Assembly (NCBI RefSeq): GCF_009184895.1
Contig: NZ_WESE01000003.1
Span: 434,001-498,000 of the forward strand
From: Nostocoides sp. F2B08
Lineage (GTDB): Bacteria; Actinomycetota; Actinomycetes; Actinomycetales; Dermatophilaceae
Direction of reading: 5' to 3'
DNA length: 64,000 bases
This document shows, in pieces, positions 1 through 64,000 of this stretch. The stretch's first letter is position 1. Each line of letters begins with the position of its first letter. The position numbers and the translations under genes are program-made. A model generated the notes under the pieces. That model was not told where the DNA came from. It ran no database searches and worked only from the letters and a program-made list of their open reading frames with translations.

Positions 1-52
1 CCGGTATGCCAACCGCGCGCCGAACAGTCCTGCGGGCGAGCGGAACTCGGCG

Positions 53-352
53 TCAGGCGGCGTTGCGGGCGGACATCGCCGCGCGGCGCTCGTGTAGCGG
101 CACCGGGGCGGTCGCCGCCTCGGCGACGGCGACTCGGGAGGTCACCTGGGACAGGACTTCCGACAGCGGCTGACCGAGCGCCGAGCAGATCGCGCCGATG
201 AGCTCGGACGAGGCCTCCTTGGTGCCGCGCTCGACCTCGCTGAGGTATGCGGTGGAGACTGAGGCGGACTTGGCGACGTCGCGCAGCGAGCGACCCTGGG
301 TCTGGCGCTCCTCGCGGAGGACCTCACCGAGCTCGCGGCGCAACACGATCAT
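53..352 (-). CDS. clgR: ClgR-type XRE helix-turn-helix regulator
   Basis: A 99-residue protein that is almost entirely one XRE/Cro HTH domain (about residues 5-65), including the stretch [19 protein letters not shown] typical of ClgR. In actinobacteria ClgR activates clp protease and chaperone genes. The ATG at 352 is preferred over an upstream in-frame ATG at 424 because family members begin with MI-LRRELG right at the domain. It lies downstream of cinA and pgsA on the same strand, the place clgR occupies next to pgsA in Mycobacterium. The C-terminal tail is Ala-rich and low complexity. The name rests on family resemblance plus context; a different short XRE regulator cannot be excluded. Confidence 0.8.
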
Positions 353-431
353 GGGGACCACGGTACAGGCCTGCGCCGACACAGCGCTGGGTGACACCAC
401 ATCGAATCCCCCGAACGGGCCCACGGACGGA

Positions 432-929
432 TCAGTCCACCAGCCGCGACAGCGCCTCGAGACACAGCCCCAGGGCCGCGTCGACGGTGGCCTCGCGGAC
501 TGTCGCTCGATCCCCGTCGAGTGCCAACCGCTCGACGAAAGCCACGCCCGGAGCCGACACCGCGACGAACACCGTGCCGACCTCGTGACCGTCCTGCGGG
601 TCGGGACCGGCCACCCCCGTCGTCGCCAGCCCGACGTCAGCGACCATCACTCCCCGCACCCCTTCTGCCATCGCCGACGCTACGTCCGCATCGACCGCCC
701 CCCGCTCGGCGAGCAGGTCCGCGGACACCCCGAGAAGTGTGCTCTTGCGGTCGGTCGCGTACGCGACCACCCCGCCACGGACGACGAGTGAGCTCCCGGG
801 CACCGACGTCAGTGCCCCGCAGACGAGTCCACCGGTCAGGGACTCCGCCGTCGCGAGCGTCAGGCCCCGCTGGCGACAGGTGTGGATGACGTCGACGGCA
901 AGCCGTTCCGGGGCGGGAGAAACGTGCAT
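432..929 (-). CDS. cinA: CinA C-terminal domain amidohydrolase (PncC type)
   Basis: A 165-residue stand-alone CinA C-terminal domain. This family deamidates nicotinamide mononucleotide to nicotinate mononucleotide in NAD salvage. Family motifs are visible: [20 protein letters not shown] near residue 24 and [12 protein letters not shown] near residue 103. The start is the ATG at 929, four bases after the pgsA stop; the open frame upstream of it is only the shadow of pgsA. The N-terminal MoCF-like half of full-length CinA is absent, as is usual in actinobacteria. It is co-directional with clgR, pgsA and rimO, so it is probably the third gene of that operon. Confidence 0.9.
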
Positions 930-933
930 ATCA

Positions 934-1653
934 CTACGTTCGTCCCGGACCGCCGGCGGCTGCCCCGCCCCCTTCACGCCCGTCGCCCCCACGTCCGCCG
1001 CCCTCACGCCCGCCCCGATCACGCGAGCCGCCCTCCCGCGCAGCGCGCTTGGCAGCCGCCCGCTCGCTCGTCCGGCGCAGCCGCAGCGCGTCGCGCACGT
1101 AGTCCAGACCAGTGACGACGGTGACGAGGACGGCGACGGCGAGCACCGCATACGCGAGGAACTCGAGGAACCCGCCCAACGGCCAGGTCGACAGCGGCAG
1201 GGTGAGCATGACGATGGCGACGGTCTGCAGGACCGTCTTGATCTTGCCACCGCGGCCGGCTGGCATGACGCCGTGGCGGATGACGATGAACCGCAGGAGG
1301 GTGATCCCCCACTCCCGCACGAGCACCAGGGCCGTCACCCACCAGGGCACCATGTCGATGATCGACAGTCCGACGAACGCCATCGTCATCAGCGCTTTGT
1401 CGGCGATCGGGTCGGCGATCTGCCCGAACTTCGTGATCAGGCCCCGACTGCGGGCCAGGTCGCCGTCGATCCGGTCGGTGATCATCGCCGCCGTGAACGT
1501 CGCAGCGGCCAGGTACCGGTAGGCCGGCGACTCGCCGTTCTCCACCAGCAGCAGCCAGCCGAACACCGGCACGAGCACGATGCGGAGCATCGTCAGCGCG
1601 TTGGCGATGTTCCACGGGCTCGGAGGCGCCGGAGCCGACGCGGCGCCGCCCAT
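934..1653 (-). CDS. pgsA: CDP-diacylglycerol-glycerol-3-phosphate phosphatidyltransferase
   Basis: A 239-residue integral membrane enzyme that makes phosphatidylglycerol phosphate from CDP-diacylglycerol and glycerol-3-phosphate, the committed step to phosphatidylglycerol and cardiolipin. The CDP-alcohol phosphatidyltransferase signature D-x2-DG-x2-AR-x8-G-x3-D-x3-D is complete, from DRIDGDLAR to ADPIAD (about residues 60-86). Several hydrophobic helices follow. The C-terminus is a charged Arg/Gly/Glu-rich tail of about 40 residues, probably cytoplasmic. The ATG overlaps the rimO stop (TGATG), so the two are translationally coupled; a GTG one codon upstream is an alternative. Confidence 0.93.
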   Translation of the reverse strand: MGGAASAPAPPSPWNIANALTMLRIVLVPVFGWLLLVENGESPAYRYLAAATFTAAMITDRIDGDLARSRGLITKFGQIADPIADKALMTMAFVGLSIIDMVPWWVTALVLVREWGITLLRFIVIRHGVMPAGRGGKIKTVLQTVAIVMLTLPLSTWPLGGFLEFLAYAVLAVAVLVTVVTGLDYVRDALRLRRTSERAAAKRAAREGGSRDRGGREGGGRGGDGREGGGAAAGGPGRT

Positions 1654-3170
1654 CACGCCATCCCCACCGGCTCGGCGACGAGGTCCACACCCTGCGCATC
1701 GACCACCCGGGCCCGGACGAACGAGCCCACGGCCGGCACCTCCAGCCCCGCGGGCCAGTGGAAAACCGTCGCGCCGTCGACATCCGGACCCTGGTGGGCA
1801 CTGCGCCCGATGACCTCGAGCGCCCCGTCGGCGTGCGACTCCACGGACGTCGTCACCTCCTCGACGAGCACGACGACGTCCTCGCCGACCCGCTCCATCG
1901 CCCGGTCGGCCGTCAGCTGCTCGACGAGATCGGCCACCTCGTCGAACCGCTCGGAGATCTCGGCCTCGGACAGCTTGCCGTCGAGCGTCTCCGCCTCCGT
2001 GCCGTCCTCGTCGGAGTAGGCGAAGACACCCACGACGTCGAGTCGCGCCTCGCCGAGGAACCGGCACAGCTCGGCCACGTCGTCCTCGGTCTCGCCGGGG
2101 AAGCCGACGATGACGTTGGTGCGGATGCCGGCCAGCGGCGACCGCGTCCGGATCGAGTCGATGAGGCCGAGGAAGGGCTCGGTGCCGCCGAAGCGGCGCA
2201 TCCGGCGCAGCACCGTCGCGCTCGCGTGCTGGAACGACAGGTCGTACCACGGCACGACGCCCGGGGTGCTCGCCATGGCGTCGAGCAGTCCGGGCCGCAC
2301 CTCCGCCGGCTGCAGGTAGGACACCCGCACCCAGTCCACCCCGTCGACCGCGGTCAGCCTCGGCAGCAGCGTGTCAAGCGCACCGAGGTCGCCCAGGTCC
2401 TTGCCGTATGACGTGGAATTCTCCGAGACGAGGAACAGCTCGCGCGCCCCGTGCTGCCCGAGCCACTGCGCCTCGGTGACGACGTCGTCCGGGAGGCGGG
2501 AGACGAACGCGCCGCGGAACATCGGGATGGCGCAGAAGCTGCACCGCCGATCGCACCCGCTCGCGATCTTCAGCGGCGCCCACGGCCGCTGCTCGAGGCG
2601 TCGCCGAACGACCCGGGGTCCGCTCGCCGGGGCGATCCCCTCCGGCAGATCCGGTATGCGGTCCGCACCCGAGCGACCACCGGCGCCGCTCCCGTGGCCG
2701 GGCAGGGCGACGGAGCCCGCGGCGCCTTGGCGCTCGACCGGGGTGAGCGGCAACAGGTGTCGCCGGTCCCCCGGCGTCGGCGCGGCGGGCCGCTGCCCCG
2801 CGAGGATGGCGGAGAGCTGCTCCGACATCTCGGCGTAGGAGTCGAACCCCAGCACGGCGTCGGCCTCAGGGAGCTCGGCGGCGAGCTCGCTGCCGTAGCG
2901 CTGCGCCAGGCAACCGACGGCGACGACGGCCTGGGTGCGCCCGCTCTCCTTGGCCTCACTCGCCTGGAGGATGACGTCGATCGAGTCCTTCTTGGCCTGC
3001 TCGATGAACCCGCAGGTGTTGACGACCGCGACGTCGGCGTCGGTCACGTCCTCGACGAGCCGCCAGCCGCCCTCGGCGAGCCGCCCCGCGAGCTCCTCGC
3101 TGTCGACCTCGTTGCGTGTGCAGCCGAGGGTGACCAGCGCAACCGTCCGCTGCTGATCCTCCGCTGGCAT
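1653..3170 (-). CDS. rimO: Ribosomal protein S12 methylthiotransferase RimO
   Basis: A 505-residue radical-SAM enzyme that methylthiolates the conserved Asp of ribosomal protein S12. Visible parts are the N-terminal UPF0004 domain ([19 protein letters not shown], with later NTCGFI and VGCLAQRYG cysteines), the radical-SAM cluster motif CDRRCSFC near residue 205, and a C-terminal TRAM region. Between the first two domains is a Gly/Pro/Arg-rich linker longer than in E. coli RimO. The start is the ATG at 3170, which begins just before the conserved LVTLGC strand; the open frame further upstream is antisense shadow. It overlaps pgsA by one base. Confidence 0.94.
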
Positions 3171-3214
3171 GTCGCCAACTCTAGTCGGGGCGACTCCCGC
3201 CCCGCCCTCGTCGG

Positions 3215-3931
3215 TCAGCGGTTCTTCAGCACCGTCAGCGCGACCAGGCGCGAGATGACCATGGCGATGTACAGCACGCCGCCGATCTGCTCGATCATCA
3301 CGAGCGACTGCGCGTGCGGGAGCACCGGCACGACATCCGAGAGGCCGACGCCGGTGAAGTTCGAGATGGACAGGAACAGCATCTCCTGCCAAGTGAGGAT
3401 CTCCTCGCCGGAGGATGAGGCGAAGCTGCCCGGCCAGAGGTACTGCACGGCCATGAACATGTACGCGAAGCCCCAGGCGATGACGGTGAAGGTCGCACCG
3501 ACGGCGAAGATCTCGTCCTTGGTGACCCAGTGGTCCTCGAACATGTAGGCGACCAGCGCATACGCGGTGTAGAAGTAGAAGATCCCGAGCAGGAAGTGCC
3601 CGCCGACCACCGCGAACGTCTTCTCCTGGTCGATGGCCCCCCAGATCTCGAGGATGACCGCGGGGAATCCGATGACGATCGAGACCCAGCTCAGCGCGGG
3701 TGTGCTGCGCACCGTCCACAGGGCGAGGAGCAGGACGATCGCCCCGAAGATCGAGACCGCAACCCGGCCGAACGTCGTCGGCTGCATGAAGGGGAAGAGC
3801 AGGATGCCGAGGAACTGGGTGAAGAGCAGCACCGCGGATGGCTGGTTGCGCGCCGTGCGGATCGCCTTGTGGGCGATGCTCGGCTGCGCGAAGGGGTCGT
3901 CCTGGATCTCGTCCGCGAATCGCAGAGGCAT
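3215..3931 (-). CDS. Two-helix ion-channel-like membrane protein
   Basis: A 238-residue membrane protein with about six hydrophobic segments. The last third (about residues 170-230) has the layout of an Ion_trans_2 potassium-channel pore: a helix, a short re-entrant loop reading [13 protein letters not shown], and a final helix. The selectivity-filter position reads TGVGLSD rather than the canonical TVGYGD, so K+ selectivity is uncertain. It resembles the ion channel family proteins seen in actinobacteria; no regulatory RCK domain is present. It stands alone, ending 44 nt from the rimO start and reading away from the redox-membrane gene at 4058. Its ATG lies in a GCATAC word. Confidence 0.7.
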
Positions 3932-4057
3932 ACCTCAAGAGTAGGACCCGTGCACGTTCTCGCCCCAGAGGTCGGCCCACCTCTCCCGCGGCCAGCCTGG
4001 GCCGTTCGGGTATGCGCTGGTCAGGCTCCGCGTCGACGTGCGGCGATAATGGGGGAC

Positions 4058-5173
4058 GTGTCGAACCCCGCCGCAGCCCTGACCCTCGTGCCCATCACGT
4101 TGGTGCTCGTGCTGCTCGTCAGTGCCGTCGCCAAGCTGAAGGCGCGGGCCTCGACGGCCTCGGCGGTGCGGCTGCTCCGGGTGCCGGGGTTCCTGAAGCC
4201 CGAGTGGGTGGCCGCCGTCCTGCCCCCGGCGGAGATCGTCCTCGCGCTCGGGATGCTCAGCCCCTGGCTGCCGCTGGCGCGCGTCGCCGCCGTGGCCGCG
4301 GTCATGCTGTTCGCGGCGTACTGGGTCGTCATCGCCCGGGCGATGACCTTCGACCCGCGGCCCTCGTGCGGCTGCTTCGGCCAGATCGGCGACCAGCGGG
4401 TGACCGCCAAGACACTGTGGCGGAACACCGTCCTGCTCGCCGGCGCCGCCGTCTTCGGGTGGATGACCTGGGCCCAGAGCGTGACGGTCTTCTCGTTCTT
4501 CTCGGACGCGACGACGCGGGAGTGGCTGCTGCTGCTGGGCGCCGCATACCTGGTCCTCGTGGCTTGGTTCGTGCTGTCCCCGCCCTCCCAGGTCAGGCAG
4601 CGCTCGAGCCGGCGCCGGAAGAACCGGCCCGCCGACGCCCACGATCACGCGGATGGGTCCGGGGCGACGGCGACTGCGGTTGACCAGAGCGAGCCGACCG
4701 AGGACGAGTACGTCCGCGTGCCGATCCCCGATGCGATCCTGCTCGACCCCGAGCGCGACCCGCACACCCTTCTCCAGCTGGCCGCTCAGCAGCCGGTTCT
4801 GCTCGTGTTCATCACGTGTGGATGCCCCTCGACCTACGAGACGTGGCGACGTCTGCCGGAATGGGCCGGACGGCTGCCGCAGGTCCGGGTGCTCGGCGTC
4901 GAGACCTACCAGCTCGGGGACCTCGACATCGCCGGGGTGCGCGAGCGGCTGTTCTACGACCCGGCGGGCAAGGCCTTCCAGGCGCTGACGATGCCCGGCA
5001 CGTCCTCGGCGATCCTGCTCGGCGCTGATCGGCTGGTCGCCGGCGGCCCCGTCCTCGGCAACGACGAGATCGAGGAGTTCGTCGCCGAGATCGAGGAGGC
5101 CCTGACGCAGGCCGCTCCCGCGGACCCGGTGCCCGCCGACGCCCCGCACGCGCAGGTGAGCGACACCGTGTGA
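4058..5173 (+). CDS. MauE/DoxX-type redox membrane protein with thioredoxin-like domain
   Basis: A protein of about 371 residues. The N-terminal half has four hydrophobic helices with a CGCFG pair ([12 protein letters not shown]), the arrangement of the MauE/DoxX redox-associated membrane family. A basic/acidic linker follows (about residues 185-225), then a thioredoxin-fold domain with a CGCP motif ([13 protein letters not shown]) and the sheet expected of the fold. It probably passes electrons between membrane and extracytoplasmic thiols; no partner is encoded nearby. A -10-like GATAAT at 4045-4050 lies 7 nt before the GTG at 4058, suggesting a leaderless GTG start; the ATG at 4049 would lie partly inside that box and is the alternative. 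Confidence 0.75.
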
Positions 5174-5210
5174 GTCAAGCGTGGCTATCGCGACGGTTCA
5201 GTCACGCGAT
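5168..5210. repeat. 43-nt palindromic element, copy A (convergent gene junction)
   Basis: The left arm GTGTGAGTCAAG and right arm GGTTCAGTCACGCGAT are separated so that the whole element is 43 nt. The left arm contains the stop codon of the thioredoxin-domain gene, and the right side contains the stop of the convergent GAF-ANTAR gene. It matches copies at 16846-16888 and 17896-17938 in length and arms, with a more diverged centre. It probably acts as a two-way terminator. Confidence 0.7.
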
Positions 5211-6040
5211 GTCGTCTTGCGGGGCCGCGCATCCCGGGCGGCGGGGCGCGACGCCGTCGCCAGGGTCGGCCGATACCGGCGCGAGCGTCTGGTGCGACTC
5301 TCTGGCGACGGTCCGGCGGCGGACATCGGGGCCGCCCCGCTCAACGGCGCGATGCCGCGGACGATGTCCTCGGCCACCTGGCTCAGGGGGCGCCCGCTGT
5401 CCCTGGCGTCCGACCGGATGAGCTCGAACGCTCGCCCCGGGTCGATGCCGGCGCGCACGGCCACCATCCCCTTCGCCTGCTCGAGGACGACCCTGCTGTC
5501 CAGAGCGCACTGCAGCTGCGTGGCCAGACGGTGCTCGGCCTCCAGGGTCCGCCCGTTCACCAGTCCGACCGCGGCCATCCGGGCCAGCGACTGGGCGCGC
5601 AGCTCGTCCTCGTAGCTCAGCTCGACGTCGGTCAGCCAGTGCAGGGTGAACACTCCGAGCCTGCAGCCGTCGGCCTCGATCGGCACCGCATGGATCAGGC
5701 GGACCCCCTGAGCCTGCGCCGCCCGCGCGTACTCCGGCCAACGACGGACATCGTCGGCGACGAACGAGACCACGTGCAGGCCGCGGTGGGCCATTCCGGC
5801 CGGCCCGCCGTGCCGCAACCCGGCGACGGCGACCGCCTGGGAACGCTGACTCGCGGCTCCGGCCACCTCGAGGCCGCCCTCGGCATCGGCGAGGAGCACT
5901 GTCCCCCCGTCGGCGCCGAAGAGCGCCAGTCCCGGACCCAGCAGGGTAGCGACCACGCACCGCTGTCCGTTCTCGTTCGCCCGCAGCGTCGCCAGGTTCA
6001 GCAGGAGGGCGATGAACTCGTCCTCACAGGGGTCGTTCAT
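5198..6040 (-). CDS. GAF-ANTAR RNA-binding antiterminator
   Basis: A 280-residue protein with an N-terminal GAF sensor domain (about residues 20-170) and an ANTAR domain (about residues 180-240, with LEQAKGMVAVRAGIDPGRAF as the family core). ANTAR proteins bind paired stem-loops in nascent RNA and prevent termination; the GAF part probably controls dimerisation in response to a ligand. After ANTAR comes a 45-residue Arg/Ser/Pro-rich tail. It is transcribed convergently to the preceding gene and divergently from the polysaccharide locus that starts 256 nt away. That makes it a candidate regulator of the locus, but this rests on position only. Confidence 0.85.
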   Translation of the reverse strand: MNDPCEDEFIALLLNLATLRANENGQRCVVATLLGPGLALFGADGGTVLLADAEGGLEVAGAASQRSQAVAVAGLRHGGPAGMAHRGLHVVSFVADDVRRWPEYARAAQAQGVRLIHAVPIEADGCRLGVFTLHWLTDVELSYEDELRAQSLARMAAVGLVNGRTLEAEHRLATQLQCALDSRVVLEQAKGMVAVRAGIDPGRAFELIRSDARDSGRPLSQVAEDIVRGIAPLSGAAPMSAAGPSPESRTRRSRRYRPTLATASRPAARDARPRKTTSRD

Positions 6041-6296
6041 GGCGGATCGGACTGCCCTTCGTCGTCGTCTCGTGCGACGCGCCCCCCTGACGGCTCGTCC
6101 CAGGACTCTCGTCCCTGGATGTCAGGTATAACCCCGGCCCGGTCGACCTGACTAGGGACCTTTTACCCGGTCCAAGGCCCTTGTCAGGGATCATCGGAGA
6201 CGCCTACGGTGCTGGTCAGTGCCATTGCCGACCGGCTCGTCCGGTCCTGTGGCGGAGCTCGGCCCCGGACCCCGGCCATCGATGCCGGAGGCTGCC

Positions 6297-7805
6297 GTGA
6301 CCACACCGCCACGCCGATCCCCAGTCCGGGGAACGGCTCCCATGCGCGTCACACTCGTCTCCGAGGGCACCTACCCGTTCGCGATGGGCGGGGTGAGCGT
6401 CTGGTGCGACCAGCTCATGAGCGGCCTCGACGGCCACGAGTTCGAGTTCGTGGCGCTGACCGTCGACGGTTCCGCACAGCCGATGTGGCCCGCGCCCCCC
6501 TCGCTCACGCGGGTGCGCACCATCCCGCTGTGGACACCGTCGCCGCGAGGGCGGGGCCGGCTCGATCCCGGGCTCGAGGGCGCACTGGTCGACCTGTGCG
6601 CCGCCCTGGTCGAGCCGCTCCCCACCCAGCCGGTCCTCGCCCGCGCCGGGGTGGGGACGTTCCTCGGCGCACTCCGGCGGATCGGTGCGGGGATCCGCGA
6701 GCGGGGCAGCACCGCGGGCCTGTTCACCGGGGACCGGGCGGTCGAGATCCTCGGCACGGCCTGGGAGGACCGCACCGGTGAGCCGCTGACCCTCAAGGAC
6801 GCCCTGGACTGGGGTGACCTGCTCGAGCACCTGCTCAGGCCGTTGCAGGAGCCGCCCGTCGACAGCGACGTCGTGCACGCCTCGATGAACGGACCCTCGA
6901 TGCTCGTCGGGATGACCGCGCACTGGGAGCGGGGGACGCCGGTCGTGCTCTCGGAGCACGGCACCTACCTCCGGGAGCGCTATCTCCTCGAGGGCGACGC
7001 GCCGCTGACCTCCGCGGTGCGCTTCCTGCGCCTGAACTTCTACCGGCTCCTCTCCGCCGCGTCGTACCAGGTGGCGGCCGCGATCGCCCCGCACTCCCAC
7101 TACAACCGCCGCTGGCAGCTGCTCTGCGGGGCCGATCCGGACCGCATGCACACGATGTACAACGGCGTCGCGCTCGCCGACTTCCCGGTGGCCACCGCGG
7201 AGCCGGACGAGCCGACCGTGAGCTTCCTCGGGAGGATCGACCCGGTCAAGGACGTCCGCACCCTCGTGCGTGCCTTCTCGACCGTGCACCGCACCGTCCC
7301 TGGCTCCCGGCTGAGGATCTTCGGGGCCGCCCCGGTCGGGCAGGAGGCCTACCTGCGCGACTGTCAGGACCTCGCGAGCGATCTCGGGATGCAGAGCCGG
7401 GTCGCGTTCGAAGGACCGACCCGCAAGCCGTTCGACGCCTACCACAGCGGGTCGGTGGTCGCGCTCTCGAGCATCTCCGAGGGCTTCCCCTTCTCGATCG
7501 TCGAGGCCATGGCGTGCGGCCGGCCCGTCGTGTGCACCAACGTCGGCGGCGTCGCCGAGGCCGTCGGCGACGCGGGAGTCGTCGTGCCGCCCCAGGACCC
7601 GGATGCGCTCGGCGACGCGCTGCGCGCGGTCCTCGAGGACGACGAGCAGCGCGCCCGGATGGGGGCCCGCGCCCGGCTGCGGGTGCGGGACCGGTTCACC
7701 GTCGAGCGGTGGACGACCGCCTACGCCGACCTGTATGCACTGGTCACCTCCCAGGGTGACGGAACCACGGTCCAGCCCGCCCCTGCGGAGGTGACGACGT
7801 CGTGA
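6297..7805 (+). CDS. PelF-like GT4 glycosyltransferase
   Basis: A 502-residue GT4 retaining glycosyltransferase of the PelF/DUF3492 type. Evidence is the N-terminal VTLVSEGTYPFAMGGVSVW block (about residue 18), characteristic of PelF, and the C-terminal SEGFPFSIVEAMACGRPVV segment with the E-x7-E nucleotide-sugar site (about residues 394-412). In Pseudomonas, PelF is the cytoplasmic synthase that uses UDP-GalNAc/GlcNAc for the Pel polysaccharide. The GTG at 6297 is chosen because GGAGG at 6287-6291 sits 5 nt before it; the ATG at 6342 starts right at the domain and is a fallback. It opens a plus-strand operon, and its stop overlaps the membrane gene by 4 nt, fitting a synthase plus export partner. 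Confidence 0.88.
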   Translation: MTTPPRRSPVRGTAPMRVTLVSEGTYPFAMGGVSVWCDQLMSGLDGHEFEFVALTVDGSAQPMWPAPPSLTRVRTIPLWTPSPRGRGRLDPGLEGALVDLCAALVEPLPTQPVLARAGVGTFLGALRRIGAGIRERGSTAGLFTGDRAVEILGTAWEDRTGEPLTLKDALDWGDLLEHLLRPLQEPPVDSDVVHASMNGPSMLVGMTAHWERGTPVVLSEHGTYLRERYLLEGDAPLTSAVRFLRLNFYRLLSAASYQVAAAIAPHSHYNRRWQLLCGADPDRMHTMYNGVALADFPVATAEPDEPTVSFLGRIDPVKDVRTLVRAFSTVHRTVPGSRLRIFGAAPVGQEAYLRDCQDLASDLGMQSRVAFEGPTRKPFDAYHSGSVVALSSISEGFPFSIVEAMACGRPVVCTNVGGVAEAVGDAGVVVPPQDPDALGDALRAVLEDDEQRARMGARARLRVRDRFTVERWTTAYADLYALVTSQGDGTTVQPAPAEVTTS

Positions 7806-9265
7806 CCACCCAGCCGAGAGTCACCCGGCCACAGACCACCCAGCCGCGAACGACTCAGCCGCACCCTACGCACCCAGACGCGAAACGGGCGGAGACGCCG
7901 GGCGAGGTCGACGAGCTGCTGGACCGGATGGCCCCGACGCTCGCCTCGTCCGTCGACACCCTCCACGTCGCGGCGGTGCTGGAGTCCTCGGGTATCACCG
8001 ACGACCTGGCCAGGGACCGTTACGGCCACCCGGACGTCTTCGCCCTCGCCCGGACGCTGCGGGCTCCCTACTCCGAGCACGACGCGGGGGCCGTTCACCC
8101 CGGACTCCTCCCGGCACCGGCCCCGACCCGTCGATCGGACGGAGTCGCGGATGAGGACGACGCCGGCGGGGCGAGCAGTGTCGGACACGGGGTCATCTAC
8201 CTTCTCCCCGCCCTGTGCATGCCGGCACTGCTCGACCTCGTCGGCGTCACCCACGCCGCCCTGTCCCTCGTTGTCGGGGCGGCCGTGGGATGGCTCTGGG
8301 CGGTCCTGGCGACCTGGCGCGCCTACGGCGTGATGTCCGACGCCGGACGCACCGCTGCCGAGGACCACCTCCGCAGGTCGGTACTCGTCGGCGCGGGCGC
8401 CGGCGCCGTGGCCGGTGCGACCCTCGCCCTCGCCGGAGCCCCTCCCGTCGTCGGTGTGGTGACCGCTTCGGTGACGTTGGCCCAGCTCGGCACGACGCTG
8501 CTGTTCTTCCTCCGCCGCCGCGCCGAGCTGCTCCTCGTCCTGGTCGTCCAGGGCACCCTCGGACTCGCCAACCTCGTCGACCCCCTCGCCGTGCCCTCGA
8601 CCTGGGTGCTCGGCGCCTTCACCGTCGCCGCCCTCGTGCTGTTCCTGGCGGGCGGCGCGCTTCGCCGCCACCACGTCACGGCACCCCTCCTGCTCGCACC
8701 CGGACTCGGGCCCGTCCTCTGGTACGGCATGGCGAGCGTGGCGTTCCTGCTGATCCCGCAGGCCGGACTGCTCAGGGCCGGAGACGGGTCCCCGCTCGCG
8801 CTGGCGGGCCTCTTCCTCACCATGGGCCTCGTCGAGTGGCGTGGCGGCTCACTGTCGGCACGCCTGCGCCGGGAGCTGGCGACGCTGCACAGCCCGGCCG
8901 AGTTCCGCCGGCGCCGGGCCCTCCTCACGCACCGGGAGGCCTTCGCGTGCGCCGCCGTGGCGGCGCTGGCAGGAGCCGGCGTGCTGCTCCTCCTGCACGA
9001 CGCCGACCTCCTCACGACCACAGGCGTGCTCGTGGCGGCGGCGACGGTGCCGCTGGCCGCCGCATACCTCGTCTGCCTCGTGCTGGCCAACAGCGGAGCC
9101 CAGGTGTGGCTGGCCGCCGCCTTCACCGGCGGCGTCGTCGTCGAGAGCACCGCCTGGGGCGCGATGCGCGCCTCGCCGGCTCTGGCGTTCGTGATCGCGG
9201 CGGGCCTGCTGTTCGTCGCCGTCACGGTGGGCCTCCTCCGCCGACCGGTCGACCGCTTCCGATGA
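7802..9265 (+). CDS. Polytopic membrane protein of the polysaccharide locus
   Basis: A 487-residue protein that I cannot assign to a named family. The first ~25 residues are Thr/Gln/Pro repeats, followed by a soluble acidic segment (about 35-100) and then about twelve hydrophobic helices to the C-terminus. It overlaps the PelF-like gene by 4 nt (GTGA), so the two are made together. PelG, the membrane partner of PelF in Pel systems, also has about 12 helices. A role as polymer translocator or membrane anchor for the glycosyltransferase is therefore plausible but unproven; I see no PelG sequence motif. No catalytic motif is visible. Confidence 0.75.
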   Translation: MTTQPRVTRPQTTQPRTTQPHPTHPDAKRAETPGEVDELLDRMAPTLASSVDTLHVAAVLESSGITDDLARDRYGHPDVFALARTLRAPYSEHDAGAVHPGLLPAPAPTRRSDGVADEDDAGGASSVGHGVIYLLPALCMPALLDLVGVTHAALSLVVGAAVGWLWAVLATWRAYGVMSDAGRTAAEDHLRRSVLVGAGAGAVAGATLALAGAPPVVGVVTASVTLAQLGTTLLFFLRRRAELLLVLVVQGTLGLANLVDPLAVPSTWVLGAFTVAALVLFLAGGALRRHHVTAPLLLAPGLGPVLWYGMASVAFLLIPQAGLLRAGDGSPLALAGLFLTMGLVEWRGGSLSARLRRELATLHSPAEFRRRRALLTHREAFACAAVAALAGAGVLLLLHDADLLTTTGVLVAAATVPLAAAYLVCLVLANSGAQVWLAAAFTGGVVVESTAWGAMRASPALAFVIAAGLLFVAVTVGLLRRPVDRFR

Positions 9266-9287
9266 CACCACTCCGACCACCTCCACC

Positions 9288-9322
<35 letters not shown>

Positions 9323-9410
9323 GACCATGCACCCACCGACCGATCCACCCACCGACCACCGACCGATCCACCACCGACCAGACCGACTCTCACCTGACAG
9401 GGGTTCGTCC

Positions 9411-10268
9411 ATGCACGCAGTGATCCTCGCCGGAGGCAAGGGAATTCGACTCCGGCCCTATACCACCGCCCTGCCCAAGCCACTGGTCCCGCTCGGCGAC
9501 CACGAGGTGATGCTCGACGTCATCTTCGCCCAGCTGGTCCGGCAGGGGTTCACCTCGGCGACGCTGGCCATCCACCACCTCGGGCACCTGATCCAGGCGT
9601 ACGTCGGCGCCGGCTCCGAGTGGGGTCTGGAGGTCGACTACGCGACCGAGACCGAGCCGCTCGGCACCTTCGGGCCGCTGTTCTCCCTCAAGGACCGGCT
9701 GCCCGAGCACTTCCTCGTGATGAACGGCGACATCCTCACGGACCTGCCGTTCGGCGACCTGCTGACCGGCCACGTCGCCTCCGGTGCACCGCTGACCGTG
9801 GCGACCCACGTCACCGAGCACCAGGTGGAGTTCGGGGTGCTGGACCTGTGGGAACAGCGCATCTGCGGCTTCACCGAGAAGCCCCGCCTGACCTACCACG
9901 TGAGCATGGGCGTGTATGCGATGTCGCGCTCCCTGCTCGACCGCTACCAGCCGGGGACGCCGTGCGGCGCCGACGAGCTGATCCTCGATCTCATCGAGCG
10001 CCAGGACTACCCGGCGTGCTTCCCCTACACGGGGCTGTGGCGCGACATCGGGCGCCCGAGCGACTACGACGGGGTCAACTCCTGCTACGACGAGCTGCGT
10101 CCCATGCTCCTGCCCGAGCCGCTCGCCGCCGCTGCCGGACCCTCGGACCCGTGCCCGCAGGAGGGGGCTGCGGCGGTCCTCGCCACACCGGCCGCCGCGA
10201 CCTTCCCCTCGGCGCACTCCAACGGAACTCGACCGGCGTCGGCGCGCGAAGCCTTGGTGACACAGTGA
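9411..10268 (+). CDS. Sugar-1-phosphate nucleotidyltransferase
   Basis: A 285-residue NTP_transferase enzyme that couples a sugar-1-phosphate to an NTP, giving an NDP-sugar. The nucleotide-binding signature LAGGKGIRLRPYT starts at residue 5, and an NGD motif (VMNGDILTDLPFG) follows near residue 105. There is no left-handed beta-helix acyltransferase domain. The sugar specificity cannot be read from the sequence; given the neighbours, an amino-sugar or hexose precursor of the polymer is likely. The C-terminal ~40 residues are low-complexity. The start is the ATG at 9411, directly at the motif. GTGA overlap with the next gene shows coupling. Confidence 0.85.
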   Translation: MHAVILAGGKGIRLRPYTTALPKPLVPLGDHEVMLDVIFAQLVRQGFTSATLAIHHLGHLIQAYVGAGSEWGLEVDYATETEPLGTFGPLFSLKDRLPEHFLVMNGDILTDLPFGDLLTGHVASGAPLTVATHVTEHQVEFGVLDLWEQRICGFTEKPRLTYHVSMGVYAMSRSLLDRYQPGTPCGADELILDLIERQDYPACFPYTGLWRDIGRPSDYDGVNSCYDELRPMLLPEPLAAAAGPSDPCPQEGAAAVLATPAAATFPSAHSNGTRPASAREALVTQ

Positions 10269-11212
10269 CCCGGGTCCTGGTCCTCGGGGCCCACGGATTC
10301 CTCGGGTCGCACGTGGCCACCGCGGCGCGGTCCGAGCCGAGCGTCGACGAGGTGCTCACGCCGACCCGCACGGAGCTCGATCTCGATGCCGGGGTCCAGC
10401 CGATATCGCAGTCGCTCGATCGCATGGCACCCGACGTGGTGCTGATGTGCACCGGGCGTCTCGACGGGACCGCGTCCGAGCTCGTGGCCGCACATGCCGG
10501 CGCCGTCGCGACCCTTCTCGACGCGCTGGGCGGCCTCGGACGGCCGGTCCGGCTCGTCCGGCTCGGATCCGCAGGCGAGTACGGGCCGGTCACCTGGGGT
10601 GAGTCCGTCCGCGAGACCCATGCGACGTGGCCGGTGACGGCATACGGAGCCAGTCACCTCGCGGCCACCCACCTGCTCAGGGCGGCGTCCCTGCGCGGTC
10701 CGGTGAGCGGCACGACCCTGCGGGTCTTCAACCCCGTCGGGGCCGGTGGCCACGGGCCCAGCCTCGTCGGCCAGGTGGCGGCGCGCATCCGCAACGCCCA
10801 GGTGGAGGGAGCCGACGAGATCGTGACCGCCCCGCTGACCACGTGGCGCGACCTCGTCGACGCCGAGGACGTCGCCTCGGCCGCGATCGCGGCCGCACTC
10901 GTCCCGGGCCCGCCTCCCGCGGTGGTCAACATCGGCTCCGGGCGGGCCATCGCCGTCCGTGAGGTCGTCACTCTCCTGGCCGAGCTTGCCGGATGGCGCG
11001 GCACGATCCGCGAGGACGGCCCCGCTCCGTCCCGCTCGGCCGGCGTCGGGTGGATGCAGGCCGACATCGCCCTGGCCGCCGAGAGCCTCGGCTGGACCCC
11101 CCGACGCACCCTCCTCGACTCGCTCCGCGAGATCTGGGCCGACAGCCATCATCAGCCGGCGGCCGCCACCTCGGCATCCATCGCCTCACCACACCAGAAG
11201 GACGCATCATGA
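10265..11212 (+). CDS. NAD-dependent epimerase/dehydratase (extended SDR)
   Basis: A 315-residue extended SDR with the Rossmann motif GAHGFLGSH at residues 8-16 and a catalytic-type YGASH segment near residue 128. In that segment the Lys of the classical YxxxK is replaced by His, so the chemistry may be altered. The rest of the fold matches NDP-sugar epimerases and reductases (LRVFNPVGAGGHGP, VNIGSGRAIAVREVV). It starts at a GTG overlapping the preceding stop and ends overlapping the dehydrogenase start. It probably modifies the NDP-sugar made by the upstream gene; exact substrate unknown. Confidence 0.8.
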   Translation: MTRVLVLGAHGFLGSHVATAARSEPSVDEVLTPTRTELDLDAGVQPISQSLDRMAPDVVLMCTGRLDGTASELVAAHAGAVATLLDALGGLGRPVRLVRLGSAGEYGPVTWGESVRETHATWPVTAYGASHLAATHLLRAASLRGPVSGTTLRVFNPVGAGGHGPSLVGQVAARIRNAQVEGADEIVTAPLTTWRDLVDAEDVASAAIAAALVPGPPPAVVNIGSGRAIAVREVVTLLAELAGWRGTIREDGPAPSRSAGVGWMQADIALAAESLGWTPRRTLLDSLREIWADSHHQPAAATSASIASPHQKDAS

Positions 11213-12606
11213 CACTCACCGTCGGAGTCATCGGGCTCGGCTACGTCGGCCTGACCCTCACCGCCGCGCTGGCCCGCGCCGGGCACACCGTCTACGGGGT
11301 CGACACCTCGCCCGTCGTCCTCGAGGGCGTGAGGTCGCGTCGGCTGCACCTCCAGGAGCCCGGGGTCCAGGAGACGCTGGAGGACTGCCTGGGCACCACC
11401 GTGCACGTCGACGAGACGCTGCCGGTCCGGAGCTACGACGCGGTGTTCATCGCGGTCAACACGAGCATCGACAAGCGCCACGAGGTGCGCCTCGGACCCC
11501 TGCTGGCCGCCACCGCCTCGGTCGCGGAGCGCTGTCCGCGGGACACCCTCGTCGTGGTCCGCAGCACCGTCCCGATCGGGACGACGCGCACGATGGTCCA
11601 TCCCCTGTTGCAGGAGGCCTGGGGGCGTCCGCTGCTCTGCATGGCGCCAGAACGCACCATCCAGGGCCAGGCCCTGCGCGAGATCGTCGAGCTGCCGCAG
11701 GTCGTCGGCGGGATCGACGAGCGGAGCCTGGAGGCGGGAGCGGCGCTGTTCGAGCAGATCTCCAGCACCGTCGTCCCCGTGTCGTCGACCGACGCGGCCG
11801 AGATGGTCAAGCTCACCAACAACGCGCACACCGACCTGATCTACGGGTTCGGCAACGAGGTCGCCCTCATCGCCGGCCAGCACGGGGTGGACCCCCTCGA
11901 GGTCATCGCGGCCTGCAACCTCGACTACCCGCGACCCGACCTGTCCCGGCCGGGCTTCGTCGGAGGCGCCTGCCTGACCAAGGACCCCCACATCCTGATG
12001 GGCTGCACCCCCGGCTACAGCACGCCGATGGTCCGGGCCGCCCGCCAGGTGAACGAGGAGCTGCCGCGTCACATCGCGCTGCAGGTCCTGCGGCTGCTGC
12101 ACGAGTCCCGTGGCTCCACCACCGGGGGAACCGTCGCGGTGCTCGGGTGGGCCTGCAAGGGCACCCCGCCCACCGACGACGTGCGCGGCACCGCCGTCGA
12201 GACGCTCGTGCCGCCGTTGCTCGCAGCCGGCGTCCGGGTGCTCGGCCATGACCCGCTCGTGCCCGACCCGATCATCCGAGAGCTCGGCGGGGAGCCCGGC
12301 GGGCTCGAGGCCACCCTCCGCGGCGTCGACGGGGTCGTCGTCGTGACCGACCATCCGCTCTACCGGAGTCTCGACCTCGAGAGCCTCTCGCCCGACGGCC
12401 CTCCCTCGTTCGTCTACGACGTCTGGCGGATCCTCGACGAGCCCATGCTCACCGGGGCCGGAATCGCCTACGCCAGCGTGGGGCACCGGGCCGGAGCCAG
12501 GGACCGGAGGTCGCGCCCCGGAGCCGCTGATCCGACGAACGGCCACTCCGTCCGGCCCTCGCTGACGACGCGCCTCTCCACGGAGAGTGCGGAGGTGCCG
12601 GCATGA
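11209..12606 (+). CDS. UDP-N-acetylmannosaminuronate-type NDP-sugar dehydrogenase
   Basis: A 465-residue member of the UDP-glucose/GDP-mannose dehydrogenase superfamily, which oxidises C6 of an NDP-sugar twice to a uronic acid using NAD. Visible are the N-terminal Rossmann motif GVIGLGYVGLTL, the central helical domain (AEMVKLTNNAHTDLIYGFGN), the catalytic Cys near residue 255 in GGACLTKDP, and a C-terminal UDP-binding domain (VAVLGWACKGTPPTDDVRG). The pattern is closer to WecC/VipA-type amino-sugar dehydrogenases than to Ugd. It implies that an (N-acetyl)aminouronate is part of, or a precursor for, the product. About 50 disordered residues at the C-terminus are unusual. ATGA overlaps on both sides. 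Confidence 0.87.
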   Translation: MTLTVGVIGLGYVGLTLTAALARAGHTVYGVDTSPVVLEGVRSRRLHLQEPGVQETLEDCLGTTVHVDETLPVRSYDAVFIAVNTSIDKRHEVRLGPLLAATASVAERCPRDTLVVVRSTVPIGTTRTMVHPLLQEAWGRPLLCMAPERTIQGQALREIVELPQVVGGIDERSLEAGAALFEQISSTVVPVSSTDAAEMVKLTNNAHTDLIYGFGNEVALIAGQHGVDPLEVIAACNLDYPRPDLSRPGFVGGACLTKDPHILMGCTPGYSTPMVRAARQVNEELPRHIALQVLRLLHESRGSTTGGTVAVLGWACKGTPPTDDVRGTAVETLVPPLLAAGVRVLGHDPLVPDPIIRELGGEPGGLEATLRGVDGVVVVTDHPLYRSLDLESLSPDGPPSFVYDVWRILDEPMLTGAGIAYASVGHRAGARDRRSRPGAADPTNGHSVRPSLTTRLSTESAEVPA

Positions 12607-13670
12607 ACAACCTGATCCTCGGCGGTGCCGGCTTCATCGGCGCCCACCTCGCGGCGCGGCTGCTGCGCGACGGACGTCGCGTGACGATCGTCGACGACTT
12701 CTCGCGCGGCACGCGCGACGCGGCGATCGCGGACCTCGAGCGGTCCGGAGCACGGCTGGTCTCGGCCGACCTCACCCGCCCGGACCCCTGGGTCCTCCTC
12801 GGCCAGGACTGGGACGAGGTCTACCACCTCGTCGCGGTCGTCGGAGTCCGCAACGTCGAGCAGGACCCGCTGCGCTGTATGCGCGTCAACACCCTCGCCA
12901 CCCTCAACCTGATCGACTGGGTGCCCCGAAAGGCCCGCGTCTTCTACTCCTCCACCAGCGAGGTCTATGCCGGCGGCGTCGCTCACGGCATCGTCCCCGT
13001 CCCGACCGCCGAGAGCGCGATGGTCGTGGTCGACAAGCCCACGGCTCCCCGCGCCGCCTATGCCGTGAGCAAGCTGTGGGGCGAGGCCGCGCTGTCCCAC
13101 GCCGGTGCCGCACGCGGCTTCGACTGGGTCACCGGACGGTTCCACAACGTCTACGGCCCGCGCATGGGCATGAGCCACGTCGTCCCCGAGATGCTCGCCC
13201 GCGCGGCGGCCGGCGAGACGCCGTTCCGGGTCTGGGGCGCCGACCAGACCCGAGCCTTCTGCTACGTCGACGACGCCGTGGAGGCGGTCGTCCGCCTCAT
13301 GCGGACCCCGCGCGCGACGGGACGCATCGTGCACATCGGCACGACCGCGGAGACGCACATCATCGATCTCGCCCGGATCGTGCTCTCCGCGGTCGGTGTC
13401 GACCCTCCACTGCAGGTGCTCCAGGGCCCCGACGGCTCGGTGAGTCGACGGTGCCCCGACACCTCCCTCCTCTACCGCCTGACCGGGCACGTCCCTCGCA
13501 TCGAGCTGCCGGAGGGCGTGCGCCGCACGTGGCAGTGGTACTCCACGAGCGGCCTCAACGCCAGGGAGGGCGAGGCCGGGAGATCGGACCCCGCGGCCGT
13601 GGCGGCGACCACGTCGACCGCACCCACCGCACCTGCCCCCGTCGCCTACGCAGCCCCGCTGGCCCCCTGA
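12603..13670 (+). CDS. NAD-dependent sugar-nucleotide epimerase (extended SDR)
   Basis: A 355-residue extended SDR of the NDP-sugar epimerase/decarboxylase group. Motifs are GGAGFIGAH (residues 7-15), DDFSRG after beta2, YSSTSEVYAGG, and the catalytic YAVSK pair near residue 155. A Pro/Ala/Thr-rich tail of about 40 residues follows the fold. Candidates include a UDP-GlcNAc/GalNAc C4-epimerase, which would supply the UDP-GalNAc needed by a Pel or galactosaminogalactan synthase. The sequence alone does not prove this. It is coupled to the dehydrogenase by ATGA overlap and followed by the deacetylase gene 27 nt later. Confidence 0.83.
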   Translation: MNNLILGGAGFIGAHLAARLLRDGRRVTIVDDFSRGTRDAAIADLERSGARLVSADLTRPDPWVLLGQDWDEVYHLVAVVGVRNVEQDPLRCMRVNTLATLNLIDWVPRKARVFYSSTSEVYAGGVAHGIVPVPTAESAMVVVDKPTAPRAAYAVSKLWGEAALSHAGAARGFDWVTGRFHNVYGPRMGMSHVVPEMLARAAAGETPFRVWGADQTRAFCYVDDAVEAVVRLMRTPRATGRIVHIGTTAETHIIDLARIVLSAVGVDPPLQVLQGPDGSVSRRCPDTSLLYRLTGHVPRIELPEGVRRTWQWYSTSGLNAREGEAGRSDPAAVAATTSTAPTAPAPVAYAAPLAP

Positions 13671-13697
13671 TCCCGCACACGTCCAAGGAGTGACCCC

Positions 13698-15848
13698 GTG
13701 ACCACCACCGCGCGCCGGCTGCTGCTGGCTCCTCTCGCCCTCGCCCTTCCATTCGCTCTCGTCTTCCCCACCGGTGCCGTCGCCGAGGCGCCCCCGGGGG
13801 GTGACTCCGGCGACGTCGTGCTGGAGCCGATCCCGGTCGAGCCGCCGGCCGTCGAGACCGAACCCGAGCCGCTCCCGGTCAAGACGGGCAGGGTGCCGCT
13901 CGACTCCACGACGAGCACCTCCGACTCGACGACCGCCGAACCGGCGCCGACGCTGCAGTCTCTGACCGCAGCGGCCGCGCCCGTGGCGCCCACCAAGCGC
14001 GTCGAGTTGCGTGCCCTCGTCCTCGCGGTCGACGGCGCCGACCTGGCCCTCCCCCCATGGGTCGCGATGCTCGACCGGGTGGGCGCCGCATACGACGTCG
14101 TCAACGTCGCCTCGACGCCCCTGACGCGCGAGATGCTCGTGGGAGCCGACGGGGTCGGCCGTTACAACGCCGTCCTCCTCACGAGCACGGGTCTGCTGCA
14201 CGACGCCGGCGGCTCGTGGGTGAGTGGACTGGACACGACCGAGTGGAACACGCTCTGGGACTACGAGCGTGAGTATGCGGTGCGCCAGGCGACCCTGTTC
14301 GGCAGCTACGGCACGTGGCCGGAGGAGACGTGCCTGCGCTCGCGCAGCGAGGGCGGAGTCGACGAGGCCGGGATCACCGCGACCCTGACCCCGCGCGGGA
14401 CGCAGATCTTCGACTACCTCAACCCCGCGGCCCAGATTCCGGTCCAGCTGTCCTGGGTGTACCGCAACGAGGTGGCACCGGGCTGCTCGGCCGAGCCGGT
14501 CCTGGTCTCCGGCTCCGACGTGCTCGGCTCGACGATGGTCACCCCCGACGGTCGCGAACAGGTCGCGCTGAGCTTCTCGAGCAACGAGCACCTCATGCAG
14601 GCCCACCTGCTGACCTACGGGATGTTCCGGTGGGCCAGCCGGGGGGTGTTCCTCGGCGAGCAGCGGCACTTCCTCAAGCTCGACATCGACGACTTCTTCA
14701 ACTCCAGCGACCTGATGCTCGAGGACCTCACCTTGGACCCTGACGGCTTCCGGATGACGGGCGACGACGCCCTCAACATCAGGTCGGCCCAGAACGCGCT
14801 GCGGACGGCGCACCCGCTCGGCAGTCAGTTCCGGCTGTCCCTGGCCTACAACGGCGAGGGTGTCAACACCTCGACGGTGGCGAGCTGCGCAGGCGGCGGG
14901 GAGAGCGCCCTCGTGGCCGCCTCCCTGTGCATCAAGTCCGACGTGGAGTGGATCAACCACACCTTCAGCCACCCGAAGCTCAACTTCACCGACTACCGGA
15001 CGACCCGCAACGAGATCACCCGCAACCGTCAGGTGTCCACGGCTCTCGGGCTCGGCGCGCCGAACTCGGTGCTCAAGACCGGTGAGTACTCAGGCCTCGG
15101 GGTCTACCACCCCGACCCCACCAACGACATCGACCCGCCGACCGACTACGGGCTGATGGCCTCGAACCCGAACCTGATCCGGGCGGCGAACGACACCGGC
15201 TCGCGCTACCTCCACGGCAACATGTCGTTCGCGAGCCACGTGCCGGCCTGCTTCAACTGCAACATCGCGCACCCGATGGACACCCGGGTCAAGATCGTGC
15301 CGGACTGGCCGACCAACATCGCCTACTTCAGCTCCACCCCGGCGCAGGAGACGGCGTTCTACAACTGGTTCTACGGCCCCAACGGCAAGTTCCCCTACTG
15401 GCCGGTGGACCAGACCTACGAGCAGGTCATCGACCACGAGAGCACCGGCGTCCTGCACCGCATCGCGATGGGTTCGATGTACAGCAACACGATGCACATC
15501 CCGAACCTGCACGACTACGGCGGCGGCCGGACCCTGGCGTTCGACTGGGCCGACGCGGTCATGGACGAGTACGAGTCCTACTACTCCGTGCCCCTGCTCT
15601 CACCGACGTGGACCGCGCTCGCCGGGGCGACCGACGTGCGCACGGCGCATTTCGCGGGCAGGAACCGGGTGCGGGCCATCTGGGACCCGGCCGCCAAGGT
15701 CATCCGGTTCACCTCGCCGGTGGCTGCACAGGTCCAGGTCACCGGGCTGCAGGGACCGAAGCAGGTCACCTACGGCAGCAGCCTGATCTCCGTCGTGACC
15801 CTCAAGGCCGGAGCCACGTCCTCGTGGACCGCCCGGCCCCTGCCCTGA
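13698..15848 (+). CDS. Secreted Agd3-like (CE18) polysaccharide deacetylase
   Basis: A 716-residue secreted protein with a signal peptide (about 1-30) and a Pro/Thr/Glu-rich linker to about residue 95. A domain resembling the carbohydrate-binding part of Agd3 follows (about 100-320), then the deacetylase barrel and a C-terminal beta domain. Metal/catalytic residues of a CE18-type enzyme are visible: LDIDDFF at about 328-334 and HTFSHP at 421-426 (H-x3-H). Agd3 is the Aspergillus fumigatus enzyme that de-N-acetylates galactosaminogalactan and makes it cationic and adhesive. The GTG at 13698 has AAGGAG 7 nt upstream. Placement between precursor genes and a GH114 gene fits polymer maturation outside the cell. 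Assignment is by remembered motifs and should be checked by profile search. Confidence 0.8.
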   Translation: MTTTARRLLLAPLALALPFALVFPTGAVAEAPPGGDSGDVVLEPIPVEPPAVETEPEPLPVKTGRVPLDSTTSTSDSTTAEPAPTLQSLTAAAAPVAPTKRVELRALVLAVDGADLALPPWVAMLDRVGAAYDVVNVASTPLTREMLVGADGVGRYNAVLLTSTGLLHDAGGSWVSGLDTTEWNTLWDYEREYAVRQATLFGSYGTWPEETCLRSRSEGGVDEAGITATLTPRGTQIFDYLNPAAQIPVQLSWVYRNEVAPGCSAEPVLVSGSDVLGSTMVTPDGREQVALSFSSNEHLMQAHLLTYGMFRWASRGVFLGEQRHFLKLDIDDFFNSSDLMLEDLTLDPDGFRMTGDDALNIRSAQNALRTAHPLGSQFRLSLAYNGEGVNTSTVASCAGGGESALVAASLCIKSDVEWINHTFSHPKLNFTDYRTTRNEITRNRQVSTALGLGAPNSVLKTGEYSGLGVYHPDPTNDIDPPTDYGLMASNPNLIRAANDTGSRYLHGNMSFASHVPACFNCNIAHPMDTRVKIVPDWPTNIAYFSSTPAQETAFYNWFYGPNGKFPYWPVDQTYEQVIDHESTGVLHRIAMGSMYSNTMHIPNLHDYGGGRTLAFDWADAVMDEYESYYSVPLLSPTWTALAGATDVRTAHFAGRNRVRAIWDPAAKVIRFTSPVAAQVQVTGLQGPKQVTYGSSLISVVTLKAGATSSWTARPLP

Positions 15849-15888
15849 GGTCGCCGAGGTAACGGTCGACGTAGAGGATGGCGCCGCG

Positions 15889-16851
15889 ATGCCTCGCACG
15901 GTCGTCCTGCTGGCGGTGCTGGCGGCGGGGGTGACACTGATCGCTCTCGCCGCCGGCGGAGGACTCGCGCGGTCCGAGAAGGCCGGACCACCGCATACCG
16001 AACCCGCCGTGGCGATCCGCCAGGCTGCGGCCACGCAGGTCGGCAGCTGGGTCTACCAGCTGCAGGGCTACCCCGATGGCCGGCTGGACGAGATCGCCGC
16101 GTCCCCGCACGACCTGGCGGTCATCGACCTGGCCCGGGACGCGGGCTCGAGCTGGTTCTCGCGTCTGGAGGTCGGGCGGGTGCGGGCGAGCGGCAAGGTC
16201 GTGCTCGCGTACTTCGAGATCGGGTCGATCGAGGACTTCCGGCCCGAGGCGGCAGCCGTGCGTGCCTCCCCTCAGGGTCTCGTCCTCAACCGCTGGGAGG
16301 ACTGGCCCGAAGAGCACTTCGTGCGCTATTGGGAGGAGGACTGGTGGGAGCTCGCGGTCCGGCCGCGCCTGGACCGGGCCCTGGCCGCGGGCTTCGACGG
16401 CGTCTATCTCGACACCCCGCTCGCCTATGAGGAGATCGACAAGTCGCTCGTGCCGGGGACGTCGCGGACCGAGCTCGCGCGCCGTATGGTGGCGCTCATC
16501 GCCCGGATCTCCGCCTATGCCAAGGAGCGCCGGCCGGGGTTCTGGGTCGTCCCGCAGAACTCGCCGGAGCTGCGGGTCGTGCGCGGCTACCTCGAGGCCA
16601 TCGACGGGATCGGCATGGAGGAGCTCTTCGTCAAGGCGACGGACGAGCCGTGCACGGAGGACTGGTGCGAGGAGAACCTGGAGCACACCCGGGCCATCCG
16701 ACAGGCCGGCAAGCTCGTGCTCGCCGTCGACTACGCCGACCGACCGGATCTGGTCATCAGCACGTGCCGGCGGTATGCGCAGGAGGGCTTCGCCGGGTAC
16801 GTCGCCTCCCTCGCGCTCGACTCGATCCGTCCACCGTGCGGCAGCGTGTGA
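15889..16851 (+). CDS. Secreted GH114 endo-alpha-1,4-polygalactosaminidase-like protein
   Basis: A 320-residue protein with an N-terminal signal or anchor helix (about 1-27) and one TIM-barrel domain of the GH114 / TM1410-MJ1477 family. Family hallmarks are WVYQLQGY near residue 46, VVLAYFEIGSIED with Glu at about 110, and FDGVYLDTP with Asp at about 175, the likely catalytic pair. GH114 enzymes, including fungal Ega3, cut alpha-1,4-linked galactosamine. Such hydrolases commonly accompany polymer synthases to trim the product. It ends the operon, and its stop codon lies inside palindromic element copy B. The start ATG has a GAGG about 11 nt upstream. Confidence 0.85.
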   Translation: MPRTVVLLAVLAAGVTLIALAAGGGLARSEKAGPPHTEPAVAIRQAAATQVGSWVYQLQGYPDGRLDEIAASPHDLAVIDLARDAGSSWFSRLEVGRVRASGKVVLAYFEIGSIEDFRPEAAAVRASPQGLVLNRWEDWPEEHFVRYWEEDWWELAVRPRLDRALAAGFDGVYLDTPLAYEEIDKSLVPGTSRTELARRMVALIARISAYAKERRPGFWVVPQNSPELRVVRGYLEAIDGIGMEELFVKATDEPCTEDWCEENLEHTRAIRQAGKLVLAVDYADRPDLVISTCRRYAQEGFAGYVASLALDSIRPPCGSV

Positions 16852-16888
16852 GTCAAGAGGTGCGATGGCACCGGTTCACTCACGCGAT
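16846..16888. repeat. 43-nt palindromic element, copy B (convergent gene junction)
   Basis: Same length and arms as copies A and C: GTGTGAGTCAAG left, GGTTCACTCACGCGAT right. An inner hairpin GGTGC-gatg-GCACC is also present. The left arm holds the TGA of the GH114 gene; the right arm holds the TGA of the convergent AbiEi-like gene. Likely a bidirectional terminator. Confidence 0.72.
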
Positions 16889-17824
16889 GTCGACTCGCGG
16901 CGCGACGCATGCCGGACGACAGGGCACGATGCGTCCGCGGTAGCCGCGGGTCCGCAGCGTGGCGTAGATGTCGGCGGCGAGCTCGCACGGACCGAACTCG
17001 ATGTCGGCGTAGCCTGCCCGCAGCGTGATGCGCCCGCTGCGTGCGGCGTGGCGGTCGCGAAGGCGGTCACGGTGGATCGACTCGCCACCGTGGGCGAGCA
17101 GCCCGTCGCTCTCGAGGATGACGCCGTACGCCTCCCACTCGGCGTCGCGTCTGACCCTGGCGCCACCCTGGACAGCCCTGGTCTGCAGGGTCGGGGTCGG
17201 GAGCCCGTGGGCGATGACGACGCGCCTGAGAGACCGAAGCTCGAGCACGCTCTCGACACCGTGGGCCACGGGGTCGAGTGCCGTCGAGATGACGCGGCGG
17301 TGCGGATGCCGGCGGAGCCGGGTCAGCTCGAGCTCTAGCTGCCCGGTGGTCACCACTCCCCGATGGACCCATCTGGCGACGAGGTGGACGGTCTCACGCC
17401 ACGTAACGCCCGGCCGGGCGGTCAGGTCGAGCACGGTCGTGGCGGCTGGCGTCACCGGTAGGCCTCCGCGCTCGACGACGTCGAGGCTCCGCCGCCGGCC
17501 CACGCGGGTCCCGGTGAGCCGCTGGACCTGGCGCCCGACCATCGCGCCGGTGATCACCTGTGGCTGCTGGGTCTCGACGCCATGGAGATGCGCGGCGGTC
17601 TCGAGAGTCAGCGCGCCCCCGGGGCCGAGGCGCAGCGCCAGCGCGTGCGCCCGCGACTCCCAGGTCCACGGCGCGTGGCGAATCCGATAGAGCCCTCGCG
17701 TGATCCGCTCCCACCGACCACTCGTGACGCGCCACCGCACTGCATCGCTCGTCAGGCCCGACGCCAGGGCCTGGTCGTGGGACACCACGCCGTGCTGGCG
17801 GCGCAGGATGGCATCGAGACTCAT
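16880..17824 (-). CDS. AbiEi-like N-terminal domain with DUF559/Vsr-like C-terminal domain
   Basis: A 314-residue protein. The first ~55 residues look like the winged helix of AbiEi-type (type IV) antitoxins (RRQHGVVSHDQALASGLTSD, then GLYRIRHAP). The C-terminal ~100 residues resemble a DUF559/Vsr-like nuclease fold, with RRDAEWEAYGVILESDG and a following H-R-D-R-x2-D cluster. This architecture is common and often multi-copy in Micrococcales, typically without an AbiEii toxin, and none is present here. Role unknown; defence or DNA repair has been suggested for the fold. It converges on the GH114 gene and is followed upstream by palindromic copy C. Confidence 0.7.
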   Translation of the reverse strand: MSLDAILRRQHGVVSHDQALASGLTSDAVRWRVTSGRWERITRGLYRIRHAPWTWESRAHALALRLGPGGALTLETAAHLHGVETQQPQVITGAMVGRQVQRLTGTRVGRRRSLDVVERGGLPVTPAATTVLDLTARPGVTWRETVHLVARWVHRGVVTTGQLELELTRLRRHPHRRVISTALDPVAHGVESVLELRSLRRVVIAHGLPTPTLQTRAVQGGARVRRDAEWEAYGVILESDGLLAHGGESIHRDRLRDRHAARSGRITLRAGYADIEFGPCELAADIYATLRTRGYRGRIVPCRPACVAPRVDIA

Positions 17825-17895
17825 CCGCCAACTGTGCCGCTGTTCTCCACGACGAGCCGTGTGTCATCCACATCTCCCGTCGTCCTGCCGACACC

Positions 17896-17938
17896 GTGTG
17901 AGTTGAGCGGCGTCATCGCACCGGTTCACTCACACGAT
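17896..17938. repeat. 43-nt palindromic element, copy C (downstream of ftsK)
   Basis: Arms GTGTGAGTTGAG and GGTTCACTCACACGAT with the same 19-nt core length as copies A and B. It begins 11 nt beyond the ftsK stop and lies upstream of the AbiEi-like gene. Here only ftsK reads into it, so it would terminate ftsK transcription. Confidence 0.7.
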
Positions 17939-17948
17939 CGCCGACGCC

Positions 17949-20744
17949 TCAGCGGCCGGTCAGCTCCCAGGCGTCCTCGCCAGAGCCCGCCTCGACCTCG
18001 TCGTACTCGCCGTAGGAGCGCTCGACGACATCCGGCTCGGCCGTGTCGCCCGCGTAGTCGCCTGACACGTAGCCGTCGTCGTCCTCTTCATCACCGACGC
18101 CGACGCTCGTGTCCTCCGCCGCCTGGGGCACCTCGTCCCCGCGGATCATCGCCAGCGTCGTCGGCAGGTCGTCGGGACGCACGAGCACGTCGCGGGCCTT
18201 GCTGCCCTCGGACGGTCCGACGACGCCACGCGACTCGAGCAGGTCCATGAGGCGCCCGGCCTTGGCGAAGCCGACCCGCAGCTTGCGCTGCAGCATCGAC
18301 GTCGACCCGAACTGCGTCGTGACGACGAGCTCGGTCGCCTGCAGCAGCAGGTCGAGGTCGTCGCCGATGTCCTCCTCGACGGCCTTCTTCGCGGACGAGA
18401 CGGTGACGTCCTCGCGGTAGCTCGGCTGGAGCTGCTTCTTCACGTGGTCGACGACGGTGTGGATCTCGGACTCGGTGACCCAGGCACCCTGGACGCGCAT
18501 CGGCTTGCTCGCCCCCTGCGGCAGGAACAGCGCGTCGCCCTGGCCGATCAGCTTCTCCGCACCCGGCTGGTCGAGGACGACCCGGCTGTCGGCGAGGGAC
18601 GACGTCGCGAACGCCATCCGCGACGGCACGTTGGCCTTGATCAGACCGGTGACGACGTCGACCGACGGCCGTTGGGTCGCGAGCACGAGGTGGATTCCGG
18701 CGGCCCGGGCCAGCTGGGTGATCCGCACGATCGAGGACTCGACGTCGCGCGGCGCGACCATCATCAGGTCGGCGAGCTCGTCGACGATGACGAGCAGGTA
18801 CGGGTACGGCGACAGGACGCGCTCCGAGCCGGGCAGCGGCTGGAGCTTGCCGGACTTGACCGCCTTGTTGAAGTCGTCGACGTGCCGGAACCCGAACTGG
18901 GCGAGGTCGTCATAGCGCGCGTCCATCTCGCGCACGACCCAGTCGAGAGCCTCCGCGGCCTTCTTCGGGTTCGTGATGATCGGGGTGATCAGGTGGGGGA
19001 TGCCCTCGTAGGCGGTGAGCTCGACCCGCTTGGGGTCGACGAGGACCATCCGCACCTCGTCGGGCGTGGCCCGCATGAGGACCGACGTGATCATCGAGTT
19101 GACGAAGCTCGACTTGCCCGCGCCGGTCGCACCGGCGACGAGCAGGTGGGGCATCTTGGCGAGGTTGGCGATGACGTAGCCGCCCTCGACGTCCTTGCCG
19201 ACGCCCATGACCATCGGGTGGTGGTTGTCCCGCGCGGCCCGGCTGCGGAGGACGTCGCCGAGGGAGACGTTCTCGCGGTCGGTGTTCGGGATCTCGATGC
19301 CGATCGCGGACTTGCCCGGGATCGGGCTGAGGATGCGCACGTCGGCCGATGCCACCGCATACGCGATGTTCTTGGAGAGCGCGGTGACCCGCTCGACCTT
19401 GACGCCCGGGCCCAGCTCGAGCTCGTAGCGGGTGACCGTCGGCCCGCGCATGAATCCCGTGACCTGGCAGTCGATGTCGAACTGGTCGAGGACGCCGGTG
19501 AGCGCCTCGACGACGCGGTCGTTGGCCTCCGAGCGCGTCTTGTGCGGGGCCCCGGGCGCGAGGACGGCGCCGTCGGGGAGGGTGTAGGTGACGTTGCCGG
19601 CGAGGCTGAGCTGCTCGACCCGGGCCGGCAGCTGGGCCGTCGGGGGCGGAACGAGCTCGGCCTTCTCGGTCTTGGCGGGAACGTTCGCGGCCTTGCCGCC
19701 GACCGGGATCGGCTCGGTCGGCTCCTTCTGCGAGCCGGCGGTATGCGCGGGAGACTCCCCCTGCCCCTTCGCCTTGCGCAGGCCCGCCTTGATCCGGGCG
19801 CCGGCTCCGGGGCGCTCGACGATCGCGGCCTGCTCGTAGGCCTCGTCGCCGGCGCGCGGTCCGGTGTCGTCCTCGCGGGTCTTGCGGCTGCGGGACTTCG
19901 GACCCGTCTGTGATCCGGACGCCGCGGCCTCGCGAGCCTCGCGCTCGGCGGCCAGACCGGCGCGGCCGTGCTCGATGAAGGTGCGCAGCTGGCCGAAGCG
20001 GTGCGGAATCTTGTGCACCGGCGTCGCGAAGAGCACGAGCAGCCCGAAGACACCCAGCAGGACGAGCAGCGGGATCGCGCCGTTCGTCGTGAAGCCGAGG
20101 ACGAGCGGGTCCGAGGCAAGGAAGCCGACGATGCCGCCCGCGGCGCGCATGCCGGTGGCGCCGTCGGGGGGCTGCGGCACGCCGGCGGAGATGTGCACGA
20201 GACCGGCGGCCGCAGCGGTCAGGCAGCCGAGGCCGATGAGGATGCGGCTGTCCGCCGCCGATACCTCGTCGGTGCGCGGGGCGCGGAGCATCCGCAGTCC
20301 GAGGATGAGCAGGACGATGGGGACGCCGACCGAGAGCCGGCCGAAGGTGCCCGCGACGACGGCGTGGATGCCGTCGCCGACCGGGCCGGCCAGACTCCAC
20401 CACTCGCGGGCGGCGACGACGATGGCGAGGGCGATGAAGAGGAGGCCGAGGCCGTCGCGGCGGTGCTCGGGTTCGAGGTCGGAGCCGGCTGAGCCGACCC
20501 GACGGACCGCTCCCCCGGCGGTGTGCGCGACCCCCATCCACGTCGAGCGAAGGGCCCGCAGCGGCATCGGAAGGCCGCCGCCCTTGGCGTTCTTGGTGCT
20601 CTTGCGGGCCGCGGGCTTGCGGCCGGTCGACCGCGACCCCGAGGTGCCGCGACCTCCGCGGGACGTCGAGCCTCGGGCGGCTGACGACGTGCCGGCGGAA
20701 CCCCGGGCGGGAGCACGGCGAGGTGTAGACGCACGAGTGGCCAT
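17949..20744 (-). CDS. ftsK: FtsK/SpoIIIE DNA translocase
   Basis: A 931-residue DNA pump that moves chromosome termini through the division septum. The N-terminal ~80 residues are Arg/Ser/Gly-rich and basic, followed by about four to five membrane helices (roughly 110-260), a charged linker, the motor and a C-terminal winged-helix gamma domain. In the motor, Walker A reads GATGAGKS (near residue 540; GTTGSGKS is more usual) and Walker B reads LLVIVDELADLMM (near 650). An acidic tail of about 50 residues ends the protein. It is the backbone neighbour of rnj and dapA. The ATG at 20744 is the only good start before the basic region. Confidence 0.95.
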   Translation of the reverse strand: MATRASTPRRAPARGSAGTSSAARGSTSRGGRGTSGSRSTGRKPAARKSTKNAKGGGLPMPLRALRSTWMGVAHTAGGAVRRVGSAGSDLEPEHRRDGLGLLFIALAIVVAAREWWSLAGPVGDGIHAVVAGTFGRLSVGVPIVLLILGLRMLRAPRTDEVSAADSRILIGLGCLTAAAAGLVHISAGVPQPPDGATGMRAAGGIVGFLASDPLVLGFTTNGAIPLLVLLGVFGLLVLFATPVHKIPHRFGQLRTFIEHGRAGLAAEREAREAAASGSQTGPKSRSRKTREDDTGPRAGDEAYEQAAIVERPGAGARIKAGLRKAKGQGESPAHTAGSQKEPTEPIPVGGKAANVPAKTEKAELVPPPTAQLPARVEQLSLAGNVTYTLPDGAVLAPGAPHKTRSEANDRVVEALTGVLDQFDIDCQVTGFMRGPTVTRYELELGPGVKVERVTALSKNIAYAVASADVRILSPIPGKSAIGIEIPNTDRENVSLGDVLRSRAARDNHHPMVMGVGKDVEGGYVIANLAKMPHLLVAGATGAGKSSFVNSMITSVLMRATPDEVRMVLVDPKRVELTAYEGIPHLITPIITNPKKAAEALDWVVREMDARYDDLAQFGFRHVDDFNKAVKSGKLQPLPGSERVLSPYPYLLVIVDELADLMMVAPRDVESSIVRITQLARAAGIHLVLATQRPSVDVVTGLIKANVPSRMAFATSSLADSRVVLDQPGAEKLIGQGDALFLPQGASKPMRVQGAWVTESEIHTVVDHVKKQLQPSYREDVTVSSAKKAVEEDIGDDLDLLLQATELVVTTQFGSTSMLQRKLRVGFAKAGRLMDLLESRGVVGPSEGSKARDVLVRPDDLPTTLAMIRGDEVPQAAEDTSVGVGDEEDDDGYVSGDYAGDTAEPDVVERSYGEYDEVEAGSGEDAWELTGR

Positions 20745-20842
20745 GGTGCGCAGCCTACTCAGATGTCACACACATCCCAGGGAGCACACGCGCACCACGG
20801 GTGACCTCGGCTCTCCCCGACGCGGGCGCCCGCCCGACCGCT

Positions 20843-20874
20843 CGCCGTTTCGGTCCAATTGACAGGAAACGGCG
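20843..20874. terminator. Hairpin downstream of rnj; member of a dispersed repeat
   Basis: Perfect 9-bp arms CGCCGTTTC and GAAACGGCG enclose a 14-nt loop. It starts 8 nt beyond the rnj stop, in the position of a terminator. The same sequence recurs, in inverted and direct orientation, at 23586-23603 and 23620-23641 in the dapA-thyA intergenic region. No U-run follows it, which is common in high-GC actinobacteria. Confidence 0.6.
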
Positions 20875-20881
20875 CCCGGGC

Positions 20882-22567
20882 TCAGGCCTCGATCACGGTC
20901 GGCAGGATCATCGGCCGACGCCGGATCCGGCGCCCGACCCAGCTGCCGATCGTGCGGCGGATGACCTGCTGGAGCTGGTGGGTGTCGGTGACTCCGCCCG
21001 CGACGGCATCCTCGAGCGCGGTGAGGACCTTGGGCCGGATCTCGTCGAAGACGCCGTCGTCGAGCGCGAAGCCGCGCGCGAAGATCTCCGGACCGGCCAC
21101 GACCTTGCCGCTGACCGAGTCCACGACAGCGATGACGGAGATGAAGCCCTCGTCGCGCAGGATCTTGCGGTCCTTGAGCAGCGCCTCGTCGGCCTCCCCC
21201 ACCGAGGACCCGTCGACATAGACATACCCCGCCGGAACGACCCCGGCGACCGAGATCCGCCCGTCCTCGAGGTCGACGACCATCCCGTCCTCGACGACGG
21301 CGACGTGTGGGTGCCCGACGCCGGTCTGGATGGCGAGGTCGGCGTTGGCGCGCAGGTGACGCCACTCGCCGTGCACCGGCACGACGTTCTTCGGCTTGAC
21401 GATGTTGTAGGCGTAGAGCAGCTCACCGGCGCTCGCGTGCCCGGACACGTGCACGCGTGCGGACCCACTGTGGACGACAGTCGCTCCGAGCCGCATGAGC
21501 CCGTTGATCACCCGCCACACCGAGCTCTCGTTGCCGGGGATGGCCGACGAGAGCAGCATCACGGTGTCGTCGACGCCGATGTCGATGCGGTGGTCCCGGT
21601 TGGCCATCCGAGCCAGCGCCGCCATGGGCTCACCCTGGGACCCGGTGCAGATGAGGACAACGTCGTCGTCCGGCAGGTCGTCGATGGCCTTGAGGTCCAC
21701 GACAACCCCGGGTGGCACGTTGAGATAGCCCAGGTCCGCCGCAATGCCCATGTTCTTGACCATCGAGCGACCGACGTAGGCGACCTTGCGCCCGGCCTTC
21801 GCCGCGGCGTCGAGCACCTGCTGCACCCGGTGCACGTGCGAGGCGAAGCACGCGACGACGATCCGCCGCTTGGCGTGCCGGAAGACCTTGTCGATGGCCG
21901 GGGCGATCTCGATCTCGGGCGTCGTGAAGCCCGGCACGGTGGCGTTGGTCGAGTCGGTGAGGAAGACGTCGACCCCCTCCTCGCCCATCCGCCCGAACGC
22001 CCGAAGGTCGGTGATCCGCCCGTCGAGCGGCAGCTGGTCCATCTTGAAGTCGCCCGTGTGCAGCAACGTCCCGCCCGAAGTGCGCACCATGACGGCGAGC
22101 GCGTCGGGGATGGAGTGGTTGACGGCGATGAACTCGGTCTCGAACCCGCCGAGCCGCTCGATGTCGCCCTCCTTCACCGCGAGCGTGTAGGGCCGGATCT
22201 TGTGCTCCTTGAGCTTGGCCTCGACGAGCGCGAGCGTCAGCTGGGAGCCGATGAGCGGGATGTCGGGCTTGAGCCGGAGCAGGAACGGCACGCCGCCGAT
22301 GTGGTCCTCGTGGCCGTGGGTGAGGACGATCGCCTGGACGTCGTCGAGGCGGTCCTCCAGGAAGCGGAAGTCCGGCAGGATCAGGTCGATGCCCGGGTGG
22401 TCGTCGTCGGGGAAGAGCACCCCGCAGTCGATGATGAGCAGCTGGCCGCGGTGCTCGAGCACCATCATGTTGCGGCCGATCTCGCCGAGCCCACCGAGCG
22501 GCACGATCCGGACGGCTCCGTCCTTCAGCGGCGGTGGGACGTCGAGATCGAAGTGCGGGTGGCTCAT
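20882..22567 (-). CDS. rnj: Ribonuclease J
   Basis: A 561-residue metallo-beta-lactamase/beta-CASP ribonuclease with 5'-exonuclease and endonuclease activity in mRNA turnover and rRNA maturation. Motifs: HGHEDHIGG (about residues 82-90) binds the two zinc ions, HTGDFKMD follows, and beta-CASP motifs are HVSGHAS and VPVHGEWRHL. The length is standard. The ATG at 22567 overlaps the dapA stop by 4 nt (ATGA), the usual dapA-rnj coupling in actinobacteria. Confidence 0.95.
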   Translation of the reverse strand: MSHPHFDLDVPPPLKDGAVRIVPLGGLGEIGRNMMVLEHRGQLLIIDCGVLFPDDDHPGIDLILPDFRFLEDRLDDVQAIVLTHGHEDHIGGVPFLLRLKPDIPLIGSQLTLALVEAKLKEHKIRPYTLAVKEGDIERLGGFETEFIAVNHSIPDALAVMVRTSGGTLLHTGDFKMDQLPLDGRITDLRAFGRMGEEGVDVFLTDSTNATVPGFTTPEIEIAPAIDKVFRHAKRRIVVACFASHVHRVQQVLDAAAKAGRKVAYVGRSMVKNMGIAADLGYLNVPPGVVVDLKAIDDLPDDDVVLICTGSQGEPMAALARMANRDHRIDIGVDDTVMLLSSAIPGNESSVWRVINGLMRLGATVVHSGSARVHVSGHASAGELLYAYNIVKPKNVVPVHGEWRHLRANADLAIQTGVGHPHVAVVEDGMVVDLEDGRISVAGVVPAGYVYVDGSSVGEADEALLKDRKILRDEGFISVIAVVDSVSGKVVAGPEIFARGFALDDGVFDEIRPKVLTALEDAVAGGVTDTHQLQQVIRRTIGSWVGRRIRRRPMILPTVIEA

Positions 22568-23508
22568 GCGGTGGGTTCTCCAGAGGGTTCGGTCTGCTCG
22601 GCGGCCACCGAGGGAACTGTCGTTGCACCGAGGGCGTCGAGCGCGGAGGCGACCGCCGCATACTCATCCTCGGTGGCGGGGATCAGCGGAAGGCGCACGT
22701 GTCCGCCCGGGATGACCCCGAGATGGGTGAGACCGGCTTTGGCGGCGATGGCACCCTGGGTGCGGGTCATGACGGCCTCGACGAGCGGGGCGAGCGCGCG
22801 GTGGATCTCGCGGAGGCGGGCGAAGTCGCCGGCCCGCGCGGCGGCGACCATCTCGGCGTACCAGAGCGGCGCGACCTGTGAGGTCACGCCGACGATGCCG
22901 TAGGCGCCGTTCGCGAAGTGCAGGAGGTTCGCCGCGTCGTCGCCCGAGAACCACAGCAGGTCGGTCTGGTCCATGATCGAGGACGCCTGCCAGTAGTCGG
23001 CCTTGGCGTCCTTGACCGCCTGGATGCCGGGGTGCTCGGCGAGCGCGAGGAGGGTGTCCTTGGCGAGCGGGACGCCAGACCGGCCGGGGATGTCGTAGAC
23101 CATGACCGGCAGCTGGGTCGCGTCGGCGACGGCGCGGAAGTGCGCGACCAGGCCCGCCTGCGGCGGCTTGTTGTAGTACGGCGTGACGACGAGGACCGCG
23201 TGTGCGCCGGTCAGCTCGGCCTGGCGGGCGAGCTCGATGGTATGCGCGGTGACGTTGGTCCCGACGCCTGCGGTGACCTTGATCCGGGTTCCGACGGCGT
23301 CGAGGACGGCGCGGACGAGGTCGGCCTTCTCGCGGTCGGTCGTCGTCGGCGACTCACCGGTCGTGCCGTTGACGACGAGGCCATCGTGGCCCTGGTCGGC
23401 GAGCCAGGTCGCGAGGCGCTGGGCGGCGTCCAGGTCGACCGAACCGTTCTCGCGCATCGGGGTGACCATGGCACTGATGACACGTCCGAACGGTGAGGTC
23501 GAGGGCAT
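22564..23508 (-). CDS. dapA: 4-hydroxy-tetrahydrodipicolinate synthase
   Basis: A 314-residue TIM-barrel aldolase that condenses pyruvate with aspartate semialdehyde, the first committed step to lysine and diaminopimelate. Visible are NGTTGESPT (pyruvate site), VVTPYYNKPPQ with the catalytic Tyr, and the Schiff-base Lys in QAVKDAKAD (about residue 165). The start ATG at 23508 begins just before the conserved FGRVISAMVTPM; the longer frame upstream carries repeat DNA. dapB, its pathway partner, is 21 kb away on the same strand. Confidence 0.95.
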   Translation of the reverse strand: MPSTSPFGRVISAMVTPMRENGSVDLDAAQRLATWLADQGHDGLVVNGTTGESPTTTDREKADLVRAVLDAVGTRIKVTAGVGTNVTAHTIELARQAELTGAHAVLVVTPYYNKPPQAGLVAHFRAVADATQLPVMVYDIPGRSGVPLAKDTLLALAEHPGIQAVKDAKADYWQASSIMDQTDLLWFSGDDAANLLHFANGAYGIVGVTSQVAPLWYAEMVAAARAGDFARLREIHRALAPLVEAVMTRTQGAIAAKAGLTHLGVIPGGHVRLPLIPATEDEYAAVASALDALGATTVPSVAAEQTEPSGEPTA

Positions 23509-23585
23509 ACCGGACAGGGTACCGTCGGCCCGCGAGCGTCCCCGGCAGCCCGGCGACTCAACGCTGGGGCCCGCCACTTCTTCCA

Positions 23586-23641
23586 AATTGGACCGAAACG
23601 GCGAACGGTCGACGCCAGATCGGTCCTATTGACAGGAAACG
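23586..23641. repeat. Dispersed repeat pair between dapA and thyA
   Basis: Positions 23586-23603 match 18 of 18 bases of the reverse complement of the post-rnj hairpin. Positions 23620-23641 match 22 bases of it in direct orientation with one mismatch (CGGTCCTATTGACAGG against CGGTCCAATTGACAGG). Two half-elements in opposite orientation lie in the promoter region of two divergent genes. Role unknown; they may be decayed terminators or a mobile palindrome. Confidence 0.65.
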
Positions 23642-23743
23642 ATCGACGCTCTCCGACAACCACCTGCGTGCGAACGCGGTGACAATCGAGGGGGCACCGT
23701 GCTGCGAACGGACGTCGTCGGGCGTCAGGTAGCGTCAGGTCAC

Positions 23744-24556
23744 ATGCGTCAGTACCTCGATCTGCTCGACCACGTCCTCACCCATGGCGTGGACAAGTCG
23801 GACCGGACGGGGACGGGGACGCGCTCGGTGTTCGGCTACCAGATGCGCTTCGACCTGACCGAGGGTTTCCCGGTGCTGACGACGAAGAAGCTGCACCTGC
23901 GCTCGATCATCGGTGAGCTGCTGTGGTTCCTGCGCGGGGACACCAACGTGCGGTGGCTGCAGGAGCGCGGCATCCGGATCTGGAACGAGTGGGCCGACGA
24001 GAACGGCGACCTCGGCCCGGTCTACGGGTACCAGTGGCGCTCGTGGCCGACCCCGCACGGCGGGCACGTCGACCAGATCGCCAAGGTTATCGAGTCGATC
24101 CGATCCAATCCGGACAGCCGTCGGCACATCGTCTCCGCGTGGAACGTCGCCGACGTCGACTCCATGGCGCTCCCCCCGTGTCACACGATGTTCCAGTTCT
24201 ACGTGGCCCCACCGGCGGAGCCCGGCGGCAGGGCCCGGCTGTCGTGCCAGCTCTACCAGCGGTCCGCCGACGTCTTCCTCGGCGTACCGTTCAACATCGC
24301 CTCGTATGCGCTGCTCACCATGATGGTCGCGCAGGTCTGCGACCTCGACCCGGCCGACTTCGTCCACACGCTCGGCGACGCCCACCTGTACTCGAACCAC
24401 GTCGACCAGGCGCGGCTGCAGCTAACCCGTGAGCCGCTCCCCCTTCCCACGATGCAGATCAGCCCGCGCCCTGCCATCGACGAGTACGAGCTCGAGGACT
24501 TCGAGCTGGTCGGCTACGAGGCCCACCCGAACATCCCCGCACCGATCGCCGTCTGA
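23744..24556 (+). CDS. thyA: Thymidylate synthase
   Basis: A 270-residue ThyA that methylates dUMP using methylene-tetrahydrofolate. The nucleophilic Cys is at residue 146 in [11 protein letters not shown], and the folate/dUMP site reads [19 protein letters not shown]. Many actinobacteria carry thyX in this neighbourhood; here it is thyA paired with folA. The ATG at 23744 starts at the family consensus MRQYLDLL. A -10-like TAGCGT at 23730-23735, 8 nt before the ATG, suggests a very short or absent leader. The stop overlaps folA (TGATG). Confidence 0.95.
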
Positions 24557-25056
24557 TGGCCCGCTCGGCAGCCGACTCACGGATCACCCTCATCGCAGCG
24601 GTCGCCCGCAACCGCGTCATCGGGGCCGACGGCGACATGCCGTGGCGGATCCCCGAGGACTTCGCCTTCTTCAAGCGCACCACCATGGGCCACCCGATGG
24701 TCATGGGACGGGCGACCTTCGACTCGATCGGGCGGGTGCTGCCGGGTCGGCGCTCGATCGTCATCACCCGCAGCCGCAACTGGCGCCACGACGGTGTCGA
24801 GGTCGCCGGCTCAATGCCGGTCGCGCTCGACCTCGCGGCCGGCGGTCGTGGCGGCGACGAGGTCTTTGTCATCGGCGGCGGACAGATCTACGAGCTCGCG
24901 ATGCCTCTCGCAGACCGGCTGCTCATCACCGAGGTCGACCTCGAGCCCGACGGTGACGTCATGTTCCCCCGGATCGACACGAGCGAGTGGGTCGAGGTCT
25001 CGCGCGACACCCGCGACGGCTTCGCCTTCGTCGAGTACCACCGCCGCCGGGGCTGA
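24556..25056 (+). CDS. folA: Dihydrofolate reductase
   Basis: A 166-residue DHFR that regenerates tetrahydrofolate after the ThyA reaction. Family signatures are IAAVARNRVIGADGDMPW (residues 12-30), MGRATFDSIGRVLPGR, and VIGGGQIYELAMPLADR. The size and start are normal. It overlaps thyA by one base, so synthesis is coupled. A hairpin follows 12 nt after the stop. Confidence 0.95.
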   Translation: MARSAADSRITLIAAVARNRVIGADGDMPWRIPEDFAFFKRTTMGHPMVMGRATFDSIGRVLPGRRSIVITRSRNWRHDGVEVAGSMPVALDLAAGGRGGDEVFVIGGGQIYELAMPLADRLLITEVDLEPDGDVMFPRIDTSEWVEVSRDTRDGFAFVEYHRRRG

Positions 25057-25068
25057 GCACGCTCGAGG

Positions 25069-25085
25069 CGCACCGCTCGGGTGCG
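25069..25085. terminator. Hairpin between convergent folA and coiled-coil gene
   Basis: CGCACC and GGTGCG arms with a 5-nt loop, in the 36-nt gap between two convergent stop codons. It is short but well placed for a shared terminator. Confidence 0.5.
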
Positions 25086-25092
25086 AACGCTG

Positions 25093-25620
25093 CTACGAAT
25101 CGCTGAGCTTCTCCACCATCACACCCAGCCCGCGCCGCGCTGACTGTTCGGCGGACAGGACGCGATCCTGCATGGCCCGCGCTTCCGCCAGTGTCGCCTC
25201 GGCCCGGGCGACGGCTGCACGACGCGCCTCGAGCCCGTCCTCTCGCTCCCGGTGAGCGGCGTCGAGGTCGTCATGATGGCGCTGCACCTCGGCGCCGGCG
25301 AGCTCCACGGCCCGGTCGAGGAGGAAGCGATAAGAGGTGCGCAGCTTCTTCGGGGTGGTCTTGCGCTCCATCCCCTCGACCTCCTCGGTCACCGAGGCGC
25401 GCATGAACACGAGCGGGTCGGAGGTGTAGCGCTCGCTCGAGGCCGCATGCTCCGCCTGCTCGAGCCGCGCCTGCGCCTCATCCAGTCCACGCTCAGCCTC
25501 CCGGACGGCAGCCGCCGCCCCTTCGAGGTGCGGCGCAAAGCGAGTCTCCAGCGCATACACGAGCTGGTCCTTCTCCCCGGAGGCCAGACCGTCGCCGCCT
25601 GCCCGGTTCTGCTCTGTCAC
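25093..25620 (-). CDS. Coiled-coil hypothetical protein
   Basis: A 175-residue protein rich in Ala, Glu and Arg with long heptad-like helices (about residues 30-70 and 105-160) and no membrane segment or signal peptide. The middle contains RKTTPKKLRTSYRFLLDRA. I do not recognise a family. It converges on folA and stands alone. Codon use looks native. Confidence 0.6.
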   Translation of the reverse strand: MTEQNRAGGDGLASGEKDQLVYALETRFAPHLEGAAAAVREAERGLDEAQARLEQAEHAASSERYTSDPLVFMRASVTEEVEGMERKTTPKKLRTSYRFLLDRAVELAGAEVQRHHDDLDAAHREREDGLEARRAAVARAEATLAEARAMQDRVLSAEQSARRGLGVMVEKLSDS

Positions 25621-25706
25621 CTCGACCCACCTCTCTCACGACACCCTGTAACCCTCACTCTCTCATCCGCACGTCGACGGCCCTCGACCGCGCCGAATGG
25701 TGGGCC

Positions 25707-26480
25707 TCAGGCGAACACGACGACGAACGCCAGGGCGGCGAGCGCGAACAGCCAGGACACGAAGCTGCCGATGAGGAAGTACTCGGTGATCTCGTCGATG
25801 CCGGGCTCGCCGCCCGCCCCAGCCCGGCCCACACCCCAGCGCGCCTGGGCCTGCAGCTCGGGGAAGCGGATCAGCCCCTTGGCGGCGATGACGAGCCCGG
25901 CAGCCGTCGGCTGCCCGGCCAGGCCGAGACCGAGGATGAGCAGCCGCTCCATCGGGCCGAGGATGCGACCTCCGCGCAACCGGTCCGACGCTTGCGGCTG
26001 GCCCGCGGGCTTGAGCGCACCGACGCTCGCGAGGACGAGACGGACGACGATGTTGGCCGTGCTCAGCTGAGCGAGCATGAGCGCGGCGACGAGAAGCACG
26101 GTCGTCGCCGACACCATCGCGCCGGCGAGCGGCACCTGCTCCGCCCACGCCCCGAGCAGCCCGTCGTCCTCGCGCGCCGGCACCCAACCGAGGGCGACCA
26201 CCTGGACCAGCAGACCTGCCGCCAGCAGCCCGAGGGGCAGCGCGTAGTCGAACCTCGACCGCAGCTCCCGCCCGGTCGTGAGCACCCAGCCCGCGACCAC
26301 GGCCACGCCGAACAGGACAAGCAGGATCTCCGCCACCGAGGACGCACCGAGCAGCACGAGTCCGAGCACCGCGGCCACCGCTGCCGTGACGACGGGCCAC
26401 ATCCCCCCGCGCACCCGGTCACCGGCACGTGCGAGGTCGGCGCACGCGAGCGCGAACACCGTGATCGCGATTGCCGTCAT
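25707..26480 (-). CDS. Membrane protein paired with SatD
   Basis: A 257-residue protein with about seven hydrophobic helices. Start is the ATG at 26480, overlapping the satD-like stop by 4 nt. The conserved-looking loop GPMERLLILGLGLAGQPTAA and the region AAKGLIRFPELQ are reminiscent of membrane proteins found next to SatD genes. I infer a functional pair with the upstream regulator-like gene, perhaps a transporter or stress sensor. No enzymatic motif is visible. Confidence 0.65.
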   Translation of the reverse strand: MTAIAITVFALACADLARAGDRVRGGMWPVVTAAVAAVLGLVLLGASSVAEILLVLFGVAVVAGWVLTTGRELRSRFDYALPLGLLAAGLLVQVVALGWVPAREDDGLLGAWAEQVPLAGAMVSATTVLLVAALMLAQLSTANIVVRLVLASVGALKPAGQPQASDRLRGGRILGPMERLLILGLGLAGQPTAAGLVIAAKGLIRFPELQAQARWGVGRAGAGGEPGIDEITEYFLIGSFVSWLFALAALAFVVVFA

Positions 26481-27136
26481 CGCACCCGCCGAAGCTCGGC
26501 CGAGGCCGAGACGAGCACGCCGAGCCCGTCGCGGCGCACTCGCTGTGAGACCGCGGAGGGGCTGATCCCCTCCGCGGCGGCGATCTCCACCTGCGTCAGT
26601 CCGCTCATCAACCCTCCCAGGATCCGTCGTGACCGGTCGTCCAGCGATCCAAGCAGATGGTCCCGACACTGCAGCGCGGCGTTGAGTGCCGGCTCGCCCG
26701 GGCCGTCGCTCCCCTCCGCCAGCCGGTATGCGGTGCGCACCTTCGCCAGCGCCGCCTGTCCCTGCGTCTCGGCGACCCACTCGATGGCGTCGCGGGCCGC
26801 CCACCACCCCGGCCCGTCCTGAGTCCCGTCAACGTCAAGAACGGTCACGTCGCCCCAGCCGAGTCCGAAGCGGACGTCGGCCTCCGGCATGAGCGCCAGA
26901 CGCAGCACCAGGCTGGCCTGCACCGCTGCCCCGACGCTCGCGAACCGGCCCTGGAACTCGTCGCCGACCGTGATCCGCACCGGGTCGACGACCTCGTCGG
27001 CGAGCTCGGCGTTGACTCGCGCCAGCGCCTCCAGCAGGGCCGCATGCAGCGCCCTGCGGTCCACCGCGTCACGCGACCCGACAAGGTCCCCGACCAATGT
27101 CCCCGATGATGTGGAGAACGACTTCATTTCCGGCAT
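26477..27136 (-). CDS. SatD-family protein with C-terminal HTH
   Basis: A 219-residue protein of the SatD family, named from the acid-tolerance sat operon of Streptococcus mutans; the molecular role of the family is unclear. The N-terminal part has GDLVGSRDAVDR and VRITVGDEFQGRF, typical of the family. The C-terminal ~50 residues form a sigma-like HTH (LTQVEIAAAEGISPSAVSQR). The ATG at 27136 is chosen because a -10-like TATTAT ends 6 nt before it, suggesting leaderless translation. A palindrome covers that -10 box, so self-repression through the HTH is likely. An internal ATG at 27127 is possible. Confidence 0.8.
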   Translation of the reverse strand: MPEMKSFSTSSGTLVGDLVGSRDAVDRRALHAALLEALARVNAELADEVVDPVRITVGDEFQGRFASVGAAVQASLVLRLALMPEADVRFGLGWGDVTVLDVDGTQDGPGWWAARDAIEWVAETQGQAALAKVRTAYRLAEGSDGPGEPALNAALQCRDHLLGSLDDRSRRILGGLMSGLTQVEIAAAEGISPSAVSQRVRRDGLGVLVSASAELRRVR

Positions 27137-27137
27137 A

Positions 27138-27154
27138 TGAAGATAATATCTTCA
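27138..27154. promoter_or_regulatory. Operator palindrome over the satD-like promoter
   Basis: TGAAGAT-AAT-ATCTTCA has perfect 7-bp arms. On the minus strand its centre reads TATTAT, a good -10 box ending 6 nt before the ATG. A half-similar site (TGAAGGTGATATGTGAA) lies at 27165-27181. The position suggests autorepression, possibly also affecting the divergent antitoxin gene at 27222. Confidence 0.7.
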
Positions 27155-27194
27155 CTTTTGCCGAATGAAGGTGATATGTGAACTGATTGCATCC

Positions 27195-27222
27195 TGGCGC
27201 CTCTGACGCCATATTGGCGCCA
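27195..27222 (+). promoter_or_regulatory. Putative operator and start region of the FitA-like antitoxin gene
   Basis: TGGCGCC occurs at 27195-27201 and again at 27215-27221, the second within the palindrome TTGGCGCCA, which ends on the A of the ATG. CATATT at 27210-27215 could serve as the -10 box, 6 nt before the ATG, making the mRNA leaderless and the operator overlap the start. Confidence 0.5.
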
Positions 27223-27452
27223 TGCCCAGCGTCCAGATCAAGAACGTCCCGGAGGAGACCCACGCTGTACTCCGTCGACGGGCGACCCGGGCCAACCAGT
27301 CGCTCCATGAGTACCTGTTGGCTCGCTTGATCGAGGAGGCATCCGCACCGACCCTGGACGAGGTTCTCGAGCGAGCCGGATCTCGAGCGGGTGGTTCCGT
27401 CACGCTCACGCAGGCAACGGCCGCCATCCGGTCCGACCGTGATCGTCATTGA
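27222..27452 (+). CDS. FitA-like ribbon-helix-helix antitoxin (VapB type)
   Basis: A 76-residue antitoxin. Residues 1-45 (VQIKNVPEETHAVLRRRA, then NQSLHEYLLARLIEEA) form the FitA/VapB ribbon-helix-helix DNA-binding domain; the C-terminal ~30 residues would wrap the PIN toxin. It overlaps the toxin frame by 14 nt, the normal vapBC arrangement. Its toxin carries an internal stop, so it may now be an orphan that only regulates its own promoter. Confidence 0.82.
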   Translation: MPSVQIKNVPEETHAVLRRRATRANQSLHEYLLARLIEEASAPTLDEVLERAGSRAGGSVTLTQATAAIRSDRDRH

Positions 27453-27840
27453 CGCCGGGGTGCTCCTCGTCGCACTCGTCGACGACGGCCCGGACGGCGA
27501 CGTCGTCCGCTCGCGACTTCGCGGGAAGCGTCTGGCCGCACCTGAGCTCATCGACCTCGAAGTGCTCTCCGCTCTTCGTGGACTGACGAGGTCGGGCCAG
27601 GCCCTTCCGCGACGGGCAGACCTCGCCCTGACGGATCTCGAGAACATTCCCATCGAGCGGGCGCCCCACCGGCGACTGCTCGGGCGATGTTGAGAGTTTC
27701 GCGACACCCTGAGCCCGTACGACGCCTCCTATGTCGCCATCGCTGAGGCTTTGGACACGACTCTGCTGACCGGGGACCGACGCCTGTCGAAGGCCGTCGG
27801 CCCGCTCTGTCGGGTCGAGGTGATGCAGGTGTCGACCTGA
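27439..27840 (+). pseudogene. VapC PIN toxin broken by an in-frame TGA
   Basis: From the GTG at 27439 the frame is open for 84 codons, stops at TGA 27691-27693, then continues in the same frame to TGA at 27838-27840 (133 sense codons plus the internal stop). The first part has the PIN acidic residues in VIDAGVLLVAL and LIDLEVLSAL; the continuation holds the remaining two in LSPYDASYVAIAEAL and LLTGDRRLS. In relatives the stop position is Trp (TGG), so one G-to-A change explains it. The short product lacks half the active site. Sequencing error or low-level readthrough are the alternatives. Confidence 0.85.
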
Positions 27841-27967
27841 CCGGTCGTCCACCGGGATCGCCGCCCCTCACCCGCCAGGCGGGCAAACACCGATCGACGC
27901 GATGACTCCTTCAGGCGGTCCTTCTGCAGCAACCGACCGACGGGCACGATCGGGCCATCGCCCGCCA

Positions 27968-28810
27968 TCACCCGCTGTGTGCCGTGAACACCTGACCGGC
28001 GGCGGGCAGACCCTCGACGACCGGCGTCGACTCCCCTGAGCCAGCGGCCCGGTCGGTCTCGCTCTGATTGATCTCGATCCCCCGCCACCGGAACGGCAGA
28101 CCCGCAGCGGCGTTGACCTCGGCCCGGTCCATGAGCTGCAGGTGCAGGTGCGGCTCGCTGCTGTTGCCTGTGTTGCCGACCTCGGCGAGCTGCTGCCCGG
28201 CCGTGACCCTACCCCCGACAGCAACGCGCAGCGAGCCGTGGCGCAGGTGGGCATACGCGGAGTACACGCCTTCACCGTGGTCGAGGACGACATGGTTGCC
28301 CAGGATGAAGCGCGGGCCGGCGAGCTCGCGGACGAAGGCACCGACCGTCATCATCCAGATGACCGTAGGCCAGCTGCTGCGGGACCGCTGGTCATCCAGC
28401 CGGTCGTCCGCGGCGACGACGACGCCGTCCGCGACCGCGTGGACGGGCTCGCCGAAGCAGGAGAACGTCTCCGGCTCTCGGAGCCCCAGCCCCCAGCCGA
28501 GGGTCGTCGGCGCGCCGTCGTCCGCGGGGTGGAGGATGTCGATCGCATACTCCTGCCCGTAGGCGCGCACGCCGTGGCTGGGCACCTTGTCCGCAGGGCT
28601 GTTCAACCCGACCCAGCGCCCGCGCACAGGTACCTCGATCCACCGCGCCTCCGGGTCCGCCACCCTGGGCGGGCGGACCAGTGCCAAGGCGATGAGGACG
28701 AGCGGCAGCAGCGACACCCACCCGGGCAGGTCCGCCAGGGTGAGGATGAGCACGGAGAGCACGAAGAGGCGCAGCCACCACGTCGACAGACCCGCGATCC
28801 GCCGCCTCAT
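27968..28810 (-). CDS. Membrane-anchored M23 (LytM) metallopeptidase
   Basis: A 280-residue protein with two hydrophobic helices in residues 10-48, then an M23 endopeptidase-like domain. Zinc-site elements are HGVRAYGQEYAIDI (first His and Asp, about residues 79-92) and HLHLQL (HxH, near 225), with NHVVLDHGEGVYSAYAHL between. M23 enzymes cut peptidoglycan cross-links, so a wall-remodelling role outside the membrane is likely. Its ATG overlaps the stop of the ArsR-like regulator by 4 nt, so the two are co-transcribed and the regulator probably controls it. Confidence 0.85.
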   Translation of the reverse strand: MRRRIAGLSTWWLRLFVLSVLILTLADLPGWVSLLPLVLIALALVRPPRVADPEARWIEVPVRGRWVGLNSPADKVPSHGVRAYGQEYAIDILHPADDGAPTTLGWGLGLREPETFSCFGEPVHAVADGVVVAADDRLDDQRSRSSWPTVIWMMTVGAFVRELAGPRFILGNHVVLDHGEGVYSAYAHLRHGSLRVAVGGRVTAGQQLAEVGNTGNSSEPHLHLQLMDRAEVNAAAGLPFRWRGIEINQSETDRAAGSGESTPVVEGLPAAGQVFTAHSG

Positions 28811-29319
28811 CGCCGCGCCCCGAGGACGGCACTGAGGAGGGGGATCATGACCTCGGCGGGCACCTCGAGGTGACTACCGCGGTTGCGCAGCCAGCCGGCC
28901 GCGGTGAGCTCGCGCACGTGATGGTAGACCTGTCCGCTCGTCCCCATCCCCTCGACCGCGGTCAGGCCCCGGACGGTGTCGACACCGCGCAGCACCTGCT
29001 GGGCGATCCGCAGCCGCACCGGGTGACCCAGGGCAGCGAGCCGTGTCGCGGGCATGCTCCAGTCCTCATCGAGCAGCTCATCCGAACCGGCGCTCAGTTG
29101 CCAGCGGGCGCGCACCCCACTCGGCGCCGCGGCACTCCCGACGATCATCACCGCGCCCGGCTCCTGCACCCGGGACTCGAGCCCGAGGAGCGCCCAGAAC
29201 ACGTCCGGATCGAGATCCGCGCCGCCGTCGGGCTCGCGCGCTGCCACGGCCGCCTTGATCGAGCGCTCCAGTCGGTCAACGCGCGCTTCGAGCTCGGCCA
29301 AACGATGCGCTTCCGTCAT
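28807..29319 (-). CDS. ArsR-like winged-helix regulator
   Basis: A 170-residue protein with an N-terminal helical, coiled-coil-like segment (residues 3-30) and a C-terminal winged helix (about 90-165: LAALGHPVRLRIAQQVLRG, then GTSGQVYHHVRELTAAGWL) of the ArsR/HTH_20 type. No metal-binding Cys pattern is visible. The palindrome immediately upstream overlaps the probable -10 box and start codon, pointing to autorepression. It is coupled to the M23 peptidase gene by a 4-nt overlap. Confidence 0.82.
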   Translation of the reverse strand: MTEAHRLAELEARVDRLERSIKAAVAAREPDGGADLDPDVFWALLGLESRVQEPGAVMIVGSAAAPSGVRARWQLSAGSDELLDEDWSMPATRLAALGHPVRLRIAQQVLRGVDTVRGLTAVEGMGTSGQVYHHVRELTAAGWLRNRGSHLEVPAEVMIPLLSAVLGARR

Positions 29320-29340
29320 GATTACGAAACTACGTAATCA
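29319..29340. promoter_or_regulatory. Operator palindrome at the ArsR-like gene start
   Basis: TGATTACG-AAACTA-CGTAATCA has perfect 8-bp arms and includes the first base of the ATG. Read on the minus strand, the centre is TAGTTT, a -10-like box 7 nt before the ATG. A bound repressor would block polymerase and probably a leaderless start. Confidence 0.68.
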
Positions 29341-29376
29341 CGAACTGCGCGTCAAACCCCGACGAGGCCACCCCCG

Positions 29377-30504
29377 CTACTCGTCGTAGGTCAGCGTCAC
29401 CTCGTCCGTCACCGGGTGCGACTGGCAGGCGAGCACCATGCCGGCGGCGATCTCGTCGGCCTCCAGCGCGTACGAGCGGTCCATGCGGACCTCGCCGGCG
29501 ACGACGCGCGCACGGCAGGTGCCGCAGACGCCCCCGGTGCATGAGTACGGTGCGTCGGGGCGCACCCGCAGCGTGGCCGCGAGGATCGACTCGGCCGAGT
29601 CGTGCATCTCGATCCGCGACGTGCGCCCGTCGAGCGTCACCGTGACGACGGCGTCGGCGGCGACGTCCTCCGCCGCGACGGCCGGCACCGGCAGACCGTC
29701 CACCGGCACGTGGAACACCTCGTGGTGCACGTGCGCGTGGTCCACCCCGAGGGACGCCAGCAGCTCCTGAGCACCCTCGACCATGCCGAACGGCCCGCAC
29801 AGGTAGTACTCGTCGACCGACCCGACCGGCGCGAACGCCTGGAACAGCCGATCCAGCCGCGCCGGGTCCATCCGTCCGGACAGCAGCTCCACGGCCTGCG
29901 GCTCGCGGGAGAGGACGTGGACGAGCTGGAAACGCCCCATGTGCGCGTTCTTGAGGTCCTCGAGCTCCTCGAGGAACATCACGTCGGCGGTCGCTCGGTT
30001 GCCGAAGAAGAGCGTCACCCGTGAGAGTGGCTCGCGCGTGAGGATGTTCTCGACGTGCGAGAGCACCGGGGTGATGCCGGAGCCGGCCGCGATGAGGCAG
30101 TGGTGTTTCGCCGCACCCGGGTCGGACGGCACGGTGAAGGACCCGAGCGGCGGCATGACCGCGAGCGTGTCCCCCACTCCCACAACAAAGTTCAGATAGG
30201 AGGACATCCGCCCGCCGGGCACCTGGCCGACACCGACGCGCACCGCCTGCATCCGGCGGGCGCGATCCGGCGACAGGCACAGCGAGTACGACTGACGCAC
30301 GTCCTCGCCGCCGATCTCGGCACGCAAGGTCAGGTGCTGGCCGGCCTCGAAGCGGAGGAACAGCGAGGCCAGCTCGTCCGGCACATCGAAGGTGAGCGCG
30401 ACGGCCCCCTCGGTCAGCTGCTCGCGGTGGCTGACCCGGAGGTCGTGAAAGTGGTGCCGCTGAGCGGCCCCACCGGTCTGGGGCAGGAGGAGGCTCACGC
30501 TCAC
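29377..30504 (-). CDS. paaE: Phenylacetyl-CoA epoxidase reductase subunit
   Basis: A 375-residue NADPH-dependent reductase that feeds electrons to the di-iron epoxidase. Order of domains: ferredoxin-reductase FAD domain (about 15-115, with RQSYSLCLSP), NAD(P) domain (AAGSGITPVLSHVEN), and a C-terminal plant-type [2Fe-2S] ferredoxin with YSCTGGVCGTCRA and a distal Cys in LACQSH. The GTG at 30504 overlaps the paaD stop (GTGA). Last gene of the paaABCDE run; ring-opening and CoA-ligase genes are not in the window. Confidence 0.94.
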   Translation of the reverse strand: MSVSLLLPQTGGAAQRHHFHDLRVSHREQLTEGAVALTFDVPDELASLFLRFEAGQHLTLRAEIGGEDVRQSYSLCLSPDRARRMQAVRVGVGQVPGGRMSSYLNFVVGVGDTLAVMPPLGSFTVPSDPGAAKHHCLIAAGSGITPVLSHVENILTREPLSRVTLFFGNRATADVMFLEELEDLKNAHMGRFQLVHVLSREPQAVELLSGRMDPARLDRLFQAFAPVGSVDEYYLCGPFGMVEGAQELLASLGVDHAHVHHEVFHVPVDGLPVPAVAAEDVAADAVVTVTLDGRTSRIEMHDSAESILAATLRVRPDAPYSCTGGVCGTCRARVVAGEVRMDRSYALEADEIAAGMVLACQSHPVTDEVTLTYDE

Positions 30505-31115
30505 ACCGCCTTGAACTCGTCGAACGGGTCCCCGCACGCCCGGCAGCGGTGCAGCGCCTTGCACGCCGTCGTCCCGAACCGCGCGATGAGCTCGGTGTCC
30601 GTCGACCCGCACCTCGGGCAGACAACGGCCACAGACGATTCGGTATGCGGTGCGCGCCCGATCGTCACCGGCACCGGACCGCTCGCACCGGTCGAGCGAG
30701 GACCCGGCGGGGCGATGTCGAGCTCGGCGAGCGCGGCGCGCCCCCGCTCGGTGAGCCAGTCCGTCGTCCACGGCGGGGAGTGCACGATCTCGACGGTGGC
30801 GTCCCAACCGGCGTCGGCGGCCGCGTCGACGATGTCGCGCGCGATGACCTCCATCGCTGGGCAGCCGCTGTAGGTCGGGGTGATCCGCACCCGTACGGCG
30901 CCCGCCGACTCGTCGGCCTCGACGCCGCGCACGATGCCGAGGTCGCCGATCGACAGCGTCGGGATCTCCGGGTCGGTCACCGCCCCGACCCGCTGCTCGA
31001 CCTCGGCCGCGGACGACCGACTCTCCTCTCGCGAGGGACGGGCCGGCGTTGGTGAAGCAGGGGTTTTCCCACCGCTGAGCCGTCCGTCGCGTGGAGTCGC
31101 GCGTGTCATCACCAT
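30501..31115 (-). CDS. paaD: Phenylacetate degradation maturation protein PaaD
   Basis: A protein of about 204 residues with a MIP18/DUF59 domain (DPEIPTLSIGDLGIVR at about 45-62) and a C-terminal zinc ribbon (CPRCGS and CRACGDPF). PaaD is needed for maturation of the epoxidase complex, probably in iron-sulfur delivery. The ATG at 31115 has a GGGGG run 5-9 nt upstream; an ATG at 31109 overlapping the paaC stop is nearly as good. About 35 N-terminal residues before the domain are low complexity. Confidence 0.9.
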   Translation of the reverse strand: MVMTRATPRDGRLSGGKTPASPTPARPSREESRSSAAEVEQRVGAVTDPEIPTLSIGDLGIVRGVEADESAGAVRVRITPTYSGCPAMEVIARDIVDAAADAGWDATVEIVHSPPWTTDWLTERGRAALAELDIAPPGPRSTGASGPVPVTIGRAPHTESSVAVVCPRCGSTDTELIARFGTTACKALHRCRACGDPFDEFKAV

Positions 31116-31864
31116 GTCGCCCCCGGGTGCGAGCGGGCGAGGTGCTGCATCTCGGCGAGCAGATAGCCGCAGGCCTCGGAGTGCAGGCCCTCCCGGCCGC
31201 CGCGCGAGCGCCACCGGCTCGATGGCACGCCGTCGAGCGTCGCCTCGGCCAGCACATCCTCGACGAACCGCATCACAGCAGACTTCAGCGTGCTCGGCAG
31301 CACGCCGACGCCGGCATCCGCCGCAGCGACCTCGACCGCGGTGTCCTCGAACAGCTCGTCCACATACGGGGCAACGCGCTCGAGCGCCGAGACCATCCGA
31401 TCATGCGACTCGGACGTCCCGTCGCCGAGCCGCAGCGTCCAGAGCCGGGCGTGGTCGCGGTGATAGCGCGACTCGGTGACCGCCTTGGAGGCGACCCCCG
31501 CGAGCTCGACGTCGGCGGAGGAGGCGAGCGCGGCATACCGCTCGACGTCCAGACTCGCGACCAGCAGCAGCCGCACGATCTCGAGGCCGAAGTCGTGCCG
31601 GGGCTGCTCGACCAGGTGCACGTGCCGGAACTCGCGCTCGTCGCGCCAGTACGCGTAGTCGTCCTCGCCGCGGCCGGTCCCGTCCAGCGAACCCAAGAGC
31701 CCATACAACGACCTCGCCCGCCCGAGCAGGTCGAGGCCGATGTTGCCCAGGGCCATGTCCTCCTCGATCTGGGGAGCACGGCTGATCCACTCCCCCAGCC
31801 GCTGGGCGTAGATCAGGGCATCGTCGGCGAGCGCCGCGACGAGCGGCGCGTGAGCCTCACTCAC
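31109..31864 (-). CDS. paaC: Phenylacetyl-CoA epoxidase structural subunit
   Basis: A 251-residue ferritin-like protein, the non-catalytic partner that stabilises PaaA. Family features include LGEWISRAPQIEEDMALGNIGLDLLGRAR near residue 25 (split here by position only) and the C-terminal GGREGLHSEACGYLLAEMQ. It overlaps paaB and paaD, as expected in the operon. The ATG at 31864 overlaps the paaB stop (ATGA). Confidence 0.93.
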   Translation of the reverse strand: MSEAHAPLVAALADDALIYAQRLGEWISRAPQIEEDMALGNIGLDLLGRARSLYGLLGSLDGTGRGEDDYAYWRDEREFRHVHLVEQPRHDFGLEIVRLLLVASLDVERYAALASSADVELAGVASKAVTESRYHRDHARLWTLRLGDGTSESHDRMVSALERVAPYVDELFEDTAVEVAAADAGVGVLPSTLKSAVMRFVEDVLAEATLDGVPSSRWRSRGGREGLHSEACGYLLAEMQHLARSHPGATW

Positions 31865-32163
31865 AGGTACTCCACGTCCTCGGGCACCTCGTAGAACGTC
31901 GGATGCCGGTAGACCTTGTCCGCCGCCGGGTCGAAGAACGCGTCGCGCTCCTCGGGACTGCTCGCCGTAATCGCGGACGCCGGGACGACCCAGATCGAGA
32001 CGCCCTCCTGGCGGCGGGTGTAGAGATCACGGGCGTTGTGCAGCGCCAGCGCCGCGTCGGGGGCGTGCAGCGACCCGACGTGCGTGTGCGAGAGCCCGCG
32101 CTTGGCGCGCACGAAGACCTCCCACAGTGGCCAGGCGTCCGACTCGGGCGCGGACGCGCTCAT
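31861..32163 (-). CDS. paaB: Phenylacetyl-CoA epoxidase subunit PaaB
   Basis: A 100-residue small subunit that bridges two PaaAC heterodimers. [20 protein letters not shown] near the N-terminus and [20 protein letters not shown] are diagnostic. Start ATG at 32163 overlaps the paaA stop by 4 nt; the longer frame upstream is shadow. Confidence 0.95.
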
Positions 32164-33221
32164 GCGGCTCCCGCCCGGGTGCGCTCGGCCTGCTTGCGGG
32201 CGTATGCGGTGGCCGCCTCGCGCACCCACGCACCCTCTTCGTGGGCCGAGACGCGGTGCTCCAGGCGCTGTGCGTTGCAGGGCCCGTCGCCCTTGAGCAC
32301 CCGCCAGAACTCGTCCCAGTCGATGGCGCCGAAGTCGTAGTGCCCGCGCTCGTCGTTCCACCGCAGGTCGGGGTCGGGCAGGGTCAGGCCGATCCGCTCG
32401 GCCTGCGGCACGGTCATGTCGACGAACTTCTGACGCAGCTCGTCGTTGCTGAAGCGCTTGATACCCCATGCCATCGACTGCGCCGTGTGGCCCTGCTGCG
32501 CCAGCTCGCCGGAGTCGGGCGGGCCGAACATCATCAGCGCCGGCCACCACCACCGGTTCGCGGCGTCCTGCGCCATCTCCTTCTGCGCGTCGGTCCCGCG
32601 GGCCAGGGTCCAGAGGATCTCGAAGCCCTGCCGCTGGTGGAAGGACTCCTCCTTGCAGACGCGGATCATCGCGCGGGCATACGGGCCGTAGGAGCAGCGA
32701 CACAGCGGCACCTGGTTCATGATCGCGGCGCCGTCGACGAGCCAGCCGATCGCGCCGACGTCGGCCCACGTGAGCGTCGGGTAGTTGAAGATCGAGGAGT
32801 ACTTCTGCCGACCCGTGTGGAGCCGGTCGAGGAGCTCGTCCCGGGAGACGCCGAGCGTCTCGGCCGCCGAGTAGAGGTAGAGCCCGTGGCCCGCCTCGTC
32901 CTGGACCTTGGCCATGAGGATGGCCTTGCGGCGCAGCGACGGCGCGCGGGAGATCCAGTTGCCCTCGGGCTGCATGCCGATGATCTCGGAGTGGGCGTGC
33001 TGGGCCATCATCCGGATCAGGGTCTGGCGGTATGCCTCGGGCATCGCGTCGCGCGGCTCGATGCGCTGGTCTGCGTCGATGAGCTCGTCGAAGTATCCGT
33101 CGAGGGCGGCGGCGTCGGCGGCGTTCAGGGGTTCGTCACGTCGCGGCAGCCGGTCCTTGTGGGACTCGGGTGCGGCCACATCGGTGGGGCCGTAGTCGTT
33201 GCCGTACATAGGGTCCAGCAT
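32160..33221 (-). CDS. paaA: Phenylacetyl-CoA epoxidase catalytic subunit
   Basis: A protein of about 353 residues, the di-iron oxygenase that epoxidises the ring of phenylacetyl-CoA. Iron ligands are visible in [20 protein letters not shown] and [14 protein letters not shown], the two E-x2-H motifs. Two start codons, ATG 33221 and ATG 33209, differ by four residues (MLDP); neither has a strong ribosome site. It heads the operon and is divergent from the acetyltransferase gene at 33316. No dedicated PaaX or PaaR regulator is adjacent. Confidence 0.94.
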
Positions 33222-33315
33222 ACGGACACGTGCCGACAGGGGCGGTCCCGAGCAATCGGGTGATGTGCCCGCGACCCTGCCCTCGTGTGAGGATCGGAGG
33301 CATGAGGACCGCAGC

Positions 33316-33888
33316 ATGAGCGACCACGCCCACGGAGCGCTCGCCGACGCCAGCGTGCGCCGGGCCGGGCCGAACGACGCGGCGGCGGTCGGGCTGGTCC
33401 AGGAGGCGGTCTGGCGGGAGACGTACGCCCCGCGCGTCCCGACGCACATCGCCGAGCAGTTCACCTCCGCCGGCTTCGCGAGCGTCTGGCGCCGCTCCCT
33501 CGCCAGTCCCCCGCCGGGAGTGTGGACCCTCCTCGTCGCGTGCGCCGGCGAGCAGGTCGTCGGGTATGCGGCGGTCGGCCCCTCCCAGGACCGCGACGGC
33601 GAGGCGACCACCGGGTCGCTGATGGAGATCGGTGTCCACCCGCTCGGGCGGCGCAGCGGCCACGGCTCACGCCTCCTCAACGCCGCGGCGGACATCCTCC
33701 GCGAGGCCGGCGCGACCGAGTTCACCGCCTGGCTGCCCGCCGACGCCGAGGACACCCGCGCGTTCTTCACGCACGCCAACCTCCACCCGGACGGCGCCTA
33801 CCGCGACCGAGGCGTCGCCGAGGACGTCACGGTGCGCGAGATCCGCGTCGCGGCGAGCCTGGCCGATGCCACCGAGAGCGATGAGTGA
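33316..33888 (+). CDS. GNAT-family N-acetyltransferase
   Basis: A 190-residue acetyl-CoA-dependent N-acetyltransferase fold. The acetyl-CoA-binding motif A is readable as [20 protein letters not shown] (about residues 103-122), and [15 protein letters not shown] follows as motif B. The substrate is unknown. It overlaps azlC by 8 nt, so it is in the azlCD operon and could modify a substrate or product related to amino-acid export. Confidence 0.85.
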
Positions 33889-34648
33889 GGGTGCACCGAC
33901 CGGCGAGCTGAGCCCCGAACGCCGCCGGGCCGTCCTGCGCCAGTCGTGGTCGGTCGGGATCGCGACGGGACTCTACGGTGTCAGCTTCGGCGCCCTCTCG
34001 GTCGCCGCGGGCCTCAACCTCTGGCAGACCCAGGCGCTGTCGGCGCTGATGTTCACCGGCGGGAGCCAGTTCGCGCTCGTCGGAATCGTCGGGACCGGCG
34101 GCCTGGCCGCGGCGCCCGCGGCGATCGCCACCGCGACCATGTTGAGCATCCGAAACGGACTGTATGCGCTGAGCACCCGCCGCTTCCTGCTCACCGGAGC
34201 AGCGCATACCCCTGTCGTGCGGACCGCCGCGGCAGCGCACCTGACGATCGACGAGTCCAGCGCCGTCGGGCTGGCCCAGCCGGAGCCGCAGGCGGCCCGG
34301 CTCGGGTTCTGGCACACCGGCGTGGCGGTGTTCCTGTTCTGGAACCTGATGACCCTCGTCGGCGCGCTCGCCGGGTCGGTCATCGGCGACCCGGCGACCT
34401 GGGGCCTCGACGGAGCCGCGGTCGCGGCGTTCCTCGCGCTGCTCTGGCCGCGCCTGAAGGCCGCCGACGCCCGCCTCACGGCCGCGGTCGCGACGGTGCT
34501 CGCCCTCGTGATGGTGCCGTTCGTGCCCGCCGGGGTGCCGGTCCTCATCGCCGCGGTCGCCGCCGTCGTGATCGGGATCCGGGGCGGCACGACCGGTCGC
34601 CTCGCCGACCCGCCGGACCCGCGCACGGACGGGGACCCGATCCCATGA
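33881..34648 (+). CDS. azlC: AzlC-family branched-chain amino acid exporter, large subunit
   Basis: A 255-residue membrane protein with about seven to eight helices. YGVSFGALSVAAGLNLWQTQ and LMFTGGSQFALVGIVGTGG are AzlC signatures. AzlCD exports branched-chain amino acids and some analogues. It overlaps the GNAT gene upstream and azlD downstream (ATGA). About 15 polar residues at each end are cytoplasmic. Confidence 0.92.
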   Translation: MSEGAPTGELSPERRRAVLRQSWSVGIATGLYGVSFGALSVAAGLNLWQTQALSALMFTGGSQFALVGIVGTGGLAAAPAAIATATMLSIRNGLYALSTRRFLLTGAAHTPVVRTAAAAHLTIDESSAVGLAQPEPQAARLGFWHTGVAVFLFWNLMTLVGALAGSVIGDPATWGLDGAAVAAFLALLWPRLKAADARLTAAVATVLALVMVPFVPAGVPVLIAAVAAVVIGIRGGTTGRLADPPDPRTDGDPIP

Positions 34649-34956
34649 CCCTGACGACCGCGGTCCTGGTGGCCTGCGCGCTCGCCTTCGCGACGAAGGC
34701 GGTCGGGTACGTCGTCCCGCCCCGGCTCGTCGAGGGTGAGCGGACGATGCGGGTCTCGACCCTGCTGCCCGCCGCGCTGCTCGCCGGCCTTATCGTCGTC
34801 CAGACCGTCGCCGACGGCCCGGCCCTGGTGCTCGACGCCCGCATCGGCGCGCTCGTCGTGGCCGCACTCCTGCTCTGGCGGGGAGCCGGCTTCATCACCG
34901 TCGTCATCGCCGGCGCAGTCACAGCAGCGCTCCTGCGCCTCATCGGTCTCGGGTGA
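34645..34956 (+). CDS. azlD: AzlD-family exporter small subunit
   Basis: A 103-residue protein with about four hydrophobic helices, the partner of AzlC. The family element ATKAVGYVVPPRL and a terminal hydrophobic stretch are present. ATG at 34645 overlaps the azlC stop by 4 nt. Likely forms a two-subunit exporter. Confidence 0.9.
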   Translation: MTLTTAVLVACALAFATKAVGYVVPPRLVEGERTMRVSTLLPAALLAGLIVVQTVADGPALVLDARIGALVVAALLLWRGAGFITVVIAGAVTAALLRLIGLG

Positions 34957-35010
34957 CCCACCGGTCACACGGCGTACAAGAAACGTGCGGCCCGCACCTG
35001 TGAGTACGCA

Positions 35011-35041
35011 GGTCACAGCGTGATTCTCGGTCGCTGTGACC
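35011..35041. promoter_or_regulatory. Perfect 10-bp inverted repeat before the ScyD-like gene
   Basis: GGTCACAGCG and CGCTGTGACC flank an 11-nt loop, 55 nt after azlD and 87 nt before the secreted-protein GTG. A second small repeat, CACCGACCGGCGGTG, follows at 35048-35062. It could be the azlD terminator or an operator for the next gene; the sequence does not decide. Confidence 0.6.
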
Positions 35042-35127
35042 CTTGTCACCACCGACCGGCGGTGGGACTCTGAGAGGCGGCACCCAGCCGGGCGACCACT
35101 TCCGCGCCAGTCAGAAGAGGAACCTCC

Positions 35128-36294
35128 GTGATCAACCCCAACCCAGCAGCGCGGCGAGTGCGCCGGGCTCTCGTGCCGCTCCTCGGCTCGACCGCGCTCG
35201 TGGCGACGATGTTCGTCGCACCGACCGCGACCGCCGACGAGCACTGGAAGGTCGTCGCGAGCGGCCTCGACAATCCCCGTCAGCTGTCCTTCGGACCCAA
35301 GGGCGACCTCTTCGTCGCCGAGGCGGGTCGAGGTGGCGAGGGCCCGTGCATGACCGGCCCCGAGGGAGACACCGTCTGCTTCGGCAAGTCCGGCGCCATC
35401 ACCCGCGTCAGCCTGGGCAAGGGCAAGCACAAGGGCACGCAGCAGCGGGTCCTGACCAAGCTGCCCTCGGTCGCCGCCCAGGGCACCGCGGAGGTTCCGG
35501 CGGGATCGCAGGCGATCGGCCCCCACGACGTCGTCGTCGAGGGCTCGAAGAAGCTCGTCTTCACCGTCGGCCTCGGCGCAGACCCGGCGGTGCGCAAGAC
35601 CGAGGAGGCCCTGAGGGACATGGGCACGCTGCGCTCGGCGACCATCGGTTCGAAGAAGACGAACCTGATCGCCGACATCGCCAAGCACGAGGCGCGCACG
35701 AACCCGATCCACGACCCGGACAGCAACCCGGTCGGCTTCATCCGGCACGGATCCGGCTATGTCGTCGCCGATGCGGGCGGCAACACCCTCGTCGACGTCT
35801 CGAAGAGGGGTCGCATGTCGACGCGCGCGGTCTTCCAGGACCAGCTGGCTCTCGCGCCGCCGTTCCTCGGGCTCCCTGCCGGCACGAAGATCCCCGCGCA
35901 GGCCGTCCCCACGTCGGTCGCCAAGGGGCCCGACGGCGCGCTGTACGTCAGCCAGCTCACCGGATTCCCCTTCGAGAAGGGGTTGGCGAACATCTACAAG
36001 GTCGACAAGAAGGGCAAGGTCAGCGTGTATGCCAGCGGCCTGACCAACGTCACCGACCTCGCGTTCGGCCCGGGCAACCGGCTGTATGCGGTGCAGCTGT
36101 CGACCGAGGGCCTGCTCACCGGCCCGATCGGCTCGGTCGTGGCCATTCCCAAGGGTGGCGGGGCCACGCACACCGTCGTGGCACAGGGCCTCTTCGCGCC
36201 GTACGGCATAGCGATCAAGGGCAAGACCGCCTATGTCACCACGGGCAGCGTCGCACCGGGGGCGGGCGAGGTGATCGCGATTCCGCTTCGCTGA
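35128..36294 (+). CDS. Secreted ScyD/ScyE-family beta-propeller protein
   Basis: A 388-residue secreted protein: signal peptide (about 1-36, cleavage near TATADEHW) followed by NHL-like repeats such as GLDNPRQLSFGPKGDLFVAE. This matches the ScyD/ScyE family, named after scytonemin-cluster proteins of cyanobacteria but widespread in actinobacteria with unknown role. Two Cys lie in GPCMTGPEGDTVCFG, probably forming a disulfide. The GTG start has AGAGG 7 nt upstream. It stands alone and is followed by two strong hairpins. Confidence 0.83.
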   Translation: MINPNPAARRVRRALVPLLGSTALVATMFVAPTATADEHWKVVASGLDNPRQLSFGPKGDLFVAEAGRGGEGPCMTGPEGDTVCFGKSGAITRVSLGKGKHKGTQQRVLTKLPSVAAQGTAEVPAGSQAIGPHDVVVEGSKKLVFTVGLGADPAVRKTEEALRDMGTLRSATIGSKKTNLIADIAKHEARTNPIHDPDSNPVGFIRHGSGYVVADAGGNTLVDVSKRGRMSTRAVFQDQLALAPPFLGLPAGTKIPAQAVPTSVAKGPDGALYVSQLTGFPFEKGLANIYKVDKKGKVSVYASGLTNVTDLAFGPGNRLYAVQLSTEGLLTGPIGSVVAIPKGGGATHTVVAQGLFAPYGIAIKGKTAYVTTGSVAPGAGEVIAIPLR

Positions 36295-36306
36295 GGCCCA
36301 CTGCCG

Positions 36307-36386
36307 GCGCAGACCCGAGGCAGGTCTGCGCAAGGCAGGGATGAGGGGAACGTGGCCGGTGCCGCTGCAGGGCGGCACCGGTCACG
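36307..36386. terminator. Tandem hairpins between the ScyD-like gene and rfbA
   Basis: First hairpin: GCGCAGACC and GGTCTGCGC (36307-36331, perfect 9 bp, 7-nt loop). Second: 14-bp arms at 36351-36364 and 36373-36386 with one mismatch, core CCGGTGCCG/CGGCACCGG. They lie between convergent genes and likely terminate both. Confidence 0.72.
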
Positions 36387-36421
36387 GCAACGCTCTGGCC
36401 TGTCGCCGCGGCGCGGGAGGG

Positions 36422-38363
<1,942 letters not shown>

Positions 38364-38364
<1 letters not shown>

Positions 38365-39794
38365 TGGCCGAGCTCACGGTCGAACGGACCGCGATCGACG
38401 GCCTGCTCGTCGTCCGGCTACCGGTGCACGGGGACGCTCGCGGCTGGTTCAAGGAGAACTGGCAGCGGGCCAAGTCGGTCCCGCTCGGTGTGCCGGACTT
38501 CGGTCCGGTCCAGGAGAACATGAGCCACAACGTCGAGCCGGGCGTCACGCGCGGATTCCACGCCGAGCCGTGGGACAAGTACGTGTCCGTGGCGGCCGGT
38601 CGGGTTTTCGGCGCCTGGGTCGACCTTCGCGAGGGAGACGGCTTCGGCACCCTCGTGACGACCGAGATCGATCCGGGCCTGGCGGTCTTCGTGCCGCGCG
38701 GCGTCGCGAACGCCTACCAGGCTCTGGACCCGGACTCCACGTATGCCTACCTCGTCAACGACCACTGGTCACCCGAGGCGCGCGACCGCTACACCTTCGT
38801 CAACCTCGCCGACGAGACGATCGCCTGCCCGTGGCCGATTCCGCTGAGCGAGGCCACGCTCTCGGAGGCCGACGAGAACCACCCGCGCCTCGACGCCATC
38901 ACGCCGCTCCCCCGGCACGGTCGGACGATCGTCGTCGGAGGCGACGGCCAGCTCGGCCGCGCGCTGCGCGCGGTCTTCCCCGAGGCCGAGTTCCTGTCGC
39001 GCTCCGAGCTCGACATCGCCAGCGCCGAGTCCGTCGCTGCCTTCGACTTCGACCACGTGGACACGATCGTCAACGCAGCGGCGTGGACCGCGGTCGATGC
39101 CGCCGAGACCCCGGAAGGCCGAGTCGGCTGCTGGCGGACGAACGTCGAGGGCGTTGGCCGCCTCGTCGAGGTCGCCCGTCGCCATCGCGCGACGCTGGTG
39201 CATGTCTCGAGCGACTACGTCTTCGACGGCACCCGGGAGGTGCACAGCGAGGACGAGCCGTTTTCACCGCTCGGCGTCTATGGCGCCTCGAAGGCCGCCG
39301 GTGACGCCCTCGTCGCCACGTGGGAGCGGCACTACATCGTGAGGACGAGCTGGGTGATCGGCGAGGGGCCGAACTTCGTGCGCACCATGGTCGACCTCGC
39401 CCGTCGCGGCATCAGCCCGACCGTCGTGGACGACCAGTATGGGCGGCTCACCTTCGCCGACGACCTCGCCGACGCCATCGCACACCTCGTCCGGACATCG
39501 GCGAACTTCGGCTCCTACAACGTCACCAACGACGGTCCGACACAGTCGTGGTTCGACATCGCCGCGCGGATTTTCGAGCTCGTGGGCGCCGAGGGTTCGG
39601 TCTCCCCCGTGTCGACCGAGGAGTACGCGTCCGGGAAGAGCCTCGCTCCGCGCCCGAGGCACAGCACCCTCGAGTTGGACAAGATCAGGTCGGCTGGCCT
39701 GGTGGCATCGCCGATGAGCCCGCGCCTCACCGAGTACGTCGGAGGCTTGCTGCGACCCTGGGGCATTACCCTGGGACATTCGTCACAGCCCTGA
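38364..39794 (+). CDS. Fused dTDP-4-keto-rhamnose 3,5-epimerase / reductase (RmlC-RmlD)
   Basis: A 476-residue fusion. Residues about 1-185 form the RmlC cupin (RGWFKENWQRAKSVPLGVPD, GVTRGFHAEPWDKYV); residues about 190-476 form the RmlD reductase (IVVGGDGQLGRALRAVFPE, SSDYVFDG, YGASKAAGD). The fusion supplies the last two steps to dTDP-L-rhamnose and is a known form in several Micrococcales. In place of the usual active-site His of RmlC, RGFHAEPWDKY retains the key His. It ends 12 nt inside the convergent glycosyltransferase gene. Confidence 0.92.
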
Positions 39795-41471
39795 GCTGAG
39801 GTCGACACCGTACCGCTCACGCACATGTTGGATGATTAGCGGTCTCTGGTCCGCGAACCGAGGATGGGTGAAGAGCCGACGTTTGACGAAGGGGAAGCCG
39901 GCGTCCAGCAGTTCGTGCCAGCACAAAGAGGGATTGAACCCCGGGCCCACCCCGAATGAGGCGTGGTCCCACCCCCACCCTGTGCGGATCGACGCCGCAG
40001 CCAACGTCCGGGTGAGCCCGTGCTCGTAGGCTCTCACCAGGTCGATCCGGTCTCTTGTGCGCGGCAGCGTCGTGAAGAAGTCGCGCACGGGCGGCAGGCT
40101 CAGGGCGCCGTCATTGAACAGGAGGAAGTAGCTCTGCAGGTGCTCCGCCCCCGTGACTCCACGTGTTGCCGCCCACACCTGGGCGCGGCTGGCCTCAGCG
40201 CGGTCCAACGTCGCGCGCAGACCGGGGCTGTCGGAAGGCAGCGGCCCGATGACGGAGTCGTTCGTCAGGAGCACGTGCCCGGCTTGGGTGAGAGCGGGGT
40301 GGGCATCCAGCGCCGCAGCCCACGCCCCGAAGTCGTACTTGGCGTTGGCACGCGAGACGATGGCCACACCGTGAGGCACTGCGTCAGGTGCCGTGACTGC
40401 TGATCCCCGCTCGCGTGAGCAGACGAGCAGGCAGGGGTATCCAGCGGCGGCCAGAGCACCGGCCATCACCAGGGCCCATGGACGGACCCGGTCCTCATGC
40501 GAGAACTCGGCTAGCACGGCGATTCGGTCTCCGCTGACCACCGAGTCGGGATCCCCCGCCACGACGTGCAGCCCGGCTGTCCCACGGCGACGAGCCCGCA
40601 AGTCCGCAGCCGAGTTGACTGCCCCTTGAGCCATCCACGAGGCGGACCGAATAGAACGCAGCGCCGGGATCGCGAGCGCACCCCTTCTGGGGTCACGCAT
40701 GATGTTCCGACCCAGCCTGCGAAAGTCACCCCGGCGGGCTTTGAGGAGTGCTGCTCCAGACAGCTCCTGGTCATAGGCAAGGTCGATGTCGAACCTGTCC
40801 GCCACCACCTTCGGATGGACCCGCCGCGACGTGATCATCTCCGCGCGCCCAGCCTCGTGGACAACATCGATCCACATCGGCCTGCTGATGCGGCGCTGCG
40901 GCACATCGTCCTCGGCGGTCACCCCGACGACCGTTGTCGGCGGGACGCCTTCCGCGCGAGCCTCGATGAGTGAACGCACGGGCGCGCTGTCGTCGCGGGC
41001 TGCGAAGACACCTCCGGTGCGATCGATAATCAGACCTTCGGGAAAAGTGATGAGCAGCCGCTCCTCTCGCCCCAACTCGGCACGCACGGTGGCCAGGCAG
41101 TCCCGAGCCATTGCATCGTCGCTGTCCAGGACCGTCGTGATGAGGTACGGGGAGTGGGCTCGGCCCGCCACGACGTCCGCGACCGACATCGCGTTGAACG
41201 GTCGGTGCCCCCAGACGGGAGTGAAGGCGCCAGCCGCGATGCGCTCGACCTCCTGTCGGAAGTCGGGCTCACACCGATCGTCGAACCAGACGAGCCACGT
41301 GAAGTCCGCGCCGCGCTGCCCGGACACCGACGGGAGACACGCGTCGAAGAAGAAGCCCAGCCGATACCAGAGCAACTCGGCATCGGGCGCAGGGACGCTC
41401 TCCGCTCGTGGGGCGCTGAAGTTCGTCAGCACCACGTGGTCGACAACACGCGTCGTCTCTTCGGTCCCCAC
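39783..41471 (-). CDS. Two-domain rhamnan-type glycosyltransferase
   Basis: A 562-residue protein. The N-terminal ~270 residues resemble putative rhamnosyltransferases (DFTWLVWFDDRCEPDFR and TTVLDSDDAMARD, the DxDD metal site). The C-terminal ~230 residues resemble RgpF-type rhamnan synthesis domains (VAILARANAKYDFGAW-like, here ANAKYDFGAWAAAL, then LLTNDSVIGP). Such proteins build rhamnose-rich wall polysaccharides, which fits the adjacent dTDP-rhamnose genes. The GTG at 41471 is the only start near the first strand. Its 3' end overlaps the rmlCD gene by 12 nt. The acceptor is unknown. Confidence 0.8.
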   Translation of the reverse strand: MGTEETTRVVDHVVLTNFSAPRAESVPAPDAELLWYRLGFFFDACLPSVSGQRGADFTWLVWFDDRCEPDFRQEVERIAAGAFTPVWGHRPFNAMSVADVVAGRAHSPYLITTVLDSDDAMARDCLATVRAELGREERLLITFPEGLIIDRTGGVFAARDDSAPVRSLIEARAEGVPPTTVVGVTAEDDVPQRRISRPMWIDVVHEAGRAEMITSRRVHPKVVADRFDIDLAYDQELSGAALLKARRGDFRRLGRNIMRDPRRGALAIPALRSIRSASWMAQGAVNSAADLRARRRGTAGLHVVAGDPDSVVSGDRIAVLAEFSHEDRVRPWALVMAGALAAAGYPCLLVCSRERGSAVTAPDAVPHGVAIVSRANAKYDFGAWAAALDAHPALTQAGHVLLTNDSVIGPLPSDSPGLRATLDRAEASRAQVWAATRGVTGAEHLQSYFLLFNDGALSLPPVRDFFTTLPRTRDRIDLVRAYEHGLTRTLAAASIRTGWGWDHASFGVGPGFNPSLCWHELLDAGFPFVKRRLFTHPRFADQRPLIIQHVRERYGVDLSSGL

Positions 41472-41475
41472 CCCC

Positions 41476-41715
41476 GCTCAGCGCCCCTGGAAGTCCGGCT
41501 TCCGCTTGTCGACCCGAGCCCGGACGCCCTCCTCGACATCCTCGCTCTCCCAGACCGCGGCGAAGTCGTCGTCGAGGTCCTCCGCCCACGGCCGAGGCGG
41601 GAACATGGATTCAAGAACCCGCTTGGAGTAGGCGAGCGTCAAGGGAGCCGCCGTTGCGAGGTCCTCAGCCCACTCCATGGCGTCGTGGACCCATCCCAGC
41701 CGGTCGACGAGTCCC
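41476..41715 (-). pseudogene. Duplicated 3' fragment of the enoyl-CoA hydratase gene
   Basis: 240 nt aligned without gaps to 42501-42740, the 3' end of the intact hydratase gene, with about 23 differences (near 90% identity). It encodes the last ~78 residues from GLVDRL to RKPDFQGR. It has no start of its own; the frame continues upstream into unrelated sequence to an ATG at 41885. It sits directly upstream of the glycosyltransferase gene. The two copies bracket a 785-nt segment containing a Tat-secreted protein gene, as in insertion with duplication of a gene end. Confidence 0.85.
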
Positions 41716-41857
41716 CCAGACGTTCGCCACCGATGCCTCCGGCTCGCAGCCACCAGTCCGAGAGGGAGAGGAACCAATGTGACCCCGTGCCGAATGGTCG
41801 AAACGGGTCCACACAGAGAGACTTGAACGTGGGGTTGGGCTACCGCTGGAGCGCGCC

Positions 41858-42346
41858 TCAGGCAGGCGGAGGAGGTGGCTGGCAAGCAGCGTCGGTGTTG
41901 CCGCTGGGGATGTTGCCGCTCTGCAACGGAACCGGAGCCGCTGCGGGCACCCCACCCACCGAGTAGAAGACCAGCAGATTAACAGTGCAGTTCGATACGT
42001 CGAGGAGGTAGACCGTGACCGAACCGCCTTCGGTGGTGCACTGATCCCCGTCGAATACGACGTCTGAAATGGTGCCGTTGTTCCCAAGCGTCACGTTGTC
42101 GATGCAGATCTCCGTCGTCGCGCCGACGCAGTTGCCCGTGTCAGTGATGTCGATGACGAGCTTCATGTTCTTAATGGGTCCGTTGCAACACTTGAACGAC
42201 TGCTCGATGTCCACCGTGAACTGGGGGATGCACGCTGAGGCTGCCATCGCTGGGGCCGCGGCAATGATCGGAAGGGCGGGCACAGACCACGCGGCACCCT
42301 TAGTGAGGGTACGTCGCGAGATGCTTCGCGGTTCTGACGTTGGCAT
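41858..42346 (-). CDS. Small Tat-exported Cys-containing protein
   Basis: A 162-residue protein with a twin-arginine signal (SRRTLTKGAAW near residue 10, hydrophobic core to AMAAS about 36). The mature part is about 125 residues, acidic, beta-rich in appearance, with eight Cys including a CC pair, and ends in a Pro run. No family recognised. Codon use is less GC-rich than its neighbours, and the flanks at 42347-42500 are AT-richer. Together with the flanking duplicated hydratase ends this suggests recent acquisition. Possibly a surface or pilus-like component; this is a guess. Confidence 0.72.
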   Translation of the reverse strand: MPTSEPRSISRRTLTKGAAWSVPALPIIAAAPAMAASACIPQFTVDIEQSFKCCNGPIKNMKLVIDITDTGNCVGATTEICIDNVTLGNNGTISDVVFDGDQCTTEGGSVTVYLLDVSNCTVNLLVFYSVGGVPAAAPVPLQSGNIPSGNTDAACQPPPPPA

Positions 42347-42500
42347 AATCCTGGCTTCTCCTTTAAGAATCCCCTACGGTCACGCACAATGTAGCAGCAG
42401 CTGTCAGCCTCCGCAGACAGGTCCGACCGTTTGGCCCGAAAGTAGCACGTCCGGCGCCGACGACGAGCGCTTGGCCGGTACCTCAGCACAACCAAGTGAC

Positions 42501-42740
42501 GCTCAGCGCCCCTGGAAGTCTGGCTTCCGCTTCTCGAGTCGAGCGCGAACGCCCTCTTCGACGTCCTCGCTCTCCCAGACCGCGGCGAAGTCGTCGTCGA
42601 GGTCCTCCGCCCACGGCCGAGGCTCGAACATCGATTCCAGCACACGCTTCGAGTAGGCGAGCGTCAAAGGAGCCGCGGTCGCCAGGTCTTCCGCCCACTC
42701 CATGGCGTCGTGGACCGAGCCCAGCCGGTCGACGAGTCCC
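42501..42740. repeat. 240-bp direct repeat, copy within the intact hydratase gene
   Basis: The 3' end of the intact enoyl-CoA hydratase gene, repeated at 41476-41715. Both repeats begin GCTCAGCGCCCCTGGAAGT and end CGACGAGTCCC, with no insertions or deletions between them. Confidence 0.9.
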
Positions 42741-43231
42741 CGGTCGTAGGCCCGACGGTCGTCGAGCTGCTCGCACCCGAGCAGAATGGCACGCGCTGCG
42801 CCTCCCCCGGCGATGAGCGCCAACCGCCGGATCGTCCAGGGATCGACGGCGAGACCGTTGCGCGCCGTCGGGATGGCGAACTTCGCCGAGGGCGCCGCGA
42901 CGCGCAGGTCGCAGGCGATGGCCACCTGGGTGCCGGCCCCGATGGCGGGGCCGTTTACCGCGGCGATGACCGGCATCGGCGCAGACGAGATGGCATCGAG
43001 GGTGACGTAGAGGGCGTCGCGGAACCCGGGGCCGTACACCCCGCCCAGGTCGGCCCCGGAGCAGAACGAGCTGCCCGCTCCGGTGATGACCATGGCTCGC
43101 ACGCCCTCGCCCACGAGGGCGTCGACCGCGTCGCGCAGGTCCTCCACGTGCTCGAGGTCGAGCGCATTGCGTCGCTCGTGCCGGTCGATCGTCACGACGC
43201 CGACGCGACCCCGCACCTCGGAGAGGATCAT
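42503..43231 (-). CDS. Enoyl-CoA hydratase/isomerase family protein
   Basis: A 242-residue crotonase-fold enzyme. It has the N-terminal strand VGVVTIDRHERRNALD, the oxyanion-hole region SSFCSGADLGG (residues 60-75), and AVNGPAIGAGTQVAIACDLR. The classical catalytic Glu pair is not obvious, so it may be an isomerase or atypical hydratase. The ATG at 43231 overlaps the stop of the SMP-30-like gene by 4 nt. Its 3' third is duplicated downstream. Substrate unknown. Confidence 0.85.
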   Translation of the reverse strand: MILSEVRGRVGVVTIDRHERRNALDLEHVEDLRDAVDALVGEGVRAMVITGAGSSFCSGADLGGVYGPGFRDALYVTLDAISSAPMPVIAAVNGPAIGAGTQVAIACDLRVAAPSAKFAIPTARNGLAVDPWTIRRLALIAGGGAARAILLGCEQLDDRRAYDRGLVDRLGSVHDAMEWAEDLATAAPLTLAYSKRVLESMFEPRPWAEDLDDDFAAVWESEDVEEGVRARLEKRKPDFQGR

Positions 43232-44148
43232 GCGGCACCGCCGGCCACGCTCATCACCGCGATCGAGGTCTCGACGAGCGACCCCAGCCAGACACGCCCA
43301 TCGTGCTCCCGAACACCGGTCACCATGTGCCATTCAGCGGCATCCGCCGAGAGGTCGTGGACGAGACGACCGGTGGAGTCGTACGCCTGCACCCGCACCG
43401 TCCGCTTCGGTGCCGGCTTGACCGCCTCAGGGAGCCGCAGCACGGCGGGTCGCAGACGCGCTCCGCGTCCCTGGAGGAAGCTCAAGGTCGCATCCGGCGG
43501 CGAGGCGATCGCGACCCACACCAGGCCGTCCGAGCCGAGCGCGATGTTGTCCGGGTATCCCGGGAGTTCGGTGATCGCTGCCAGCTCGCGTCCGTCGGCG
43601 GTCAGTCGCCGGATCCGGCGCAGGGCGAGCTCGGCGACCCATACCTGGGAGCCGTCCGCAGTCAGCGCCACACCGTTGGCGAAGCCGACTCCGTCGAGGA
43701 CAGTGTCGACCTGCCCATCGGGTCGACGTCGAAGCAGCCGGCCGCTCATCGTGTGCATGATGAGGTCCGACTTCCAGTCCTCGACGGTGTAGTGCCGCGT
43801 GCTGTCGCTGAAGTAGATGGTCCCGTCCTCCGCCACGGCAGCGTTGTTCGTGAAGCGCAGCGCCTGACCGTCGACGGTTGTCACGAGCGCCTCGATGGCG
43901 CCACCCCGGGTCTCCACCGCCAGGAGACCGGCATGGGCGTCGCAGACGAGCAGCCGCCCGTCAGTGAGCCACTCGAGCCCGAGCGGCCGCCCACCGGTCT
44001 GGGTGATCCGTTCGATCACGGATCCGTCGGTGGCCACGGACCAGATGGACCCGTCGTTCGTCCCGGTCAGCACCCGGTCGCCATCCGCGGTCAGCAGCAC
44101 GTCCTCCGGTCCGATGCCCGGGACACCGAATCTCTCGAGCGCTCGCAT
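43228..44148 (-). CDS. SMP-30/strictosidine-synthase-like beta-propeller protein
   Basis: A 306-residue propeller protein of the SMP-30/gluconolactonase/LRE or strictosidine-synthase-like group. Typical blades are GPEDVLLTADGDRVLTG, FTNNAAVAEDGTIYFSDSTR and LPGYPDNIALGSDGLVWVAI. No signal peptide. These are mostly lactonases or esterases; the substrate is unknown. Coupled to the hydratase gene by ATGA overlap and ending 3 nt after the dapB stop region, so possibly part of one minus-strand operon. Confidence 0.8.
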   Translation of the reverse strand: MRALERFGVPGIGPEDVLLTADGDRVLTGTNDGSIWSVATDGSVIERITQTGGRPLGLEWLTDGRLLVCDAHAGLLAVETRGGAIEALVTTVDGQALRFTNNAAVAEDGTIYFSDSTRHYTVEDWKSDLIMHTMSGRLLRRRPDGQVDTVLDGVGFANGVALTADGSQVWVAELALRRIRRLTADGRELAAITELPGYPDNIALGSDGLVWVAIASPPDATLSFLQGRGARLRPAVLRLPEAVKPAPKRTVRVQAYDSTGRLVHDLSADAAEWHMVTGVREHDGRVWLGSLVETSIAVMSVAGGAA

Positions 44149-44151
44149 GGC

Positions 44152-44904
44152 TCAGTCACCCAGTCCGAGGTAGTGCTCGAGACCAACCGTGAGGCCCGGA
44201 TGGTCGGCCACCTGCCGGACCGCCTCTATCACTCCGGGCATGAACGAGACCCGGTCGAAGGAGTCGTGCCGGATCGTCAGCTGCTCCCCCGCGGTGCCGA
44301 ACAGGACCTCCTGGTGGGCCACGAGCCCGCGAAGGCGCACGCTGTGCACGTGCACGCCCTCGACCGTCGCGCCTCTGGCGCCATCAGGATCGTGCGCAGT
44401 GGCGTCCGGAACCGGTCCCATGTCGTATGCGGTTCTCGCCTCCCCGATCAACCGCGCTGTCCGCGCCGCCGTCCCCGACGGGGCATCGACCTTGTTCGGG
44501 TGGTGCAGCTCGATGATCTCGACCGACTCGTAGAACCGAGCGGCCTTCGCGGCAAAGGCCATCATGAGGATCGCGCCGATCGCGAAGTTCGGCGCGATGA
44601 GCACTCCGACCCCGGGCCGCTCGGCGAGGGCGGACTCGAGCTCGGCGAGGCGCGCGTCGTCCCAGCCGGTGGTGCCGACGACCACGTGCACTCCCTCGCC
44701 AACGCAGTGCAGCACGTTGCCCAGGGAGGCGTCGGGGACGGAGAACTCGACGACGACATCGGCGCCGGCGAGATCCCCGAGCTCGTCGCCCTGGTCGTAC
44801 CGGCCGACAAGCCTGAGACCCTCGGCGGCCTCGACTGCCCGACAGACCTCCGAACCCATCTTTCCGGCTGCTCCGATGACGGCGACGGCGATCTCTGCGC
44901 TCAC
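44152..44904 (-). CDS. dapB: 4-hydroxy-tetrahydrodipicolinate reductase
   Basis: A 250-residue NAD(P)H-dependent reductase, second step of the lysine/diaminopimelate branch after DapA. Rossmann motif VIGAAGKMGSEVCRAVEAA (residues 9-27), substrate site ELHHPNKVDAPSGTA (about 140-155) and the C-terminal FMPGVIEAVRQVADHPGLTV are all present. The size is standard. The neighbouring M16 peptidase often found near dapB in actinobacteria is absent. Confidence 0.95.
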   Translation of the reverse strand: MSAEIAVAVIGAAGKMGSEVCRAVEAAEGLRLVGRYDQGDELGDLAGADVVVEFSVPDASLGNVLHCVGEGVHVVVGTTGWDDARLAELESALAERPGVGVLIAPNFAIGAILMMAFAAKAARFYESVEIIELHHPNKVDAPSGTAARTARLIGEARTAYDMGPVPDATAHDPDGARGATVEGVHVHSVRLRGLVAHQEVLFGTAGEQLTIRHDSFDRVSFMPGVIEAVRQVADHPGLTVGLEHYLGLGD

Positions 44905-44945
44905 GCTCGCCAGCCTATCCAGGCCGGGAGCGATACTTGCGGGCG

Positions 44946-45140
44946 TTACGACGTCGGGCGAGGTTCATCTGACTCGTCAAGCATCTCCAGTGCCGCCGCC
45001 ACGTCGTCGACGTCGACCTTGAGACCAAGATGATGCGTTCGAGGCACAAGCCGAGGGTGGGTCGTGCGCTGTTCAAGTTCGACCCGATTAGCGACTGCTT
45101 CTTGTCGGGCGGGATCCGCCTCTCGCTGCTGCCTCCCCAT
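44946..45140 (-). CDS. Doubtful short ORF in a 307-nt gap
   Basis: The stretch 44905-45211 between dapB and the next SMP-30-like gene has no convincing gene. One 64-residue frame (ending LKVDVDDVAAALEMLDE) looks protein-like at its C-terminus and could be the remnant of a longer gene, but I recognise no family and no ribosome site. Treat as hypothetical or as degraded coding DNA. Confidence 0.25.
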   Translation of the reverse strand: MGRQQREADPARQEAVANRVELEQRTTHPRLVPRTHHLGLKVDVDDVAAALEMLDESDEPRPTS

Positions 45141-45211
45141 CTCGCCAGGATAGAGCGCCGTTCACGGACCTCACGACAACTTCCGGTAGACCCGCGGACG
45201 GAAGAAGCGGG

Positions 45212-46075
45212 CTATACCTCGGCCGCCTCGATCCGGCCGTGCCGCTGACCGTCGACGACCGACGGCTCACTCGACGGGGCGGTCATCGCATACAGCGTCC
45301 GACCCCTCTCCCCGCCCATGGCGCACGCATAGGCGATCTGGCTGGTCTCCACCGAACCGGTCACCTCGCCGCCCTCGGCGAACCGCAGGACGGTCGGCGT
45401 CAGCGCGGTCGCGACCCAGATCCCGCCGTCGGGGTCCGCGCAGATGCCGTCGGGGGCGGCCATCTGCTCGGCGGTCGAGGCGAAGACACGGCGGTTCGAC
45501 AGGCTGCCGTCCTCGGCGACGTCGAACGCGGTCAGCTGCATCCGCAGCGTCTCGGCGAGCACGAGCGTGCGTCCGTCGTCGATGAGCGCCATACCATTCG
45601 GGAAGCGCACCGACTCGGCCGCGACGTCGACCGTCCCGTCCGGGTGCACGAGCGCCAGGCTCGTGGCACCGGCGGTCTCGTCGGCGAGGATCGTCGGGAT
45701 CTCACGCTGGGCCATGTCGGCGTGGAGGTCGTAGCCGAAGTTGCCCACGTAGGCCCTTCCCTGACAGTCACACAGAAGGTCGTTGACGTGGAAACCCGCG
45801 AGGCTGCTCAGGTCGGCATGCTCGACGAGGCTTCCGTCCGGCTCGAGTCGCAGCACCTTGCGGTCGGTCATGCTCGAGACGATGAGCCGGCCGTCGGGAA
45901 GCCACCCGAGCCCGGACGGCTGTCCGGGCACGTCGACCACCTTGGTCTCGACCCCGTCGGGGTCGAGGGTGAAGACGCCGTGCCTGTAGAAGTCGGAGAA
46001 CCAAAGCCGCCCGTCCCGCCTCCGCGGCCCCTCTCCGAACGCCAATCCCTCGTGAATCACCTCTGCGGTCGTCAT
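45212..46075 (-). CDS. SMP-30/gluconolactonase-family protein
   Basis: A 287-residue beta-propeller hydrolase-like protein of the SMP-30/gluconolactonase family. Metal-ligand regions typical of the family are FGEGPRRRDGRLWFSDF (first Glu), SGLGWLPDGRLIVSSM and PNGMALIDDGRTLVLAET, with a later APDGICADPDGGIWVA. Likely a calcium- or zinc-dependent lactonase of unknown substrate. The ATG at 46075 has GGAG upstream. It is a distant relative of the protein at 43228 and stands alone between dapB and the GT2 gene. Confidence 0.85.
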   Translation of the reverse strand: MTTAEVIHEGLAFGEGPRRRDGRLWFSDFYRHGVFTLDPDGVETKVVDVPGQPSGLGWLPDGRLIVSSMTDRKVLRLEPDGSLVEHADLSSLAGFHVNDLLCDCQGRAYVGNFGYDLHADMAQREIPTILADETAGATSLALVHPDGTVDVAAESVRFPNGMALIDDGRTLVLAETLRMQLTAFDVAEDGSLSNRRVFASTAEQMAAPDGICADPDGGIWVATALTPTVLRFAEGGEVTGSVETSQIAYACAMGGERGRTLYAMTAPSSEPSVVDGQRHGRIEAAEV

Positions 46076-46098
46076 GCGCACTCCTTCGTGGCTCGGGA

Positions 46099-46989
46099 TC
46101 AGGTGTCGTCCGAACGGCCCGCGGTCGGGGACCATTTGCGACCCAGATAGGTCAGGTCGTCGGCGACGTCCTCACGGTATCGGGCGTACGAGGCGTCGAA
46201 GGGGGTCTGCGCGTGGTAGGCGAGCACCCGGTCGTGCTGGACGGTGACGAGCCGGCCGCTCGCCCGGCTGAAGAAGTCGCGGTGGTCGACCATCCGCAGC
46301 CGCTCGTCCCAGCCCACCGCGCGCACGGCCTCCGTCCTCCCCAGGTACACCTGGGCCACCTTGCCGACCACGGGCAGCTCGTCGATCACCGTCCCCAGCG
46401 GTATGCGCGGCTCACCCGCCCCGGCGAAGAGCGGACTCGTGCTCCGGTCGACGAGCTTGCGCACCGGCAGGTCGACGAGGGCGACCCCGACGATGTCGAC
46501 CTGCGGGTTGTGGTCGAGGTAGTCCATCAGGACGGCAAGATCGGTCAGCGCGGTGAGGACGATGTCGTCGTCGCAAACGAAGACGAACTCGGTCTCCACA
46601 GCAGCCAGAGCGGCGTTACGCCCCACTGCTACTCCGGAGTTGAACGGCAGCGCAATGACGTCGACCCAAGGGCCCGAGGGGCCGACCGGCTGCCGCGAGT
46701 CGTCGGCGACGACGATCCGACCATCGAACACGCGCCTGGCCGAACGGAGGAACCGCCGGATCATCGCCGGCCGCTCGAAGGTCTTGACCGCGATGGTCAC
46801 CCGCTCGGCGACCTCCTGCCGGTCAGCGGCCGTTCGGCTCGGCGCTCGCCGAGCGTCGACCACCCGCACGAGCCCAAGGTTGGCCGCGGTCACGAGCCGG
46901 TATGCGCCACGCACCGGCGCCGCATACGGAGACCGCATCGCCTGCTTGACCCGGTCAGGTCGAAGGCTCGATGGCAGTCTGATCGGCAC
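46099..46989 (-). CDS. GT2-type glycosyltransferase
   Basis: A 296-residue cytoplasmic glycosyltransferase with a GT-A fold: VTIAVKTFERPAMIRRFLRS at about residue 64, FNSGVAVGRNAALAAVETEF, and the metal-binding VFVCDDDIVL near 140. The N-terminal ~55 residues are basic and may contact the membrane. Not adjacent to the rhamnose genes but 5 kb away; it may act on the same surface polymer. Acceptor and donor unknown. Confidence 0.82.
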   Translation of the reverse strand: MPIRLPSSLRPDRVKQAMRSPYAAPVRGAYRLVTAANLGLVRVVDARRAPSRTAADRQEVAERVTIAVKTFERPAMIRRFLRSARRVFDGRIVVADDSRQPVGPSGPWVDVIALPFNSGVAVGRNAALAAVETEFVFVCDDDIVLTALTDLAVLMDYLDHNPQVDIVGVALVDLPVRKLVDRSTSPLFAGAGEPRIPLGTVIDELPVVGKVAQVYLGRTEAVRAVGWDERLRMVDHRDFFSRASGRLVTVQHDRVLAYHAQTPFDASYARYREDVADDLTYLGRKWSPTAGRSDDT

Positions 46990-47050
46990 CCGGTCAGCCT
47001 ACGGGTCGGACCGATCCATGAGCCGGCCGATCGGAACCGCCACATAGACA

Positions 47051-47096
47051 AGTGGAGGTGCCTTCGCCCGGAAACCCGGGCGATGACACCTCCACT
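47051..47096. terminator. Two-tier hairpin downstream of pnp
   Basis: Outer arms AGTGGAGGTG and CACCTCCACT (perfect 10 bp) enclose an inner stem TCGCCCGG-AAAC-CCGGGCGA (8 bp). It begins 20 nt past the pnp stop, a strong candidate terminator for the pnp transcript. Confidence 0.8.
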
Positions 47097-47116
47097 CGAG
47101 TCGGGAAGCTCAGCGA

Positions 47117-49582
47117 CTACTCGCCGCTTCCACCCTCACCGTGCTGGCCACCGTGGCCACGGTTGCCGCCACGACGACGGCGGTGGCGACGCTCACGGTC
47201 ACCGTGCCCGCCCTCGTGCCGCTCGCGCCGCTCGGAGCGCTCCTCGCGCTCACCACCCTCCTCACGGGCCGGACGCTCGTCGCCCTCACCCGAGTCGGAG
47301 CCGGCCTCAGCGCCACCGTCAGCAGCGCCCTCGGCGCCACCCTCGGACTCGCCCTCGCCCTCGGCGATGACGGCCGCCAGGCTGAGCTTGCCGCGCGGGT
47401 CGATCTCCTTGAGCTCGACCTGGACCTTCTGGCCGACGGCCAGCACGTCCTCGACCGCGTCGATGCGCTTCCCGCCGACGAGCTTGCGCACCTCGGAGAT
47501 GTGCAGCAGGCCGTCCTTGCCGGGCAGCAGCGAGACGAACGCGCCGAACGTTGTCGTCTTGACGACCGTGCCGAGGAACCGCTCGCCGACCTCGGGCATC
47601 TGCGGGTTGGCGATCGAGTTGATCATCGCCCGTGCGGCCTCGGCCGACGGACCGTCGGTCGCGCCGATGTAGACGGTGCCGTCGTCCTCGATGGAGATCT
47701 GCGCGCCGGTCTCCTCCTGGATCTGGTTGATCATCTTGCCCTTCGGGCCGATGACCTCGCCGATCTTGTCGACCGGCACGGTCACCGAGATGACGCGCGG
47801 AGCGAACGGGCTCATCTCGTCCGGCGCGTCGATCGCCTCGGCCATGACATCGAGGATGTGCAGACGAGCGTCGCGCGCCTGGGTCAGCGCCCCGCCGAGC
47901 ACGTCGGCGGGGATGCCGTCGAGCTTGGTGTCGAGCTGGATCGCCGTGACGAACTCCTTGGTGCCGGCGACCTTGAAGTCCATGTCACCGAAGGCGTCCT
48001 CCGCTCCGAGGATGTCGGTGAGCGCGGCGTACTTCATCTCGCCGTCGACCTCGGCCGAGACCAGACCCATCGCGATGCCCGCGACCGGCGCGCGCAGCGG
48101 CACACCCGCGTTCATCAGCGACAGCGTGGACGCACAGACCGAGCCCATCGACGTCGAGCCGTTCGAGCTCAGCGCCTCGGACACCTGACGGATCGCGTAG
48201 GGGAACTCCTCACGCGTCGGTAGGACCGGCAGCAGAGCCCGCTCGGCGAGCGCCCCGTGGCCGATCTCGCGGCGCTTCGGGGATCCGACGCGGCCGGTCT
48301 CACCGGTGCTGTACGGCGGGAAGTTGTAGTTGTGCATGTAGCGCTTGCGCGTCTCGGGCGAGAGCGTGTCGAGCTGCTGCTCCATGCGGAGCATGTTCAG
48401 TGTCGTCACGCCGAGGATCTGGGTCTCGCCACGCTCGAAGATCGCCGAGCCGTGCACCCGCGGGAGCACCTCGACCTCGGCCGAGAGCGCGCGGATGTCC
48501 GCGAGGCCACGGCCGTCGATGCGCACCTGGTCGCGCAGGATCCGCTCGCGGATGAGCTTCTTCTGCACGGCGCGGTATGCGGCGGAGACCTCCTTCTGAC
48601 GGCTGGCGAACTCGCCCTGCCGGCCCTGGCCGGACTCGGGGTCGTAGTCGCTGACCAGCTCGAGGTGGATCTCGGACTTGAGCGTGTTGATCGCGTCCTC
48701 GCGCTCCTGCTTGCCGGCGATCGAGAGGATCTCGGCGAGGCGGCCGTCCTTGGTCGCGAGCGTCTCGACGGCGCCGTAGACGTCGTCGGTGTAGTCGAGG
48801 AAGACCGGGAACTCCTCGACCGGCTTGGCGGCCTCGGAGGCGAGCTGGGCCTGCGCGTCGCACAGGACCCGGATGAAGCCCTTGGCGGCCTCGAGACCCT
48901 CGGCGACGACCTCCTCGGTGGGAGCGGTCTTGCCCTGGTTGCGCACGAGGTCCCAGGTCGAGGTGGTGGCCTCGGCCTCGACCATCATGATCGCGACGTC
49001 GTCACCGACGACCCGACCGGCGACGACCATGTCGAAGGTCGAGCGCTCGATGTCGGAGAAGTTCGGGAAGGCGACCCACTGGCCGTCGATCAGGCTGACG
49101 CGGACGCCGCCGATCGGGCCGGAGAACGGCAGGCCGGAGATCTGGGTGGCCGCGGAGGCGGCGTTGATCGCGAGGACGTCGTACTGGACGTCGGGGTTGA
49201 GCGCGAGGACGGTGATGACGACCTGGACCTCGTTGCGCAGGCCCTTGGTGAAGGACGGGCGCAGCGGGCGGTCGATCAGGCGGCAGGTGAGGATGGCCTC
49301 GGTGCTGGGGCGACCCTCGCGGCGGAAGAAGCTGCCGGGGATCCGGCCTGCCGCATACATCCGCTCCTCGACGTCGACGGTCAGGGGGAAGAAGTCGAAG
49401 TGCTCGCGCGGAGATCCACTCGCGGTGGTCGTCGCCAGGAGCATGGTGTCGTCATCGAGGTACGCGCTGACGGCGCCCCCGGCCTGACGAGCGAGGCGGC
49501 CGGTCTCGAACCGGACCTTGCGGGTGCCGAAGCGACCGTTGTCGATCGTGGCCTCGGCGAAAGTGATGTCTGGACCCTCCAT
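47117..49582 (-). CDS. pnp: Polyribonucleotide nucleotidyltransferase (PNPase)
   Basis: An 821-residue phosphorolytic 3'-exoribonuclease, also called GPSI in actinobacteria. Two RNase PH domains are separated by a helical domain, followed by KH ([20 protein letters not shown]) and S1 ([18 protein letters not shown]) RNA-binding domains. A ~75-residue Glu/Gly/Arg-rich tail closes the protein, ending in basic RGG-like repeats; such tails are seen in actinobacterial PNPases and may bind RNA. The ATG at 49582 ([11 protein letters not shown]) has a GGAGGGCC-type ribosome site just upstream. Partner of rpsO, 186 nt upstream. Confidence 0.96.
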
Positions 49583-49735
49583 GGGCCCTCCGTTCTTTTT
49601 CTCATTCGTGCCTGCGTGCATCGTCGTTGTGCACGAGGTGGGGTGACCCGGGTGTGACTGTTCAGTTGTGGGCCGGCTGTGCCGATCGGGTATGCGGTGG
49701 CCGGCCTGAGCCGGCACGCCCACCGATACGCGAGA

Positions 49736-49757
49736 AGCGGCCCACGATGGGGCCGCT
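49736..49757. terminator. Hairpin between rpsO and pnp
   Basis: AGCGGCCC and GGGCCGCT (perfect 8 bp, 6-nt loop), 12 nt past the rpsO stop on the minus strand. It may end or attenuate rpsO mRNA before pnp or serve as the RNase processing site known between these genes in other bacteria. Confidence 0.62.
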
Positions 49758-49768
49758 CCCGGCAATAC

Positions 49769-50038
49769 TTATCGGCGCAGTCCGAGGCGCTTGATGAGCG
49801 AACGGTAGCGCTCGACATCGACGCTCTCGAGGTAGCGCAGCAGGCGGCGGCGCTGACCGACGAGGAGCAGCAGACCACGACGGCTGTGGTGGTCGTGCTT
49901 GTGCTCGCGCGAGTGCTCGGTGAGGTCCTTGATCCGCTGCGTGAGCAGGGCGATCTGGACCTCGGGGGAGCCGGTGTCACCCTCGACGGTGGCGTACTCG
50001 GCCATGATCTGCTTCTTGACGTCTGCGCTCAAAGGCAT
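49769..50038 (-). CDS. rpsO: 30S ribosomal protein S15
   Basis: An 89-residue S15, which binds 16S rRNA early in 30S assembly. Full-length family match: [40 protein letters not shown] and [20 protein letters not shown]. The start ATG at 50038 has AAGGAG upstream on the minus strand (tccttg at 50051-50056). Confidence 0.97.
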
Positions 50039-50209
50039 GGGCGACTGACTCCTTGTTCTCTCATCGTTGCGCGGCGCGCCCGGGCTGGTTCACCGGGGCT
50101 CTCTCGATCCGCGGCCGTTCTGACGGCAGGGCCCACTCGGGCCAATCAACAAAGGTACCAGCGACGCGCTCAGGGTCCCAATTGCCCAGTGACATCTGCT
50201 CCTCGGTAC

Positions 50210-50223
50210 GTACCCTTGATTTT
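50210..50223 (+). promoter_or_regulatory. Leaderless promoter -10 for the orphan Phd gene
   Basis: TACCCT at 50211-50216 lies 7 nt before the GTG at 50224. The 11-nt word GTACCCTTGAT is repeated exactly at 61942-61952, again just before an antitoxin GTG. No ribosome site is present, so initiation at the transcript's 5' GTG is likely. Confidence 0.55.
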
Positions 50224-50448
50224 GTGGCGATGGTCAGTGTGGAACACGCGAAGACCCACCTCTCTGCCCTCATCGCAGCTGCCGAGAGGGGCGAAGAGGT
50301 CATCATCACGCGGGACTCGTTGCCCGTGGTGAGGCTCGTGTCGCTTGGCCCCGTAGCGGAACGCGAACGCGGGTTCGTCCCCTACAGCGTGCCGGACAGC
50401 TTCCTCGGCCCGCTCGCCTGCGATGAGCTCGCCATCTGGGAAGGGTGA
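50224..50448 (+). CDS. Phd/YefM-type antitoxin, without a toxin
   Basis: A 74-residue antitoxin (72 from the ATG at 50230). MVSVEHAKTHLSALIAAAER and the following GEEVIITRDSLPVVRLV are the Phd/YefM DNA-binding fold. The C-terminal ~25 residues (DELAIWEG) are of the type that grip a VapC/Doc toxin. Directly downstream only a nine-codon frame (ATG 50454, ending TAG 50478-50480, coding MPPEPIPR) remains where a toxin should start, so the toxin has been lost. Divergent from rpsO. Confidence 0.78.
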   Translation: MAMVSVEHAKTHLSALIAAAERGEEVIITRDSLPVVRLVSLGPVAERERGFVPYSVPDSFLGPLACDELAIWEG

Positions 50449-50593
50449 ACGCATGCCGCCAGAGCCGATTCCGCGCTAGCACAGAACCATTCGCCAAGGG
50501 CGAATAGCAGCCTATTGACCCCGGACGTGATTGCGGCCACAGTCTCCTTACCGGCCAGTGTCGGCCGGCGAGGAGCACCTGCCGAGGAGCGTC

Positions 50594-51115
50594 ATGGTTT
50601 CGATCAGACTCACAGTCGACAACGTCGAGCGGACGGCGGAGGTGGAGCCTCGCACGTTGCTCGTGCACGCCCTGCGCGAACAGCTGGGCAAGGTGGGCAC
50701 CGTGGTCGGCTGCGACACGAGCAACTGCGGCGCCTGCACGGTGCTGCTCGACGGCGAGAGCGTGAAGTCGTGCTCCGTGCTCGCCGTCCAGGCCGACGGG
50801 TCCACGGTGGACACCGTCCAGGGCCTGGCCCAGCCGGATGGGACCCTGCATCCGATCCAGCAGGCCTTCCACGAGCACCACGGCCTGCAGTGCGGGTACT
50901 GCACTCCGGGGATGCTCATGCGCGCTGTCTGTCTTCTGAGCGAGAACCCGACGCCCACCGAGGAGGAGGTCCGGCACGGCATGGAGGGCAACATGTGCCG
51001 CTGCACCGGATACCAGGGCATCGTCGATGCCGTCATGGCGGCCTCGCAGGCCATGAGCGACTCCTACGGCGCGAACCAGAGCAGCATCGCCGAGCCTGCG
51101 GGGGTGGCGTCATGA
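50594..51115 (+). CDS. Molybdenum hydroxylase [2Fe-2S] small subunit (CoxS type)
   Basis: A 173-residue iron-sulfur subunit of a xanthine-oxidase-family hydroxylase. The plant-ferredoxin cluster is bound by [11 protein letters not shown] and a distal Cys in VKSC; the second helical-domain cluster by QCGYCTPGM and CRCTGYQG. It relays electrons from the Mo site to FAD. The ATG at 50594 has GAGGAG 5 nt upstream. First gene of an eight-gene operon, overlapping the large subunit (ATGA). Confidence 0.93.
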
Positions 51116-53520
51116 CGACCACCGCCGACCGCCCCGACACCGCCGAGGTCGGCCAGTCCCGGCTCCGCAAGGAGGACCGGCGGTTGCTGACCGGACGCAC
51201 CCGCTGGACGGACAACCTCGAGCTGCCCGGCATGGTGCATCTGGCCCTGGTCCGCTCCCCCGTCGCGAACGCGACCATCACCGGGATCGACACGACGGAG
51301 GCGGCCGCCGCCCCTGGCGTCGTCGGGGTCTGGACCGGCGAGGACCTGCCCGAGCAGGGCGCCATGCCGATCGCCTGGACCGTGAGCGACAACCTCAAGG
51401 TCCCCAGTCTCATGCCGCTGGCAGTGGGCACGGTCAAGCACGTCGGCGATGTCGTCGCCGTCGTCGCCGCCACGAGCAAGGACGCCGCCGACGACGCGGC
51501 CGGCATGGTCGACGTCTCCTACGACGAGCTGCTGGTCGTCATGGACCCGATCGCCGCCCTCGAGGCGGACTCGCCACTTGTCCACCCCGAGCTCGGCACG
51601 AACGTGTGCGCGACGTGGGGCATGGACTCCGTCGCGCTCGGGACCGGAGGCGACGTCGAGGAGGCCATCCGGGCCGCCGAGGCCGACCCGGACCAGGTCG
51701 TCATCCGCCGCACCCTCCGCCAGAACCGGATCACGCCCGCCTTCGTCGAGCCCCGCTCCATCGTCGTCGACCCGACGGCCGAGCAGGTGACGATGTGGTC
51801 CGCGACCCAGGTGCCGCACATCCTGCGGATCCTCCTGGCGATGACGCAGCCGGTCGACGAGCACGAGCTCCGCGTCATCGCCCCGGACGTCGGCGGCGGC
51901 TTCGGCGGCAAGCTCCAGGCCACCCGCGAGGAGGCGCTGGTCCTCCTCATCGCGCTCCGTCTGCAGCTTCCGGTGAAGTACACCGAGACGAGGATGGAGT
52001 CGATGCAGTCGGCCCACCACGCCCGCGACCAGGTCCAGCGCCTCACTCTCGCCGCCCGCAAGGACGGCACGATCACGGCCTTCGACGTCGACCTCGTCGC
52101 CGACATGGGCGCCTACCTCGGCATCCTCACCGCCGGCATCCCGCTGCTCGGCGGCTTCATGTTCAACGGCATCTACAAGATCCCGGCGTACAGGTTCTTC
52201 TGCACCGACGTCTTCACGAACAAGGTGATGACCGACGCCTACCGCGGCGCCGGCAAGCCCGAGGCGACGTTCGGGATCGAGCGGATGATGGACGAGCTCG
52301 CCGTCGAGCTCGGGTTGGACCCGATCGAGGTCCGCCGCCGCAACTGGATCAACCCGGACGAGTTCCCGTATGCGACGGTCGCCGGCCTCACGTACGACTC
52401 CGGGAACTACGACCAGGCAACGGACCGGGCCCTCGAGCTCTTCGACTACGACGGGCTGCGGGCCGAGCAGGCCCGCCGCCGGGAGTCGAACGATCCGGTC
52501 CAGCTCGGGATCGGGGTGTGCACCTTCGTCGAGCTGTCCGGTCTCGCGCCGAGTCGGGTCCTCGGGTCGCTCAACTACGGCTCCGGCGGCTGGGAGCACG
52601 CGAGCATCCGGATGCTGCCGACGGGCAAGGTCGAGGTCGCTGCCGGGACGACGCCGCACGGGCAGGGACACGCCACCGCGTTCGCGCAGCTCGTCTCGGA
52701 CGAGCTCGGCATCCCGTTCGAGGACATCACCCTCATCAGCGGCGATACCGCCACCGTGCCCCGGGGCATGGACACCTACGGGTCGCGCTCCCTCGTCGTC
52801 GGCGGCATGGCCATCGTCGGGGCCGCGCGCCGGGTCGTCGAGAAGGCCCGACCCCTCGCAGCCCACCTGCTCGAGGCCGACCCGAACGACCTCGAGTACG
52901 ACCGAGGCACCTTCACCGTCCGCGGGACGGACACGAGCAAGACGATCCCCGAGATCGCGCTCGCCATGTGGCTCGCGCACGACCTGCCCGACGGCATGGA
53001 GGCCTGCCTGGACTCCGAGTCGACCTTCGACCCGGAGAACTTCTCCTACCCGACCGGCACTCACTTGGCCGCCGTCGAGGTCGACACCGAGACCGGAAAG
53101 GTGACCCTACGCGACTACGTCTGCGTCCAGGACGTCGGCGTGCTCGTCAACCCGATGATCGTCGACGGACAGGTCCACGGCGGCCTGACCCAGGGCATCG
53201 GGCAGGCCATGTACGAGGAGATCCGCTACAGCGAGGACGGCCAGCTCACCTCCGGCAGCCTCGCCGACTACCTCGTCCCGCACGCCCCCGACGTCCCGCG
53301 CTACCGCACCGACACGACGGTGACCCACGCGACAACGAACACGCTCGGCGTCAAGGCGGTCGGTGAGACCGGCACGACCGCGGCGCCGCCCGCCATCGTC
53401 AACGGCGTCCTCGACGCCCTGCGCCCCCTCGGGGTCACCGACATCACGATGCCGACCACGCCGCTGAAGGTGTGGTCGGCCATTCAAGCCGCTCGTAGTG
53501 AGAAGGGTGGTGCGTCATGA
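51112..53520 (+). CDS. Molybdenum hydroxylase large subunit (CoxL form II-like)
   Basis: An 802-residue molybdopterin-cytosine-dinucleotide subunit. It has an N-terminal hammerhead domain ([17 protein letters not shown]), the [15 protein letters not shown] loop, and a C-terminal active-site Glu in [13 protein letters not shown] (about 751). At the CO-dehydrogenase signature position it reads AYRGAGK (about 377-383), not the form I AYxCSFR. It is therefore not a true CO dehydrogenase but a hydroxylase of an organic, probably N-heterocyclic, substrate. Overlaps both neighbours by 4 nt. Confidence 0.9.
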
Positions 53521-54380
53521 GGCCCGTCGCGTTCGACTACGTGGCCCCGACCACGGTCGAGGAGGTCGTCCAGGCGCTGAGCGACGGCGGCGAGGACGCC
53601 ACCGTCATCAGCGGCGGACAGTCGCTGCTGCCGGTCCTGAGGATGCGGATGGCCGACCCGAGCCTGCTCGTCGACCTGCGCCGCGTCGACAGCCTGCGCG
53701 AGATCCGGGACGACGGCGACAACCTGGTGATCGGCGCGCGCGCCACGCACCGGCAGGTCTCGACCGACCCGCTCGTCCGCCAGCACGCGGGGCTCATCGC
53801 AAAGACAGCGGGCTCGATCGGTGACCCCCAGATCCGCTACCGAGGAACCATCGGCGGGTCGCTGGCCCATGCCGACCCCGCCGGCGACATGGGTGCCGCG
53901 GTCCTCGCCCTGAACGGCAGCCTCGAGCTCACCGGCCCGCGGGGCTCCCGCACGGTCGCCGGCGGTGACTTCTTCGTCGACTACTTCACGACCGCTCGCG
54001 AGCCCGGCGAGGTCGTCACCGCCGTCCGCATCCCGAAGCACGACGGCTGGGGCTCGCACTACGAGAAGTTCACCGTGGTCGTCCAGGCCTGGGCCGTCGT
54101 CGCCGTGGCCGCCGCCGTCCGGGTCGAGGGCGGGCAGGTCGCCGAGGCCCGCATCGGGCTGACCAACATGGGCACGACCCCGCTACGGGCGGCCGCCGCG
54201 GAGCAGGCGCTGGTGGGCGTGGCCGCCGCCGATACTGACGCGCTGCGGGCCGCAGCCGCGACGGCCGGCGAGGGCACCAACCCGCCGGACGACCCGTCCG
54301 GGACACCGGAGTACCGCCGCCACCTGGCCGGCGTGCTCGCCGGACGCGCCGTCGTCAAGGCCGTCGAGGCGGTGGCCTGA
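53517..54380 (+). CDS. Molybdenum hydroxylase FAD subunit (CoxM type)
   Basis: A 287-residue FAD subunit. The two FAD-binding motifs are VISGGQSLLPVLRMRMADP (about 32-50) and TIGGSLAHADPAGDMG (about 117-132). A CO_deh_flav_C domain ends the protein. It passes electrons to an acceptor. The ATG overlaps the large-subunit stop; the LamB/YcsF gene starts 3 nt after its stop. Confidence 0.92.
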   Translation: MRPVAFDYVAPTTVEEVVQALSDGGEDATVISGGQSLLPVLRMRMADPSLLVDLRRVDSLREIRDDGDNLVIGARATHRQVSTDPLVRQHAGLIAKTAGSIGDPQIRYRGTIGGSLAHADPAGDMGAAVLALNGSLELTGPRGSRTVAGGDFFVDYFTTAREPGEVVTAVRIPKHDGWGSHYEKFTVVVQAWAVVAVAAAVRVEGGQVAEARIGLTNMGTTPLRAAAAEQALVGVAAADTDALRAAAATAGEGTNPPDDPSGTPEYRRHLAGVLAGRAVVKAVEAVA

Positions 54381-54382
54381 CG

Positions 54383-55138
54383 ATGACGGAGACGCAGGCA
54401 GCGCCGAAGCCCCTCACGATCAACTCCGACATGGGCGAAGCGGTCGGCATCCACTCCTTCGGCCACGACGACGCCCTCCTCGAGGTCATCGACACGGCGA
54501 ACGTCGCGTGCGGCTTCCACGCCGGCGACCCCACAGGCATCCGCGAGACGGTTCAGAAGGCGGCCAACGCCGGCATCACCATCGGCGCACACCCAGGGCT
54601 CCCGGATCTCATCGGCTTCGGCCGGCGGGTCATGGCACTCGACGCCGACGAGACGCGCGACATCGTCCGCTACCAGGTCGGCGCGCTCGTCGGCTTCCTC
54701 CAGGCCGAGGGCGTCGAGCTCGACCACATCAAGCCGCACGGCTCGCTCTACGGGATGGTCGCCCGCGACGAGTCCCTCATGCACGCGGTCTGCGACGTCG
54801 CCGAGCAGTACGGCGTCGGGGTCTTCGGCATGGCCGGCACGACCCACCAGCGGGTCGCCGACGAGCGCGGGGTGCCGTTCACCGGCGAGGTCTACGTCGA
54901 CCTCGGCTACCGGGCCGACGGCTCCCTCATCATCGTCCGCCGCCCCCGCGCGACCCCGGTCGACCTCGCCACCGAGCGCGCCCGACTGGCCGTCACCGAA
55001 GGTGTCGTACTCGCCGACACCGGCGACCGCATACCGGTGCAGTTCGACAGCATCTGCGTGCACTCCGACACCCCGAACGCGACCGACGTCGGCCGCGCCG
55101 TCCGCGAGGTTCTCAACACTCAAACAGGATCCGGCTGA
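54383..55138 (+). CDS. pxpA: LamB/YcsF family protein, 5-oxoprolinase subunit A-like
   Basis: A 251-residue protein of the LamB/YcsF family (PxpA). Landmarks are INSDMGEAVGIHSFGHDDALL (split at positions 13-33), ANVACGFHAGDP, GAHPGLPDLIGFGRR and HIKPHGSLYGMV. PxpA works with PxpBC in ATP-dependent opening of the lactam 5-oxoproline. Here it is placed directly after the molybdenum hydroxylase rather than beside pxpB, with the biotin genes in between. The substrate may therefore be another lactam. Confidence 0.88.
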   Translation: MTETQAAPKPLTINSDMGEAVGIHSFGHDDALLEVIDTANVACGFHAGDPTGIRETVQKAANAGITIGAHPGLPDLIGFGRRVMALDADETRDIVRYQVGALVGFLQAEGVELDHIKPHGSLYGMVARDESLMHAVCDVAEQYGVGVFGMAGTTHQRVADERGVPFTGEVYVDLGYRADGSLIIVRRPRATPVDLATERARLAVTEGVVLADTGDRIPVQFDSICVHSDTPNATDVGRAVREVLNTQTGSG

Positions 55139-55191
55139 CCCATCTCCGAACCTGACAACCGGCCCGGTGGGCCACCGACGAAAGGAACCAC

Positions 55192-55437
55192 ATGCCCGAG
55201 CACGTCGTGAAGTCCCCCCTCCCCGGTGTCTTCTACCGCCGCCCCTCACCGGATGACCCGGTCTTCGTCGAGGAAGGCGCCGAGGTGACCGCCGAGCAGA
55301 CGATCGGGCTGGTCGAGGTCATGAAGCAGTTCGCCGAGGTCAAGGCCGGGGCCGCCGGCACCCTGTCGTCGTTCGCCGTGGAGAACGAGTCGACCGTCGG
55401 ACCGGGCGACGACATCGCGACCATCGAGACCTCGTGA
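55192..55437 (+). CDS. Biotin carboxyl carrier protein
   Basis: An 81-residue biotinyl domain. The biotinylated Lys is residue 45 in EVMKQF (EAMKM-like site). AAAGGA-type ribosome site precedes the ATG by 6 nt. It is followed by biotin carboxylase with a GTGA overlap. Too short to carry the N-terminal domain of acetyl-CoA carboxylase BCCP, so it is a dedicated carrier for this operon. Confidence 0.92.
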   Translation: MPEHVVKSPLPGVFYRRPSPDDPVFVEEGAEVTAEQTIGLVEVMKQFAEVKAGAAGTLSSFAVENESTVGPGDDIATIETS

Positions 55438-56813
55438 CCGGCGGCGTGCAGACGCTTCTCGTCGCCAACCGTGGGGAGATCGCCCTGCGGATCGTTCGCG
55501 CCGCCCAGGAGCTCGGCATCCGCTCCGTCGCCGTGTGCAGTGAGGTCGACGTCGACTCGCTGCACGTAGAGCACGCCGACAGCCACGTGGTCATCGGCCC
55601 GGCGTCCGCCACCAAGAGCTACCTGAACGTCGACGCCCTGCTCGCCGCCGCGGAGGAGGCGGGCGCCGACTCCGTCCACCCCGGATACGGGTTCCTGTCG
55701 GAGAACGCCGAGTTCGCTCAACGCGTGATCGACGCCGGACTGACGTGGGTCGGCCCGGCACCGGAGGCGATCCGGCAGATGGGCGACAAGGCGGCCGCGC
55801 GGGCGGCAGCCGAGCGCGCCGACGTGCCGACCGTCCCCGGCTCCGACGGCCCGGTCTCCGGCCTGGACGAGGCACGGGAGGTCGCCGAGACCGTCGGCTA
55901 CCCCCTGGCGATCAAGGCCTCGGCCGGCGGTGGCGGTCGCGGCATCCGCATCGTCGCGAACCCCGAGGAGCTCGCCGCACAGGTGCCGGTCGCCCAGGCC
56001 GAGGCGAAGGCCGCCTTCGGCAGCGGCGAGGTCTACCTCGAGCGCTTCGTCGCCCGGGCGAAGCACATCGAGGTGCAGGTGATCGGCGACGGCACGCGGG
56101 CCATCCACTTCGGCGAGCGCGAGTGCTCGCTGCAGCGGCGTCGGCAGAAGGTCATCGAGGAGGCTCCAGCACCCGGACTCCCGGACAGCGTGCGCGAGGA
56201 GCTGACGGCCTCCGCGGTGCGGCTCGCCGAGCGGGTCGGGTACTCGGGTGCGGGCACGGTCGAGTACCTGTATGACCCGGCCATCCAGGAGTTCTTCTTC
56301 ATCGAGATGAACACCCGCATCCAGGTCGAGCACCCAGTCACCGAGATGATCACCGGCCACGACCTCGTCAAGGAGCAGCTGCTCATCGCAGCCGGCAACG
56401 CGCTCTCGATCACCCAGGACGACGTCCAGTTCACCGGGCACTCCATCGAGGCGCGGCTCAACGCCGAGAACCCCGACTTCGACTTCCTCCCCAGCCCCGG
56501 GCACCTCGACGTGTTCCGGATGCCCGGAGGTCCGTTCGTTCGGGTCGACTCGGGCTTCGAGGCGGGGCGTGGCGTGCCGCCGTTCTACGACTCGATGCTC
56601 GCCAAGATCATCGTCTGGGGCCGGGACCGCGACGAGGCGCTGTCCCGACTGGCCCGGGCCCTCGACGAGGTCGAGGTCCAGGGCATCGCCACGACGGTGG
56701 CCTTCAAGCGCAGGCTGCTCGACCTGCCCGAGGTCCGCTCGGGCGACTACCACACCACCTATCTCGAGGACATGCTCAGGGCCGAGGGGTCCAGCGACAA
56801 GGAGGCGACGTGA
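55434..56813 (+). CDS. Biotin carboxylase
   Basis: A 459-residue ATP-grasp enzyme that carboxylates the biotin carrier using bicarbonate and ATP. Motifs: LLVANRGEIALRIVRAAQE (residues 7-25), ASAGGGGRGIRIV (ATP loop), and FIEMNTRIQVEHPVTEMITG (catalytic). Length matches AccC. GTG start overlaps the carrier; its stop overlaps the next gene. It lacks a carboxyltransferase of the acyl-CoA type nearby; the following allophanate-hydrolase-like genes are the likely partners. Confidence 0.93.
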   Translation: MTGGVQTLLVANRGEIALRIVRAAQELGIRSVAVCSEVDVDSLHVEHADSHVVIGPASATKSYLNVDALLAAAEEAGADSVHPGYGFLSENAEFAQRVIDAGLTWVGPAPEAIRQMGDKAAARAAAERADVPTVPGSDGPVSGLDEAREVAETVGYPLAIKASAGGGGRGIRIVANPEELAAQVPVAQAEAKAAFGSGEVYLERFVARAKHIEVQVIGDGTRAIHFGERECSLQRRRQKVIEEAPAPGLPDSVREELTASAVRLAERVGYSGAGTVEYLYDPAIQEFFFIEMNTRIQVEHPVTEMITGHDLVKEQLLIAAGNALSITQDDVQFTGHSIEARLNAENPDFDFLPSPGHLDVFRMPGGPFVRVDSGFEAGRGVPPFYDSMLAKIIVWGRDRDEALSRLARALDEVEVQGIATTVAFKRRLLDLPEVRSGDYHTTYLEDMLRAEGSSDKEAT

Positions 56814-57724
56814 CGTCCGTGACGACCGAGGAGACCACACAGGAACGGGAGAGCCGGTACTCATGGGGAGCCGATGAGCACCTCGTGGTCCAGATCTCCG
56901 AGGAGATGAGCCTTCCGGCCAACTTCACCGCCATGGCGATGAGCACCGCACTCGACGAGCGCGGCCTGGACGGGATCATCGACATCTGTCCGGCCAACGC
57001 GTCGCTGCTCGTCCGCTTCGACCCCGACGTCATCGCGCCCGCGGACCTCGAGGCGCAGGTCCGCGATGTCGAGGCGGCCGTGGCGCACAACCCCCACCTC
57101 AGCCTGGAGACGCGGATCTTCGACATCCCGGTCTGGTACAACGACCCCTTCACCAACGAGACCGGCGCCCGCTTCCGCGACCGGCACCAGCGGCCCGAGG
57201 GCAACGACCTCGAGTTCGCGGCCATCGAGAACGGCCTGCCGTCCGCGGAGGCCTTCATCGAGGCGCACTCCTCGTCCCCGTGGATCGCGTCGATGGTCGG
57301 CTTCGTCGCCGGCCTGCCGTTCCTCTTCCAGATGGTCGAGCGCGAGCGCCAGCTCGAGGTGCCGAAGTACCTCCGACCCCGCACGGACACGCCCGAGCGG
57401 ACGGTCGGCTACGGCGGCTGCTTCTCGTGCATCTACTCGGTGCGCGGCGCCGGCGGCTACCAGATGTTCGGCATCACGCCTGTGCCGATCTTCGACCCCG
57501 AGCAGCGACTGGCCGACTTCGAGGAGTTCATGGTGCTGTTCCGGCCCGGTGACATCGTCAAGTTCCGGCCCATCGACGAGGAGGAGTTCAACCGGATCCG
57601 TGCCGACGTGGACGCCGGCACGCACAAGGTCCGCCAGGCCCCGGTGACCTTCGTGCTCGAGGACTTCCTCGCCGATCCCGACGGCTACAACGCGCACCTG
57701 CTGGAGGCCCTCAATGCCCGTTGA
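56810..57724 (+). CDS. pxpB: Allophanate hydrolase subunit 1-like protein (PxpB/KipI)
   Basis: A 304-residue AHS1-domain protein. GYGGCFSCIYSVRGAGGYQM and ITPVPIFDPEQRL near residues 202-240 are the AHS1 core; SMVGFVAGLPFLFQM also fits. An extra N-terminal segment (about 1-90) precedes it. With PxpC it forms the lactam-cleaving part of 5-oxoprolinase-like enzymes, related to the allophanate-hydrolase portion of biotin-dependent urea amidolyase. GTG start; overlaps pxpC by 11 nt. Confidence 0.87.
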   Translation: MTSVTTEETTQERESRYSWGADEHLVVQISEEMSLPANFTAMAMSTALDERGLDGIIDICPANASLLVRFDPDVIAPADLEAQVRDVEAAVAHNPHLSLETRIFDIPVWYNDPFTNETGARFRDRHQRPEGNDLEFAAIENGLPSAEAFIEAHSSSPWIASMVGFVAGLPFLFQMVERERQLEVPKYLRPRTDTPERTVGYGGCFSCIYSVRGAGGYQMFGITPVPIFDPEQRLADFEEFMVLFRPGDIVKFRPIDEEEFNRIRADVDAGTHKVRQAPVTFVLEDFLADPDGYNAHLLEALNAR

Positions 57725-58682
57725 GATCATCGAGCCCGGACTCGGCAGCAGCATCCAGGACCTCGGCCGCCCCGGGTACTACAACGTCGGCATCCCGCCC
57801 GGTGGCGCCCTCGACCTCGCCTCGGCGCGGATCGCCAACCTCCTCGTCGGCAACGACGAGGGAGCAGCCGTCATCGAGTCGCCCTACATGGGCCCCAAGC
57901 TGCGCTTCACCGAGGACACGCTCGTCGCGGTCACCGGCGCGACGATGGAGCCGAGGCTCAACGGGGAGACGGTCCCGCAGTGGGAGGCCGTGCCGGTCAC
58001 AGCCGGCGACGAGCTCTCGTTCGGGTTCCTCGAGGCCGGCGCCCGGATCTACATCGCCGTCGCAGGTGGCTTCGACGTCCCGGAAGCACTGGGCAGCCGG
58101 TCCACCTATCCCATCGGCCGCTTCGGCGGCTTCCAGGGCCGCCCGCTCGCGGCCGGGGACGCCGTTCCCGTCGGCTCAGGGTCGGGCACGCCGGGCACGT
58201 CGGTGCCGGAGCACCTGCGGCCCTCGTGGACCCGCGAGGTCGACGTCCGGGTCGTGCTCGGCCTCTACGACTACCGCCTCGCGCCCGCCGGTCTCTCCGC
58301 GTTCCTGGACGAGAGCTGGACGCTCACCCCCGTTGCCGACCGGATGGGGTTCCGCTACACCGGCCCCACCCTGGAGTGGATCGAGCGGGAGCAGCCCTTC
58401 GGTGCCGGGTCGGACCCGTCGAACATCGTCGACGCCGGCTACCCGGTCGGCTCGATCCAGGTGCCCGGTGGAGTGGAGCCGATCATCCTGCACCGTGACG
58501 CGGTCTCCGGCGGTGGGTATGCGATGGTCGCCACCGTCATCAGCGCCGACATGGACCTCGTCGGGCAGTGCTCCCCCGGCGCCACGACCCGGTTCCGGGC
58601 GGTCTCGCTCGACAACGCGCTCGCGGCGCGGCACGAGTACCGCAGCCGCCTTCAGGAACTGCGCTCGGCTCTCGGTGCCTGA
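57714..58682 (+). CDS. pxpC: Allophanate hydrolase subunit 2-like protein (PxpC)
   Basis: A 322-residue AHS2/biotin-dependent carboxyltransferase-family protein. Features: IIEPGLGSSIQDLGRPGYYN at the start, GIPPGGALDLASARIAN, and GRFGGFQGRPLAAGD. It is the last gene of the molybdenum-hydroxylase / biotin / Pxp operon and ends 72 nt before the vapBC promoter. Together the eight genes look like one pathway: hydroxylate, carboxylate, hydrolyse. Confidence 0.88.
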   Translation: MPVEIIEPGLGSSIQDLGRPGYYNVGIPPGGALDLASARIANLLVGNDEGAAVIESPYMGPKLRFTEDTLVAVTGATMEPRLNGETVPQWEAVPVTAGDELSFGFLEAGARIYIAVAGGFDVPEALGSRSTYPIGRFGGFQGRPLAAGDAVPVGSGSGTPGTSVPEHLRPSWTREVDVRVVLGLYDYRLAPAGLSAFLDESWTLTPVADRMGFRYTGPTLEWIEREQPFGAGSDPSNIVDAGYPVGSIQVPGGVEPIILHRDAVSGGGYAMVATVISADMDLVGQCSPGATTRFRAVSLDNALAARHEYRSRLQELRSALGA

Positions 58683-58712
58683 CGGCTGACCTCCCGCCGT
58701 ACACCTGAGGCG

Positions 58713-58740
58713 ACACACTCTCTTGTGTAGCATTGTGTGC
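58713..58740 (+). promoter_or_regulatory. Operator and -10 of the vapBC operon
   Basis: ACACA-ctctct-TGTGT (58713-58728) and the direct repeat TTGTGTAGCA / TTGTGTGCA overlap a -10-like TAGCAT at 58728-58733. Transcription would start about 58740, giving a 13-nt leader with GGAGG at 58743-58747, 6 nt before the ATG at 58754. VapBC complexes usually repress at such repeats. Confidence 0.58.
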
Positions 58741-58753
58741 ATGGAGGTGTGCA

Positions 58754-58978
58754 ATGGCGACCAATCTTGCGCTGGACCCCAAGTTGCTTGAGGAGGCGCT
58801 CGCCGTGAGTGGAGCGCGCACCAAGAAAGAGGTCGTGACCATGGCGCTGCGGGAGTTCATCGCGCGTCGAGCTCAGGCTGAGATCGTGACGTCTTTCGGA
58901 ACCCTCGACTGGGATGATGCCTATGACTACAAGGAGGACAGACGCCATCGGGACCGACAGCTCGCGCAGGGCACCTGA
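58754..58978 (+). CDS. vapB: VapB-type antitoxin
   Basis: A 74-residue ribbon-helix-helix antitoxin: ATNLALDPKLLEEALAVSG (DNA-binding strand and helix), KKEVVTMALREFIARR, then an acidic toxin-binding tail (WDDAYDYKEDRR). Overlaps the toxin ATG by one base. It would neutralise VapC and repress the operon. Confidence 0.87.
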   Translation: MATNLALDPKLLEEALAVSGARTKKEVVTMALREFIARRAQAEIVTSFGTLDWDDAYDYKEDRRHRDRQLAQGT

Positions 58979-59388
58979 TGCCACTGCTGGTTGACACGAG
59001 CGTGTGGTCACTGGCGTATCGCCGCGACACTCCCCCAGATGTGCCGGAGGTCGACGTGTTGCGGCGAACGCTCACAGGGGACGGCTCGGTAGTCACCACC
59101 GGCATGATCCTGCTCGAGCTCCTGCGAGGATTCGTCCCGGCGAGAGCGCAGGAGACCATCCGCGCGGCATTCGACAGCTTGGCCTTCATCGACCCGACTC
59201 ATGAGGACTACGTCGAGGCGGCGACGGTGGCCAACTCCTGCAGCCGGGTCGGAGTGCAGCTCGGTTCTGTCGATGCCCTCATTGCCCAGCTCGCCATGGC
59301 CGGGGGCCACACACTGCTCACCACCGACAAGGACTTCCACCTCGCAAGCCGTCATATCGGGCTGCGCGTCTGGCGCCCCCCGGGCTGA
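58978..59388 (+). CDS. vapC: VapC-type PIN ribonuclease toxin
   Basis: A 136-residue PIN-domain RNase. The four acidic positions are present: LLVDTSVWSLA, MILLELLRGF, VGSVDALIAQL-type Asp (SVDALIAQLA), and LLTTDKDFHL. It is the only toxin-antitoxin module in the window with an intact toxin. Probable target is tRNA or rRNA. Confidence 0.88.
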   Translation: MPLLVDTSVWSLAYRRDTPPDVPEVDVLRRTLTGDGSVVTTGMILLELLRGFVPARAQETIRAAFDSLAFIDPTHEDYVEAATVANSCSRVGVQLGSVDALIAQLAMAGGHTLLTTDKDFHLASRHIGLRVWRPPG

Positions 59389-59511
59389 CTCACCTCCGCC
59401 GGCGTGACGCGTCTCGACGCGCGCTCGCGGCGAACATGAGGCAGGATCGCAGGATCACCCGGCCGGATGCTCCCGCAGTCGGCCGTCGCAACGGCGCGAG
59501 AGGGGTATGCG

Positions 59512-60951
59512 GTGAGCGAGTGGACGAAGACGCCATCGACCGACACGGCTGAGGACGAGCGGGGCTACTACCTCGGCAAGGTGATCCAGCTCGCGAGCGT
59601 CGCGGCGCTCGGCGGGTTCCTCTTCGGCTTCGACACGGCCGTCATCAACGGCGCGGTCGGCGCGATGCGCGAGGACTTCGGCATGAACGCCGGACTCACC
59701 GGCTTCGTCGTCAGCTCCGCGCTCCTCGGCTGTCTCGCCGGCGCCTACCTCGCCGGCCGGCTCGCCGACCGCTGGGGTCGCCTGCGGGTGATGTTCCTCG
59801 CCTCGGCGCTGTTCACGATCTCCGCGATCGGCTCCGGCCTCGCGTTCGGCCCGGTCGACATGATCCTCTGGCGCGTCATCGGCGGTCTCGGCGTGGGCGC
59901 GGCGTCGGTCATCGCCCCCGCCTATATCGCCGAGATCTCACCCGCGGCGATCCGCGGTCGGATGGGATCGCTCCAGCAGCTGGCCATCGTCATCGGCATC
60001 TTCATCGCCCTCCTCTCCGACTACGCCCTGGCGCAGGCGGCCGGCGGCTCGAACGAGCAGCTGTGGTTCGGCCTGGACGCGTGGCGGTGGATGTTCCTCG
60101 TCGAGGCGATCCCGGCCGTCGCATACGGCGTGCTCGCAGCGACCATCCCCGAGTCGCCCCGCTACCTCGTGAGCCTCGGTGAGGAAGGCCGCGCCCGGCA
60201 GATCCTCTCCTCCGTCCTCAAGGGCGGGGTCGACCTGCGCATCTCGGAGATCAAGCGGACCATCCTCCTGGACCGCAAGTCCTCCTTCTCAGACCTCAAG
60301 AAGCCCGGGGGCGGTCTGCTGCCGATCGTCTGGATCGGCATCGCGCTCTCGGTCTTCCAGCAGTTCGTCGGCATCAACGTGATCTTCTACTACTCCTCGA
60401 CGCTGTGGCAGGCGGTCGGGTTCAGCGAGGAGGACGCCCTCGCGCAGACCGTGATCACGTCGGTGACCAACATCGTCGTCACGCTCGTCGCCATCGCGCT
60501 CATCGACCACATCGGCCGACGGCGCCTCCTCATGATCGGCTCGGCAGGCATGTTCGTCAGCCTGGGTGTCATGGCGTGGGTGTTCTCCCAGGCGACGCTC
60601 GTGCCGGGCGACGACGGCCAGCTGACTCCAGTCCTCGAGGGCAGCCAAGGCCCGATCGCGCTGGTCGCGGCCAACGCCTTCGTCGTCTTCTTCGGCATGT
60701 CGTGGGGGCCGGCGGTCTGGGTGCTGCTCGGCGAGATGTTCAACAACAAGATCCGGGGCACCGCCATCGGGTTGGCTGCTGCGGCCCAGTGGGGCGCGAA
60801 CTTCCTCATCTCGACGACGTTCCCGAGCATGGCCGAGATCGGCCTGTGGTTCGCCTACGGCTTCTACACCCTCGCCGCGCTCGCCTCGTTCTTCTTCGTG
60901 CTCAAGTTCGTGCCCGAGACCAAGGGCAAGGAGCTCGAGGACATGGACTGA
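59512..60951 (+). CDS. Sugar porter (MFS) transporter
   Basis: A 479-residue 12-helix sugar/H+ symporter of the sugar porter family. Signatures: GGFLFGFDTAVINGAVGAM, GRLADRWGRLR, PESPRYLVSLG, FQQFVGINVIFYYSSTLWQ and the C-terminal PETKGKELE. GTG at 59512 has GAGAGGGG about 7 nt upstream; the ATG at 59467 would add 15 residues with no ribosome site. Substrate probably a hexose, xylose or inositol; cannot be settled from sequence. Confidence 0.92.
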   Translation: MSEWTKTPSTDTAEDERGYYLGKVIQLASVAALGGFLFGFDTAVINGAVGAMREDFGMNAGLTGFVVSSALLGCLAGAYLAGRLADRWGRLRVMFLASALFTISAIGSGLAFGPVDMILWRVIGGLGVGAASVIAPAYIAEISPAAIRGRMGSLQQLAIVIGIFIALLSDYALAQAAGGSNEQLWFGLDAWRWMFLVEAIPAVAYGVLAATIPESPRYLVSLGEEGRARQILSSVLKGGVDLRISEIKRTILLDRKSSFSDLKKPGGGLLPIVWIGIALSVFQQFVGINVIFYYSSTLWQAVGFSEEDALAQTVITSVTNIVVTLVAIALIDHIGRRRLLMIGSAGMFVSLGVMAWVFSQATLVPGDDGQLTPVLEGSQGPIALVAANAFVVFFGMSWGPAVWVLLGEMFNNKIRGTAIGLAAAAQWGANFLISTTFPSMAEIGLWFAYGFYTLAALASFFFVLKFVPETKGKELEDMD

Positions 60952-60984
60952 CCGTCGTCCCGGCCGACCGCTGGACCGCCTACC

Positions 60985-60990
60985 TACAAT
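60985..60990 (+). promoter_or_regulatory. Putative -10 box of the formate dehydrogenase genes
   Basis: TACAAT, about 40 nt before the GTG of the gamma subunit gene; GGAGG at 61019-61023 forms its ribosome site. No convincing -35 at standard spacing. Confidence 0.4.
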
Positions 60991-61029
60991 GGTGGAACGT
61001 CAGCGACGACGGGCGACTGGAGGCCGGCG

Positions 61030-61512
61030 GTGGACGACACGCATCACGCCCACGGGGTGCTGAGCCGGACCGAGTCCGTGCGAGCTCTGGCCGAGCGACA
61101 CGCCCCCGAACGTGGGCCGCTGCTGCCCATCCTTCATGACGTCGTCGCCGAGCACGGCTGCATCGCCGACGAGGACATCCCGGTCATCGCCGACGTCCTC
61201 AACCTCTCCCGCGCCGAGGTCCTGGGAGTCGTCAGCTTCTACCACGACTTCCGCCGTACTCCTCCGTCCGAGCACCAGATCCGCCTCTGCCGCGGTGAGG
61301 CGTGTCAGTCGCTCGGTGCGGAGAGCCTGTATGCGTCGGTCACCGACGCCTACGCCGACGAGGACGACATCGAGGTCGCCGAGGTGTTCTGCCTCGGCAA
61401 CTGCGCCCTCGGCCCGTCAGGCATGGTCGACGGCCGAATTCTGGGCCGCCTGACCCTCGAGCGTGTTGCCGTGTCGCTTGTCGCCCATAGCGAGACCCCG
61501 GCTCCGGGCTAG
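61030..61512 (+). CDS. NAD-dependent formate dehydrogenase gamma / NuoE-like subunit
   Basis: A 160-residue thioredoxin-fold [2Fe-2S] protein of the NuoE/FdsG family. The four cluster ligands are in LCRGEACQSLG (C-x4-C) and VFCLGNCALGP (C-x3-C). An N-terminal helical part (IADVLNLSRAEVLGVVSFYH) is typical. It transfers electrons between the Mo or W catalytic subunit and the NuoF-like subunit. GTG start with GGAGG upstream. Its partner at 62638 is 1.1 kb away, separated by toxin-antitoxin remnants. Confidence 0.9.
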   Translation: MDDTHHAHGVLSRTESVRALAERHAPERGPLLPILHDVVAEHGCIADEDIPVIADVLNLSRAEVLGVVSFYHDFRRTPPSEHQIRLCRGEACQSLGAESLYASVTDAYADEDDIEVAEVFCLGNCALGPSGMVDGRILGRLTLERVAVSLVAHSETPAPG

Positions 61513-61568
61513 AAGGCGGGACCCCCGATGTGGCCACACTCCAAGACGTTGAGGTCCGGAATGATCAC
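61509..61568 (-). pseudogene. VapC remnant of 19 codons
   Basis: A GTG at 61568 overlaps the antitoxin stop (GTGA), the usual vapBC join. The frame reads VIIPDLNVLECGHIGGPAF and stops. The first nine residues match the start of a PIN toxin (xIxPDLNVL), then homology ends. The rest of the toxin, more than 100 residues, has been deleted, and the formate dehydrogenase gene's end abuts it. Confidence 0.72.
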
Positions 61569-61813
61569 GCACCCAGCTTCTCGGTCGCGACATCGTCATC
61601 GAGCTCATCGGCGAGTTGGTTCAGTCGACCTGCATCGACGCCCGCAAGCACTTCGGCGTCGAACACCGGTGCCCTGTAGGGCCGTGGCTCACCTGGCGCG
61701 AGCGCGTGCCTCGGTGCGTCGTTGACGACTGCCTCGGTCGAGCGCTTCTCCCGGCGCGTCGCCTCCGCGACAAGCCGGGCCACATCGTCGTCCAGAGTGA
61801 GTGTGGTTCGCAT
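61565..61813 (-). CDS. VapB-like antitoxin beside the truncated toxin
   Basis: An 82-residue ribbon-helix-helix protein, MRTTLTLDDDVARLVAEATR, the common VapB/DUF2191-like start, with a Pro/Asp-rich toxin-binding tail (RLNQLADELDDD). The ATG at 61813 begins in a GCATAC word. It reads opposite to the formate dehydrogenase genes. Its toxin survives only as the first codons, so it is an orphan. Confidence 0.75.
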   Translation of the reverse strand: MRTTLTLDDDVARLVAEATRREKRSTEAVVNDAPRHALAPGEPRPYRAPVFDAEVLAGVDAGRLNQLADELDDDVATEKLGA

Positions 61814-61932
61814 ACGTACATCATGACGCGCACGCCACGAGACCTCCAGGTACTGCACCCGGACGGCCGATCCTTGGGCGGCTTACCCTGTAACCTGCCC
61901 GCGGATTCTCGTGTCCGACCGGGCTCCTGACA

Positions 61933-61957
61933 CACGGATCGGTACCCTTGATCCGTG
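61933..61957 (+). promoter_or_regulatory. Palindrome and -10 at the MNT gene start
   Basis: CACGGATC and GATCCGTG, 8-bp arms with a 9-nt loop, whose centre holds TACCCT (61943-61948), 6 nt before the GTG at 61955. The right arm includes that GTG. A regulator bound here would block a leaderless transcript. The -10 word is shared with the orphan Phd gene. Confidence 0.6.
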
Positions 61958-62287
61958 AACGGGACCGAGACACATTCCCTCGTTGAGCCGCTGCGCGGTC
62001 CGACAGGGCGACTGGTCCTCATGCATCGAGAGACCCTACGGCGCATGTTGCGCGAACATGGCGTGCGCAACCCCCGCCTATTCGGCAGCGTTGCCCGTGG
62101 CGTTGACCACGAGGGAAGCGATGTCGACCTTCTGGTCGACCTTCCGGATGGGATGAGCCTGTTCGGCGTCTTGAGGCTGCAGGAGGATCTGGAGTCGGTG
62201 CTGGGGGTGGCAGTCGATCTTGTTCCCGAGGCTGGACTGCGGGACAGCGTGCGTCGGGACGTTCAGAGGGACTTGATCCCCCTGTGA
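61955..62287 (+). CDS. MNT-type nucleotidyltransferase antitoxin
   Basis: A 110-residue minimal nucleotidyltransferase: LFGSVARG, then GSDVDLLVDLPDG (the GSx10DxD catalytic motif). In MNT-HEPN modules this protein AMPylates or otherwise silences the HEPN RNase. The GTG at 61955 follows a shared leaderless-type promoter; the ATG at 62021 would give 88 residues and begins nearer the domain. GTGA overlap with the HEPN frame. Confidence 0.82.
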   Translation: MNGTETHSLVEPLRGPTGRLVLMHRETLRRMLREHGVRNPRLFGSVARGVDHEGSDVDLLVDLPDGMSLFGVLRLQEDLESVLGVAVDLVPEAGLRDSVRRDVQRDLIPL

Positions 62288-62493
62288 GTCGACACGATGG
62301 GGATCGTCTCGACGACATCACGGCGGCTATTCACGCCATTCGCACGCACACCGAGCGAGGGCCGGTATCTGACGCCCTCGTCAGGGACGCGGTGCGCATT
62401 CGGCTCCTGGAGATCGGCGAGGCAGTCAAGGCCCTCGATGCTGAGCTGACCGTCTCAGAGCCGGAGATCCCCTGGCGGCAGTTGACCGCATGA
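62284..62493 (+). pseudogene. Truncated HEPN toxin
   Basis: A 69-residue frame with the N-terminal part of a HEPN/DUF86 toxin (RLDDITAAIHAIRTHTERG, then VRDAVRIRLLEIGEAVKAL). It stops after IPWRQLTA, exactly before the region where family members carry the RNase motif R-x4-6-H. Sequence beyond the stop does not resume the domain in any frame, so this is a deletion and not a point change. The toxin should be inactive. Confidence 0.75.
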
Positions 62494-62593
62494 AAGCGAG
62501 TCTGCAGCGCCCGTCAGAGACGTACGAGGGCTGACCGAGACAGGGGCACCACCTCCTGATCCTTGCTCATCGGCATCTCAGACGGAGACTTCC

Positions 62594-62599
62594 TACACT
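62594..62599 (+). promoter_or_regulatory. Putative -10 box of the NuoF-like gene
   Basis: TACACT, about 38 nt before the ATG at 62638, with AGGAG at 62629-62633 as ribosome site. It would let the beta subunit be expressed independently of the gamma subunit after insertion of the intervening module. Confidence 0.35.
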
Positions 62600-62637
62600 T
62601 GAACGACAGTCACCGACGACGAGGCGCAGGAGCGGCG

Positions 62638-64000
62638 ATGGAGCACAGCTCGACGGGAACCGTCTGGGTGCCGTGTGATGCCGCCGCCGTGTCGGTCGGG
62701 GCGGACGACGTCGCCACAGCCCTCGCGCAGACCGGGGTCACGGTTCGCCGCAACGGCTCGCGCGGCATGCTGTGGCTCGAGCCATTGGTCGAGGTCGAGC
62801 AGGTCGCCCAGGACGGTACCACGCGGCGGGTCGGATATCCGAACGTCACGCGCGACCAGGTCCACGCGATCCTCGACGGCTCGGCCGAGTCGATCAGCGT
62901 CGTCGACCAGCACGAGTGGCTCACCCGCCAGAACCGCGTCACGTTCGCCCGCGTCGGGATCATCGAGCCGACCGACATCGCCGCATACGAGCAGCAGGGT
63001 GGCTTCGCCGGCCTGCGGCGGACGCTGTCCCTCGACCCGGCGGCGGTGGTCGAGGAGGTCACCGCGAGCGGCCTGCGCGGGCGCGGCGGCGCGGGCTTCC
63101 CCACCGGGGTGAAGTGGGAGACCGTGCGCACCGCGGCCGCCGACCTGAAGTTCGTCTGCTGCAACGCCGACGAGGGCGACAGCGGCACCTTCGCCGACCG
63201 GATGCTCATCGAGGGCGATCCCTTCACGCTCATCGAGGGCATGACGATCGCGGCGTATGCGGTCGGCGCCTCAGAGGGGTACGTCTACCTGCGCAGCGAG
63301 TACCCCCACGCGATCGCCACCCTCCGTCGCGCGATCGACATCGCCTACGCGCACGGATGGCTCGGCGAGCGCATCCAGGGCAGCGACCTCTCCTTCGACC
63401 TGCACGTCCGAGTCGGCGCCGGCGCCTACATCTGCGGCGAGGAGACCTCGATGCTCGAGAGCCTCGAAGGTCGCCGCGGCGAGGTCCGGGCCAAGCCGCC
63501 GATCCCCGCGCTGTCCGGCCTGTTCGGCCGGCCGACGGTCGTCAACAACGTCATCTCGCTCGCTACGGTGCCGATGATCCTCGCCGACGGAGGCGAGGCG
63601 TATGCGTCGCTCGGGGTCGGACGCTCGCGCGGCACCTCCGTCTTCCAGCTGGCGGGCAACGTCGAGCGGGGCGGGATCGTCGAGCTGGAGTTCGGCGGCA
63701 CGATCCGCGAGCTCGTGGAGGACTTCGGCGGCGGGACGCTGTCCGGTCGGCCAGTCAAGGCGGTCCAGATCGGGGGACCGCTCGGCGCATACATCCCCGC
63801 CGAGCAGTTCGACCTGGCCCTGGACTACGAGACCCTCGCGGCGGCGGACGCGATGATCGGGCACGGCGGGGTCGTCGTCTTCGACGACACGATGGACGCC
63901 GCGCGGATGGCCCGGTTCGCGATGGAGTTCTGCGCCAAGGAGTCGTGCGGCAAATGCACCCCGTGCCGGATCGGCTCGACGCGCGGCGTCGAGGTCATCG
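62638..64000 (+). CDS. NAD-dependent formate dehydrogenase beta / NuoF-like subunit (partial)
   Basis: At least 454 codons, open to the window end. The N-terminal ~115 residues form a thioredoxin-like domain found in FdsB/HoxF-type proteins. The NuoF core follows: GLRGRGGAGFPTGVKWE (FMN/NAD site), CNADEGDSGTFADR, GAYICGEETSMLESLEG, and the [4Fe-4S] motif ESCGKCTPCRIGSTRG near the end of the visible part. It passes electrons to NAD+ in a soluble formate dehydrogenase; the catalytic alpha subunit should follow beyond the window. Two of three expected subunits are therefore seen. Confidence 0.92.
   Translation, partial: MEHSSTGTVWVPCDAAAVSVGADDVATALAQTGVTVRRNGSRGMLWLEPLVEVEQVAQDGTTRRVGYPNVTRDQVHAILDGSAESISVVDQHEWLTRQNRVTFARVGIIEPTDIAAYEQQGGFAGLRRTLSLDPAAVVEEVTASGLRGRGGAGFPTGVKWETVRTAAADLKFVCCNADEGDSGTFADRMLIEGDPFTLIEGMTIAAYAVGASEGYVYLRSEYPHAIATLRRAIDIAYAHGWLGERIQGSDLSFDLHVRVGAGAYICGEETSMLESLEGRRGEVRAKPPIPALSGLFGRPTVVNNVISLATVPMILADGGEAYASLGVGRSRGTSVFQLAGNVERGGIVELEFGGTIRELVEDFGGGTLSGRPVKAVQIGGPLGAYIPAEQFDLALDYETLAAADAMIGHGGVVVFDDTMDAARMARFAMEFCAKESCGKCTPCRIGSTRGVEVI

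What the first reader, a model, noticed from the sequence alone, without database searches (positions are those of the whole stretch)
6297..16851. Actinobacterial locus joining a PelF-like synthase with Agd3-like deacetylase and GH114 hydrolase
One plus-strand run carries a PelF-like GT4, a ~12-TM protein, a nucleotidyltransferase, two SDR epimerases, an aminouronate-type dehydrogenase, a secreted CE18/Agd3-like deacetylase and a secreted GH114 protein. Established knowledge: PelF makes GalNAc/GlcNAc polymer in Pel; the fungal galactosaminogalactan cluster contains GT4 Gtb3, deacetylase Agd3 and GH114 Ega3. Inference: this locus makes a secreted, partly deacetylated galactosamine polymer using fungal-type tailoring enzymes with a bacterial synthase. 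The uronate dehydrogenase suggests the product also contains an acidic sugar, making it zwitterionic.
Basis: partly seen in the sequence, partly recalled or inferred. Interest (0 to 1): 0.88.

Follow-up and report, generated by a model that had tools for sequence, protein, structure and literature searches.

The report
Pel/GAG-like polymer locus, altered deacetylase
An actinobacterium carries an eight-gene locus that probably makes, exports, partly deacetylates and trims a sticky amino-sugar polymer related to Pel and the fungal polymer GAG; the kind is already known in bacteria, but here the deacetylase has a rewired active site that travels with sugar-making genes suggesting a building block other than plain galactosamine.

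Summary
The eight genes are real, tightly packed and travel together: of 79 named loci fetched by one deacetylase search (best-scoring, so biased to close relatives) 49 hold all eight and 60 at least the seven other than the hydrolase. The basic idea (bacterial agd3 operons with a GT, a multi-TM protein and GH114) was published in 2020 (PMC7229062). Corrections: the "GH114" is GH191, closest to Env-GH191, which cuts Pel; the 12-TM protein has the MOP-flippase fold but is not PelG by sequence; the second SDR resembles a UDP-glucuronate decarboxylase and the first a 4-keto reductase, so a zwitterionic polymer is not the best reading. New as far as searched: 82 deacetylase rows carry Lys460 with Asp/Cys/Gly536 where 30 carry Val/Ile with Arg (Agd3 R613, needed for activity), none mixed. 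Lys460 falls where CE4 enzymes keep their base-coordinating arginine. The swap coincides with the dehydrogenase/decarboxylase pair: 6 of 6 searchable exceptions carry the pair elsewhere; 0 of 24 Arg-type genomes or records hold an SDR2 orthologue. It may be one evolutionary event. Some Streptomyces and Deinococcus use a LegB-type dehydratase instead. The building block is probably C6-modified (inference). New variant of a known kind.

The parts
6219..7805 (+). PelF-family GT4 glycosyltransferase (putative polymerase); other possible starts at 6297 and 6342 read off the translation
   Evidence: NCBIfam PelF 159.7 bits over cut-off 100; DUF3492; EX7E E421/E429 in 66 of 66 aligned rows
7802..9265 (+). 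12-helix MOP-superfamily membrane protein with ~110-residue N-terminal part (putative exporter in PelG's place)
   Evidence: No Pfam/NCBIfam family; AlphaFold2 model pLDDT 84.9, pTM 0.76; MATE/WzxE/MurJ-type fold, Z 13.6-22.1 in the 50 rows listed; distant homologue L033 hits PF16933 PelG at E 2.4e-4, below cut-off
9327..10268 (+). sugar-1-phosphate nucleotidyltransferase (NTP)
   Evidence: PF00483 113.5 bits; nearest NCBIfam models man-1-P guanylyltransferase, archaeal GlmU-like, MurU, all far below cut-off
10265..11212 (+). SDR1, 4-keto-reductase-like extended SDR
   Evidence: Profile best match GDP-6-deoxy-lyxo-4-hexulose reductase 2pk3, 126 bits; YxxxK lysine replaced by His or Arg in 51 of 64 rows
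11209..12606 (+). UGD, nucleotide-sugar 6-dehydrogenase
   Evidence: TIGR03026 286 bits; C255/K258/D259 in 61 of 61 rows; PDB profile order
12603..13670 (+). SDR2, UDP-uronate decarboxylase-like SDR
   Evidence: Profile best match human UXS1 166.6 bits; T118-S119-E120, Y153/K157 and R217 in 61 of 61 rows
13698..15848 (+). secreted CE18-like polysaccharide deacetylase with CBM87 domain, variant Lys460/Asp536 active site (secretion signal judged by eye)
   Evidence: PF25115 and PF25116 over cut-off; model pLDDT 87.3; Agd3 6nwz Z 33.9, rmsd 2.6, 563 residues aligned; D331, D332, H421, H425, H600 in 69 of 69 rows
15889..16851 (+). GH191 endo-galactosaminidase-like hydrolase, N-terminal hydrophobic segment judged by eye, catalytic D175/E244
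   Evidence: 9ep5 (Env-GH191) 268 bits, TM1410 about 100 bits, Ega3 22.7 bits; D/E in 51 of 51 rows

Best explanation
The locus is a synthase-dependent exopolysaccharide system of the Pel/galactosaminogalactan kind. A PelF-family cytoplasmic GT4 polymerises an N-acetyl amino sugar; a MOP-fold membrane protein moves the chain out; a secreted CE18-like enzyme removes some acetyl groups, making the chain cationic and adhesive; a GH191 enzyme outside the cell cuts deacetylated stretches. NTP, UGD, SDR2 and SDR1 supply a dedicated nucleotide sugar by activating a sugar phosphate, oxidising C6, probably decarboxylating it, and reducing the resulting 4-ketone. The polymer therefore probably contains a C6-modified sugar, most likely one that has lost C6, and not only GalNAc. 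Versions in some Streptomyces and in Deinococcus have a LegB-type 4,6-dehydratase beside the same NTP-SDR1 pair instead of UGD+SDR2. Shown here: gene content, predicted folds, conserved catalytic residues, co-occurrence, the two-state active-site swap. Inferred: all reactions, the polymer, its repeat unit and its role.
For: Profiles and cut-offs. Folds of the deacetylase and membrane protein. Hydrolase closest to Env-GH191, reported active on Pel with preference for GalN-rich oligosaccharides (PMC12054363 passages). 49 of 79 loci with all eight genes and 60 with at least the seven other than the hydrolase; two Thermaceae loci (L107, L109) are among the seven-gene ones. NTP-SDR1 constant while the C6 enzymes swap: LegB-NTP-SDR1 near PelF in L031, L035, L129, L130, L131 and on Streptomyces californicus and Deinococcus plasmids. 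SDR2 nearest UXS1, SDR1 nearest a 4-ketoreductase: both routes could lead to a 4-keto intermediate that SDR1 reduces. Swap: K460 with D/C/G536 in 82 rows, V/I with R in 30, no mixed state, one fragment uncovered.
Against: No sugar specificity is shown; UGD scores nearly alike to a UDP-ManNAc dehydrogenase and CalS8. The sugar enzymes could make a side-branch, a co-monomer or the precursor of another glycan, with GalNAc still the backbone. SDR1 lacks the usual YxxxK lysine in 51 of 64 rows. By NCBIfam SDR2 scores higher with LegB and RmlB models than with a UDP-xylose synthase model, all far below cut-off. PelG kinship of the membrane protein is not significant (hhalign probability 1.3%). T. 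maritima GH191 showed no activity on GAG (PMC12054363). The K state is essentially one clade (81 rows, support 100; Thermus row apart on a long branch), so its link to UGD+SDR2 may rest on one event. Only the 80 best matches were kept, which favours the window's own clade.
Confidence: 0.72

Rival explanations
1. One reading: a galactosamine polymer also containing an amino-uronic acid, hence zwitterionic. UGD oxidises UDP-HexNAc and SDR2 is a C4 epimerase of the uronate.
For: UGD has the ER motif (61 of 61 rows; meaning of the motif recalled) and its best solved match is a UDP-ManNAc dehydrogenase (245 bits); similar UGD-SDR2 pairs sit together in Azospirillum polysaccharide clusters.
Against: SDR2 is nearest to UDP-GlcA decarboxylase UXS1 and carries T-S-E in 61 of 61 rows, residues of UXS/ArnA decarboxylases and of 4,6-dehydratases, not of the uronate C4 epimerases I know (motif meanings recalled). 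CalS8, a non-HexNAc enzyme (recalled), scores nearly as high for UGD.
Confidence: 0.2
2. A plain GalNAc/GalN polymer (Pel/GAG itself); the sugar genes feed another glycan or a primer and only happen to be co-located.
For: PelF, CE18 and GH191/GH114 families act in GalNAc polymer systems (PMC7229062, PMC12054363); loci without any sugar module in the fetched DNA exist (Kocuria plasmid; L028-L030).
Against: UGD+SDR2 lie beside, or in 6 of 6 searched genomes elsewhere from, the K-type deacetylases (only the Thermus plasmid record has none); the SDR2 orthologue was not found in 24 of 24 Arg-type genomes or records, five of them plasmids only (UGD was not searched in these 24). The deacetylase active site changed together with the pair.
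Confidence: 0.25
3. The K460/D536 deacetylases are inactive or act on something else because Agd3 R613 is lost.
For: R613 is integral for Agd3 activity (PMC7229062) and is D, C or G here.
Against: The five other catalytic residues are kept in 69 of 69 rows; a lysine stands at the position of the CE4 MT3 arginine in 82 of 82 rows that lost the arginine and in 0 of 30 that kept it; fold matches Agd3 at Z 33.9.
Confidence: 0.15

Closest known systems
Bacterial agd3 operons (Bamford et al. 2020, PMC7229062)
   Same: CE18 deacetylase, cytoplasmic GT, multi-spanning membrane protein, GH114-like gene, in Actinobacteria among others
   Different: What I read (section 13 whole, other passages; figures and supplements not held) does not mention a C6-oxidising/decarboxylating module, GH191, a MOP fold or the K460/D536 swap, though it says CM3 is conserved only in most bacterial homologues
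Fungal galactosaminogalactan cluster (Uge3, Gtb3, Agd3, Sph3, Ega3)
   Same: Glycosyltransferase, CE18 deacetylase, galactosaminidase
   Different: Separate exporter-like protein, GH191 instead of GH114, no spherulin-4 family hit among the eight cluster proteins at E 0.001, four nucleotide-sugar genes instead of one epimerase
Gram-positive Pel operon pelDEA_DAFG (Whitfield et al. 2020, PMC7112168)
   Same: PelF-family synthase beside a multi-span exporter-like protein, plus a deacetylase
   Different: No PelD or PelE found among scanned neighbours; deacetylase CE18-like, whereas B. cereus PelA_DA founds CE26 (PMC13254593 passages); membrane protein not PelG by sequence
GH191 endo-galactosaminidases (PMC12054363)
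   Same: Closest solved homologue is Env-GH191; catalytic Asp/Glu conserved
   Different: Here encoded beside a synthase and a deacetylase; activity untested

Membership tests
CE18 (Agd3 family) | Match to Agd3 CE and CBM87 profiles over curated cut-off | tested here: met
   PF25115 38.0 and PF25116 38.8 bits against 27.6
CE18 (Agd3 family) | Three-domain Agd3 fold | tested here: met
   Predicted model against 6nwz: Z 33.9, rmsd 2.6, 563 residues aligned of 665; next NDST1 Z 24.9
CE18 (Agd3 family) | Catalytic motifs CM1, CM2, CM4 (D-D, HxxxH, H) | tested here: met
   D331, D332, H421, H425, H600 in 69 of 69 rows, aligned with Agd3
CE18 (Agd3 family) | CM3 arginine (R613) coordinating the base | tested here: not met
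   D536 in the window; D/C/G in 82 rows, R in 30. So it is called a CE18-like variant, not a standard CE18
CE18 (Agd3 family) | Deacetylates alpha-1,4-GalNAc | not testable with these tools
   needs enzyme
GH114 (Ega3) | Closest to a characterised GH114 | tested here: not met
   Ega3 22.7 bits, E 4.2e-4, against Env-GH191 268 bits
GH191 | Closest to a defining member and catalytic Asp/Glu kept | tested here: met
   9ep5 268 bits; 9ep5 is Env-GH191 by the paper's Table 1; D175/E244 in 51 of 51 rows
GH191 | Endo-galactosaminidase activity | not testable with these tools
   needs enzyme; one of two tested members was active (PMC12054363)
PelF | NCBIfam PelF equivalog over cut-off | tested here: met
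   159.7 bits, cut-off 100
PelG | PF16933 match | tested here: not met
   No match for the window protein; hhalign with a six-row PelG alignment probability 1.3%; only distant homologue L033 hits, at E 2.4e-4, below cut-off
MOP superfamily transporters | 12-helix MOP fold | tested here: met
   12 membrane helices by my count of the DSSP elements; the 50 listed matches are MATE or other MOP transporters, WzxE or MurJ, Z 13.6-22.1, one row being described only as 'protein A'
Pel operon | PelD/PelE in the operon | tested here: not met
   None in Pfam scans of 20 ORFs, some of them overlapping alternatives; B. cereus PelD is said to escape sequence profiles (PMC7112168), so weak
UDP-uronate decarboxylase (UXS/ArnA) | T-S-E, YxxxK and the UXS/ArnA arginine | tested here: met
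   61 of 61 rows; UXS1 best profile match 166.6 bits. Motif roles recalled; not diagnostic alone, as 4,6-dehydratases share them
UDP-uronate decarboxylase (UXS/ArnA) | NCBIfam equivalog cut-off | tested here: not met
   UDP-4-keto-pentose/UDP-xylose synthase model 74.7 bits against 294; LegB, RmlB and GalE models score higher but also far below cut-off

The most novel reading that the evidence does not exclude
The cassette makes a hitherto unknown class of cationic biofilm polymer: a Pel/GAG analogue whose amino sugar has lost C6 (an N-acetylated 2-amino-2-deoxy-pentose), with a sister class in some Streptomyces and Deinococcus built from a 6-deoxy amino sugar. The deacetylase changed its catalytic wiring (base-coordinating cation moved from the CM3 arginine to a lysine at the CE4 MT3 position) when the substrate changed.
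Probability: 0.22. Interest if true: 0.8.

Novelty: new variant of a known kind. Interest (0 to 1): 0.58.

Why it matters
Pel and GAG are cationic matrix polymers. If actinobacteria and Thermales make relatives with another amino sugar, polymer chemistry in these groups is wider than assumed, and the paired synthase, deacetylase and hydrolase are a ready toolkit. The two-state active site gives a clean natural experiment on how a polysaccharide deacetylase relocates the residue that tunes its catalytic base, testable with a few point mutants.

Tried and rejected
Rejected: GH114 assignment. Rejected: novelty of the deacetylase-synthase-GH combination as such (PMC7229062). Not upheld: membrane protein as PelG by sequence. 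Led nowhere: TM12 scan of viral contigs, 12 pattern matches and no relative; paper search PelF+GH114+gene cluster gave 1 paper, seen in listing only; DUF3492/PelF search mostly unrelated acronyms; Actinoplanes+PelF+exopolysaccharide 0 papers; UDP-XylNAc search 1 review, listing only; LegB search 7 papers, listing only; polygalactosaminidase+actinobacteria+exopolysaccharide 1 paper, listing only; Agd3+UDP-glucose dehydrogenase 0 papers; promoter/terminator scan no better than shuffles. The PF25115 profile misses divergent deacetylases in Streptomyces-type genomes, so its 6 of 396 is a lower bound. Rows dropped: one deacetylase fragment without the motif region (L111) stays in the table as uncovered and was left out of the tree; two Thermus ORFs that are not homologous were removed. 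One pair of rows is identical (L034 and L124), so the 30 Arg-type rows hold 29 different sequences. Mended on re-checking: 9ep5 as Env-GH191 was confirmed from the paper's table, and the search of the window for the second hydrolase, whose command had failed, was run.


Full report
Observation. Eight open frames run on the plus strand from 6219 to 16851. Four junctions overlap by 4 bases and the other three have gaps of 61, 27 and 40 bases, as expected of one transcription unit. Pfam and NCBIfam give: PelF-family GT4 (159.7 bits, cut-off 100), a membrane protein without family, a sugar nucleotidyltransferase (NTP), an extended SDR (SDR1), a nucleotide-sugar dehydrogenase (UGD), a second SDR (SDR2), an Agd3-like deacetylase with its CBM87 domain, and a PF03537 hydrolase. 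The flanks hold unrelated genes: an ANTAR/GAF protein before, an AbiEi-type regulator, FtsK, RNase J and DHDPS after.

The hydrolase. Against solved structures the window protein scores 268 bits with 9ep5, about 100 bits with T. maritima TM1410 and 22.7 bits with Ega3. 9ep5 is Env-GH191 and, with TM1410, defines family GH191 (PMC12054363, passages and Table 1). Env-GH191 was reported to degrade Pel with preference for GalN-rich oligosaccharides; for the Thermotoga enzyme no binding or cleavage of GAG oligomers was seen. The catalytic pair aligns with D175/E244 and is kept in 51 of 51 rows. So the label GH114 should be GH191.

The membrane protein. An AlphaFold2 model from 27 sequences (pLDDT 84.9, pTM 0.76) has 12 membrane helices by my count and matches MATE and other MOP transporters, WzxE and MurJ at Z 13.6 to 22.1 over 324-361 residues in the 50 listed rows. 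PelG by sequence is not shown: the window protein has no PelG match, one distant homologue (L033) hits PF16933 at E 2.4e-4 below the cut-off, and profile-profile comparison gives 1.3%. It occupies PelG's place beside PelF.

The deacetylase. The model (pLDDT 87.3) matches Agd3 6nwz at Z 33.9, 2.6 A over 563 residues; NDST1 follows at 24.9. The residues corresponding to Agd3 D377, D378, H510, H514 and H668 are D331, D332, H421, H425 and H600, kept in 69 of 69 rows. The residue corresponding to R613, reported as integral for activity, is D536.

The swap. In 113 deacetylase rows from the window and the loci, position 460/536 is K/D in 74, K/C in 7, K/G in 1, V/R in 29, I/R in 1; one fragment does not cover the sites; no mixed state occurs. 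Two Arg-type rows are identical, and 12 loci contribute two K-type copies each, so rows are not independent. In the alignment with Agd3, position 460 falls one residue before the "PP" of the MT3 motif. In CE4 enzymes MT3 reads RPPYG and its arginine bridges the catalytic aspartate, whereas in Agd3 the proline pair stays and the arginine comes from elsewhere (PMC10967932, passages). The simplest reading is that this clade supplies the base-coordinating cation from the CE4 position as a lysine. That is inference: no coordinates could be measured. The K-type rows form one clade of 81 rows with support 100, except a long Thermus branch (FastTree), so one or two origins. Bamford et al. already noted that CM3 is conserved only in "most" bacterial homologues.

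Neighbourhoods. Of the 79, 49 hold all eight genes, 11 lack only the hydrolase at the score used, 8 hold smaller subsets, and 11 none at the scores used. Carriers include Micromonosporaceae, Streptosporangiaceae, Pseudonocardiaceae, Rhodococcus rhodnii and two Thermaceae. The deacetylase precedes PelF on the same strand in 65 of 65 of these loci that have both; in the window it follows SDR2. A second divergent PF03537-type gene lies in 50 of 62 UGD+SDR2 loci (60 named ones plus L026 and L027); in the window a search for it found only the GH191 gene itself. In 58 relatives of the window's genome (itself included) the membrane protein and PF25115 were found only in the same two genomes; in 396 phylum genomes in 12 and 6, sharing 4.

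Link to the sugar genes. Of 76 deacetylase rows from loci with UGD+SDR2 (window included), 75 are K-type and one is the fragment; 9 of 9 rows from LegB loci are V/R; of 28 rows with neither on the piece, 21 are V/R or I/R and 7 are K-type. Six of these seven lie in genomes that could be searched whole (three of the pieces were cut by contig ends): all six carry an adjacent SDR2 (527-590 bits) and UGD (698-775 bits) orthologue on another stretch, two of the UGD and one of the SDR2 matches with a stop reported inside. The seventh, Thermus brockianus, was searched on its plasmid only, without a match. In 24 Arg-type genomes or records (five of them plasmids only; one further locus not held) 13 had SDR2-type matches but the best was 175 bits; UGD was not searched there. 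Shared ancestry could produce this, so it is an association, not proof of a common substrate.

What the sugar genes may do. SDR2 as a profile is nearest to human UDP-GlcA decarboxylase UXS1 (166.6 bits) and has T-S-E, Y/K and the arginine in 61 of 61 rows; by NCBIfam it scores best with LegB and RmlB models, far below cut-off. SDR1 is nearest to GDP-6-deoxy-lyxo-4-hexulose reductase (126 bits), though its YxxxK lysine is His or Arg in 51 of 64 rows. UGD is nearest to a UDP-ManNAc dehydrogenase (245 bits), then CalS8 (233), Cap5O (203) and UDP-Glc dehydrogenases (186 and less). In L031, L035, L129, L130 and L131 (unnamed Streptomyces-type genomes), on a Streptomyces californicus plasmid (L146) and on Deinococcus plasmids (L145, L148, L149) there is no UGD-SDR2 pair; a LegB-type 4,6-dehydratase (L031: 448.9 bits with TIGR04180, cut-off 475; plasmid ones 467-645 bits against L031's) stands beside the same NTP and SDR1. 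In L129-L131 the membrane protein was not recognised by the single-sequence search, and in L130 no deacetylase was found on the piece. LegB-NTP-SDR1 also occurs in L137 and L140 without a deacetylase, so the trio is not exclusive to this system. Other Streptomyces (L105, L117) carry UGD+SDR2. Both variants could deliver a 4-ketone altered or lost at C6 for SDR1 to reduce. From this I infer, without direct evidence, that the polymer contains a C6-modified sugar. Loci without any sugar module on the fetched DNA exist, such as a Kocuria rosea plasmid with deacetylase, PelF, membrane protein, spherulin-4 and galactosaminidase genes, a set closely parallel to the fungal GAG genes.

What is known. 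Bacterial agd3 operons, with GH114 and a GT plus multi-spanning protein, are in print (PMC7229062; section 13 read whole, other passages). Gram-positive Pel operons are in print (PMC7112168, Discussion read; PMC7112194, passages). I found no description of the C6 module, the GH191 link or the K460/D536 swap in the searches; these cover open-licence papers only, I saw most of their hits as listings, and figures and supplements were not held.

Verdict. Real, conserved and biologically coherent; core idea already known; variant features new as far as searched.

Noticed in passing
L147 (Kocuria rosea plasmid NZ_CP126484.1): A minimal five-gene GAG-like set (CE18-like, PelF, membrane protein, spherulin-4, galactosaminidase) lies between two transposase-family genes with the same protein accession on a mobilizable plasmid.
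   Followed up: partly
window 10265-11212 and homologues: SDR1 lacks the usual catalytic lysine of YxxxK in most rows (His 45, Arg 6, Lys 13 of 64); consequence unknown.
   Followed up: no
L050:19637-20329, L109:13632-14339 and others: A second, divergent PF03537-type hydrolase of about 230 residues lies in 50 of 62 UGD+SDR2 loci; not found in the window.
   Followed up: partly
L155, L156: A UGD-SDR2-like pair sits in Azospirillum polysaccharide clusters with GT4 genes, so the pair may work as a unit elsewhere.
   Followed up: partly
L106, L115 (gammaproteobacterial MAGs): Deacetylases close to this clade but Arg-type, with no PelF recognised in the fetched DNA.
   Followed up: no
L069, L091, L092, L094, L096, L098-L103, L114: Twelve loci, mostly Pseudonocardiaceae, carry two tandem deacetylase genes, both K/D type.
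   Followed up: partly
control genome Thermotoga maritima: Matches DUF3492, PelG and PF03537 profiles, so a PelF/PelG/GH191 system may exist there.
   Followed up: no
window 3530-5173 and 16880-17824: Flanking genes: a MauE-domain protein upstream and an AbiEi-type regulator downstream.
   Followed up: no
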